A stretch of DNA of 39,807 nt from Bacillota bacterium (GTDB taxonomy: Bacteria; Bacillota; DTU030; DUMP01), in assembly GCA_012837285.1 (NCBI GenBank), contig DURJ01000120.1:1-39807 (forward strand). Reading direction: 5' to 3'. Under the pieces are notes generated by a model. The model worked only from the letters and a program-made list of their open reading frames with translations, had not been told where the DNA came from and made no database searches. Within the stretch, counting starts at the first letter, position 1; every line of letters starts with the position of its first letter. A program made the position numbers and the translations under genes. Positions 1-39,807 of the stretch are shown here, in pieces.

Positions 1-7
1 AAAAAGT

Positions 8-33
8 AATGGCGGCCGGGGAGGGCCGCCATT
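8..33. terminator. Hairpin, possible terminator
   Basis: A perfect 10-bp inverted repeat with a 6-nt loop (arms 8-17 and 24-33, GC-rich). Read on the minus strand it is followed by a short T-run; on the plus strand there is no clear T-run. It may end a minus-strand gene left of the window, or act on both strands. Confidence 0.45.
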
Positions 34-290
34 TGGGAGAGGAGAAACCGGAGAAAAGAACTCATGGGGGAGAAGTGAAACCTTACCTGACATCATTATT
101 ACCTGGAAAACCAAAAGATATACTTGACCTTGAGCTAGCAAAATATACCACATTCAAGATGACCATAGAAATAAGGGGCGAGAGGTAAAGTTGTGTACAT
201 AAAATTTCACCCTATCATGGTTGCAGTGTTTGACCGGGGTAAGATCCTGCTCATAAGGGCGATGATAGGTTCATAACGCTGAGTGTCACA

Positions 291-324
291 GACCTGCTAA
301 ATAGTGCAGGTCGTTATTTTTTTA
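291..324 (+). terminator. Rho-independent terminator
   Basis: A 7-bp perfect stem (291-297 with 306-312), an 8-nt loop, then GTTATTTTTTT. It sits just upstream of the sigma-54-like promoter and would insulate the acyl-CoA cluster from upstream transcription. Its right arm overlaps the start of the duplicated 67-nt block. Confidence 0.75.
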
Positions 325-376
325 TCTATGGGATATCATTGGCCCTAATGTTGCATGATAGGGGAAGCAAAAGCCT
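310..376 (+). repeat. 67-nt duplicated control block, copy A
   Basis: This block aligns without gaps to 2886-2952, with 56 of 67 positions identical. The best-conserved part is the end, CATGATAGGGGAAGC, where 15 bases match exactly. Each copy lies upstream of an acyl-CoA gene (crotonase here, acyl-CoA dehydrogenase for copy B). Non-coding conservation of this kind points to a shared promoter or operator. Confidence 0.85.
339..366 (+). promoter_or_regulatory. Sigma-54-type -24/-12 promoter (candidate)
   Basis: The sequence TTGGCCC-N5-TTGCA has GG at 341-342 and GC at 353-354, separated by exactly 10 bases. That is the invariant spacing of the RpoN consensus (TTGGCAC-N5-TTGCW). The predicted transcription start is near 366. 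No sigma-A -35/-10 pair fits nearby. If correct, the cluster needs a bacterial enhancer-binding activator that is not encoded in this window. Confidence 0.65.
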
Positions 377-379
377 AAT

Positions 380-545
380 TCAACCCAAGGGGGTGTGTAG
401 ATCACAAGGCAGTTAGCAAGGTGACACCAGTGGAACGGTACCTTCGCTAATGCCAGACTGCTGGAGGCCTGAAGTAGTATTGGAAGTGCTGGGATGGTTA
501 TCGGTGCGTTTACCGAACTCAGTTGGCGCAACACGAAGTAGAAGA
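380..545 (+). promoter_or_regulatory. Structured 5' leader of the crotonase gene
   Basis: The main helix pairs 408-422 with 440-454: 14 base pairs with only two single-base bulges (G412 and C445). A small CCAG-ACTG-CTGG hairpin at 453-464 shares its first bases with that helix. A third helix is 489-493 with 518-522, enclosing TCGGT/ACCGA (501-505 with 512-516). An alternative pairing GGTG (392-395) plus TCAC (402-405) with GTGACACC (421-428) competes with the main helix. The ribosome-binding site at 548-553 lies just after these structures. I do not recognise a known riboswitch family. Confidence 0.5.
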
Positions 546-560
546 TAAGGAGGAGCAAAG

Positions 561-1343
561 ATGGCTTGGGAAACATTATTGCTGGAGAAGAAGGAAAATA
601 TCGGTATCATCACCCTGAATCGGCCCGAGAAAATGAATACCATGACACCGCTATTCATCAAGGAGTACAACCAGGTATTAGATGAAGTAGCGGCCGACCG
701 AGAAATCTGGGTGGTAATCCTACGAGCCGAAGGCAAGGCCTTTTGTGCCGGAGGAGATTTTGAGCTGCTAAAGGCGCTGGATACTGCGCCCAAAGCCCGA
801 GTTACTATTAGGGAAGTTGGTCGAGCTATTGGCAAAATGTATCACATGCCTAAACCGATAATTGCTGCTGTGCAAGGGGCGGCAGCCGGTGGGGGAGCCA
901 ACTTAGCTTTGTCCTGTGACTTTGTCATTGCTTCTGACAAGGCTAGATTTGGCCAAGCCTTTGTTAATATAGGCTTAGTACCGGATACAGGCGGTATGTG
1001 GTCCTTGACCCGTGCGGTTGGTGTGATGCGAGGCAAAGAGTTGGCCATGACTGGACGCTTGATCGGGGCAGAAGAAGCGGAAAGCTATGGCATGGTACTC
1101 ATAGTAGTCCCGGCCGACAAGCTGGATGAGGAAGTAATGGCTTTCGCCCAGCAGCTAGCAGCCCAGGCCCCGATTGCCGTGGGCTACATTAAGCAAATTG
1201 CTAACCGTATTAGTGATATTACACAAGAGACCTATTCGGACCTGGAAGCGGACCTTATGGGTATCGCCCTGCAGACCAAGGACCACAAGGAAGGCCTGAC
1301 AGCATTTTTGGAGAAGAGAAAACCTGTTTTTAAGGGAGAATAA
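561..1343 (+). CDS. Crotonase-family enoyl-CoA hydratase/isomerase, PaaG-like
   Basis: A 260-residue crotonase-fold protein, full length for the family. It acts on acyl-CoA thioesters in the cytoplasm. The N-terminal strand with NRPEKMN (20-26), the oxyanion-hole region AFCAGGDF (60-67) and the GGGAN loop (110-114) are clear. The two glutamates of classical enoyl-CoA hydratase (rat E144 and E164) align with N114 and F134. Instead there is Asp142 in GLVPDTGG, as in PaaG-type isomerases. A double-bond isomerase or another crotonase activity is therefore more likely than simple hydration. The start is ATG 561 behind AGGAGG (548-553). It is the first gene of the acyl-CoA cluster and follows the sigma-54-like promoter and long leader. 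Confidence 0.85.
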   Translation: MAWETLLLEKKENIGIITLNRPEKMNTMTPLFIKEYNQVLDEVAADREIWVVILRAEGKAFCAGGDFELLKALDTAPKARVTIREVGRAIGKMYHMPKPIIAAVQGAAAGGGANLALSCDFVIASDKARFGQAFVNIGLVPDTGGMWSLTRAVGVMRGKELAMTGRLIGAEEAESYGMVLIVVPADKLDEEVMAFAQQLAAQAPIAVGYIKQIANRISDITQETYSDLEADLMGIALQTKDHKEGLTAFLEKRKPVFKGE

Positions 1344-1370
1344 TCGTACCGAGAGGTGTTTCTTGTGACT

Positions 1371-1388
1371 AAAAAGAGAGCTCTTTTT
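1371..1388. promoter_or_regulatory. Palindrome before the CoA-transferase gene
   Basis: Arms AAAAAGAG (1371-1378) and CTCTTTTT (1381-1388) are a perfect 8-bp inverted repeat with a 2-base centre, in the 95-nt gap between the crotonase and CoA-transferase genes. It could be an operator, or a weak terminator since the right arm ends in T5. No good sigma-A promoter was found in this gap. Confidence 0.45.
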
Positions 1389-1438
1389 GCGAGGAAGAGG
1401 TTTTCACCGATCTATACTCAAAGAAAGAAGGGGCAACA

Positions 1439-2752
1439 ATGAGCTGGAAAGAAGACTATCAAAAGAAGCTAATGTCGGTGGAAGACGCAGCGGCCCAGAT
1501 CAAATCGGGAGATCGGGTTTGGCTCTCCCCAGTGTGCAGTATGCCGATTCAATTTGGTGATGCACTGGCCGCGCGGTACAAAGAATTGGAGAATGCCACT
1601 GCCATCAGCGGATTGCTAATGCACCCGTGGGGCTTCTTGAAGGGCGAGTGTAAAGGGCATATCAACTATGAAAGCTTCTTCTTAGGGCCAGTGGAACGCA
1701 AATTCCTCAAACAGGGCAATGTTAAGGTTACGTCTGTGCACTTCTCCCACATTGAGTGGTATACCATTAATCGGGTTAAGGCCAATGTGGCTGTTTTCGA
1801 TGTGACGCCACCGGATGAGTATGGCTATATGAGCTTTGGCCCTCTAGGAACTTATAATGGTGCTCTGGCGGCACAACTGGCTGACAAGGTTATCGTCCAG
1901 GTAAACAAAAAGGTACCGTATGTATACGGTGGTGCCGAGAGCTTTATCCATGTTGCGCAAGTGGATCATATTTGTGAGGCCGATCATGATATTCCAGTGC
2001 TCCCTAATCCGCCGCTTACAGACGAAGACAGAAAAATTGGCGCCTACATCGCGGAACGTGTTCCCGATGGAGCCTGCTTGCAGCTTGGTATCGGTGGTGT
2101 AGCCAACGCAGTGGGCGAACTGCTGGTAAACAAGAAAGACCTGGGAGTACACACGGAGATGTTCGTAGACTCTATGGTCACGTTAGCCAAGAAAGGCGTC
2201 ATCAACTGCTCGAAGAAGAACTTCCATCCTGGCAAAATTACTGCTGGCTTTGGGATCGGTTCCAAGGAACTGTACGATTTTATGGATAGAAACCAGCTAA
2301 TGGAAACCTTCCCTATTTGGAAGATCACGGACCCTTATATAATTGGACAGAACGATAACTTTGTGTCCATCAATAGCTGCCTGACAGTAGACATCACCGG
2401 TCAGGTGGGCTCAGAAGCGTTGGGCTTTAACCAATTTAGCGGTACTGGCGGGCAATTGGACTTTGTCCGGGGTGCAGGCTTGTCTAAGGGCGGTATGTCC
2501 TTCATAGCACTTGCGTCCACTGTGACCTTGAAGAATGGCACTACTATCAGCAAGATTGTTACTACTTTGGAACCGGGCACAGCTGTAACCACACCGAGAA
2601 CCGATGTGCAGTATATCGTAACTGAATATGGCGTGGCCGATCTAAGGGACAAGAGCATTCCTGATCGCGCCAAGGCCCTAATTGCTATATCCCACCCTGA
2701 TTTCCGCGATCAGCTACAATCTGAAGCCAAGAAGGCCGGCGTTTTGTACTAG
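1439..2752 (+). CDS. Cat/4-hydroxybutyrate-type acyl-CoA:acetate CoA-transferase
   Basis: A 437-residue protein of the acetyl-CoA hydrolase/transferase family (type I CoA-transferases such as butyryl-CoA:acetate and 4-hydroxybutyrate CoA-transferase). It moves CoA between an acyl-CoA and a carboxylate through a glutamyl-CoA thioester. The likely catalytic Glu240 lies in GVHTEMFVDS. The CoA-site loop GIGGVANAV (217-225) and the C-terminal FSGTGGQLDFVRGA motif are intact. The length is normal. The start is ATG 1439 after a weak AAGAAGGGG site. Its neighbours suggest it activates or releases a short fatty acid such as butyrate. Substrate cannot be told from sequence; acetate, propionate, butyrate or 4-hydroxybutyrate are all handled by this family. 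Confidence 0.88.
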   Translation: MSWKEDYQKKLMSVEDAAAQIKSGDRVWLSPVCSMPIQFGDALAARYKELENATAISGLLMHPWGFLKGECKGHINYESFFLGPVERKFLKQGNVKVTSVHFSHIEWYTINRVKANVAVFDVTPPDEYGYMSFGPLGTYNGALAAQLADKVIVQVNKKVPYVYGGAESFIHVAQVDHICEADHDIPVLPNPPLTDEDRKIGAYIAERVPDGACLQLGIGGVANAVGELLVNKKDLGVHTEMFVDSMVTLAKKGVINCSKKNFHPGKITAGFGIGSKELYDFMDRNQLMETFPIWKITDPYIIGQNDNFVSINSCLTVDITGQVGSEALGFNQFSGTGGQLDFVRGAGLSKGGMSFIALASTVTLKNGTTISKIVTTLEPGTAVTTPRTDVQYIVTEYGVADLRDKSIPDRAKALIAISHPDFRDQLQSEAKKAGVLY

Positions 2753-2795
2753 GAGTAAGTAACCTGACCTTTTCGTGGCCGACAGGTGGCCTTAA

Positions 2796-2869
2796 GCAGG
2801 CACTCTTCTCAAATCTCCCTTGTGAACGGACGCAGTGCCTGCAGTGATAACTCTTGACTGACGAGTCAA
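2796..2869. promoter_or_regulatory. Two inverted repeats upstream of copy B
   Basis: GCAGGCACT (2796-2804) and AGTGCCTGC (2834-2842) form a 9-bp inverted repeat spaced by 29 bases. TTGACT (2854-2859) and AGTCAA (2864-2869) form a 6-bp palindrome with a 4-base centre. They lie roughly 50-120 bases upstream of the putative -24 element of copy B, the usual distance for enhancer sites. The first could also be a poor terminator for the CoA-transferase gene, although no T-run follows. Confidence 0.4.
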
Positions 2870-2885
2870 TGGGGGGTAGATTGTT

Positions 2886-2952
2886 GTCGTTATGTTTTTG
2901 TCCATGGGATATAGTTGGTGCCAATGTTACATGATAGGGGAAGCGAGAGCCT
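2886..2952 (+). repeat. 67-nt duplicated control block, copy B
   Basis: The second copy of the block at 310-376, 56 of 67 positions identical with no gaps. It lies 46 bases upstream of the acyl-CoA dehydrogenase start. The surrounding sequence is not obviously similar to that of copy A, so similarity is confined to the block. Confidence 0.85.
2915..2942 (+). promoter_or_regulatory. Sigma-54-like promoter, degenerate -12
   Basis: TTGGTGC-N5-TTACA keeps GG at 2917-2918, but the -12 dinucleotide is AC (2929-2930) rather than GC, at the correct 10-base spacing. The predicted start is near 2942, giving a leader of about 56 nt to the acyl-CoA dehydrogenase. The change at -12 should weaken it relative to copy A, or the block may be bound by something else. 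Confidence 0.45.
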
Positions 2953-2997
2953 TCTTTGGCTTGAATGAGCAGGTAACAATGGAAAGGAGTGCAAAAA

Positions 2998-4143
2998 ATG
3001 GACTTTCGGTTAACTGAGGATCTGGAACTGTGGCGCAAGACAGTACGCGAGTTTACCGAGAACGAAGTGGCACCACATGACGAGGCAATGGACAGAGCCA
3101 ATGACTTATCTTGGGACATTATTGCTAAGATGAGGGATGCTGGCATGTTTGGCATACCTTATCCGGAAGAATATGGGGGATCTAATATGGGATCCTTGGC
3201 CGGGGCTATTACTACAGAGGAATTAGCCCGTGGATCAGCCAGTGTTGCCCTGACCTTGGATGCTCATTGGCTGGCTACCGATCCCATTTACCTTTTTGGC
3301 ACTGAGGAGCAAAAAAGGAAGTATTTGCCTGACCTAGTTTCCGGCAAGAAGTTGGCGGCCTTTGCTCTCACCGAACCTGTAGCGGGATCCGATGCCGCTG
3401 GTATTGTTAGCACCGCGGTTCGTGACGGCGATCACTGGGTTCTAAATGGTACCAAGGCTTGGATCACCAACGGTGGCGCAGCTGAGGTGTATCTGATAGC
3501 CGTCAAGACGGACAAGACAACAGGGGCCCGGGGTATTTCTACGTTTATTGTGGAAAAAGGCACACCCGGCTTTAGCATCGGCAAAAAAGAAGACAAGATG
3601 GGTTGCCGTGGGTCAGTAACCACCGAGCTGATCATGGATAACTGCCGGATTCCGGCCGCTAATCTCCTGGGGAAAGAAGGAGAAGGCTTTAAGATAGCTA
3701 TGATGACCCTGGACTTTGGCCGTGCTTGTGTTGGAGCCATGGGTGTGGGTACAGCTGAGTCGGTTATGGAAAAGGCGGCTCGCTATGCCAATCAGCGCCA
3801 GGCCTTCGGCGGTCCGTTGGGCAAGCTGCAGGCCATTCAGTTTAAGATTGCCGACATGGCCATGGGTATCGCAGCAGCTAGGTTCATGGTATACCATGCT
3901 GTCTGGAAGCGGGACCAGGGTATGCGCTTTTCCCAAGAAGCAGCTATGGCCAAAGTGTTTGCGGCCGAGGTGGCCATGAGCGCTTGCCGAGAAGCTATCC
4001 AGATTTTCGGCGGGAATGGCTATTCACGCGATTATCCAGTGGAGCGTGCTCTGCGTGATGCTAAGCTTTTGGAAATCGGTGAGGGTGCTTCCGAGGTACT
4101 CCGCATGGTTATCGGTATGACAACACTTAAACAGTATGCGTAA
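2998..4143 (+). CDS. Acyl-CoA dehydrogenase, short-chain (butyryl-CoA type)
   Basis: A 381-residue FAD-dependent acyl-CoA dehydrogenase that introduces a 2,3-double bond into an acyl-CoA, or in fermenters reduces crotonyl-CoA, passing electrons to EtfAB. The family signature FALTEPVAGSD (122-132), the WITNGG flavin/substrate segment (155-160), the QIFGGNGY motif (335-342) and the catalytic Glu362 in GEGASE are present. Length is typical. ATG 2998 was chosen because GGAAAGGAG lies 8 bases upstream; a GTG at 2989 would overlap that site. The etfB and etfA genes follow directly, giving the standard dehydrogenase-ETF set. Substrate chain length is inferred from context only. Confidence 0.92.
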   Translation: MDFRLTEDLELWRKTVREFTENEVAPHDEAMDRANDLSWDIIAKMRDAGMFGIPYPEEYGGSNMGSLAGAITTEELARGSASVALTLDAHWLATDPIYLFGTEEQKRKYLPDLVSGKKLAAFALTEPVAGSDAAGIVSTAVRDGDHWVLNGTKAWITNGGAAEVYLIAVKTDKTTGARGISTFIVEKGTPGFSIGKKEDKMGCRGSVTTELIMDNCRIPAANLLGKEGEGFKIAMMTLDFGRACVGAMGVGTAESVMEKAARYANQRQAFGGPLGKLQAIQFKIADMAMGIAAARFMVYHAVWKRDQGMRFSQEAAMAKVFAAEVAMSACREAIQIFGGNGYSRDYPVERALRDAKLLEIGEGASEVLRMVIGMTTLKQYA

Positions 4144-4158
4144 TGTGGGGGGACGGGT

Positions 4159-4944
4159 TTGCACATCGTAGTATGCATCAAGCAGGTGCCCAAGACGCTA
4201 GACGTATGCGTCGATCCAGTTACCCATAACCTGATTCGCCAAGGTATGGAAAGTGTTATCAATATGTTCGATGAAAATGCCCTGGAAGAGGCTTTGTTGT
4301 TACGAGAAAAGTTTGGCGGCAAAGTCAGTGTGATTAGCATGGGGCCTCCACAAGTGCAAGAAGCGCTGCGAAAGGCAGTGGCCATGGGTGCCGACGAAGC
4401 CTACCTGCTGTGTGACCGCGCTTTGGGTGGAGCCGATGTGCTGGCTACAGCCTATACTCTGGCTCAGGGAATCAAAAAGCTACAGCCGGTGGATCTGATT
4501 CTGTGCGGACGCCATGCTGTGGATGCCGATACCGGTCAAGTGGGGCCGGAGCTGGCCGAACGGCTCGGGTGGTCCCAGGTAACACTGGTCAAACGCTTGG
4601 AGCCTGATGGTACCAAGATCACCGCCTGGAGAGAATGCGAACAAGGAACAGCTGTTTGGGAACTACCGCTACCGGCAGTAGTCACCGTAGGCAAAGAGAT
4701 TAACAAGCCCAGATACCCAACACCGATTGGTATTATTCGGTCCGGCAAGAAACCCATTACTGTCTGGCATGCCAAGGACCTAGATGTAGATGAAAGCAAA
4801 ATTGGGTTAGCCGGTTCCCCCACCAGGGTAACACGCCTGTTTTCTCCCGAAAGAGTTTCCCGGGTGGAAATGCTTACTGGTAAGGCCGAAGAAGTAGCAC
4901 GGCTGCTCGTGGCCAAACTAGAAGAGCACAAAATCCAGCTGTAG
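4159..4944 (+). CDS. etfB: Electron transfer flavoprotein beta subunit
   Basis: A 261-residue ETF beta subunit, the AMP- or FAD-binding partner of EtfA that carries electrons to or from the acyl-CoA dehydrogenase encoded just upstream. It begins with the family pattern IVVCIKQVP and contains the nucleotide-loop region LILCGRHAVDADTGQVGPE (112-130). The start is TTG 4159 behind GGGGGGACGGG; no ATG or GTG fits better. It lies 15 bases after the dehydrogenase gene, so the two are cotranscribed. Whether this ETF bifurcates electrons (using NADH and ferredoxin) cannot be settled by eye. Confidence 0.93.
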   Translation: MHIVVCIKQVPKTLDVCVDPVTHNLIRQGMESVINMFDENALEEALLLREKFGGKVSVISMGPPQVQEALRKAVAMGADEAYLLCDRALGGADVLATAYTLAQGIKKLQPVDLILCGRHAVDADTGQVGPELAERLGWSQVTLVKRLEPDGTKITAWRECEQGTAVWELPLPAVVTVGKEINKPRYPTPIGIIRSGKKPITVWHAKDLDVDESKIGLAGSPTRVTRLFSPERVSRVEMLTGKAEEVARLLVAKLEEHKIQL

Positions 4945-4957
4945 GGAGGATAGATCC

Positions 4958-5977
4958 ATGCATGATGACATTTGGGTTGTTACTGAACTGGTGGGCAAAG
5001 GCTTAGCCTCTGTTAGTCTTCAGCTACTGGGGAAAGCTCGTCAGCTGGCAGACCAAGCCGATGGCAAGGTGATGGCAGTTGCTATGGGGCATCAAATAAT
5101 GCCCCTGGCCCAAGAAATAGTAGAGCATGGGGCCGATGAGGTGTTGGTTGCCGATCACCCGGAATTAGCCTATTATCGGACGTTGCCTTACGCCCGGGTG
5201 CTAACAGAGTTGGTCCAGGAGAGAAAACCAAACGTAGTATTGCTGGGGGCTACCAGCCAGGGCCGAGACCTGGCCCCCAGAGTCGCCGCGCGGTTACAAA
5301 CAGGGCTCACAGCCGATTGCCTGGAGTTGCATATTGACGACCAGGGACTCTTGGTACAAACTAAGCCTTCTTATGGTGACAATGTAATGGTGGATATTGT
5401 TATTCCCGACCACAGACCACAAATGGCTACTGTGCGGCCCAATGTGTTCCCTTTGCCAAAGAGAATGGCTGATCGCCAAGGGAAAGTCAGCTCGGTGACG
5501 GTGACTCTACAGCCTGACGATCTCAGAACAGTGGTGAAGGACATCATGGCCGAAGAGCAAGAAGCATTCAGGTTAGAGGAAGCCGATGTGGTAATCTGCG
5601 GCGGTCGGGGCATGGGTTCCAAGGAGAATTTCGAACAACTCTATGCCTTGGCTCAGGCTTTCGGCGGAGTTGTGGGGGCCACCCGACCGCCGGCAGATGA
5701 AGGCTGGATTAACCCGGCTTTCCAAATCGGCCAAAGCGGCAAGATGGTAGCGCCGAAGCTGTTCATTGCCTGTGGCGTGTCAGGCGCCGTCCAGTTTACG
5801 GTGGGTATGGAGAAATCCAAAATTGTAGTAGCAATCAATAAGGATGCTGCGGCCCCGATTTTCGATTTTGCCACCTATGGCATTGTCGGTGACACTCGGG
5901 AGATTATCCCGGCTCTGTTACAGGAGCTCACTACAATCCAGGAAGGCAAAACCAGAAGCAGAAAGGAGAGCAATTAA
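4958..5977 (+). CDS. etfA: Electron transfer flavoprotein alpha subunit
   Basis: A 339-residue ETF alpha subunit that forms the FAD-carrying heterodimer with EtfB. The C-terminal FAD domain is clear: GGRGMGSKENF (210-220), GATRPPADEGW, QIGQSGKMVAPKLFIACG and the SGAVQFTVGM loop. No N-terminal ferredoxin extension is present, unlike some EtfA proteins of bifurcating caffeyl-CoA reductase complexes. ATG 4958 follows GGGAGGA. It is 13 bases after etfB, and the ctfA-type gene begins 2 bases after its stop. Confidence 0.94.
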   Translation: MHDDIWVVTELVGKGLASVSLQLLGKARQLADQADGKVMAVAMGHQIMPLAQEIVEHGADEVLVADHPELAYYRTLPYARVLTELVQERKPNVVLLGATSQGRDLAPRVAARLQTGLTADCLELHIDDQGLLVQTKPSYGDNVMVDIVIPDHRPQMATVRPNVFPLPKRMADRQGKVSSVTVTLQPDDLRTVVKDIMAEEQEAFRLEEADVVICGGRGMGSKENFEQLYALAQAFGGVVGATRPPADEGWINPAFQIGQSGKMVAPKLFIACGVSGAVQFTVGMEKSKIVVAINKDAAAPIFDFATYGIVGDTREIIPALLQELTTIQEGKTRSRKESN

Positions 5978-5978
5978 A

Positions 5979-6695
5979 GTGAAGTCTAAGGAAAAAGCTT
6001 TGGATGCAGCTTTGGATTACGTTAAGGATGGTATGACCATCATGATCGGGGGATTTCTCGGACAAAACGCACCGCTGGCCTGTATTGACAAGTTAGTGGA
6101 ACGTGGGGTAAAGGATCTGACCTTGATTACAGCTGTGAATGCTTATGTGGGGGGTGGCTTTGGTATCGGCAAGCTAATCGAAAACAAACAAATCAAGAAA
6201 TACATTGGCTCCCACATTGGCACTTGCCCGGCAGCAGTAGAGCTGTATAAGAAAGGAGAGCTGGAAGTTGATTATTATCCCCAAGGCACAGTGATAGAAA
6301 AAATCAGGGCTGGCGGCGCCGGACTCGGTGGAGTCCTGACTCCCGTTGGTGTAGGCACACTGATGGAGCAAGGCAAGCAGAAACTGGTAATAGATAACCG
6401 GGAGTACTTGGTGGAGACAGCTCTTAAAGCCAACGTTGGAATCATAAGAGGATACAAGGCGGATAAGATCGGCAATATCCTCTACCGTGGTACGTACAAC
6501 TCTAATCCAGTTATGGCTCTGGCGGCTGATTACGTTATTGCTGAGGTAGATTATGTAGTGGAGCCGGGAGAGATCGAACCGGATCGGGTTGGAACCCCAG
6601 GTATTTTAGTCGATGCAGTGGTCCTCGGCTACGGTGAGGAAAAGACACAGGAAATTTTCAAGAACCTCTGGATTCGAGACAAGAAACTGGCATAA
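5979..6695 (+). CDS. CoA-transferase subunit A (acetoacetate/butyrate type)
   Basis: A 238-residue alpha subunit of a two-subunit (SCOT/AtoD/CtfA family) CoA-transferase. Motifs are the MIGGFLGQNAP loop near residue 22, the AGGAGLGGVLTP segment and the YRGTYNSNPVMALAADY region. Together with the next gene it would swap CoA between acetate, butyrate or acetoacetate and their CoA esters. GTG 5979 is chosen because GAAAGGAG sits at the right distance and it is 2 bases after the etfA stop. A longer reading upstream would overlap etfA and is not supported. It is unusual to see this in the same cluster as a Cat-type transferase. Confidence 0.88.
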   Translation: MKSKEKALDAALDYVKDGMTIMIGGFLGQNAPLACIDKLVERGVKDLTLITAVNAYVGGGFGIGKLIENKQIKKYIGSHIGTCPAAVELYKKGELEVDYYPQGTVIEKIRAGGAGLGGVLTPVGVGTLMEQGKQKLVIDNREYLVETALKANVGIIRGYKADKIGNILYRGTYNSNPVMALAADYVIAEVDYVVEPGEIEPDRVGTPGILVDAVVLGYGEEKTQEIFKNLWIRDKKLA

Positions 6696-6707
6696 AGGAG
6701 GAGGCAA

Positions 6708-7370
6708 ATGAATCCGCGGGAACTAATTGCACGTCGGGCAGCCCAAGAGTTTAAGGACGGTTTTGTTGTGAACTTGGGCTTTGGCATCCCTGTTCTAGCT
6801 GCTTCTTATATTCCCGAAGGGGTAGAGGTAATTCTGCAAGCAGAAAACGGGATTTTTGAGTTTGAGTCTGTGTCCAAAGTAGGGGAGCAGGATGCCTATG
6901 TTGCTGATGCGGCTTGTCAGCCTACTAGAATACTCCCCGGTGGTAGTACAGTGGATCTGGCCATGTCGTTTGCCGTGATTCGGGGCGGCCATGTAGATGC
7001 CACAATCCTGGGGGCACTTGAAGTCGACCAAGAGGGCAACATTGCCAACTGGGCTTTGCCGGCAGGGCCGGGGAAATGGATTCCAGGCATGGGTGGTGCT
7101 ATGGACTTGTTGGTAGGGGCTAAAAAAGTTATTTGTACACTGCAGCATACCGACAAGAAAGGCAATTCTAAGATCTCAAAAAAGTGTAAATTACCGCTGT
7201 CAGCAGCCAAAGTTGTGGATCTGATTATTACCGAGTTAGCTGCGCTGGAAATTACCCCAGACGGGTTGGTTTTGAAAGAAGTAGCCCCGGCTGTTACCGT
7301 GGAACAAGTGCGGGCTGCCACTGAAGCCGATCTTATTGTTCCGGCTTCAGTGCCGGAGATGGTACTCTAA
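6708..7370 (+). CDS. CoA-transferase subunit B (acetoacetate/butyrate type)
   Basis: A 220-residue beta subunit of the SCOT/AtoA/CtfB family. The catalytic glutamate is in QAENGIF, equivalent to the SENG motif of this family. NLGFGIPVLAA at residues 22-32 and the GKWIPGMGGAMDLL segment are typical. ATG 6708 follows AAAGGAGGAGG, 12 bases after subunit A. It is the last gene of the acyl-CoA cluster and is followed by a clear terminator. Substrate preference is not evident from sequence. Confidence 0.9.
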   Translation: MNPRELIARRAAQEFKDGFVVNLGFGIPVLAASYIPEGVEVILQAENGIFEFESVSKVGEQDAYVADAACQPTRILPGGSTVDLAMSFAVIRGGHVDATILGALEVDQEGNIANWALPAGPGKWIPGMGGAMDLLVGAKKVICTLQHTDKKGNSKISKKCKLPLSAAKVVDLIITELAALEITPDGLVLKEVAPAVTVEQVRAATEADLIVPASVPEMVL

Positions 7371-7385
7371 AGCTGATTTACTCAG

Positions 7386-7434
7386 CGGGGCTAACCCCAG
7401 GAGTAATTCTAGGGTTCGCCCCGTTTCTTTTATT
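7386..7434 (+). terminator. Rho-independent terminator of the acyl-CoA cluster
   Basis: CGGGGC (7386-7391) pairs with GCCCCG (7418-7423), extended by ACCC/GGGT (7394-7397 with 7412-7415), followed by TTTCTTTTATTT. It ends transcription from the CoA-transferase genes. Confidence 0.8.
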
Positions 7435-7478
7435 TATATTTGTGCTCGGGTTGAGCTTTAGTCGCCGGAAAAAAGTCC

Positions 7479-7507
7479 TTAGTTTTAACCGTGGCTTATG
7501 GTACAAT
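7479..7507 (+). promoter_or_regulatory. Sigma-A promoter for rsmD-coaD
   Basis: TTAGTT (7479-7484), a 17-base spacer, then TACAAT (7502-7507). It lies 37 bases before the rsmD start and just after the terminator of the previous operon. Confidence 0.55.
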
Positions 7508-7544
7508 ATGGGAAGATGGTCGAATGTTGGCAAGGGGTGGCAAT

Positions 7545-8099
7545 ATGCGAGTAATTGGTGGCTTAAAACGAGGCTTTAAGCTTGCATGTCCACCTGGAAT
7601 GCGGGTTCGTCCTACAGCCGATCGGGTGCGGGAAGCAATGTTTAACATCCTGGCCTCTTATGTTGTGGAGGCATCGGTTCTCGATCTCATGGCCGGAACC
7701 GGGGCTTTAGGCATAGAGGCTTTAAGCCGAGGGGCAAAAAGAGCGGTTTTTGTCGATAACCATTTCTACAGCGTAAGGGCTATCAAACAGAATTTGGCTA
7801 GTTGTGGCTTGTCCCATCTGGGCACAGTAATAAAAAAGGATGCCCTGACTTTTTTGAGAGAGCATGCCGATAGTTTAGTGGAACCATTTGATTTGATTTT
7901 TGTCGATCCACCGTATGCCTGGGAGAAGACACCGGAACTTCTGTCCTTAATCGGATCCACCGTCTTGGCCTCGAGAGGGTTAGTGTTAGTGGAGCAAGCC
8001 TCCGGCAGCAAATTGCCTTTGGTTATGGAGCAGCTTGTTCAAACCGATTGCCGCCGCTATGGTGACACAGAACTGGTGTTTTACCGGCTCAAAGGGTAG
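7545..8099 (+). CDS. rsmD: 16S rRNA (guanine-966-N2)-methyltransferase
   Basis: A 184-residue RsmD-family methyltransferase that modifies G966 of 16S rRNA using S-adenosylmethionine. The family N-terminus MRVIGG, the RPTADRVREAMFNIL segment, the SAM-binding LDLMAGTGALGIEALSRG (residues about 49-66) and the catalytic DPPY motif are all present. ATG 7545 is preferred over upstream in-frame starts because the family begins at this MRVIGG and AAGGGGTGG precedes it. It precedes coaD, the usual order in Firmicutes. Confidence 0.93.
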   Translation: MRVIGGLKRGFKLACPPGMRVRPTADRVREAMFNILASYVVEASVLDLMAGTGALGIEALSRGAKRAVFVDNHFYSVRAIKQNLASCGLSHLGTVIKKDALTFLREHADSLVEPFDLIFVDPPYAWEKTPELLSLIGSTVLASRGLVLVEQASGSKLPLVMEQLVQTDCRRYGDTELVFYRLKG

Positions 8100-8191
8100 C
8101 GTGGAGGTAGTGGTTTTCCATAAGCTGCAGGCGCGATACGACATTGCCTCGCTACCTCACTCAGATCAACGTGTTTGAAAGGAAGGTCACA

Positions 8192-8677
8192 ATGTTAATT
8201 GCCGTTTATCCAGGAAGTTTTGACCCGATTACCAACGGCCATCTGGACATAATTCACCGTGCTTCCCGCCTGTTTGATCGCCTCATTGTGGCAGTGGGTA
8301 GACAGGCTGCTAAGAAACCGCTGTTTTCTATCGCAGAACGGGTGGAGATACTGAAGGCGGTGACGGCCGATCTACCTAACGTAGAAACCGACAGTTTTGA
8401 CTGCCTCCTGGCTCACTACGTTGAGCAACGGCAAGCTGATATTGTGATCCGGGGCCTGCGTGCTATTTCCGATTTTGACTATGAATTCCAATTGGCCATG
8501 GCCATTAAGAAATTAAACGAGAATATCGAGACCATGTTCATGATGACCAACTCCGAATATAGTTTTCTCAGCTCTAGTATTGTAAAGGAAATTGCCAGTT
8601 ACGGTGGCTGTGTCAGAGATTTGGTACCGCCGCTGGTGGCCGAGAGACTGCGCCGTCGATATCAGGACAGCAGGTGA
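8192..8677 (+). CDS. coaD: Phosphopantetheine adenylyltransferase
   Basis: A 161-residue CoaD, which adenylylates 4'-phosphopantetheine to dephospho-CoA, the fourth step of CoA synthesis. The nucleotidyl-transferase signature AVYPGSFDPITNGHLDII (4-21) with the T/HxGH motif is present, as is the ISDFDYEFQLA region and EYSFLSSSIVKE near the C-terminus. ATG 8192 matches the family start and follows GAAAGGAAGG; an upstream in-frame start adds residues not found in the family. CoA supply links loosely to the acyl-CoA and acetate genes nearby. Confidence 0.96.
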   Translation: MLIAVYPGSFDPITNGHLDIIHRASRLFDRLIVAVGRQAAKKPLFSIAERVEILKAVTADLPNVETDSFDCLLAHYVEQRQADIVIRGLRAISDFDYEFQLAMAIKKLNENIETMFMMTNSEYSFLSSSIVKEIASYGGCVRDLVPPLVAERLRRRYQDSR

Positions 8678-8705
8678 TTGGTGACATTGGAGGAGGGGAA
8701 ACCAC

Positions 8706-9155
8706 ATGGATATCTTTGATTTACTGGATCAGTTCGAGCAAATGTTGGAACAAGCGCCGCGGATCCCATTTACAGGAAGATTAGTCATGGGCGAAGATGA
8801 ATTGATCGAGTTCGTAGAGCATTTGCGGCAGAGTCTACCCGACGATATTCAGCAGGCGCGCTGGCTGACCAAAGAACGTCATCGTTATCTCAAGGAAGCT
8901 GAAGAAGAAGCGAGAAAAATTACCGAGCAAACTAAGACCTATGCAAGTCAATTAGTAGACGAGCATGAGATCAGCAAGGAGGCGGAGGAAAAGGCCCAGG
9001 AACTCCTGGCCCAGGCCCAGAAGACCGCCCGCGAGATCCGAGCCGGGGCTAACGAATATGCCGAGGGGGTGCTGGGACGGCTGGAAGAGTATCTAACGGC
9101 GGCTTTAACTAGCATTCAACAGGGGCGTGAGGTATTAAAGTCTAAGGAATCATAG
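8706..9155 (+). CDS. Coiled-coil protein of unknown function
   Basis: A 149-residue soluble protein, mostly a charged helix from about residue 45 to 130 rich in Glu, Lys, Ala and Gln (for example KEAEEEARKITEQTK). It has no signal peptide or membrane segment. Its helix resembles ATP-synthase b-type stalks or DivIVA-like coiled coils, and similar small proteins beside coaD in Clostridia are usually annotated loosely as ATPase. I assign no function. ATG 8706 follows GGAGGGGAAA. Its stop abuts, with no gap, the stop of the converging ylbJ gene. Confidence 0.75.
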   Translation: MDIFDLLDQFEQMLEQAPRIPFTGRLVMGEDELIEFVEHLRQSLPDDIQQARWLTKERHRYLKEAEEEARKITEQTKTYASQLVDEHEISKEAEEKAQELLAQAQKTAREIRAGANEYAEGVLGRLEEYLTAALTSIQQGREVLKSKES

Positions 9156-10430
9156 TTACTGACGACGCTGGAAGAAAAACGGCCAATTGCCTGGGCGCAC
9201 ACTGGTAAGGACAGAATTTATCAGGCCTAGACCAAGAAGCAGAAGCAGAGGATAGATCCCCCAATGCAGCAAGCGCCAGCGCCAATAGGCCAGTACCGCA
9301 GCCTGACTACCGGCGGCAAAAGCCGGTACTGTTAACGGATAAACGGTACTGATCAAACTTGGGAGGAGAAAATAGGCTACCAGGCCGGAGATGGCTGCGT
9401 GCAAGATACGGGCTAGAATGTAGGGAAACATACGAATGTCAGTCTCATTTACCATGGCCGCCACCTGAAAGTGAACGGAAAGTCCGCTCCAACCGATGAT
9501 AGCTGTGGCCACGGTGATACGTTCACTTAGGGGAAGTAAGTTATTGGCGGCATCCACTGCTTTGGCGGCACAGTCGGTACCGATGGTGACTTCGAACAAG
9601 CCGCTGATTAGGGATGGGGCCAGACCCTGACTGAGGCCCAAAGCAGCTAGCAGGCGTCCGCAGAGCGAGGCTAAGAAAGATGTGAGCCCCATAGCAGTGG
9701 CCATTTCAATCATAACGGAAAAAAGAATGATAAAACCGCCAACGGTGAGCAAGGTGTTAACTGATTGCCGGATGGCATCGCCCAGCAAGCGCCCAAATGG
9801 ACGGCCGTCCTCTACGCGGGCTCTATACAGCGCTTTTAAAGCCCGGATAAACATATTCCCGTGGCCGCTGTTTAGGGCCGGACTGGTCTTACCCCGAGGA
9901 GCGTAAAAACGTAACACCAATCCCAATACGATGGTGGCGAGATAATGGGTTATGGTGATAATATTGCCGGCTTCCACCAGACCGAACATGCCGACACCTA
10001 CGGCGCCGATCATGAACAAGGGATCGGCTGTATTGGTGAAGCTTACCAGCCGTTCAGCTTCAACTTGGGTACATAAGTTTTGCCGGCGAAGCTTGGCCGT
10101 TAGCACGGCGCCGATAGGGTAGCCGGAAGCTAACCCCATGGCCAGTACAAAAGAACCGGCTCCAGGTACATTAAACAAGGGACGCATAAATGGTTCCAGC
10201 AGCACTCCCATGAAATGGACCACACCTAGACCCATTAAGATTTCAGATCCGATAAAAAAAGGTAACAAGGCTGGGAAAACAATCTCAAACCAAACTGAGA
10301 GGCCGTTTACAGCGGCCTCAAATGCTTTGTCCGGATAGCGCACCATGGCCAGAGTCAACCAAACGGCCACAGCAGCTCCCAGGTACGTTACTAGATAATT
10401 TCTTAGCCGACGACGTCGCGGAAGTCGCAT
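9156..10430 (-). CDS. ylbJ: Sporulation integral membrane protein YlbJ
   Basis: A 424-residue polytopic membrane protein. In Bacillus subtilis YlbJ is made in the mother cell and is needed for a normal spore cortex. The family pattern is clear: an N-terminal hydrophobic helix (about 11-26), the conserved LLPFFIGSEILMGLG and ASGYPIGAVLTAKLR segments, the NTADPLFMIGAVGVGMFG block and FEVTIGTDCAA further on, with about eight or more hydrophobic spans. It begins with a basic stretch. ATG 10430 has GAAAGGGG 9 bases upstream. A SigE-like promoter lies just before it. It supports the view that the organism sporulates. Confidence 0.92.
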   Translation of the reverse strand: MRLPRRRRLRNYLVTYLGAAVAVWLTLAMVRYPDKAFEAAVNGLSVWFEIVFPALLPFFIGSEILMGLGVVHFMGVLLEPFMRPLFNVPGAGSFVLAMGLASGYPIGAVLTAKLRRQNLCTQVEAERLVSFTNTADPLFMIGAVGVGMFGLVEAGNIITITHYLATIVLGLVLRFYAPRGKTSPALNSGHGNMFIRALKALYRARVEDGRPFGRLLGDAIRQSVNTLLTVGGFIILFSVMIEMATAMGLTSFLASLCGRLLAALGLSQGLAPSLISGLFEVTIGTDCAAKAVDAANNLLPLSERITVATAIIGWSGLSVHFQVAAMVNETDIRMFPYILARILHAAISGLVAYFLLPSLISTVYPLTVPAFAAGSQAAVLAYWRWRLLHWGIYPLLLLLGLGLINSVLTSVRPGNWPFFFQRRQ

Positions 10431-10465
10431 ATCATTGGCCCCTTTCGGCTGCGGCTTTCTGCTAG

Positions 10466-10494
10466 ATTATATTGGCCAAAAGAGAGCAATATGC
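10466..10494 (-). promoter_or_regulatory. SigE-like sporulation promoter for ylbJ
   Basis: Read on the minus strand, GCATATT (10494-10488) matches the SigE -35 KMATATT. A 14-base spacer follows, then AATATAAT (10473-10466), which matches 6 of 8 positions of CATACAHT. The spacing suits SigE and no sigma-A -35 sits at 17 bases. The transcript would start about 28 bases before ylbJ. Confidence 0.6.
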
Positions 10495-10622
10495 CATCGG
10501 TTACAGCCAGGTGACCGGAAGAAGCCATCTCGCTATCTGATTGGGCCAGGAGGAAAAGGTAGAGTGAAAGCGAAGACTGTGAAGAGCACACAACTATAAA
10601 GAGGTGCTCCAATGCCTAGATG

Positions 10623-11432
10623 CTACTTGGGATAGCGATAATGTCCGATAATAGGGGACGACCAGCGTAGCAGTGTATCGGCTTCTGTGGCATAGGGCCC
10701 GGCGTTATGTAGGAGCAGGGGGACTCCGTCGGGTCGGCGCCGGTCAGAGACAACAGCGATGTGTTCTACCCGATGTCCGAAGATGACAATGTCACCTCCT
10801 TGCCATTCCTTGAGGTTCTCGGGGTCGCCGGGTTTTACTTCCAAGGTGAGTTCGGTGGCCTGACGTTTAAAAAAGGCATGAAGATTTTGCACGCGGCGAA
10901 AGTCGATATTGGGATCGGGCTGACCGGCTACGCGAGGATAAGACAAGGGGTTATTCTTGATGTCTTCGTCCAGCATTGTTTTCAGGTCATAGCCGGCGGC
11001 CTGAAAGGCCTGCCAAATCACATCGGTACAAACGCCTTCCTTTGGCGGTGGGTATCCACCGGCATAATAAGCGTCTTTGTAGCGGGGTTTGGTGTTGACG
11101 TAAGCCCGAGCTCCTTGTACCATGTCTTCTAGATCGAGGATACCGTCTTTGTCTTGGTCGTGATCGATTACAACAGTCTCCACAGTTACGACAGGGATGC
11201 TTGCAGACGACAAGCCAGCGCCGGACTCATTCTTGACTGGCAGGTGACTGCTGACACCGGTTGAGGAAAAGGTAAACAGTAGCGTTGCAGCGATGATTAA
11301 CAGAAGACAAACAAGTATCCCTAATGCGGATTTGCTCAATGATACACCTTCTTCATCTGAAATCTGATTTGGGGACTGATGATTGCGGGAATGATATGTG
11401 GTAAATATCGTTTTCATAACAGATAATATCAT
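10623..11432 (-). CDS. Membrane-anchored DUF1287 protein with EF-hand loop
   Basis: A 269-residue protein with one N-terminal membrane helix (residues 36-56), a spacer, a perfect EF-hand/dockerin-type calcium loop DQDKDGILDLED (92-103), then a DUF1287 domain (about 108-268). DUF1287 is related to NlpC/P60-like cysteine amidases; the candidate catalytic residues are Cys135 in GVCTDV, His224 in EHIAVV and His242 in LHNAG. It is probably exported and anchored, acting at the cell surface on a substrate I cannot name. The start is uncertain: ATG 11432 and ATG 11417 lack a good ribosome site, whereas TTG 11339 has AAGGTG 5 bases upstream and would give 238 residues beginning just before the membrane helix. 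Confidence 0.75.
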   Translation of the reverse strand: MILSVMKTIFTTYHSRNHQSPNQISDEEGVSLSKSALGILVCLLLIIAATLLFTFSSTGVSSHLPVKNESGAGLSSASIPVVTVETVVIDHDQDKDGILDLEDMVQGARAYVNTKPRYKDAYYAGGYPPPKEGVCTDVIWQAFQAAGYDLKTMLDEDIKNNPLSYPRVAGQPDPNIDFRRVQNLHAFFKRQATELTLEVKPGDPENLKEWQGGDIVIFGHRVEHIAVVSDRRRPDGVPLLLHNAGPYATEADTLLRWSSPIIGHYRYPK

Positions 11433-11465
11433 GAACAGACCGGGATCGGAAGGTACAAGTCAGTA

Positions 11466-11495
11466 TTGTCCTTTGGGGTAGGTTTGGCGTATAGT
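11466..11495 (+). promoter_or_regulatory. Sigma-A promoter for the patatin-like gene
   Basis: TTGTCC (11466-11471), an 18-base spacer, then TATAGT (11490-11495), 32 bases before the ATG at 11528. Confidence 0.55.
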
Positions 11496-11527
11496 ATCAT
11501 TACAGATTAAAAGGGGGACGACAACCT

Positions 11528-12319
11528 ATGGACAAACCGGGCATCGGTATCGCCTTGGGTGCTGGAGCGGCCAGGGGACTAGCCCACATAGGTGTGCTTC
11601 AGGTGCTAGAATCGGAGGGAATTAAGGCCCAGTATGTGGCTGGTGCCAGTGTCGGCTCTTTAATCGGAGCTCTGTTTGCTGCCGGGGTAGACCTACATAG
11701 ATTAGAACAGGTGGCCTGTTCCATAAGACTAAAACACATAGTTGACTTCGGTGTTTTCCCAGGGAAAGGCGGAGTTGTGCAGGGGGAAAAACTGCGCGAG
11801 GTGCTAAATGTATTTCTCCAGGGGAAGACTTTCGCTGATCTGAAGTTGCCTTTTGCAGCTGTTGCCACTGATCTAACTACCGGAGAGGAAGTTGTTTTTC
11901 GTGAAGGTTCGGTGGTAACGGCCGTAGTAGCCAGTTGTGCGATCCCTGGGGTTTTTGTTCCGGTGCGCTGTGCTAGTCGACTGCTGGTGGACGGAGGCCT
12001 GGTAGATAGGGTGCCCATAAGAGTTTTGCAGGAAATGGGTGCAGCATATATGGTGGGGGTGGATGTGGGTCCCAGCCTCCGGACCGGGCGCTTTCGTAGT
12101 GCAGCTGAAGTGACCATGCAGGCGATTGACATTATGCAAGAAGTCATTGTGCGGCTAAGGACCACCAAGGCCGATATTTTTATCCGTCCGGATGTGGGCG
12201 ACTTTTCCGCTATCCAGTTGGACAAAGCGCCAGAGCTGATCCAGCGTGGCCGCGACGCTGCCTGGGAGGCGTTGCCCCTGATTAATGAGTTGATCCGAGA
12301 TGGGAAAAACGAGGCATAA
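11528..12319 (+). CDS. Patatin-like phospholipase (RssA/YchK family)
   Basis: A 263-residue patatin-fold serine hydrolase, expected to cleave acyl ester bonds of lipids. The oxyanion-hole glycines GAGAARG (11-17), the nucleophile Ser41 in GASVGS and the catalytic Asp155 in VDGGLVDRVP complete the Ser-Asp dyad. There is no signal peptide, so it is cytoplasmic or membrane-peripheral. Length fits the short bacterial family. ATG 11528 follows AAGGGGG. It has its own promoter and is divergent from the DUF1287 gene. The real substrate of this bacterial subgroup is unknown. Confidence 0.88.
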   Translation: MDKPGIGIALGAGAARGLAHIGVLQVLESEGIKAQYVAGASVGSLIGALFAAGVDLHRLEQVACSIRLKHIVDFGVFPGKGGVVQGEKLREVLNVFLQGKTFADLKLPFAAVATDLTTGEEVVFREGSVVTAVVASCAIPGVFVPVRCASRLLVDGGLVDRVPIRVLQEMGAAYMVGVDVGPSLRTGRFRSAAEVTMQAIDIMQEVIVRLRTTKADIFIRPDVGDFSAIQLDKAPELIQRGRDAAWEALPLINELIRDGKNEA

Positions 12320-12405
12320 AAAGCAGGACTTTCTAAGTTATGGTCGAATATACAACTTATTGAAACTGTCGGTGGTTGCAGTTACCCGGAAAGGGGATTT
12401 TTATC

Positions 12406-13275
12406 GTGCAACGGTTGCGGATTGCCTTGATGTTGCTGGTTGTGTTGTGTACCGTAGTACTTCTGGTTAGTGCAGCAGCTTTGGCTGCACCGACAGTGCT
12501 GAGAATAGGTGATCGAGGAGAAGTGGTCAGGGTTCTGCAAGAATTACTAAGGTCACAGGGGCTGTTTACTGATGTGGCTGATGGCAACTTCGGTCCCCAC
12601 ACCGAAGAGGGGGTATGCCTTTTTCAGCAGGGAGCGGGACTTACCGTGGATGCGGTAGTGGGTCCGGCTACGTGGACAGTTCTAACGGAAAGGCCCTACA
12701 TTGTAAGGGCTGATGATACTTTCGCTGTCTTGGCGCAGCGCTTTGGCACCACGGAGGCAGCTTGGCAAGAAGCAAACCCGGATGTAGAACCGGACAGCTT
12801 GCAGGCTGGTCTAAGACTTATGATGCCGGCGTTACCCCTGAGAGCACCGGAACAAATCTCGCGCGGCGGTGGGCGTGGGATTGTAGGGCGGTTAGTGAAT
12901 TGGTCAGAAGTGAACTGTCAGTTTCAGTCCGAGGGGGAGGCTGAGATTACAGATGTGGAGACAGGTCTTAGCTTTACGGTTCGCCGCCGCGGAGGCTATA
13001 ACCATGCCGATGTCGAGCCGAGGACGGCTGCTGACACCAATGTATTGCGCCAGCTGTACCCTGTTTGGAGTTGGGGGCGCCGGGCGGTAGTTGTAGATTA
13101 TGGCAGCGGCTGGGTGGCAGCATCCATAAACGGTTACCCGCATGGCGGAAGTAAAGTGTCCGGTAACAATTTCCCTGGCCATTTTTGTATCCATTTTCTT
13201 GGCAGCCGAACCCATGGCTCCGGCCGCACCTGCCCGGACCATCAGGCCATGGTTAAGAAAGCGGCTGGACAGTAG
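12406..13275 (+). CDS. Exported PG-binding and LysM protein, uncharacterised C-terminus
   Basis: A 289-residue secreted or anchored wall protein. Residues 1-28 are a signal peptide or anchor ending in ALAAP. Residues 32-93 are a PG_binding_1 domain (IGDRGEVVRVLQELL, then DGNFGPHTEEGV and VDAVVGPATW). Residues 97-141 are a LysM repeat. Residues 158-285 form a separate domain with HGGSKVSGNNFPGHFCIHF and a following SRTHG, rich in His and Cys. I think it belongs to a Firmicutes-specific family seen after LysM domains, but I cannot name an activity; it does not match the L,D-transpeptidase HGC motif. GTG 12406 is chosen for the GGAAAGGGG site 9 bases upstream and because it starts right before the signal peptide. 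Confidence 0.78.
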   Translation: MQRLRIALMLLVVLCTVVLLVSAAALAAPTVLRIGDRGEVVRVLQELLRSQGLFTDVADGNFGPHTEEGVCLFQQGAGLTVDAVVGPATWTVLTERPYIVRADDTFAVLAQRFGTTEAAWQEANPDVEPDSLQAGLRLMMPALPLRAPEQISRGGGRGIVGRLVNWSEVNCQFQSEGEAEITDVETGLSFTVRRRGGYNHADVEPRTAADTNVLRQLYPVWSWGRRAVVVDYGSGWVAASINGYPHGGSKVSGNNFPGHFCIHFLGSRTHGSGRTCPDHQAMVKKAAGQ

Positions 13276-13298
13276 CTAGAGTTCAAGCGGCAGACTAA

Positions 13299-13360
13299 GC
13301 TGCAGGTTTGGCTTTGGCCCTAAGGCGGGTCCTGGCCACCTGCAGCTATTATTTTGCTTT
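13299..13360 (+). terminator. Terminator-like inverted repeat
   Basis: GCTGCAGGT (13299-13307) and ACCTGCAGC (13338-13346) form a perfect 9-bp inverted repeat enclosing a GC-rich segment that can fold further. TATTATTTTGCTTTG follows. It probably ends the LysM-protein transcript. Confidence 0.6.
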
Positions 13361-13381
13361 GTATAGAGCGGGACAAAAGAT

Positions 13382-13424
13382 TGTTAAGCAGGAAATTAAC
13401 AGGCGACGTCGAAATGGAAACAAT
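13382..13424 (+). promoter_or_regulatory. Candidate pta promoter overlapping an inverted repeat
   Basis: TTAACA (13396-13401), 17 bases, AACAAT (13419-13424) is a moderate sigma-A match. TGTTAA (13382-13387) and TTAACA (13396-13401) form an inverted repeat. The half-sites resemble those of the redox regulator Rex (TTGTTAA-N4-TTAACAA), but the spacer is 8 rather than 4, so Rex binding is doubtful. Confidence 0.3.
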
Positions 13425-13593
13425 GTACACTAAACATATTTTTTCTCTGCTGGCTCAGACTAGCAACAAGAGCCAGCGGTCAAAGCAGCCTCCCAAGCTG
13501 AAGACCTGCCAAGCAGGATAACTCTAGCATGAAAGGAGCGGAACTGGCAGGGGGGCCGGTCCTGGGGGGCCAGGACTAGGATAGCCAGGCAAG
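13425..13593 (+). promoter_or_regulatory. Structured leader of pta
   Basis: The 318-base gap before pta contains no gene. After the candidate promoter come several helices: GCTGGCTC (13449-13456) with GAGCCAGC (13470-13477); CCTGC (13505-13509) with GCAGG (13513-13517); and GTCCTGG (13559-13565) with CCAGGAC (13570-13576). CCTGCCA (13505-13511) can alternatively pair with TGGCAGG (13545-13551), excluding the local hairpin. The last helix ends 17 bases before the pta start, whose ribosome site is weak. I recognise no known riboswitch family. Confidence 0.45.
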
Positions 13594-14583
13594 ATGATGA
13601 ATGTAATTGAACGGATTCATCAAGGAGCGCGTCGTCTCGGAAAGACAATAGTGCTTCCCGAGGGCATCGATGAACGGGTGGTCAGAGCTGCCGCTATTGC
13701 TAAAGAAAAAGGTTTAGCCCGCCCGATCGTACTGGGCAAGAAAGCGCAGGTGGAGGAGTTACTGGAAAAGACCGGCGACGCCGGGGTTGAGATTATCGAC
13801 CCTGAACAGGCAGAACAGGCTGACAGCTACGCGGCCGCGTTGCATGAGTTACGGAAGAAAAAAGGTCTCAGTCTGGAAGATGCCAAAGTTTTAGTGCGTA
13901 ATCCGATGTACTATGCCACCATGATGGTAAAGAGCGGAGATGCTGACGGTTATGTGGGTGGCATAGCCAGCACCACCGCTGATACTTTTAGACCGGCTCT
14001 GCGGGTGATTAAGACGGCGCCTGGTATACCACTGGTGTCCAGTGCTTTTATTATGGTGGTTCCCGATTGCTCGTTAGGTGAAGACGGCGTTTTTATTATG
14101 GCGGACTGTGCTTTAAATCCTAATCCCGATGCCGAGCAACTGGCGGCTATCGCTGTAGCGTCGGCCCGAACGGGTAAGGTGCTGGCGGGTCTGGAGCCAC
14201 GGGTGGCAATGCTTTCTTTCTCTACTAAGGGCAGTGCTCAGCACGAACTAGTGGATAAAGTAGTGCAAGCCACAAAGATAGCGCAAAAAATGGCACCGGA
14301 GTTAATGTTAGATGGCGAGCTACAACTGGATGCGGCGATAGTACCGGACGTGGGTCGGAAAAAAGCACCGAGCAGCCCTGTTGCTGGAAGGGCCAATGTA
14401 CTGGTATTTCCTGATTTGCAGTCAGCCAACATAGGCTATAAGTTGGTGCAACGGTTAGCGAACGCCGAAGCCATCGGTCCTGTTTCGCAGGGGATGGCCT
14501 TGCCGGTGAATGATATGTCCCGCGGCTCCAGCGTAGAAGACATTGTCAACGTGATTGCCATTACCGCTTTACAAGGCGCTTAG
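13594..14583 (+). CDS. pta: Phosphate acetyltransferase
   Basis: A 329-residue short-form Pta that interconverts acetyl-CoA plus phosphate and acetyl phosphate plus CoA. The N-terminal KTIVLPEGIDERVVRAA pattern, NPMYYATMMVKSGDADGYVGG (about 107-127) and the C-terminal ANVLVFPDLQSANIGYKL and GMALPVNDMSRGSS motifs identify it. The start is ATG 13594 or the adjacent ATG 13597; the ribosome site (AGGATAGCCAGGCAAG) is poor. The ackA gene follows after 18 bases, so the two form the acetate-ATP operon. With the upstream CoA-transferase cluster it indicates acetate production or consumption. Confidence 0.95.
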   Translation: MMNVIERIHQGARRLGKTIVLPEGIDERVVRAAAIAKEKGLARPIVLGKKAQVEELLEKTGDAGVEIIDPEQAEQADSYAAALHELRKKKGLSLEDAKVLVRNPMYYATMMVKSGDADGYVGGIASTTADTFRPALRVIKTAPGIPLVSSAFIMVVPDCSLGEDGVFIMADCALNPNPDAEQLAAIAVASARTGKVLAGLEPRVAMLSFSTKGSAQHELVDKVVQATKIAQKMAPELMLDGELQLDAAIVPDVGRKKAPSSPVAGRANVLVFPDLQSANIGYKLVQRLANAEAIGPVSQGMALPVNDMSRGSSVEDIVNVIAITALQGA

Positions 14584-14601
14584 TGGAAAGGGTGTGACTT
14601 G

Positions 14602-15798
14602 GTGAAGATTCTAGTTATAAACTGCGGTAGTTCTTCGTTAAAATACCAGCTCATAGATACAGACGGCGAGCTGGTAATGGCCAAGGGGCTGGTAGAGCGG
14701 ATTGGCATTGAGGGTTCGCTGATTACCCACCAGACAAACGCGCACCAAATACAAACGGAGACAGAAATTCCTGATCATAAAGTCGGGATCAAACTGGTGG
14801 TGGATGCATTACTTAGCCCTGACCACGGTGCTTTAGCCAGTCTGGATGAGATTTCAGCTGTGGGGCACCGAGTTGTTCACGGCGGTGAGAAGTTCGCTGA
14901 CTCAGTAATCATCAACGCTGAGGTTATGGAGACCCTACATGCTTGTGCTGGCCTGGCACCTCTTCATAATCCGGCTAACATCATTGGTATTGAAGCTTGC
15001 CAGGCATTGTTGCCGGGGGTGCCCCAGGTAGCGGTGTTCGACACCGCTTTTCATCAGACCACGCCGTCAGAAGCCCATATCTATGGTTTGCCTTATGAGT
15101 ATTATGAACAATATGGCGTTCGCCGTTATGGTTTTCATGGGACATCGCATAAGTATGTGTCCCGCCGGGCAGCAAAAATGTTGGGGCGTCCACTGGAGGA
15201 GCTGAAACTGGTAACCTGCCATTTGGGCAATGGTTCCAGTATTACCGCGGTTAAGGGCGGTGTGTCGGTGGATACCTCCCTGGGTTTCGGTACAATTTCA
15301 GGGACTATCATGGGAACCCGCTGCGGCGATGTAGATCCGGCGGTAATTCCCTATCTGATGGAGCAAGCGGATCTTTCCCCTCGGGAAATGAACGACATTC
15401 TTTACAAGCAAAGTGGTCTGCTTGGGATTTCGGGTGTTTCGTCCGATGCGCGCGACATTGAGCAGGCCTCCAATGCAGGTAACAAGCGGGCTCAATTAGC
15501 TCTGAATATGCTCTGCTATTTTACCCGCAAGTACATCGGTGCTTACGCTGCTGCCATGGGTGGCTTAGATGCCATTGTGTTTACAGCTGGTATTGGTGAG
15601 AACAGCATCACCATTCGGTCTCAGATTTGCCAAGGGTTGGAGTTCTTAGGAGCAATAATGGATCCGGAGAAGAACAGGACCAGAGGGAAGGAAGTAGATG
15701 TGAGCACAGCTGATGCTAAGGTGCACATCTTGGTTATTCCCACCAACGAAGAGCTGATGATTGCCCAAGACACGGCTGAACTGATGGCCAAGAGATGA
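14602..15798 (+). CDS. ackA: Acetate kinase
   Basis: A 398-residue acetate kinase that makes ATP from acetyl phosphate by substrate-level phosphorylation. The start MKILVINCGSSSLKYQL, the GHRVVHGG motif (near residue 90), VFDTAFHQTTP, RRYGFHGTSHKYVS and FTAGIGENS are diagnostic of the ASKHA-fold family. GTG 14602 fits the family N-terminus with GAAAGGGTG upstream; a TTG one codon earlier is less likely. It is the second gene of the pta-ackA operon. Confidence 0.96.
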   Translation: MKILVINCGSSSLKYQLIDTDGELVMAKGLVERIGIEGSLITHQTNAHQIQTETEIPDHKVGIKLVVDALLSPDHGALASLDEISAVGHRVVHGGEKFADSVIINAEVMETLHACAGLAPLHNPANIIGIEACQALLPGVPQVAVFDTAFHQTTPSEAHIYGLPYEYYEQYGVRRYGFHGTSHKYVSRRAAKMLGRPLEELKLVTCHLGNGSSITAVKGGVSVDTSLGFGTISGTIMGTRCGDVDPAVIPYLMEQADLSPREMNDILYKQSGLLGISGVSSDARDIEQASNAGNKRAQLALNMLCYFTRKYIGAYAAAMGGLDAIVFTAGIGENSITIRSQICQGLEFLGAIMDPEKNRTRGKEVDVSTADAKVHILVIPTNEELMIAQDTAELMAKR

Positions 15799-15799
15799 A

Positions 15800-15828
15800 T
15801 TGACAGGTATAGCAGGGCAAAGTATAAT
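15800..15828 (+). promoter_or_regulatory. Perfect consensus sigma-A promoter
   Basis: TTGACA (15800-15805), 17-base spacer (15806-15822), TATAAT (15823-15828): an exact match to the housekeeping consensus, starting 2 bases after the ackA stop. It drives yceD and rpmF, with a leader of only about 18 bases. Confidence 0.88.
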
Positions 15829-15852
15829 ACAGACGTTAAGCAGGTGAGACAC

Positions 15853-16368
15853 GTGGAGGTGGACATTAGCTCCATCCGGTACAATGTGGGTGCTAGTTTT
15901 AAGGTTACGGTTTCCGCCAGCTGGCCGCCGTTTGAGTGGGCAGGCGAGGAAATCTGTTTTGATCAACCGGTAACAGTGGAACTGGAACTTACCAATACAG
16001 GGGAATTGTACTTGGCCCGAGGCCAAGTAACCACGACGGTGGTTATGGCCTGCAGCCGTTGTCTGGAACCGGTCAAACTTGCCCTGGAGCTGCCATTTGC
16101 TGTCGGCTATACAGAACACAAGATGGATACGACTTCGCCGGATGACAACCTGGAAGTGCGGCCCATTAGCGGAGATATCATTGATGTGACCCCAGATGTT
16201 GAAGAGACCATACTTTTGTCTTTGCCAATGAAGTCTCTTTGCAACCCGGATTGTCAGGGATTATGCCCCCAGTGTGGGCAGAACCTTAATCTTAAGTTGT
16301 GCACCTGCAAGCAAGACCGGGTAGACCCGCGGCTGGCCGTCTTACGTGATTTCATCAACAAGATTTAA
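15853..16368 (+). CDS. yceD: DUF177 / YceD family protein
   Basis: A 171-residue DUF177 protein. The family is almost always encoded next to rpmF and has been linked to 23S rRNA maturation or 50S assembly in bacteria and plastids. Conserved CSRCL (around 64-68) and the C-terminal cysteine cluster CNPDCQGLCPQCGQNL, followed by CTC, suggest a metal site. GTG 15853 is chosen because AGGTGA lies just upstream; an earlier in-frame GTG at 15844 overlaps that site. rpmF follows 18 bases later. Confidence 0.88.
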   Translation: MEVDISSIRYNVGASFKVTVSASWPPFEWAGEEICFDQPVTVELELTNTGELYLARGQVTTTVVMACSRCLEPVKLALELPFAVGYTEHKMDTTSPDDNLEVRPISGDIIDVTPDVEETILLSLPMKSLCNPDCQGLCPQCGQNLNLKLCTCKQDRVDPRLAVLRDFINKI

Positions 16369-16386
16369 CAAAGAGGGGGTGCACAC

Positions 16387-16572
16387 ATGGCTGTACCTAA
16401 GCAAAAGATGTCCCGAAGCCGTACTCGCCGGCGGCGGGCCAAATGGAAGTTGACCCTGCCGGGCTTGATCGAGTGCCCCCAGTGCCACGAGCATACCATG
16501 CCGCACCGGATCTGCTCTTCATGTGGGTATTATGACGGGAAACAAGTGGTGAAGAAGAAAAAAGCTGACTAA
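16387..16572 (+). CDS. rpmF: 50S ribosomal protein L32
   Basis: A 61-residue L32. The N-terminal MAVPKQKMSRSRTRRRRA and the zinc-binding pairs CPQC (residues 31-34) and CSSC (44-47) are those of the zinc-carrying form. ATG 16387 follows AAAGAGGGGG. It is cotranscribed with yceD and followed by a terminator. Confidence 0.97.
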   Translation: MAVPKQKMSRSRTRRRRAKWKLTLPGLIECPQCHEHTMPHRICSSCGYYDGKQVVKKKKAD

Positions 16573-16585
16573 GCGCAATAAACAC

Positions 16586-16633
16586 GAAGAGGTGGTTTCT
16601 CTGAGCTGAGGAACTACCTCTTCTTGTTATTTT
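16586..16633 (+). terminator. Rho-independent terminator after rpmF
   Basis: GAAGAGGTGGTT (16586-16597) pairs with AACTACCTCTTC (16612-16623) over 12 positions (one G-U), followed by TTGTTATTTT. It separates rpmF from the fatty-acid operon. Confidence 0.85.
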
Positions 16634-16647
16634 CGGTTAATTGTGGC

Positions 16648-16676
16648 TTGCATAGGGATGATTAAACCGATATACT
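16648..16676 (+). promoter_or_regulatory. Sigma-A promoter of the fapR-fab operon
   Basis: TTGCAT (16648-16653), 17-base spacer, TATACT (16671-16676). The transcript would start near 16683, about 47 bases before fapR. Confidence 0.75.
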
Positions 16677-16680
16677 TTAA

Positions 16681-16723
16681 TTTAATACTACCTACATATA
16701 TCACCAGGTAATAAAGGTAGGTG
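16681..16723 (+). promoter_or_regulatory. Candidate FapR operator and RBS-masking hairpin
   Basis: This AT-rich stretch covers the predicted start of transcription, where FapR binds in other Firmicutes. On the minus strand it reads TTATTACCTGGTGATAT, partly like the TTAGTAC...GTACTAA palindrome. At the RNA level CTACCT (16688-16693) can pair with AGGTAG (16715-16720), which contains the ribosome-binding site of fapR. Either role would give feedback on the operon. The match to the operator is imperfect. Confidence 0.35.
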
Positions 16724-16729
16724 ATAAGA

Positions 16730-17314
16730 GTGGCGGACAGCCAGCTTACTAAACCAGAGCGCCTGGATGCACTGCGGCAAGCCATAGCGGAAAACCCGTT
16801 TGTTACTGATGAGATGTTGGCCTCTCGTTTTCAAGTGAGCACTCAAACTGTGCGTTTGGACCGGATGCAACTAGGTATTCCTGAGGTACGCACACGTACC
16901 AGGCGAGTGGCTGAAGGGGCTTACCGGAAACTCAGGTCACTTAAAGGTCGAGAGATTGTCGGCGATCTGTATGATCTGGAACGTGGGGTACGGGCGCTGT
17001 CAGTTCTGGAGACTACAGCCGACATGGTGTTCGAAAAGTCCAAAGTCGTCCGCGGTCATTTCATGTTTGCTCAGGCCGAATCACTAGCTCTGGCGGTTAT
17101 TGATGCTGAAGCTGCTTTGACCGGTGTAGCCAACATCAAGTATAAGCAGCCGGTTCGTGTTGGCCAGAGACTGTTTGCCCAGGCAGAAGTGACCCGTCGG
17201 CGTCAGAACAAGTATTTTGTGGCGGTGCGTACCTACGAAAGCAATCAAGAAGTGTTTCGAGCCAAATTCATCATGGTGTCTCTGGACGAGGAGAGGGGGA
17301 CAACCGAGCCATGA
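16730..17314 (+). CDS. fapR: Fatty acid and phospholipid synthesis repressor FapR
   Basis: A 194-residue FapR, a repressor of fatty-acid synthesis genes that is released from DNA by malonyl-CoA. Residues 1-55 carry a helix-turn-helix (TDEMLASRFQVSTQTVRLDRMQL) and a linker; residues about 90-190 are the hot-dog ligand domain with GHFMFAQAESLALAVIDAE. GTG 16730 follows AGGTAGGTGA; a GTG at 16721 overlaps that site. Its stop overlaps the plsX start by ATGA. Autoregulation of the operon is expected. Confidence 0.93.
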   Translation: MADSQLTKPERLDALRQAIAENPFVTDEMLASRFQVSTQTVRLDRMQLGIPEVRTRTRRVAEGAYRKLRSLKGREIVGDLYDLERGVRALSVLETTADMVFEKSKVVRGHFMFAQAESLALAVIDAEAALTGVANIKYKQPVRVGQRLFAQAEVTRRRQNKYFVAVRTYESNQEVFRAKFIMVSLDEERGTTEP

Positions 17315-18327
17315 AAATAGCTGTGGACGCCATGGGCGGCGACTGGGCACCGCGGGAGATTGTCAAAGGAGCGGTACAAGCAGCTGCAACTTTAGGCGCG
17401 AGAATTATCCTGGTGGGTAATCCGGATCAGATAGCCGCACTGGAAACTGAAGTGGGATTACCAGCACCTGGGGTCGAGGTGATTCCAGCGTGGCAACAGG
17501 TAGAGATGAGCGATAAACCGGTCTATGCTCTACGCCACAAGAAGGAAAGCTCATTGGCAGTGGCAGCGGCATTGGTGAGAAATGGGGATGCAGGCGCCTT
17601 GGTATCGGCGGGTAACACTGGGGCCACCATGGCTTTTTCCCTGCGCAATTTTGGTCGATTACCCGGGGTAGATCGCCCTGGCATTGCTATCCCAATGCCC
17701 ACTACCCGCGGCTATTGCATGTTTATCGACGGTGGCGCCAACCTTGAGGCTAAACCCCGTTATCTGCTGCAGTTTGCCTACATGGGCAGTCTTTATGTTC
17801 AGAGCGTTCTGGGCTGGAAACATCCCAAGGTAGCTCTTCTTAATGTCGGTTCAGAACCGGAGAAGGGAACGGCGGTTTTGCAGGACGCCTATAAGCTACT
17901 GAATGCTTCCGGACTCAATTTTATCGGTAATATTGAAAGTCGCGATATTTTGTCTGGGGTTGCTGATGTGGTGGTTACCGACGGTTTTAGCGGCAACCTA
18001 ATATTAAAGTTCGCAGAAGGATTAGCGACGGCATTGCTGGATATGCTTAAGACTGAAATCAAACAAAGCGGGTTGGGTGTTCAGCTGGGTGCATACCTGA
18101 CGCGGCCGGCCTTCCAAAACTTAAAAAAGCGTATGAACTACGAAGAATACGGCGGAGCGCTGCTGCTAGGGCTAAACCACCCCACTGTAATCTGTCACGG
18201 CTCATCACGTGCTCGAGCTATTTTCAATGCCATTCGCGTAGCCCAGGAATCGTTGTCACAAAATGTGACCGGAAAAATCGCAGATCTTATGCGAGAAGAA
18301 CCGGAAGGAAGTAGGGAAAATAAATGA
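17311..18327 (+). CDS. plsX: Phosphate acyltransferase PlsX
   Basis: A 338-residue PlsX that turns acyl-ACP and phosphate into acyl phosphate for phospholipid synthesis. The N-terminus MKIAVDAMGGDWAPREIVKG, ALVSAGNTGATMA (around 94-106), the DGGANLEAKP segment and VVVTDGFSGNLILKF are typical. The ATG overlaps the fapR stop by 4 bases and its own stop overlaps fabH by 4, showing tight coupling. Confidence 0.96.
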   Translation: MKIAVDAMGGDWAPREIVKGAVQAAATLGARIILVGNPDQIAALETEVGLPAPGVEVIPAWQQVEMSDKPVYALRHKKESSLAVAAALVRNGDAGALVSAGNTGATMAFSLRNFGRLPGVDRPGIAIPMPTTRGYCMFIDGGANLEAKPRYLLQFAYMGSLYVQSVLGWKHPKVALLNVGSEPEKGTAVLQDAYKLLNASGLNFIGNIESRDILSGVADVVVTDGFSGNLILKFAEGLATALLDMLKTEIKQSGLGVQLGAYLTRPAFQNLKKRMNYEEYGGALLLGLNHPTVICHGSSRARAIFNAIRVAQESLSQNVTGKIADLMREEPEGSRENK

Positions 18328-19331
18328 CCGGGAAACGAGGCGTGTCAATAATAGGCTGGGGCAGTGCCCTACCCTCCACGGTAATAACAAACCAAGAACT
18401 GGAAAAGAGTGTTGACACCTCGGATGAGTGGATCAGAACACGTACCGGTATTCGAGAGCGAAGGGTTGCCGGTCCAGAGGAAGCGGCTTCTGATTTGGCG
18501 CTTAGGGCCGCCCAAGCAGCCTTAAAGAAGGCCCGGATAAGTGCTCAGCAGCTTGGCTTGATTATAGTGGCCACAGTAACGCCTGATATGGTTTTTCCCG
18601 CTACTGCCTGTTTGGTGCAACACCGATTAGGGGCCAATACTGCCGGTGCCTTTGACCTAGAGGCAGGTTGTACCGGTTTTCTTTACGGGTTGTCCGTAGG
18701 CCGTGAGTTCGTTCGGGGCGGAACCTACGATTATGTATTGGTTGTTGGGGTGGATATTCTATCACGCATCACTAATTGGCAGGATCGCAATACGTGTGTG
18801 TTGTTCGGCGATGGTGCAGCAGCAGTGATTTTGGGGGCGGGCCGAGCCGAAGAGGGTATTTTGTCTACTTATTTGGGTTCTGACGGCAGTGGTAGTGAGT
18901 ACTTATATCTACCGGCCGGCGGCTCCCGGCAACCGCTGGATTGCAGGGCCTTAGAACAAGGGTTGCAATATACCCACATGAATGGACCAGAAGTGTTTAA
19001 ATTTGCTGTACACATCATGGTTGATGCAACCTTGGAGGCTTTGAATAGAGCTGGGCTGTGCTTAGATGAAGTTGCGTATCTAATACCGCACCAGGCCAAT
19101 CAGCGCATTATTGACGCGGCTACCAAAAGGCTGCGGATTTCGCGGGAACGCATCCTGGTCAACTTGGATCGATACGGCAACATGTCCTCGGCTTCCATTC
19201 CGGTTGCTCTGGCCGAGGCAGCCGATGCCGGGCAATTCCAACCCGGAGATGTACTGGTTTTGGTGGGGTTCGGCGCGGGTCTTACCTGGGGGGCCAATGT
19301 TATTAAATGGGGGCCAGACGCCGTCCACTAA
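18324..19331 (+). CDS. fabH: 3-oxoacyl-ACP synthase III
   Basis: A 335-residue KAS III that condenses acetyl-CoA (or a branched acyl-CoA) with malonyl-ACP to start fatty-acid synthesis. Catalytic Cys116 is in EAGCTGF, the histidine in IPHQANQRI and the asparagine in YGNMSSASIP, so the Cys-His-Asn triad is complete. The ATG overlaps the plsX stop by 4 bases. Length is normal. Confidence 0.96.
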   Translation: MTGKRGVSIIGWGSALPSTVITNQELEKSVDTSDEWIRTRTGIRERRVAGPEEAASDLALRAAQAALKKARISAQQLGLIIVATVTPDMVFPATACLVQHRLGANTAGAFDLEAGCTGFLYGLSVGREFVRGGTYDYVLVVGVDILSRITNWQDRNTCVLFGDGAAAVILGAGRAEEGILSTYLGSDGSGSEYLYLPAGGSRQPLDCRALEQGLQYTHMNGPEVFKFAVHIMVDATLEALNRAGLCLDEVAYLIPHQANQRIIDAATKRLRISRERILVNLDRYGNMSSASIPVALAEAADAGQFQPGDVLVLVGFGAGLTWGANVIKWGPDAVH

Positions 19332-19343
19332 AGAATGCTCGGT

Positions 19344-19362
19344 ATTTGAGCCAGTACTAATT
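19344..19362. promoter_or_regulatory. Possible second FapR-like half-site
   Basis: In the 63-base gap before fabK the sequence CCAGTACTAATT contains the half-site GTACTAA. The left half is poorly conserved. It might be a second binding site for FapR, but the evidence is weak. Confidence 0.2.
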
Positions 19363-19394
19363 TGGATAGCACGCGATAGCGAGGAGGCGAGGTT

Positions 19395-20369
19395 GTGCGC
19401 ACAGCAGTATGCGAATTACTGGGAATAGAGTATCCGATTTTGCAGGGCGGTATGGCTTGGGTGGCCACGGCCGAACTGGCAGCGGCGGTATCCAACGCCG
19501 GAGGTTTGGGGATCATCGGAGCTGGAAGCATGCCCGGCGAACTGCTAAGAAAGGAAATCAGAACCTGTAAGAGCCTGACTTCCAAGCCGTTTGGTGTTAA
19601 TATATACTATTTGTCACCGTCAGTGCAGGAAATTGTGGAAGTTGTAATTGAAGAGAAGGTGCCGGTGGTAACTACTGGGGCGGGTAATCCGGGGAAAGAT
19701 CTGCCGCGCTTTAAGGCCCAAGGTATCAAAGTGCTGCCGGTGGTCTCAGCGGTGGCCTTGGCCAAACGCTTAGTTCGGGCCGGTGCCGATGCTGTTATTG
19801 CTGAGGGAATGGAATGTGGGGGTCACATTGGGGAGACAACTACCATGGCCCTGCTACCTCAAGTAGTGTCAGCGGTGAGCGTACCGGTGATTGCCGCCGG
19901 GGGCATTGCCGACGGCCGGGGGTTGGCAGCGGCATTGGCTCTGGGGGCCCAGGGGGTCCAAATGGGAACTAGGTTTGTAGCCAGTGTTGAGTGTACAGTA
20001 CATGAAAACTACAAACAGGCAGTTGTAAAAGCAAAAGACCGTTCCACTGTAATTACAGGAGCAAGTATCGGACATCCGGTACGGGTAATGAACAACCAAC
20101 TGGCGCGAGAATTTGCGCTTTTGGAACAGCAGGGGGTCGGTCGCCAAGAACTGGAGCAGTTGGGAACAGGACGGCTGCGGGCAGCAGTACAGGATGGAGA
20201 TGTAAAATATGGTTCAGTGATGTGTGGCCAGGTGGCCGGTTTAGTCCAAGAGATTTTACCTGTGGATGAAATCATTACTGGTATTATGGCTGAGGCCGGT
20301 GACATATTGCAGCGGCTGGGGCGGCGTATGGCTGCTAACAAGCAGACCGTAGGGCTGTTGGAGGTATGA
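19395..20369 (+). CDS. fabK: Enoyl-ACP reductase II (FMN-dependent)
   Basis: A 324-residue FabK, the flavin-dependent NAD(P)H enoyl-ACP reductase that completes each elongation cycle. Family features: ILQGGMAWVATAELAAAVSNAGGLGIIG (residues 15-42 in parts), VSAVALAKRLVRAGADAVIAEG, the ECGGHIG motif and the phosphate-binding PVIAAGGIADGRGLAAALALGAQGVQMGTRF region. Nitronate monooxygenases share the fold, but the fab context decides. GTG 19395 follows GAGGAGGCGAGG. No fabI is seen in the window. Confidence 0.93.
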   Translation: MRTAVCELLGIEYPILQGGMAWVATAELAAAVSNAGGLGIIGAGSMPGELLRKEIRTCKSLTSKPFGVNIYYLSPSVQEIVEVVIEEKVPVVTTGAGNPGKDLPRFKAQGIKVLPVVSAVALAKRLVRAGADAVIAEGMECGGHIGETTTMALLPQVVSAVSVPVIAAGGIADGRGLAAALALGAQGVQMGTRFVASVECTVHENYKQAVVKAKDRSTVITGASIGHPVRVMNNQLAREFALLEQQGVGRQELEQLGTGRLRAAVQDGDVKYGSVMCGQVAGLVQEILPVDEIITGIMAEAGDILQRLGRRMAANKQTVGLLEV

Positions 20370-20372
20370 ATT

Positions 20373-21317
20373 ATGAGCAGAGATCACGTAGCCTTGTTGT
20401 TCCCTGGGCAAGGGGCACAGTACGTAGGGATGGGAAGAGATCTGGCCGGCCACTATTCCGCTGCTCGGGCAGTATTTGCTGCTGCAGATGAAACTTTGGG
20501 TTTTTCTATCAGCGACCTGTGCTTTAATGGTCCGGAAGAGCAACTTATCTTGACCCAAATCACCCAACCGGCTATTACGGCTGTAAGTTTGGCCTGTTGG
20601 GCGGTGCTGGCAGAGTCTGGCGTCAGGCCGGGGGTTGCTGCCGGGTTGAGTTTGGGTGAGTATTCAGCCCTAGCCGTGGCTGGGAGTTTTGGTTTTCGTA
20701 CGGCTGTATGGTTGGTACATGAGCGAGGCCGCTTGATGCAAGAAACTGTACCGGTTGGAGAAGGAACCATGGGGGCGATACTGGGCCTGGCTCCAGAAGA
20801 AGTTGACGAAATCTGTCGCTTGGCGCAAGAGAATGGCCAAGTTGAACCGGCAAACTATAATTGTCCGGGTCAAGTTGTTATTGCGGGGCATACCGAGGCG
20901 GTACTTGCTGCCGGCAATTTGGCCACAGCCAGAGGAGCCAGGTTTGTGCCACTGGATGTGAGCAGCCCCTTTCATTCGAGTTTACTCTCTCCGGCCGGGG
21001 AAAAGCTGGCCGCGATATTAGACCAGGTAGAGATCAAAGCTCCTGAGATTCCGGTGGTAGCCAATGTTACCGGGGACTATGTTACTACCGGAGAAGACAT
21101 AAGGGAATCCTTGGTGCGACAAGTAAGCTCACCGGTGAGGTGGGAGGACTCCATTCGGAGAATGCTGGCTGACGGGTATCACACTTTTATTGAAGTTGGC
21201 CCTGGCCGAGTATTAAATGGCTTCTTAAAGCGCATAGCTCGGACCGCACTATGTTTTAACGTCTATGACCTTCCTTCCTTCGAAAAGACCCTTGCGGAGC
21301 TGAAAGGGGTTAGTTAA
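20373..21317 (+). CDS. fabD: Malonyl-CoA:ACP transacylase
   Basis: A 314-residue FabD that loads malonyl groups onto ACP. FPGQGAQYVGMG (10-21), nucleophile Ser93 in GLSLGEYSAL, and the catalytic histidine in SSPFHSSLL are present. The ATG is 3 bases after the fabK stop, with GGAGGT at the fabK end serving as ribosome site. Confidence 0.96.
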   Translation: MSRDHVALLFPGQGAQYVGMGRDLAGHYSAARAVFAAADETLGFSISDLCFNGPEEQLILTQITQPAITAVSLACWAVLAESGVRPGVAAGLSLGEYSALAVAGSFGFRTAVWLVHERGRLMQETVPVGEGTMGAILGLAPEEVDEICRLAQENGQVEPANYNCPGQVVIAGHTEAVLAAGNLATARGARFVPLDVSSPFHSSLLSPAGEKLAAILDQVEIKAPEIPVVANVTGDYVTTGEDIRESLVRQVSSPVRWEDSIRRMLADGYHTFIEVGPGRVLNGFLKRIARTALCFNVYDLPSFEKTLAELKGVS

Positions 21318-21318
21318 A

Positions 21319-22062
21319 ATGGAGATAATTCCAGGTTCTGCTGTAGTTACCGGCGGTTCCCGTGGAATCGGTAAGGCCATTGCTATCAAACTGGCGCGGC
21401 TGGGAGCTCCAGTGGCTGTGGGCTATGCCAAGAATGCTGATCAGGCCCAAGCGGTAGTGACTGCTATTGCTGAGGCCGGTGGGACGGCGGCCGCTATCCA
21501 AGTGGACGTTTCTAGATCGGAACAGACGGAAAGATTTATTGCCCTGGCCGAACAAGCACTTGGTCCCATCGGAATACTGGTGAACAATGCCGGTATCACC
21601 CGGGACGGTTTATTGCTTAGACTAAAGAAAGAAGCGTGGGCAGACGTTATGTCGACTAATCTCGACGGGGTATTTTATTGCACCCAGGCGGTGCTAAAAG
21701 GTATGCTTAGGCGGAAATGTGGACGGATTGTGAATATTGCTTCCGTGGTCGGAATACACGGCAACGCCGGTCAGGCCAATTATGCGGCCGCTAAAGCCGG
21801 TGTCATCGGCCTGACTAAATCGGTAGCTCAAGAAGTGGCCGCAAGAGGCATCACAGTAAATGCAGTGGCGCCGGGATTTATTGCCACCGACATGACGGCT
21901 TCTTTGCCGACGGACATCCAACATATGTACTTGAGTAAAATCCCGGCCGGGCGCTATGGTGGGCCCGAAGATGTGGCAGCGGCAGTGGCTTTTGTCTGCA
22001 GCGCTGAAGCCGGGTATATTACCGGGCAGGTATTGGCTATCGACGGAGGACTTGGAATGTAG
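21319..22062 (+). CDS. fabG: 3-oxoacyl-ACP reductase
   Basis: A 247-residue short-chain dehydrogenase that reduces 3-oxoacyl-ACP with NADPH. It has the TGGSRGIGKAIA cofactor loop (11-22), NNAG (89-92), and the catalytic Ser142, Tyr155 and Lys159 (YAAAK). The start is 2 bases after the fabD stop, behind AAAGGGG. Position between fabD and acpP makes the fatty-acid role certain. Confidence 0.96.
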   Translation: MEIIPGSAVVTGGSRGIGKAIAIKLARLGAPVAVGYAKNADQAQAVVTAIAEAGGTAAAIQVDVSRSEQTERFIALAEQALGPIGILVNNAGITRDGLLLRLKKEAWADVMSTNLDGVFYCTQAVLKGMLRRKCGRIVNIASVVGIHGNAGQANYAAAKAGVIGLTKSVAQEVAARGITVNAVAPGFIATDMTASLPTDIQHMYLSKIPAGRYGGPEDVAAAVAFVCSAEAGYITGQVLAIDGGLGM

Positions 22063-22127
22063 CGGCAGGAATAGTAGCTCGGTTTCTGGTTTAACCCAAT
22101 GAAGCCGCCGAAAGGGGGTGAGATACT

Positions 22128-22358
22128 GTGGCTCTTTTTGACCGGGTAAAAGAGATCATTGTGGATCAGCTTGGCGTGGATGAGGACACTGTAACTATGG
22201 AAGCCTCGTTTGTGGATGATTTGGGGGCCGATTCGCTGGACATCGTGGAACTGGTGATGGCTCTTGAAGAAGACTTTGGGATTGAGATTCCAGATGAAGA
22301 TGCAGAGAAAATAGTCACTGTCGGGGATGCAGTAGAGTACATTAAGGCCAACTCTTAA
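22128..22358 (+). CDS. acpP: Acyl carrier protein
   Basis: A 76-residue acidic ACP with the phosphopantetheine attachment Ser36 in GADSLD, and the helix [23 protein letters not shown] in parts after it. GTG 22128 follows AAAGGGGGTGAG, one of the strongest ribosome sites in the operon. A hairpin between acpP and fabF may raise its expression relative to downstream genes. Confidence 0.97.
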
Positions 22359-22380
22359 TGGGTCTCAGATTAAGGAAGGC

Positions 22381-22409
22381 TCCCGTAGTATGGTTGCTAC
22401 GGGACTTTT
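22381..22409 (+). terminator. Intra-operon attenuator between acpP and fabF
   Basis: TCCCGTAG (22381-22388) pairs perfectly with CTACGGGA (22397-22404), followed by CTTTTCAT. The T-run is short, so readthrough is expected. This would make acpP more abundant than fabF and rnc. Confidence 0.6.
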
Positions 22410-22455
22410 CATAAAACCACTCAGGATGATCATATTGCTTGGGAGTGTGTAGGTA

Positions 22456-23700
22456 GTGGGCAGAAGAATTGTTGTAACAGGTATTGGCGCGGTTACTCCT
22501 ATCGGAATTGGCAAAGAGGCGTATTTTGCCGGACTTAGGACCGCCAAGAACGGCATCAGCCGCATAACTCGGTTTGAGCCGGAACCGTTTACTAGCCAAA
22601 TGGCTGGCGAACTGAAAGATTTTAACGCCCCCGATTATATGGATCGTAAAGACGCCCGCCGGATGGATCGGTTTTGCCAGTATGCTGTAGCTGTTGCTCA
22701 ACAGGCTGTGCTGGATAGCGATCTTAAACTGGAGCAGGAAAACAGCCAGCGTATTGGGGTGGTTCTAGGGACCGGTGTAGGCGGTATTGAGACTTTGGCC
22801 GAACAGGTGTTAGTTTTAGATCAACGTGGTCCTGGTCGGGTCAGCCCGTTTTTTATTCCCATGATCATTGCCAATATAGCTGCAGGACAGATTTCAATTA
22901 TGTACGGCCTTAAGGGCCCCAGCCTTACAACAGTAAGCGCTTGCGCTTCATCAGCCGATGCTTTAGGTCAGGCCCTGCGGATGATCCAACGGGACGAAGC
23001 CGATCTAGTCTTGGCTGGGGGAGCCGAAGCCCCGATAACGCCCGCAGCTTTGGCCGGTTTCGGTTCGATGAAAGCTTTATCCACCCATAACCAGGAGCCT
23101 GAGCAGGCGTGTCGTCCTTTTGACCGGAAACGGGATGGTTTTGTCATGGGTGAGGGGGCCGGGTTAGTTATCTTAGAGGAGCTGGAGCATGCCCAGGCGC
23201 GGCAGGCCAGGATTTATGGCGAACTTATAGGCTATGGTGCTACTTTGGACGCGTATCACATTACTGCGCCGGCACCGGAAGGGGAAGGAGCGGCCAGAGC
23301 CATGGAAGCGGCGCTTCTAGATGCCGCTGTGCAGCCGGAGCAGATTGATTATATTAACGCCCACGGTACCTCTACAGAATACAACGACCTTTACGAAACC
23401 AAGGCTATCAAACACATCTTCGGTGAACACGCTTACCAGGTCCCGGTAAGTTCAACAAAGTCCATGATCGGCCACCTGCTTGGTGCAGCCGGTGTGGTGG
23501 AGTTTATTGCCTGCCTCTGGGCTATCAACGAAGACTTGCTACCCCCGACCATCAATTACCGGTATCGTGATCCGGAATGTGATTTAGATTATGTCCCTAA
23601 TAACCCCCGCCCGGCTCGAGTAAATACTGTGTTGGCCAATTCGTTCGGATTTGGGGGACATAATACAGCCTTGGTGGTAAAACGATATGGCAGCAACTGA
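22456..23700 (+). CDS. fabF: 3-oxoacyl-ACP synthase II
   Basis: A 414-residue KAS II that elongates acyl-ACP with malonyl-ACP. Catalytic Cys163 is in VSACASSADAL, with histidines in NAHGTSTEYND and IGHLLGAAG; the C-terminal NSFGFGGHN loop is intact. GTG 22456 follows a weak GGAGTGTGTAGG site. Its end overlaps the rnc start by 14 bases. Confidence 0.96.
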   Translation: MGRRIVVTGIGAVTPIGIGKEAYFAGLRTAKNGISRITRFEPEPFTSQMAGELKDFNAPDYMDRKDARRMDRFCQYAVAVAQQAVLDSDLKLEQENSQRIGVVLGTGVGGIETLAEQVLVLDQRGPGRVSPFFIPMIIANIAAGQISIMYGLKGPSLTTVSACASSADALGQALRMIQRDEADLVLAGGAEAPITPAALAGFGSMKALSTHNQEPEQACRPFDRKRDGFVMGEGAGLVILEELEHAQARQARIYGELIGYGATLDAYHITAPAPEGEGAARAMEAALLDAAVQPEQIDYINAHGTSTEYNDLYETKAIKHIFGEHAYQVPVSSTKSMIGHLLGAAGVVEFIACLWAINEDLLPPTINYRYRDPECDLDYVPNNPRPARVNTVLANSFGFGGHNTALVVKRYGSN

Positions 23701-24385
23701 CATTTGGCCGGATTTGAAACGCCTGCTGACTGTACTTGGCAGTTGGGGTCTGAAGGTACAGCCTCAGCTGGCTGCTATTGCCCTGACTCATTCCTCGTAT
23801 GCTCATGAACACGGTACGCAGGCTAATGAACGCTTGGAGTTCCTGGGCGATGCAGTTCTGGAGCTGATCGTAAGCGAGTATTTGTATAGCGTTTTTCCAA
23901 CCGAACCGGAGGGAGAACTCACTAGGCGCCGAGCGGTGCTGGTATGTGAGCCTACTTTAGCACGCTTGGCCGACCACTTAGACTTAGGGGAGGCGTTACG
24001 CTTAGGGAGAGGGGAAGAAGCACAAGGCGGTAGATACCGACCGGCTCTGCTGGCTGATGCTGTGGAGGCCCTGCTCGGGGCTGTGTATCTGAGTTCGGGC
24101 CTGGATGCAGCCCGCTTATTCGTGAACCGCCTATTGGTGCCGTACTTGTCGGGAGAATTCCAGTTTGTTACCGATCATAAGACCACCCTTCAGGAACAAT
24201 TACAGGCCCATGGTAATGTAAGTATTGAGTATCGGCTCCTAAAAAGCGAGGGACCTGCCCATGCCAGACAATTTACGGTCGGACTCTATGTGGACGGTTT
24301 TCTTCAAACTCAAGGGAGCGGCACTAGTAAGAAGGATGCCGAACAAGAAGCTGCCAGTAAACTGTTGCGAAAGATGTCGAAATAG
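23687..24385 (+). CDS. rnc: Ribonuclease III
   Basis: A 232-residue RNase III that cuts double-stranded RNA, including rRNA precursors. The nuclease signature NERLEFLGDAVLEL (46-59) with its metal-binding acidic residues and ADAVEALLGAVYL lie in the N-terminal domain; the C-terminal double-stranded RNA-binding domain covers about 157-230 with SGTSKKDAEQEAA. The ATG lies within the end of fabF, so it is translationally linked to the fab operon, a layout common in Firmicutes. Confidence 0.95.
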   Translation: MAATDIWPDLKRLLTVLGSWGLKVQPQLAAIALTHSSYAHEHGTQANERLEFLGDAVLELIVSEYLYSVFPTEPEGELTRRRAVLVCEPTLARLADHLDLGEALRLGRGEEAQGGRYRPALLADAVEALLGAVYLSSGLDAARLFVNRLLVPYLSGEFQFVTDHKTTLQEQLQAHGNVSIEYRLLKSEGPAHARQFTVGLYVDGFLQTQGSGTSKKDAEQEAASKLLRKMSK

Positions 24386-24431
24386 CGTAGAGTAAAGAAA
24401 CTAGCTTTTAGCTTGATATTGCGTCAAAAAA

Positions 24432-24458
24432 GCAGGAATTTTTCGCCAAACCACGAAT
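24432..24458 (+). promoter_or_regulatory. SigH-like promoter for spoVS
   Basis: GCAGGAATT (24432-24440) matches the SigH -35 RNAGGAWWW exactly. After an 11-base spacer comes CACGAAT (24452-24458), matching 6 of 7 positions of the -10 RNNGAAT. In Bacillus subtilis spoVS is transcribed by SigH, so the match is functionally sensible. Confidence 0.68.
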
Positions 24459-24512
24459 AAACACTATAAGCCCAATGAGCGAATGAGCAATCGAACTGAA
24501 GGAGGCAGAAAA

Positions 24513-24773
24513 GTGGAAGTACTAAAAGTATCAGCACAATCTAATCCTAAATCGGTGGCAGGTGCTTTGGCAGCTGTTCTCAGAGAACACGGAGTAGCCG
24601 AGGTGCAAGCGGTGGGCGCGGGAGCGGTCAACCAGGCTGTCAAAGCGGTAGCCATTGCACGCGGATTTGTAGCCCCCAACGGTCTAGATCTGGTTTGTGT
24701 GCCAGCTTTTGCCGAGATCACCATTGATGGCGAAGAGAGGACGGCGATCAAGTTTATTGTAGGTTCACGTTAA
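24513..24773 (+). CDS. spoVS: Stage V sporulation protein S
   Basis: An 86-residue SpoVS (Alba-fold family), a small, highly conserved sporulation protein that in Bacillus affects septation, coat assembly and spore development and may bind nucleic acid. The N-terminus EVLKVSAQSNPKSVAGALAA and the VGAGAVNQAVKAVAIARGF segment are near-invariant in the family. GTG 24513 is the start, as AAGGAGG lies 7 bases upstream; an earlier ATG overlaps nothing useful. It is monocistronic between a SigH-like promoter and a terminator. Confidence 0.95.
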   Translation: MEVLKVSAQSNPKSVAGALAAVLREHGVAEVQAVGAGAVNQAVKAVAIARGFVAPNGLDLVCVPAFAEITIDGEERTAIKFIVGSR

Positions 24774-24802
24774 GAGCCATAGGGCGACTGCCAACAAATC
24801 TT

Positions 24803-24836
24803 GGGCCTGCCCCTCGGGGTGGGCCTTCTTGTGTTC
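24803..24836 (+). terminator. Terminator after spoVS
   Basis: GGCCTGCCCC (24804-24813) pairs with GGGGTGGGCC (24816-24825) with two G-U pairs and a tight loop, followed by TTCTTGTGTT. GC-rich with a moderate T-tract. Confidence 0.6.
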
Positions 24837-24874
24837 ACTAAATTATGCTACAATGCAGGCGAGGGGGTCGGTTC

Positions 24875-27800
24875 ATGCGGTTGGAAAGACTGACAGTCCA
24901 AGGGTTTAAGTCTTTTGCCGAGCGGCTGGAGTTTATCTTCGAACCAGGGATTACGGCTATTGTAGGGCCCAACGGCAGTGGCAAGAGTAACGTAGTGGAT
25001 GCCATTCGGTGGGCTTTGGGTGAACAAAGCCTGCATTCGCTCCGGGGCGAGCGGTTGGAAGACATTATCTTCAACGGCTCCGGTTTTCGGCGCCCTCACG
25101 GTTTGGCTGAAGTTGGCTTAACATTTAACAACGAAAGCGGCCTTCTCCCACTGCCTTACAGTGAGGTTACAGTTATGCGGCGGGCATATCGATCCGGTAA
25201 CAGTGAATTCTTGCTTAACGGTGTGCCCTGCCGGCTGCGCGATATTCAAGATCTGTTTGCCGACACCGGTATCGGTAAAGACGGGTATGCTTTTATCGGC
25301 CAAGGGAAAGTTGATGAAGTGCTCAATCTTAGCCCTCTGCAGCGACGAATGTTTCTTGAGCAGGCTGCCGGTGCGTGGAAGTGGCGGCGCCGGAAGAAAG
25401 AAGCAGAAGACAAGTTGGCTTATACGGAACAAGATCTAGTGCGCCTGAGAGACGTCTGTGCTGAATTGGAGCGCCAACGCGAGCCGTTGGTGGAAGAGGC
25501 TCGACGAGCCGGTGCTTACCGGACTAAGAGTAATCGCTTAAGAGAACTGCAGATCTTTGTTGGTCTAAGTGAAATTCGCCGTCTAGAGGAGAGAATTGCC
25601 TCTGTCCAGGAAAAGCTAGTTCCGGAACAACAACGGACACAGGAACTTGGTCAACGGCGGTCCACTTTAGAAGTGGAGTTGGAGCGCAGACGGGCCGACA
25701 TAGCGGCGCACGAGATCTACTTCGGAGACTTAAAGAGCCGAGAGAACCGGGTGCAACAGCAGTTGGTCGCACTGGAAAAGCAGTTGACTTCTTTGTTGGG
25801 AGAGGCCCGGGAGCGGGCAGTACGCCAAGAAGCGGTGCTAAATCAGGGCCAGGAGCTAGCTGGCCGTTGCTCTGAGTTACGGCAGCAGCAGGCCCAAAGC
25901 CAAGAAGAACTGGCCCAGTTGGCAGCTGTGCTGACGACGAAAGAAGAGTCACTGGCCCTACTGAATACGCAACTTCAAGAGTTAGAGCGGGAACATAACC
26001 AGATCCAAGGTCGAACCAGCCAACGGCGGGAACGCATTATTGATTGTTTGAGCGAACGGTCTGCTCACAGCAATGCCCTAAGGTCCCTGGCTCGTGAACA
26101 GCAGGTGCTTGAAGAACGGAGAGGACGGGCCTGGACAGCGGCCGAAGAGGCCGGTACCCGGGCCGAGGCCGTAGTGCAGCTGCAGACAAAAGAAGACGAA
26201 AGAATAACTACACTCACCGAGCAAGGGGAAGCCTTGGAGTCAAAGCGAGCACAGTTGGAAGGACAAATAGCGGTTGTTTTTGAACAAGAGAAGATGGCCC
26301 AGCGAGAGTACGATGCAGCTCGTCGTACACTGGAACGCTCTGAAGCTGAACTAGCCGGACTGCAGAGCCTGCAACGTAATTTTAGCAGCTACTACCAGGG
26401 ACCGCGGTCGGTCTTGACCGCCCGCTGCCCGGGTATAGTCGGTGCAGTGGCACAATTGATGGTTGTGCCGGCTGAATATGAAATCGCCATCGAGACAGCT
26501 TTAGGTACCGCCCAGCAATTCTTAGTGGCAGACAGCGACGAAGCGGCCGCTGCGGCTATCGATTGGCTTCGCTCTACAGGTGGCGGTCGGGCAACGTTCT
26601 TACCGCTGAATACTATCCGACCGTGGACCCGGTCGGTTCAAGAACAAGAGTTAGTCAAGCTTAAGGGGGCGGTAGGTTGGGCTGATGAACTAGTGCAGTT
26701 CCCGGCCGCTGTGGCTCCGGCGATAAAATACTTGCTGGGGCGGGTGTTAGTGGCTCGTGATTTGACTGCAGCTAGGGCTATAGCCAAGGCGGGTGGCTTT
26801 CAGCTCAAGACGGTGACTTTGGCCGGAGATGTTGTTAATCCCGGAGGTTCTTTGGCCGGCGGCAGCCTAAATAAGCGGCGGCCATCCCAGATATCTCTGG
26901 GTCGACAGCTGCGAGAACTGAAGCAAAAAGTAGCACAACAAGAATCTAAGCTGGCCGAGCGGCAAAAGATACTGACTGCTACCGGCGAACGCAGACAGCG
27001 GTTGGAGAGCGAGCTAGGGCAAATGATGGATCGTGCGCGCCAGATGGAAGACGAATTGACAATGGCCAGAAGTAAAAAGAAAGAGTATGCGGCTCAACTG
27101 ACTGAGACCAGACATAACCGGGTGGTATGGGAAGAAGAAGAGAAGATTCTTACTGGCAAGCTCCAAGAGTTGTTAGCAGAAAAAGAACGACGGCTTCAGT
27201 CTGAGCAAATAGCGGAGAAAAACCTGCAACAGTGGGAAACAGTGGCTACCCAGGAAGAGAAACACCAACAAGATCTGGCCGAACAAATAGAAAAGATACA
27301 GCAGGAAGCCCTGGCTCTGCGCTTGGATTTAGTGGCCTGTCAAGAGAAGGAAAAGCAGCTAAAACTGCGAAGTCAGGAGCAGCGTCTGTCTTTGGAGCAG
27401 CTTGAGCGGCAACAGGCAGAGGTGAGAAGAAAGCTGGAAGAAATCGACAGCTTGGCTGCTGCGGGAAGGAAAGCGCAACAGGAGCTGCAAACCCGGCAGC
27501 TGGCTTTGACTACAAAATTAGCCCGAATTACAGACGAGGTCCAACAGACAGGAGAAATCCTATCTGGACTGCGTTGCAGTCTCAAGGATGATGACCGGGA
27601 GCTACTTCAGTTGCTCAAAACAGAGGAGAATCAACGTAGCAAGGTGCATACCTTGGAACTCACTCTGGGTCGGCTGGAGGCAGACCGTGAAGGGGCCCAG
27701 CGACACCTGTTCGAAACCCAGGTGGTGCCGACGAATTATTCCCTGCCTTCACTGGACCTGAAGCTATCTGAGGCCCAGGCTGAGATTGAGCGCCTGAAGG

Positions 27801-28417
27801 ACGAAATTACCGCTTTAGGCGATGTCAATCTGAAGGCCCCTCAGACCTTGGCCGAAATAAACGAACGCCACGGGTTTCTTAGCTCGCAGGCGCAAGATGT
27901 GGAGTCAGCCAGAGAAACATTACTGGAGCTCATCAGCGACATCGACCAAACGGTGGCCACTCGGTTGCTAAAGACATTTGAACTGTTAAGAAATAATTTT
28001 CGGGATATATTCCAACACTTGTTCCGAGGAGGTCAAGCCGATCTTCGACTCACAAGCGACGATCCCAATGAAGCCGGGCTGGAGATATTTGCTCAACTTC
28101 CAGACAAAAAGATGCAGCCCTTAATGTCCCTATCAGGGGGAGAACGCGCTCTGACGGCCATTGCGTTCTTGTTTGCTCTGCTGCGTTGCGGCCAGAGCTC
28201 AGTTTGTGTGTTAGATGAAATCGATGCCTCTTTGGACGAGACTAATGCCGAGAGATTTCTTTCTTATCTGGAAGAGTTGGCAGCAGAAACCCAATTTATT
28301 ATTGTCACCCATAAACGACAGGCGATGATTCGAGCCCAGGCTTTGTATGGCCTAACCATGGCCCCAAGCGGTACAAGCAGTCTGGTATCGGTGGATCTCA
28401 CACAAGCAGCCGGTTAG
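24875..28417 (+). CDS. smc: Chromosome segregation protein SMC
   Basis: A 1180-residue SMC, full length. The homodimeric ATPase organises the chromosome with ScpA and ScpB. N-terminal head with Walker [10 protein letters not shown] (around 32-40); coiled coil roughly 165-500; hinge about 510-650 with [11 protein letters not shown] and [14 protein letters not shown]; second coiled coil; C-terminal head with the signature [13 protein letters not shown] and Walker [17 protein letters not shown] 24875 matches the family start [14 protein letters not shown] and follows GAGGGGG. A possible -10 TACAAT (24849-24854) lies just after the spoVS terminator. Confidence 0.97.
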
Positions 28418-28438
28418 TGGCGAAAGGGAGGCAGGAAG

Positions 28439-29359
28439 TTGTCGAAGTTATGGTTGCGACTTAGTACCGGTCTGACCAAGACGCGGACAGCGATAGCCGA
28501 GCGTCTTCAGAATTTGCTGCCCCAAGGTGGGCGTATTGAAGCAGAAACATGGGAAGAGCTAGAAGAAATCCTATTAGCTGCTGATGTCGGAGTGGCAGTC
28601 ACAGAAGAGTTGATCCGGGCCGTCAAGGCTGAACGGGTGGCGTCTGTGGCCGATATCAGAGCTGCTTTATCCGCCAAATTAGAGCAGATTTTGCAGGTGG
28701 AGCCGGGGGTGGGATCAACTTCTGCCAATTCTCCCCTGGCAATCTTGGTGGTAGGAGTTAACGGTGTAGGCAAGACCACCAGTATTGCCAAACTGGCTGG
28801 TCGATATCGTAAAGAAGGCAAGAGGGTGATACTGGCTGCTTGCGATACTTTCCGGGCTGCGGCCAGCGAACAGCTCACGGTGTGGGCTAACCGCGTAGGC
28901 GCGGAGCTAATTGCTCATCAGGAGGGATCAGATCCGGCGGCCGTGGCTTACGATGCGGTGCAAGCAGCCTTGGCTCGGCGGGCTGATGTCCTTATTCTGG
29001 ATACGGCCGGTCGCTTGCAAACCAAGAAGAACTTGATGCAGGAACTGCTTAAGGTGCGCCGTGTTCTTGGTAAGGCTCGCCCTGATCTTCCTCAAGAAAC
29101 GCTGTTGGTGCTGGACGCCACCACGGGGCAAAATGCCCTGAGCCAAGCGCGGTTGTTTCAGGAAGTGGTTCCCCTTACCGGCATTATCTTGGCCAAATTG
29201 GACGGGACCGCCAAAGGCGGTATCGCCGTGGCTATCCAGAAGGAACTGGGTATTCCCATCCGCTGGCTGGGTATTGGTGAGGAGTTGGATGACCTGGAAG
29301 ACTTCGAACCGAAGGCCTTTGTAGCTGCCCTGTTGGAAGATGGCGCTGAAAGAGCTTGA
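28439..29359 (+). CDS. ftsY: Signal recognition particle receptor FtsY
   Basis: A 306-residue SRP GTPase receptor that docks Ffh-bound ribosomes at the membrane. It has a short N-terminal region and an NG domain: G1 GVNGVGKTTSIAKLAG (104-119), DTFRAAASEQL, G3 DTAGRLQTK, G4 TKLDGTAKGG, and the C-terminal IGEELDDLEDF. The long acidic A domain of some FtsY proteins is absent. TTG 28439 is supported by AAAGGGAGG 7 bases upstream. It follows smc by 21 bases. Confidence 0.95.
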   Translation: MSKLWLRLSTGLTKTRTAIAERLQNLLPQGGRIEAETWEELEEILLAADVGVAVTEELIRAVKAERVASVADIRAALSAKLEQILQVEPGVGSTSANSPLAILVVGVNGVGKTTSIAKLAGRYRKEGKRVILAACDTFRAAASEQLTVWANRVGAELIAHQEGSDPAAVAYDAVQAALARRADVLILDTAGRLQTKKNLMQELLKVRRVLGKARPDLPQETLLVLDATTGQNALSQARLFQEVVPLTGIILAKLDGTAKGGIAVAIQKELGIPIRWLGIGEELDDLEDFEPKAFVAALLEDGAERA

Positions 29360-29384
29360 CAGGAAAGCCCCTGATCGGTAAAAT
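29356..29384 (+). promoter_or_regulatory. Sigma-A promoter for the ylxM-ffh operon
   Basis: TTGACA (29356-29361), 17-base spacer, TAAAAT (29379-29384). The -35 overlaps the ftsY stop codon. It lies 45 bases before ylxM and would start the ffh-rpsP-trmD transcript. Confidence 0.8.
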
Positions 29385-29428
29385 TGGTTTCAGGGTGTAA
29401 AGTAGTTTTACTTAACAGGGGTGGGAGC

Positions 29429-29788
29429 ATGGAAGCCAGGGTTCAGATGGCTTTACTGTATGACTTTTATGGCTCCCTTCTTACCGCTAAGCAGCAGCGG
29501 TTTATGGAACTTTATTTCGGAGAAGATCTGTCCCTGGGAGAGATCGCTAGCGAGTTCAACGTTAGCCGACAAGCGGTCTACGACATTCTTAGTCGGGCCG
29601 AGGCGTCTCTTAGAGGTTACGAAGAACGCTTAAGGCTGGTGGAAAGCTATCAGAGGGAAGAGCAGCAGCGGCTAAGACTAAGATACCTGGTGGCTGCACT
29701 GGCCCGAAGCGGTCTTACCCCGGAACAGAAGACGATAATGGCCGAGATGGCGGCTTTGCTGGAGACTATGGGTCCGGAAGGTGATTGA
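29429..29788 (+). CDS. ylxM: YlxM-family helix-turn-helix protein
   Basis: A 119-residue protein with a sigma-70 region-4-like helix-turn-helix (LSLGEIASEFNVSRQAVYDILSRAE in parts, about 37-61), then a charged helix. The family is encoded immediately before ffh in Firmicutes and is thought to modulate SRP assembly in Streptococcus. ATG 29429 follows GGGGTGGGAG; an upstream start adds 15 residues that are not conserved. Its stop touches the ffh start. Confidence 0.92.
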   Translation: MEARVQMALLYDFYGSLLTAKQQRFMELYFGEDLSLGEIASEFNVSRQAVYDILSRAEASLRGYEERLRLVESYQREEQQRLRLRYLVAALARSGLTPEQKTIMAEMAALLETMGPEGD

Positions 29789-31126
29789 ATGCTGGAGGGT
29801 TTGGCGGAAAAGATCCAGGGCGCACTAAAGAAACTAAGCGGTAAGGGCCGGCTGAATGAAGCCGACGTCAAAGCAGCACTAAGAGAAGTTCGGCTGGCAC
29901 TTCTTGAGGCTGATGTGAATTTCCGGGTAGTTAAAGACTTCGTCGGCCGAGTGCAAGAGAAAGCCATTGGGCAAGACGTGCTGTCTAGCCTTACTCCGGC
30001 CCAACAGGTAGTTAAGGTTGTTCAGGAAGAGCTGACGGATCTGTTAGGGAGTGGGGCCAGTGGCTTAGAACGGGCTGCGGATGGGCTCAGTGTGTATATG
30101 ATAGTGGGGCTGCAGGGTGCCGGCAAGACCACCACAGCGGCTAAGCTAGCTCGCGTGTTGGCCAAAGAAGGTCGACGGCCGCTGCTGGTTGCAGCAGATG
30201 TGTATCGGCCGGCAGCCATCAAGCAGCTCCAGGTACTGGGAGAAAAAGTAAAAGTTTCGGTTTTCAGCCTGGGGGAACAAGACCCGGTGGCTATCTCTCG
30301 GGCAGCTTTAGAGAAGGCGCGGCGCGAAGCTTATGATACAGTACTTATTGATACCGCCGGTCGCTTGCACATTGATGAGGAAATGATGACTGAGCTGGTG
30401 GAGATCAAAGATGCGGTCCGTCCAACGGAAACCTTGTTGGTGTTGGATGCCATGACCGGTCAGGACGCTGTAACTGCGGCCGGGGCTTTTCAAGAAAAGT
30501 TGGGTCTTACCGGCTGCATCCTGACCAAGCTGGATGGAGACGCCAGAGGCGGAGCGGCGTTGTCTTTACGGGCGGTTACAGGGGTTCCGATAAAATTCAT
30601 CGGTGTAGGAGAAGGAGCCGAGGCCTTACATGTGTTCTATCCCCAGCGCCTGGCCACGAGAATACTGGGCATGGGCGATGTACTGACGCTAATTGAAAAG
30701 GCCCAGGAGACAATGGACCAGGAGAAGGCTCGAGAGCTGGAGCAAAAGTTGCGTAAAGCTCAATTTACTTTGGATGATTTCAGTGTCCAACTGAAAGAAG
30801 TCCGAAAAATGGGGCCGGTGGACCAACTGTTGGGTCATCTACCTGGTTTTGGCAAACTAAAGAAAATGCCGGGCTTCAAGGTGGATGAGAGAGAATTTGT
30901 TAAAGTAGATGCTATAATCTCGTCCATGACAAGAGAAGAACGAATTTCACCGGAAATGATTGATCATAGCAGAAAACGGCGCATTGCACGGGGCAGTGGA
31001 ACCACGGTTCAAGACATTAACCGGTTACTAAAGCAGTTTTCAGACATGAAGAAGCTGCTGAAGCAATTTGGGCGTTTGGAGAAGAAGGGCCAGCTGCCGT
31101 CTATGTGGGGACCATTGCCATATTAA
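29789..31126 (+). CDS. ffh: Signal recognition particle protein Ffh
   Basis: A 445-residue SRP GTPase that binds signal peptides and 4.5S RNA. The N domain is followed by the G domain with [28 protein letters not shown] and [14 protein letters not shown], then the Met-rich M domain (from about 300) with [13 protein letters not shown] and the RNA-binding helix containing [12 protein letters not shown]. The start ATG abuts the ylxM stop. No 4.5S RNA gene was seen in the window. Confidence 0.97.
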
Positions 31127-31154
31127 AGACGGTTCTTGGAAAGGAGGTGAGTGC

Positions 31155-31442
31155 ATGGTTAAGATCCGGTTACGCCGTATGGGTGCGAAAAAGGCTCCCA
31201 GCTATCGCTTAGTGGTGGCCGATTCGCGTAAGCCACGGGATGGACGTTTTATTGAGACTATTGGTTATTACAATCCCACCCGCGAGCCGGTGGTCATCGA
31301 TATAGATGAAGAGAAGGCTCTTACCTGGTTGTCCCGGGGAGCACAGCCTTCGGAAACGGTGATGCGGCTATTTAAACAGATGGGAATCTGGGACAAGTTT
31401 CTAGCCTTAAAGAGCAAAGACAAGGAAGCTTTGCAGGCCTAA
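31155..31442 (+). CDS. rpsP: 30S ribosomal protein S16
   Basis: A 95-residue S16 beginning [23 protein letters not shown], with the IETIGYYNP motif. The start has the perfect ribosome site AAGGAGGTGA. Upstream in-frame sequence overlaps ffh and is not part of the protein. Confidence 0.97.
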
Positions 31443-31455
31443 GGGGGGCTATTAC

Positions 31456-31692
31456 ATGCGGGAGCTGCTGGAGATTGTTGCCAAGGCGTTGGTCAGCAAT
31501 CCTGATGCTGTGACTGTGAACGAGGTGGAAGGGGATACGACGCTCCTGTTGGAGCTTAAGGTCGCATCTGAAGACATGGGCAAAGTCATTGGTAGGCAAG
31601 GGAGAATTGCCCGTGCTATCCGTACGGTGGTTCGATCAGCCTCGGCCCGAGGCAGCCGGCGAGTAATGGTAGAGATTATGGAAAATCCTTGA
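31456..31692 (+). CDS. khpA: KH-domain RNA-binding protein KhpA
   Basis: A 78-residue single KH domain with the GxxG loop in VIGRQGRIARAI. KhpA pairs with KhpB and binds many small and messenger RNAs. ATG 31456 is 13 bases after rpsP, behind AAGGGGGG. Placement between rpsP and ylqD/rimM is canonical. Confidence 0.94.
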   Translation: MRELLEIVAKALVSNPDAVTVNEVEGDTTLLLELKVASEDMGKVIGRQGRIARAIRTVVRSASARGSRRVMVEIMENP

Positions 31693-31712
31693 TCAAGGCA
31701 GAGGGTGAAGCC

Positions 31713-32114
31713 ATGCTGATCAAAAGGACGATTGCTCTAAAGGCATTGGTCACTCCTGCACTCAAGGAAGAGATGCTCCAGGATTTAAAGAATACTCTTC
31801 AACGTTTGGAACTGGAATTGCAGCAGATAGAGTTCCAAGGGAAGCGGCTTCTTCTGGATGCGGAAAGGCAGGGACTTCAGCAAGTAGCGTCTACGCGACA
31901 ACAGATTGAGGAAGAAAAAGAAAAGCGACTGGAGATGCGCGAGCGTCTAAAACAGAAAATGGCAGAAGTCAAAGGCTGGGAGCAGGGCCAAGAAGTGGTT
32001 CAAGGAGCTGTTGAAGGTTGGGTCAAGGTTAAGCCAGGCGATGATGTGGCCCGGATTTTCGGAGCGGAAATAGTAACTGCCAATGGCAAGATTGTGGAGT
32101 TGCGCCATGAATAG
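31713..32114 (+). CDS. ylqD: YlqD family protein
   Basis: A 133-residue YlqD-family protein of unknown function. It starts with a short conserved strand IKRTIALKALVTPALKEE, followed by a long charged helix (about 22-88, rich in Gln/Glu/Lys) and a small beta domain ending in GWVKVKPGDDVARIFGAEIV. ATG 31713 has AGAGGGTGA upstream; an upstream TTG overlaps khpA and is less likely. The rimM start lies inside its last codons. Confidence 0.85.
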   Translation: MLIKRTIALKALVTPALKEEMLQDLKNTLQRLELELQQIEFQGKRLLLDAERQGLQQVASTRQQIEEEKEKRLEMRERLKQKMAEVKGWEQGQEVVQGAVEGWVKVKPGDDVARIFGAEIVTANGKIVELRHE

Positions 32115-32622
32115 AGAAGATCTGATAACGGTAGGCGTAATCACGGCGCCGCATGGTGTGCGCGGTGAGGTAAAGGTAATGTTGCTGACGGATTTCCCCC
32201 AGCGGGTCTACCGGTTAAAGAGCGTCTATTTGATTTCTGCCCAGGCAGTTACGGGATCGTATGGCGTGAGAGGGGCTCGACTGGCAGGTGATCAAGCTAT
32301 CATTGCTTTGGAGGGAATAGATGGCCCGGAAGAGGCTAGCCGGCTAACCGGGTGTGAGCTGGCCGTAACCCTCGACCAGGCGGTCACTTTGCCGGAAGGA
32401 CACTACTTCTATTTTCAACTGGTGGGGCTGGAAGTGTATTCGCTTGAAGGCGAGCGCCTTGGTGTGCTGACTGAGATTCTACCGCTCCCGGCCAATGATG
32501 TTTATGTGGTTCGGTCGGAAGCGGGTGCCGAAATACTGTTACCAGCAACCCGGGAAGTGGTGCGCGCAATAGACCTGGAAGCCGGCTGTATGACAGTCTT
32601 TTTGTTACCGGGGCTATGCTAA
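32107..32622 (+). CDS. rimM: Ribosome maturation factor RimM
   Basis: A 171-residue RimM that helps assemble the 30S head with S19. The N-terminal [16 protein letters not shown] (11-26) and the PRC-barrel C-terminal half with [19 protein letters not shown] are diagnostic. ATG 32107 overlaps ylqD by 8 bases. The trmD gene follows after 13 bases. Confidence 0.94.
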
Positions 32623-32635
32623 GGAGAGAATAACT

Positions 32636-33379
32636 ATGGAGCTCGATATTCTGACTCTGTTTCCAGGTATGTTTACGGGACCGTTTCAAGAAAGCATAAT
32701 CAAACGGGCCCAGGAAAAAGACCTGGTAAATATAAGGGTTATCGACATCAGGGATTTTAGCAGTGATAAGCACCGCTCAGTGGATGACTACCCTTTTGGC
32801 GGGGGTAGCGGCATGGTGTTACAGGCCGATCCTATAGCAGGTGCTATCCGATTTGCCGACCTAGCGCAAACAGCCAGAGTTATTCTGACTTGCCCCCAGG
32901 GAAAGGTATTTGACCAACAGTTAGCGTGGGAGCTGGCCCAGGAAAATCACCTGGTCATAGTCTGCGGCCATTACGAAGGAGTAGACGAGCGAATTCGGGA
33001 GACGCTGGTTACTGATGAAATTTCCATTGGGGATTTCGTACTCACTGGGGGGGAGATTCCAGCCCTGGTGCTGGCTGATGCCATCATACGTCTTCTCCCC
33101 GGGGCTTTGGGGGCCGAGGATGCAGCTTTAGACGACTCATTTAGCACCGGTTTACTGGAGTGTCCTCAGTATACCAGGCCGGAGGTCTGGGAGGGGCGAA
33201 GGGTGCCGCCAGTACTTCTGTCAGGTAATCACGAAGAAATCAGGCTGTGGAGGCGACGTGAATCACTGGCCAGAACTCTAACACGGCGCCCGGATCTGTT
33301 AGTCCGAGCAGAACTGGGTCGAGAGGATCTGAAACTGCTGGCCGAAATTGAGCGAGAGCGCGAGCGAGACAGGAGCTAG
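32636..33379 (+). CDS. trmD: tRNA (guanine-37-N1)-methyltransferase
   Basis: A 247-residue SPOUT-fold methyltransferase that makes m1G37 in tRNA and prevents frameshifting. The motifs [17 protein letters not shown] (50-66), [12 protein letters not shown] and [16 protein letters not shown] form the trefoil-knot SAM site. ATG 32636 follows AAGGAGAG. Confidence 0.97.
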
Positions 33380-33408
33380 TTGTTTTGATGGGTTGGGTGT
33401 GGTATAAT
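33380..33408 (+). promoter_or_regulatory. Sigma-A promoter for rplS
   Basis: TTGTTT (33380-33385), 17-base spacer, TATAAT (33403-33408) with a TG at the extended -10 position (33400-33401). It begins right after the trmD stop and leaves a leader of about 85 bases before rplS. Confidence 0.8.
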
Positions 33409-33413
33409 ACGTT

Positions 33414-33500
33414 CTGTTCTGTTTAGGGAGCTTGAATCGGACTTAGTTCAAATATAACTTCGAGCGAGCATTTGTGGCAGGTAAGGGAGGAGAGTAAGAT
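33414..33500 (+). promoter_or_regulatory. rplS leader
   Basis: The transcribed leader contains a small hairpin TTGAA/TTCAA (33432-33436 with 33447-33451) and the ribosome site AAGGGAGGAG. L19 leaders that mediate feedback are known in Firmicutes; I could not confirm a match to that family by eye. Confidence 0.3.
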
Positions 33501-33845
33501 ATGAATCGTCTACAGTCGTTAGAAAACGAACAGCTTCGAACCGATATTCCCCAGTTTGCCCCGGGGGATACGGTGCGGGTACATGTTAAAGTGGTAGAGG
33601 GGAACCGCGAGCGAATTCAGATCTTTGAAGGCGTGGTTATTGCTCGCCGCGGGAAAGGCTCACAGGAGACTTTTACTGTCCGAAGGGTGTCCTACGGTGT
33701 TGGGGTAGAGAGGGTATTTCCTGTTCACAGCCGGCGCGTTGACAAGGTGGAAGTGGTACGACGGGGTCAAGTTCGTCGGGCTAAGCTTTACTATTTGCGG
33801 AAATTGTCTGGTAAGGCTGCTCGTATCAAGGAAAGACGTGGCTAA
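33501..33845 (+). CDS. rplS: 50S ribosomal protein L19
   Basis: A 114-residue L19 with [24 protein letters not shown] in parts (22-45), the [17 protein letters not shown] segment and the [21 protein letters not shown]-terminus. It contacts 16S rRNA at the subunit interface. It has its own promoter and terminator although it sits after trmD. Confidence 0.97.
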
Positions 33846-33847
33846 TT

Positions 33848-33881
33848 AGGGACTGATGAAGTCCCTGCTTTTGTTGTTGAA
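33848..33881 (+). terminator. Rho-independent terminator after rplS
   Basis: AGGGACT (33848-33854) pairs with AGTCCCT (33860-33866), 5-base loop, then GCTTTTGTTGTT. It lies directly after the rplS stop. Confidence 0.75.
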
Positions 33882-33904
33882 AGAGCAGGTGGAGGGGTCA
33901 GGTT

Positions 33905-34447
33905 ATGGGAAAAATAGAAAAGGTTGTCTGGGAGTACGTACAAAGCGTGTTGCTGGCCATTGTATTGGCCCTGTTTATTATCACCTTTGTGGTGCAGTCT
34001 TTTATTGTTACCGGCCCCTCGATGGAACCTACGCTCTACTCCGGTGAACGACTCCTGATCAACAAGTTCATCTTCCGCTTTACGGAGCCGCTCCGGGGGA
34101 ATATTGTGGTATTTCACCCTCAGGCGAGACCGCGAGAGGATTACATAAAACGAGTTATTGCTGTGGCCGGAGAGACGGTAGAAATACGTGACGGTAAGGT
34201 GTGGGTAGACGGTACGCCCCTGTCAGAACCTTACATCAAGGAACCTACTTATGGACAATTTGGACCGGTGCGGGTACCAAGGGGCAAAATCTTTGTCTTG
34301 GGGGATAATCGCAACAATAGCCAAGACAGCCGCTATCAAGAAGTGGGACTGGTTTCGCTAAAGAGCGTTATTGGCAAAGCAAGCTTGCGCTATTGGCCGC
34401 TTCACCGGGTAAGGGCCTTAAATCTACCCGGGGAGGTGAAGCCTTGA
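33905..34447 (+). CDS. lepB: Signal peptidase I
   Basis: A 180-residue type I signal peptidase with one N-terminal membrane helix (about 12-33) and an external catalytic domain. The nucleophile is Ser39 in TGPSMEPTL and the general base Lys82 in DYIKRVIA; GDNRNNSQDSR follows near the end. It removes signal peptides from exported proteins. ATG 33905 follows GGTGGAGGGG. Its stop overlaps the rbgA start by 4 bases. Confidence 0.95.
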   Translation: MGKIEKVVWEYVQSVLLAIVLALFIITFVVQSFIVTGPSMEPTLYSGERLLINKFIFRFTEPLRGNIVVFHPQARPREDYIKRVIAVAGETVEIRDGKVWVDGTPLSEPYIKEPTYGQFGPVRVPRGKIFVLGDNRNNSQDSRYQEVGLVSLKSVIGKASLRYWPLHRVRALNLPGEVKP

Positions 34448-35274
34448 CCGTACAATGGTTTCCTGGCCATATGGCCAAAGCCAGGCGGGAGTTACAGGCG
34501 CGATTGCCCCAGGTGGATTTTGTGCTTGAAATTGCCGACGCGCGCGTGCCGGCAGCAAGTCGCAATCCCGACTTAGCCGAGCTCCTGGCCGGAAAATTGC
34601 ATCTGCTGGTACTAAACAAGGCTGACTTGGCCTCGCCGCCAGTGACTACTGAATGGCTGCGGACTGTTCGCGGCCAGGGGATAGAAGCAGTAGCGTTTTC
34701 CGCTCAGTTGGATCGGCGGCAGAAACTGCTGCAACCTATTCGGAAATTGGCCAGCCAAGCGGCTGTTTTTAACGATCTACGAGTGTTAGTGGCGGGCATT
34801 CCTAACGTGGGTAAGTCAGCCGTAATTAACAAGTTGGTGGGACGTCGCCGGGCTATAGTAGGTGCGAAACCGGGTGTAACTCGAAGCCAACAGTGGATAC
34901 GAGCGGGGAAAAACCTGATAATTTTGGACACACCCGGGATTCTGTGGCCCAAGTTCAGTGACCAGGAGACGGGGTATAAATTAGCTGCCGTAGGCGCTAT
35001 TCGCGCCGAAATCCTGCCGCAGGAGGAAATATCTCTGTGGTTAGGACAACAGTTACAGGAGCAGGCTCCGCTGGTTTTGGAGACAACCTATGACTTAGAG
35101 AGCAGTGATGTCTCAAGTATCTTGCCGGGGATCGCTCAAAGGCGCGGACTCTATTTGAGCGGCGGTAAATTGGATACCGCGCGAGCGGCAGCGTTGTTGT
35201 TACGAGAATTTCAACAAGGAAAACTGGGTCGTATTAGTCTAGAGCGACCCCGGGAAAAGGAGACCGACTTATGA
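34444..35274 (+). CDS. rbgA: Ribosome biogenesis GTPase RbgA (YlqF)
   Basis: A 276-residue circularly permuted GTPase needed for late 50S assembly. The order of motifs is G4 NKAD (about 59-62), G1 GIPNVGKSAV, then G3 DTPGILWPK, which is the permuted order. The N-terminus TVQWFPGHMAKA is the family start, so TTG 34444 is used, behind GGGGAGGTGA; it overlaps the lepB stop as TTGA. Its own stop overlaps rnhB by ATGA. Confidence 0.94.
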   Translation: MTVQWFPGHMAKARRELQARLPQVDFVLEIADARVPAASRNPDLAELLAGKLHLLVLNKADLASPPVTTEWLRTVRGQGIEAVAFSAQLDRRQKLLQPIRKLASQAAVFNDLRVLVAGIPNVGKSAVINKLVGRRRAIVGAKPGVTRSQQWIRAGKNLIILDTPGILWPKFSDQETGYKLAAVGAIRAEILPQEEISLWLGQQLQEQAPLVLETTYDLESSDVSSILPGIAQRRGLYLSGGKLDTARAAALLLREFQQGKLGRISLERPREKETDL

Positions 35275-35906
35275 CCGAAGACCTTTGGGTGATAGAAGAG
35301 AAGCTACAAAAAATGGGCCTCATGAATGTGGCGGGAGTAGATGAGGCGGGGCGAGGTCCGTTAGCCGGGCCGGTGGTAGCAGCGGCGGTAATACTGCCGC
35401 CAGCCGTAGAGTGTCGTGGCTACTTGCCTACTTTGCGCGAATCGAAGCAACTGACGGAGGTCCGGCGGGAAGAACTGTATAAAGCCATTCGGACAGTGGC
35501 CGTAAGTATAGGAATTGGTTTGGCTGATGTTGAGTACATAGATCGTTACAATATTCTTCAGGCCACGCGCGCAGCCATGAAGCAGGCAGTTAACAAGCTG
35601 AAGATAGTACCCGATCATGTTTTGGTGGATGCTGTTGCCTTGGAAGGTATCGCGTGCTCTTTCGACGCTATTGTCCATGGTGACGAACAGTGCGCTTCTA
35701 TTGCTGCCGCCTCCATTGTTGCCAAGGTCGTTCGTGATCGGCTGATGGTGAAATGGGACCGAACATATCCGGGATACGGTTTCTGTCGTCACAAGGGGTA
35801 TGGTACACCGGAGCACTTAGCAGCTCTAGCCCAACTGGGCCCCTGCGCCCTTCATCGTCTCAGCTTCAGACCGGTGCGCTTAGCCCAAGAAGGGGCAGGG
35901 AAATAA
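35271..35906 (+). CDS. rnhB: Ribonuclease HII
   Basis: A 211-residue RNase HII that cuts RNA from RNA-DNA hybrids and single ribonucleotides from DNA. VDEAGRGPLAGPVVAAAV (23-40) holds the catalytic Asp24 and Glu25; LRESKQLTEVRRE, the VLVDAV aspartate and HGDEQCASIAAASIVAKV are present. It overlaps rbgA by 4 bases. Confidence 0.96.
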   Translation: MTEDLWVIEEKLQKMGLMNVAGVDEAGRGPLAGPVVAAAVILPPAVECRGYLPTLRESKQLTEVRREELYKAIRTVAVSIGIGLADVEYIDRYNILQATRAAMKQAVNKLKIVPDHVLVDAVALEGIACSFDAIVHGDEQCASIAAASIVAKVVRDRLMVKWDRTYPGYGFCRHKGYGTPEHLAALAQLGPCALHRLSFRPVRLAQEGAGK

Positions 35907-35908
35907 CA

Positions 35909-36256
35909 ATGAACAACAAGGCTGTAGGGGGGTTGGGCGAGGATTTTGCTGTGTACTACCTTGAAAGCTGCGGCTATCGAATCATCGAACGTAACTTCCG
36001 CTGCCGGTTAGGAGAAATCGATCTCATTGCCCAAGATGGCAAAACGCTGGTATTTGTAGAAGTAAAGACACGCCGCAGTCGGCGCTATGGTAGTCCGCAA
36101 GAAGCGGTAACAACTGCGAAGCAGGCAAAGCTTAGGACTGTAGCCTCTTTCTACTTGCAGCGCCAGAGGACAAGCACTCCGTGTAGATTTGATGTGTTGG
36201 CGCTGAATATAGAGGGTGGTACGGTCAGGCCGGAACTGATCCAAAATGCCTTTTAA
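35909..36256 (+). CDS. yraN: YraN family (UPF0102) nuclease-like protein
   Basis: A 115-residue UPF0102 protein with a restriction-endonuclease-like fold. The motif GEIDLIAQDGKTLVFVEVKTR (30-50 in parts) holds the D-ExK metal-site residues; GEDFAVYYLESCGYRIIERNFR precedes it. Biological role unproven. ATG 35909 lies 2 bases after the rnhB stop, which is normal gene order. The ribosome site is GGGGCAGGG. Confidence 0.9.
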   Translation: MNNKAVGGLGEDFAVYYLESCGYRIIERNFRCRLGEIDLIAQDGKTLVFVEVKTRRSRRYGSPQEAVTTAKQAKLRTVASFYLQRQRTSTPCRFDVLALNIEGGTVRPELIQNAF

Positions 36257-36269
36257 TCATGACGTAACG

Positions 36270-36452
36270 AGCTTGTTACAGCGCCTTAACAAAGTCATGG
36301 TATCCTGTATACATGCTATCCTAAACCCCCTTCTTGATATATAATCAGATTGCCCGGAATGCCGGGCTTTTTTATTTGAAATAAAATGATGCTTTCGGTG
36401 ACAGGTGTGGAAGGAAAGGCGGTAACGGTTGAACTTGTAACAGCGCGTAAAC
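36270..36452 (+). repeat. Pair of similar short sequences
   Basis: The 22-base segment beginning AGCTTGTTACAGCG (36270-36291) and AACTTGTAACAGCG (36431-36452) share 18 of 22 positions. Both are preceded by GTAACG, at different spacing. They flank the terminator at 36352. They may be binding sites of one regulator of the transporter operon. Confidence 0.35.
36352..36377 (+). terminator. Rho-independent terminator after yraN
   Basis: GCCCGG (36352-36357), AATG loop, CCGGGC (36362-36367), then TTTTTTATTT. A textbook terminator that ends the long ffh-to-yraN gene string. Confidence 0.92.
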
Positions 36453-36536
36453 AGCGCAATCAATAAGCAAATAGAAGCTGTCGTCTGCAGATGAATGCTG
36501 GTGCTGTACGAGCAACGCTAGATGTCAAATACTGGT

Positions 36537-36564
36537 TTGACCGCCGGTGACAGGGAGCTATACT
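36537..36564 (+). promoter_or_regulatory. Sigma-A promoter of the OpuC operon
   Basis: TTGACC (36537-36542), 16-base spacer, TATACT (36559-36564). The transcript starts about 43 bases before the ATPase gene. Confidence 0.65.
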
Positions 36565-36613
36565 AAAGATACAAAAAATCAGTATGAAGGCAATTATACT
36601 GGGGGGATCTTAG

Positions 36614-37420
36614 CTGGTCACTTTTAAACATGTTAGCAAGGTCTACGCCGATGGGAGTGTGGCTGTTCGTGATCTGTGTCTTAATGTTTCGGCGGGGGAA
36701 TTCCTAGTCTTAATTGGGCCTTCCGGTTGCGGGAAAACCACCACGCTAAAGATGGTTAACCGTCTTATTGAGCCCACGTCCGGTGAACTTCATCTGTTTG
36801 AACGGCCGGCCGGCAGTTGGAGCAAGGTAGAGCTACGCCGTAAGATTGGATATGTAATTCAGAGTGTAGGGCTGCTTCCACACTTAACTGTAGCGGGAAA
36901 CATTGCCTTAGTACCGGAACTGTTAGGGTGGCCTAAGAAAAAGCTACAACAATGCGTAGACGAACTGTTACAGCTAGGGGGCATGGATCCGGTTACTTTT
37001 AGAGGTCGCTACCCAGCCCAGTTGTCAGGTGGCCAGCAGCAGCGAATTGGAGTCCTAAGGGCATTGGCGGCCGATCCGGAACTGATTCTTATGGATGAAC
37101 CGTTTGGGGCCCTGGATCCCATCATGCGGGAACAGCTACAATTAGAGCTGAAGAATCTAAGGCAAAGACTTAAAAAGACCATAATATTCGTGACCCATGA
37201 TCTAAATGAGGCCCTATTTCTGGCTGATCGCATCGTCATTATGAAAGAAGGGGCGGTGGTGCAGGACGACACACCGGAAGGCATCTGTTTTAACCCTGCC
37301 GATAAGTTCGTCGCTAGCTTTGTGCACCGGGCATTGCGCTCGTCGATCCCGGTTCAAATTGCTACCAAAGGACAACGAGAACGGGCAGTAGCTGTTTCCA
37401 ACCGTCGTGGTCGTCCATAA
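36614..37420 (+). CDS. opuCA: Osmoprotectant ABC transporter ATP-binding protein
   Basis: A 268-residue ATPase of a quaternary-amine (glycine betaine/carnitine/choline) importer. Walker A GPSGCGKTTT (35-44), signature LSGGQQQR, Walker B LILMDEPFGALD and the VTHD switch are present. The start is taken as CTG 36614: an in-frame TAG lies immediately upstream, GGGGGGA lies about 7 bases before it, and the residues TFKHVSKVYADGSVAVRDL match the family N-terminus, whereas the first usual start (GTG 36659) removes that strand. The tandem CBS domains of the longer OpuCA proteins are absent. Confidence 0.88.
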   Translation: MVTFKHVSKVYADGSVAVRDLCLNVSAGEFLVLIGPSGCGKTTTLKMVNRLIEPTSGELHLFERPAGSWSKVELRRKIGYVIQSVGLLPHLTVAGNIALVPELLGWPKKKLQQCVDELLQLGGMDPVTFRGRYPAQLSGGQQQRIGVLRALAADPELILMDEPFGALDPIMREQLQLELKNLRQRLKKTIIFVTHDLNEALFLADRIVIMKEGAVVQDDTPEGICFNPADKFVASFVHRALRSSIPVQIATKGQRERAVAVSNRRGRP

Positions 37421-37503
37421 ACAGCAAGAAATCGGTAAGAAGGTCGGACTTTTCCAGAGACGGCAGTGTAGTTAGACCATGTTGACCGCAGGAGGATGTA
37501 TGT

Positions 37504-38178
37504 ATGTTGATGGTTTGGCAACAGATGTGGATCTATCTAATAGAGAACTGGTCCGAAATACTGTTGGCGATCAGGGATCACATGATCCTACTAGTGCTAA
37601 TACCGGTGGGAGGTGCGGTAGCCGTGGCTGTACCTCTGGGTGTAATGTCTACGCGATGGTCACTGCTGGAACGCCTGGCCATTCCGTTTGCAGATATTGT
37701 GCAAACGATTCCCAGTCTGGCCTTGTTAGCGTTGTTAATACCGCTGGGACTGGGCATTGGTAACAAACCGGCCATAGTGGCCCTATTCCTTTATTCGCTG
37801 CTACCTATCTTGCAGAACACCCATGCTGGCATCAAGAATGTTGACCCGCATGTAAAAGAAGCAGCCATCGGTATGGGTATGACTGATTTTCAGCTACTCT
37901 GGAAGGTGGAATTACCGCTATCCATATCTGTGATCATGACTGGAGTGCGTACGGCATCTGTTATGGCTGTGGGGACGGCTACCTTGGCAGCCATGGTCGG
38001 GGGTGGAGGACTGGGCTGTTATATTGTGCGTGGCTTGCAAATGATGCGCGACTATCTGGTTCTGGTAGGTGCTATCCCGGCGGCTGTCTTGGCGTTGCTG
38101 GCTGATGGCTTGCTAGGATGGTTGGAGTACTGGGTTACACCGAAAGGATTAAGGCTTCTGCAACAAAAAAGCCAGTAA
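37504..38178 (+). CDS. opuCB: Osmoprotectant ABC transporter permease
   Basis: A 224-residue permease with about five or six membrane helices. The segment VKEAAIGMGMTDFQLLWKVELPL is the EAA-type loop that contacts the ATPase. GVRTASVMAVGTATLAAMVGGGGLGCYIVRGL is typical of the OpuCB/ProW family. ATG 37504 (or 37510) follows CAGGAGGATG. Many OpuC systems have two permeases; only one is encoded here, so it may form a homodimer. Confidence 0.9.
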   Translation: MLMVWQQMWIYLIENWSEILLAIRDHMILLVLIPVGGAVAVAVPLGVMSTRWSLLERLAIPFADIVQTIPSLALLALLIPLGLGIGNKPAIVALFLYSLLPILQNTHAGIKNVDPHVKEAAIGMGMTDFQLLWKVELPLSISVIMTGVRTASVMAVGTATLAAMVGGGGLGCYIVRGLQMMRDYLVLVGAIPAAVLALLADGLLGWLEYWVTPKGLRLLQQKSQ

Positions 38179-38198
38179 GAAAAAAGGGGGAGCCGAAA

Positions 38199-39164
38199 GT
38201 GCCGCAAAAAATATTAAGAGCGGCAATCTTATTTTTGGTCATCACGGTGCTTGTTAGTGGTTGTGCTACCAAGAATCCGTCAACGGAAGACAACGCAGAC
38301 AAATTGGAGAAATCCCAAGCAGCCAAACCGGGGGATGGGACACCGGTACGTGTTGGTTCCCAGGGCTACGCGGAAGTTGAGATTCTGGCCGAAATGGTTA
38401 AAGCCATGATTGAGGAGCGCACTAATCACCCGGTGGAGCATATCAAGAATCTGGGCGGTGAGTTCCTAACGCAAAAAGCCACGGTCAAAGGGGATCTAGA
38501 TTTCTTCTTAACATTCACCGGAACTCAGTTTCTGGGCACATTCCAGCAAAAAGTCACACCGGAGTGGCGCGATCCGGATAAAGTCTGGCAATACGTTCAC
38601 GATCACATGCTGACAGACTTTGGGCTCCACACATTTCCTGCCTTTGGTTACGACAACATCTGGGCCATGGCAGTGAGACGAGAGACGGCGGAAAAGCTCA
38701 ATTTGAAGAAGATTAGCGATCTTAAGGCTCAGGCAGGAGAAATGCTCTTGGGTACCGACCCGACATTTCCCGACTACCCCGGTCAGGGGTACAAGGAACT
38801 CTGTGCTACCTATGATTTCAAGTTCAAGAAGGTAGTTCCTATGGATCTGGGACTGTTGTACCGGGCACTAAAAAATGCTGAAGTAGATGCAGCAGTAGTT
38901 TACTCCACTGACGGACGTAATAAAGCTACGGATCTTGTTTTGCTTGAAGACGACCAGGGATTTAACCCGCCTTATTATTCCATTACCGCTGCTCGTCGGG
39001 ATTTCCTCGACAAGTATCCCGAAATAGAAGAAGCGGTCAAACCCTTGGGCGGAATTATCACTGACGTAGATATGATAGACCTTAATGCTAAAGTAGACGT
39101 GGAGCAACAAGATGCGGCTAAGGTAGCACGCGAGTTTCTCCGGGCCAAAGGTCTGATAAAGTAA
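38199..39164 (+). CDS. opuCC: Osmoprotectant-binding lipoprotein
   Basis: A 321-residue substrate-binding lipoprotein of the OpuC/ProX family. The signal peptide ends in the lipobox LVSGC with Cys22 as lipid anchor. The mature protein starts VRVGSQGYAEVEILAEMVKAMIE in parts, with the FTGTQFLG motif typical of the family and YSTDGRNKATDLVLLEDDQGF further on. GTG 38199 is chosen for the AAGGGGGAG site and the signal peptide that follows; an upstream reading overlaps the permease. Ligand is likely a betaine-like osmolyte, not provable from sequence. Confidence 0.9.
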   Translation: MPQKILRAAILFLVITVLVSGCATKNPSTEDNADKLEKSQAAKPGDGTPVRVGSQGYAEVEILAEMVKAMIEERTNHPVEHIKNLGGEFLTQKATVKGDLDFFLTFTGTQFLGTFQQKVTPEWRDPDKVWQYVHDHMLTDFGLHTFPAFGYDNIWAMAVRRETAEKLNLKKISDLKAQAGEMLLGTDPTFPDYPGQGYKELCATYDFKFKKVVPMDLGLLYRALKNAEVDAAVVYSTDGRNKATDLVLLEDDQGFNPPYYSITAARRDFLDKYPEIEEAVKPLGGIITDVDMIDLNAKVDVEQQDAAKVAREFLRAKGLIK

Positions 39165-39174
39165 GGTCTGATAA
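39148..39174 (+). repeat. Short tandem duplication across the opuCC stop
   Basis: AAGGTCTGATAA occurs at 39148-39159 and again at 39163-39174, a 15-base period. The first copy encodes the last residues and the second lies after the stop (39162-39164). It looks like a small slippage duplication. Confidence 0.7.
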
Positions 39175-39179
39175 GGCAG

Positions 39180-39219
39180 CAAATATTCCCAGGTGTGAAG
39201 ACACACCTGGGAATATTTG
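39180..39219. terminator. Long hairpin between converging genes
   Basis: A perfect 18-bp stem (39180-39197 with 39202-39219) with a 4-base loop. The outer part of the stem is AT-rich, so T-rich arms appear on both strands. It sits between the ends of opuCC (plus) and the YyaL-like gene (minus) and most likely terminates both. Confidence 0.75.
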
Positions 39220-39262
39220 TTAGGCTGATCAGTTAAACAGATGAGGAATCCTGAAACAGTCG

Positions 39263-39807
39263 TCACAGCATTTTTTCTAGTTCTTGCGGATCATTGATTG
39301 GCTGCTGACAGGAGTAGGCTTTGCAGACATAGGCTGTGGCTTTTCCGTCCATATTCTGTTTGTTCTGGGCAACGAGGGCAGTCTGAGCCGGGTCCTCTTC
39401 TTTTGGTTCTAGGGGTTTAAGAGTAACCCCGGCTTCCGGTGTAAACTTGTTATTGATTACAGAGAGTAGCTTTAATGTATCGTCTGCCTTCGGGTTGCCG
39501 ACAATCACAATATCTGTGGGCGCTGTTTGGTCTAACCATGCAGCCATTAAGAAATGAGCATGTCCCGGGGGTGAGTTTGCCACACTCCCTCCGAATGCAC
39601 TTAGCTGTCGCCGGCTCTTTTCTTCAAACTCCGGGTTACCTGTCAGCCGGCTCAGTCTTATGAGGTTTACCGCTGCAACGGAATTACCGGATGGCGTTGC
39701 CCCGTCATAAATTTCTTTTGGTCGGGCAATAAGTTTTTCGGCATCGTTACCGTACAGATAAAAACCCCCGTCTGTATCATCCCAGAAATATTTCAGCATG
39801 TCCTTGG
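39263..39807 (-). CDS. YyaL-like thioredoxin-domain (DUF255) protein, C-terminal part
   Basis: A partial gene: the reading frame stays open to the window edge, so its 5' part (including the thioredoxin-like domain) is missing. The visible 180 or so residues are the end of the alpha/alpha-barrel half: WDDTDGGFYLYGND, the DGATPSGNSVAAVNLIRLSRLTG segment and the C-terminal AYVCKAYSCQQPI with two cysteines, all typical of the YyaL/spermatogenesis-associated protein 20 family. Function in bacteria is unproven. Met at 39799 is internal, not the start. Confidence 0.85.
   Translation of the reverse strand, partial: KDMLKYFWDDTDGGFYLYGNDAEKLIARPKEIYDGATPSGNSVAAVNLIRLSRLTGNPEFEEKSRRQLSAFGGSVANSPPGHAHFLMAAWLDQTAPTDIVIVGNPKADDTLKLLSVINNKFTPEAGVTLKPLEPKEEDPAQTALVAQNKQNMDGKATAYVCKAYSCQQPINDPQELEKML

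Follow-up and report, generated by a model that had tools for sequence, protein, structure and literature searches.

The window, by which we mean the whole analysed stretch of 39,807 nucleotides (contig DURJ01000120.1 of a Bacillota bacterium), carries near its left end an operon whose genes encode a crotonase, an acetyl-CoA hydrolase/CoA-transferase family protein, an acyl-CoA dehydrogenase (ACDH) of the butyryl-CoA type, EtfB and EtfA and both subunits of a CoA-transferase (Table 1). The non-coding DNA upstream of the crotonase and of the ACDH contains two copies, A and B, of a 67-nt block. The genome to which the window belongs (G000) comprises 2.17 Mb in 204 contigs and is ~95% complete. 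EtfB and EtfA of the window are closer to those of G004, a member of another genus (EtfB 95% identical at the protein level), than to those of G002 from the same genus (86%); for the ACDH, in contrast, G002 is at least as close as G004. G004 has the crotonase and the CoA hydrolase (92-93%), neither of which was seen at the G002 locus, and the G002 genome lacks the hydrolase. This mosaic relatedness at window positions 3001-6000 suggests recombination or lateral transfer.

Table 1. Positions of the genes, promoters and other elements at the operon (window coordinates)
Feature	Position	Strand	Evidence
gpr-EBP intergenic DNA, left edge of the missing segment	1..146	.	matches to G002/G004, C50 overlap
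Junction segment in place of EBP gene and TGTGCA-N4-TGCACA sites	147..281	.	no EBP or relative match
Intrinsic terminator, 7-bp stem, 8-nt loop, T tract	291..323	+	z -4.6; overlaps 5' end of copy A
Copy A of the 67-nt block	310..376	+	repeat search, genome BLAST
Sigma-54 promoter A, TTGGCCC-N5-TTGCA, predicted start ~366	339..355	+	1 deviation (A to C) from the relatives' TGGCA/TTGCA invariant
Relic of ACDH gene 3' end, frameshifted, non-coding, between copy A and crotonase	406..531	+	blastn and local alignment to G004 ACDH
Enoyl-CoA hydratase/crotonase	561..1343	+	Pfam ECH_1 3.6e-67; 91.5% identical in G004; dN 0.046, dS 1.3
Acetyl-CoA hydrolase/CoA-transferase family protein	1439..2752	+	Pfam AcetylCoA_hyd_C 6.5e-59
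Sigma-70-like promoter candidate TTGACT-N17-TAGATT, just before copy B	2854..2882	+	9/12 matches; 4.5 expected by chance in 4.2 kb
Copy B of the 67-nt block	2886..2952	+	repeat search, genome BLAST
Degenerate sigma-54 promoter B, TTGGTGC-N5-TTACA	2915..2931	+	3 deviations, -12 GC lost; G004 ortholog site canonical TTGGCAC-N5-TTGCA
Acyl-CoA (butyryl-CoA-type) dehydrogenase	2998..4143	+	Pfam Acyl-CoA_dh domains; orthologs 79-91% identical in five family members; dN/dS ~0.03 vs G002
etfB and etfA	4159..5977	+	Pfam ETF, ETF_alpha
CoA-transferase subunits A and B	5979..7370	+	Pfam CoA_trans

Both copies of the block are non-coding and align without gaps with 56 of 67 positions identical (84%), as had been noted in a sequence-only reading of this DNA. 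They form the sole direct-repeat family of note within the window. A BLAST search of the whole genome with copy A, a search which that reading had proposed, returned these two places only (E 2.7e-29 and 2.2e-14). With only two copies in the genome, a mobile element was rejected as identity of the block, and a structured RNA or riboswitch was rejected since no Rfam family reached the gathering threshold anywhere in the window; the region of copy B folded no better than its shuffles. The core of copy A, TTGGCCC-TAATG-TTGCA, differs by one mismatch from TTGGCAY-N5-TTGCW and indeed has GG and GC exactly 10 bases apart, as read before. In copy B the corresponding sequence is TTGGTGC-CAATG-TTACA; here GG is kept and the GC of the -12 element is lost (AC instead), which had gone unmentioned.

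The block had been taken for a sigma-54 promoter, and the presence of rpoN in the genome and the conservation of the motif in related genomes had been named as checks. An intact rpoN was found on contig C73 (open frame of 473 aa, intact DNA-binding domain, Sigma54_DBD 3.9e-59), together with five genes in G000 that encode enhancer-binding proteins (EBPs) with full AAA+ domains. Loose sigma-54-like matches are common by chance; the genome has 11 matches to the strict pattern TTGGCNY-N5-TTGCW vs one to the reversed control, and 2 of the 11 sites adjoin EBP genes (C8 and C32). Consensus sites elsewhere in G000 lie at C133:17995-18011 (L187), C8:26018-26034 (L178) and C32:17247-17263 (L182) and, two of them adjoining EBP genes, probably represent intact sigma-54 regulons. 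The ACDH/crotonase operons of five relatives (G002-G006) are preceded by six sites, namely GTTGGCATTAATGTTGCA in G002, CGTGGCATAAGAGTTGCA in G003, GTTGGCACCAATGTTGCA (B) and ATTGGCATAAATATTGCA (A, before the crotonase) in G004, TTTGGCATGAAAGTTGCA in G005 and CCTGGCAAGCTTTTTGCA in G006. TGGCA-N7-TTGCA is invariant in all six, with variable spacer and flanks, and GG-N10-GC is found in each of them as well as in copy A. With relatives at a greater distance, the alignment is limited to the terminator, TGGCA and TTGCA, which lie at the same place and have an EBP gene adjacent. From rpoN, the conserved motif and the adjacent EBP in relatives, we conclude with high confidence that the block is a sigma-54 promoter; copy B is one by descent, not by sequence. 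G005 has one paralogue that follows an acetyl-CoA hydrolase gene and lacks a promoter of this type; on C149 (L133) this genome carries a second CoA hydrolase-ACDH-EtfB cluster with no sigma-54 promoter before the ACDH, the sigma-54-driven cluster being on C77. Searches of relatives beyond the family at the DNA level gave only chance-like matches of 17-40 nt, and a protein scan of genome contigs gave only distant dehydrogenases (<=57% identical), which are uninformative for the promoter.

Downstream of the promoter, CATGATAGGGGAAGC is common to copies A and B, and a second factor had been proposed to bind there. The shared sequence is real, but it is not conserved outside the A/B pair: the copy of the closest relative matches CATGATA only, the other relatives have none of it, and AGGGGAAGC is absent from the B site of G004 and from the other relatives' sites. 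A second factor is therefore unsupported; the likeness of A and B beyond -24/-12, including CATGATAGGGGAAGC, is explained by the recent common descent of the copies.

The origin of the two copies can be traced in the DNA between copy A and the crotonase, which aligns, with frameshifts, with the last ~150 bases of the ACDH gene up to its stop codon. The local score with the ACDH of G004 was 92.5, and the highest among 500 dinucleotide shuffles was 50; with the window's own ACDH it was 39.5, i.e. the relic is more distant from this gene than from that of G004. Since an ACDH relic follows copy A, this block was once the promoter for a further ACDH gene, now lost except for its 3' relic. Further, copy A is closer to copy B and to the B site of G004 than to the A site before the G004 crotonase, a likeness consistent with a [promoter B-ACDH] unit having been duplicated in tandem before a deletion occurred. 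An ACDH relic in the leader of G004 was rejected, as the match to G004's own ACDH was not significant.

A search for sigma-54 activators near the beta-oxidation genes succeeded in the relatives and found none at the window's locus. In G002 the gene directly upstream of the promoter encodes a PAS-Sigma54_activat-HTH_8 protein of ~476 aa that contains GAFTGA, and orthologs of this EBP (74-81%) occupy the same position in G003, G004 and G006; that of G005 comes after gpr and is truncated, as the contig ends within it. The gene order in the relatives is fakA, gpr (reverse), EBP, palindromes, terminator, sigma-54 site and operon, with rsmD and coaD after the operon in G005 and G006. The palindromes, TGTGCA-N4-TGCACA with 0-2 mismatches, lie between EBP gene and terminator in G002 (TGTGCAAATTTGCACA, CGTGCATAAATGCACA, TGTGCAAAATTGCAAG), G003 (TGTGCAAATATGCACA, TATGCAAGAATGCACA), G004 (TGTGCGGAAATGCATA) and G006 (TGTGCAGAACTGCATA, TATGCAAAAATGCACA), and are candidate enhancers to which the EBP presumably binds. 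A hairpin precedes the sigma-54 site in all sequences of the relatives except the incomplete B site of G004 (z -2.9 to -5.3); the hairpins of G002, G003, G004, G005 and G006 lie at the same place as the window's terminator, whose counterpart in relatives ends the EBP transcript. Outside the family this EBP was not found in 300 relatives' genomes searched.

In the window's genome an EBP gene adjacent to the target operon, as present in G002, G003, G004 and G006, was not found, nor were upstream activator sequences 100-250 bp before the promoter. Window positions 1-146 are 89% identical to G002 DNA that ends ~12 bp before the EBP start codon, the corresponding DNA of G004, directly before the EBP gene, is 87% identical to positions 1-154, and positions 282-323 match the terminator after the EBP gene of G004. 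The 135 bases of the junction segment in between matched nothing in any relatives' locus compared, and a coding relic of the EBP was rejected there, as no match to the EBP gene rose above shuffles. TGTGCA-N(3-5)-TGCACA with up to 3 mismatches does not occur in window 1-340 or 2753-2915. Because the flanks match on both sides, the middle matches no EBP and the palindromes are absent, the EBP gene and its presumed sites are missing at this locus. Elsewhere in the G000 assembly no fragment of the EBP was found; the best match to the relatives' EBP is 37% identical, and the five remaining EBPs are mostly 34-37% identical to it over the length, with higher values only where the AAA+ core alone aligns. 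The genes fakA and gpr are located on contig C50, the last 127 bases of which are identical to window 1-127. Exact overlaps of this kind usually point to a branching assembly graph, so that a strain with the EBP may co-exist with this one.

The left end of the window holds a further element. On the - strand, positions 1-110 are a strongly conserved non-coding element next to gpr (93% across genera over ~80 nt), which was also seen at the end of C50 and at L115:4866-4958, L172:1207-1299 and L171:3986-4075. The + strand gave a full-model match to the Rfam family RF00516 'ylbH leader' with 22-31 bits vs a gathering threshold of 50, and AGAGGAGAAACCGGAG is found exactly within this match. The real product of the RF00516 family is the sporulation sRNA CsfG from the reverse strand (PMC3574147). 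In the window the - strand is rich in C and has a terminator at its end (33-8). As in Bacillus, rsmD(ylbH)-coaD-ylbJ are located downstream, here separated from the element by the acyl-CoA operon; the element is thus a candidate for CsfG.

At the positions invariant in the relatives' TGGCA and TTGCA, copy A deviates once (GGCC) and copy B three times (GGTG, TTACA), so that 4 of 20 cells deviate in the window vs 0 of 60 in the relatives (Fisher p 0.003, relatedness ignored). Sigma-54 promoters are silent without an activator, and loss of the EBP should therefore shut the genes off. The enzyme genes are intact and under purifying selection (dN 0.03-0.06, dS >1) and, therefore, must be expressed somehow. 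A replacement promoter might lie in the sigma-70-like sequence that immediately precedes copy B, though this candidate is weak. No good sigma-70 promoter was predicted in the stretch from the terminator to the crotonase, and promoter A may therefore still be used with another EBP.

The sequence-only reading had proposed that the cluster is switched by an RpoN-dependent activator. With the cognate EBP and the palindromes gone and the -12 element of copy B broken, this is unsupported in the window's genome; the proposal fits the ancestor and the relatives and probably does not hold for G000. We consider the locus likely to be an ancestral sigma-54/EBP regulon of the butyrate type that is decaying in G000 after activator loss. 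In the ancestor, a PAS-AAA+-Fis HTH EBP encoded just upstream would have bound TGTGCA-N4-TGCACA ~100-230 bp upstream and driven a butyryl-CoA-type operon of crotonase, CoA-transferase, ACDH, EtfBA and CoA-transferase AB. The window's lineage would then have duplicated the promoter together with an ACDH gene and lost the first ACDH, of which the 3' relic is left, so that promoter A came to stand before the crotonase. A deletion would have removed the activator gene together with its enhancer sites, and the promoters, left without their cognate activator, would be losing -24/-12, B being broken and A showing slight wear. Transcription of the intact enzyme genes would presumably start at other promoters, or at A used at a low level through a foreign EBP. 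More tentatively, and this may well go too far, the operon could have left sigma-54 control: EBP and enhancers deleted, rpoN and other EBPs kept, the two stranded promoters eroding independently and newly arisen sigma-70 promoters in use.

Against decay speaks that copy A keeps GG, GC and their exact spacing and may be used via another EBP. That copy A, and perhaps B, works in G000 through one of the five remaining EBPs, either enhancer-free or from undetected sites, would agree with the retention of rpoN and these EBPs, with the other consensus sites that adjoin EBP genes (C8, C32) and with the single deviation in copy A, but we regard it as unlikely given the low identity of most of these EBPs to the cognate one, of which at least two have adjacent sigma-54 sites of their own, the loss of the palindromes and the missing -12 GC of copy B. 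Less probable still is an EBP absent from the assembly only, with a strain mixture or collapsed contig hiding an intact gene and regulation as in the relatives: the number of contigs, the completeness and the exact overlap with C50 would allow for this, but a single contig spans the junction and its two flanks derive from one ancestral locus, the assembly holds no EBP fragment and promoter B itself is degraded. A mobile repeat or a site of another protein with a chance likeness to sigma-54 promoters, to which the A/B conservation beyond -24/-12 and the frequency of loose matches might point, is very improbable in view of the two copies only, the strict-pattern excess over the control and the distant relatives that keep just terminator, TGGCA and TTGCA next to an EBP gene.

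The decaying regulon is of a known kind, that is, sigma-54/EBP control of crt-bcd-etf operons in Clostridiales (PMC6615313). CrbR, XcgR and YctR define sigma-54 regulons of crt-hbd-thl-bcd-etfAB operons in Clostridiales, with the sigma-54 motif TTGGCATNNNNNTTGCT and upstream sites 100-250 bp away, the class of activator site in the CrbR and XcgR groups being TGT-N10-12-ACA (Nie et al. 2019, PMC6615313). The relatives share with these a sigma-54 promoter, an adjacent EBP with a Fis-type HTH, several upstream sites and a crotonase/bcd/etf target, and their TGTGCA-N4-TGCACA fits TGT-N10-12-ACA, a likeness in site class. Unlike the known regulons, the relatives' EBP was found only in its own family (300 genomes searched) and the gene order differs, and the window has neither the EBP nor its sites. 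In a literature search on activator loss at sigma-54 promoters, the nearest precedent was class II pilE of Neisseria meningitidis, where a conserved -24/-12 persists after sigma-54 control was lost; rpoN is not needed for expression and is itself defective (PMC6755734). Here, too, -24/-12 outlives its control, but with an intact rpoN; the loss concerns the specific activator and its enhancer sites. This retention of rpoN with loss of the specific activator and its enhancers, next to intact and duplicated states in sister genera, is new.

In sum, the locus illustrates how purifying selection on an operon can persist through activator loss. By comparison with the intact versions in sister genera, one may ask whether a new promoter arose before the activator was lost or only afterwards. 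A further lesson is that a good -24/-12 match alone is no proof of RpoN control. In addition, an EBP specific to the family is defined, for which the binding site and the target are clearly predicted. If the operon has indeed left sigma-54 control, the family would offer a natural series of intact, duplicated and orphaned states in which an all-or-none, enhancer-dependent switch is being replaced.
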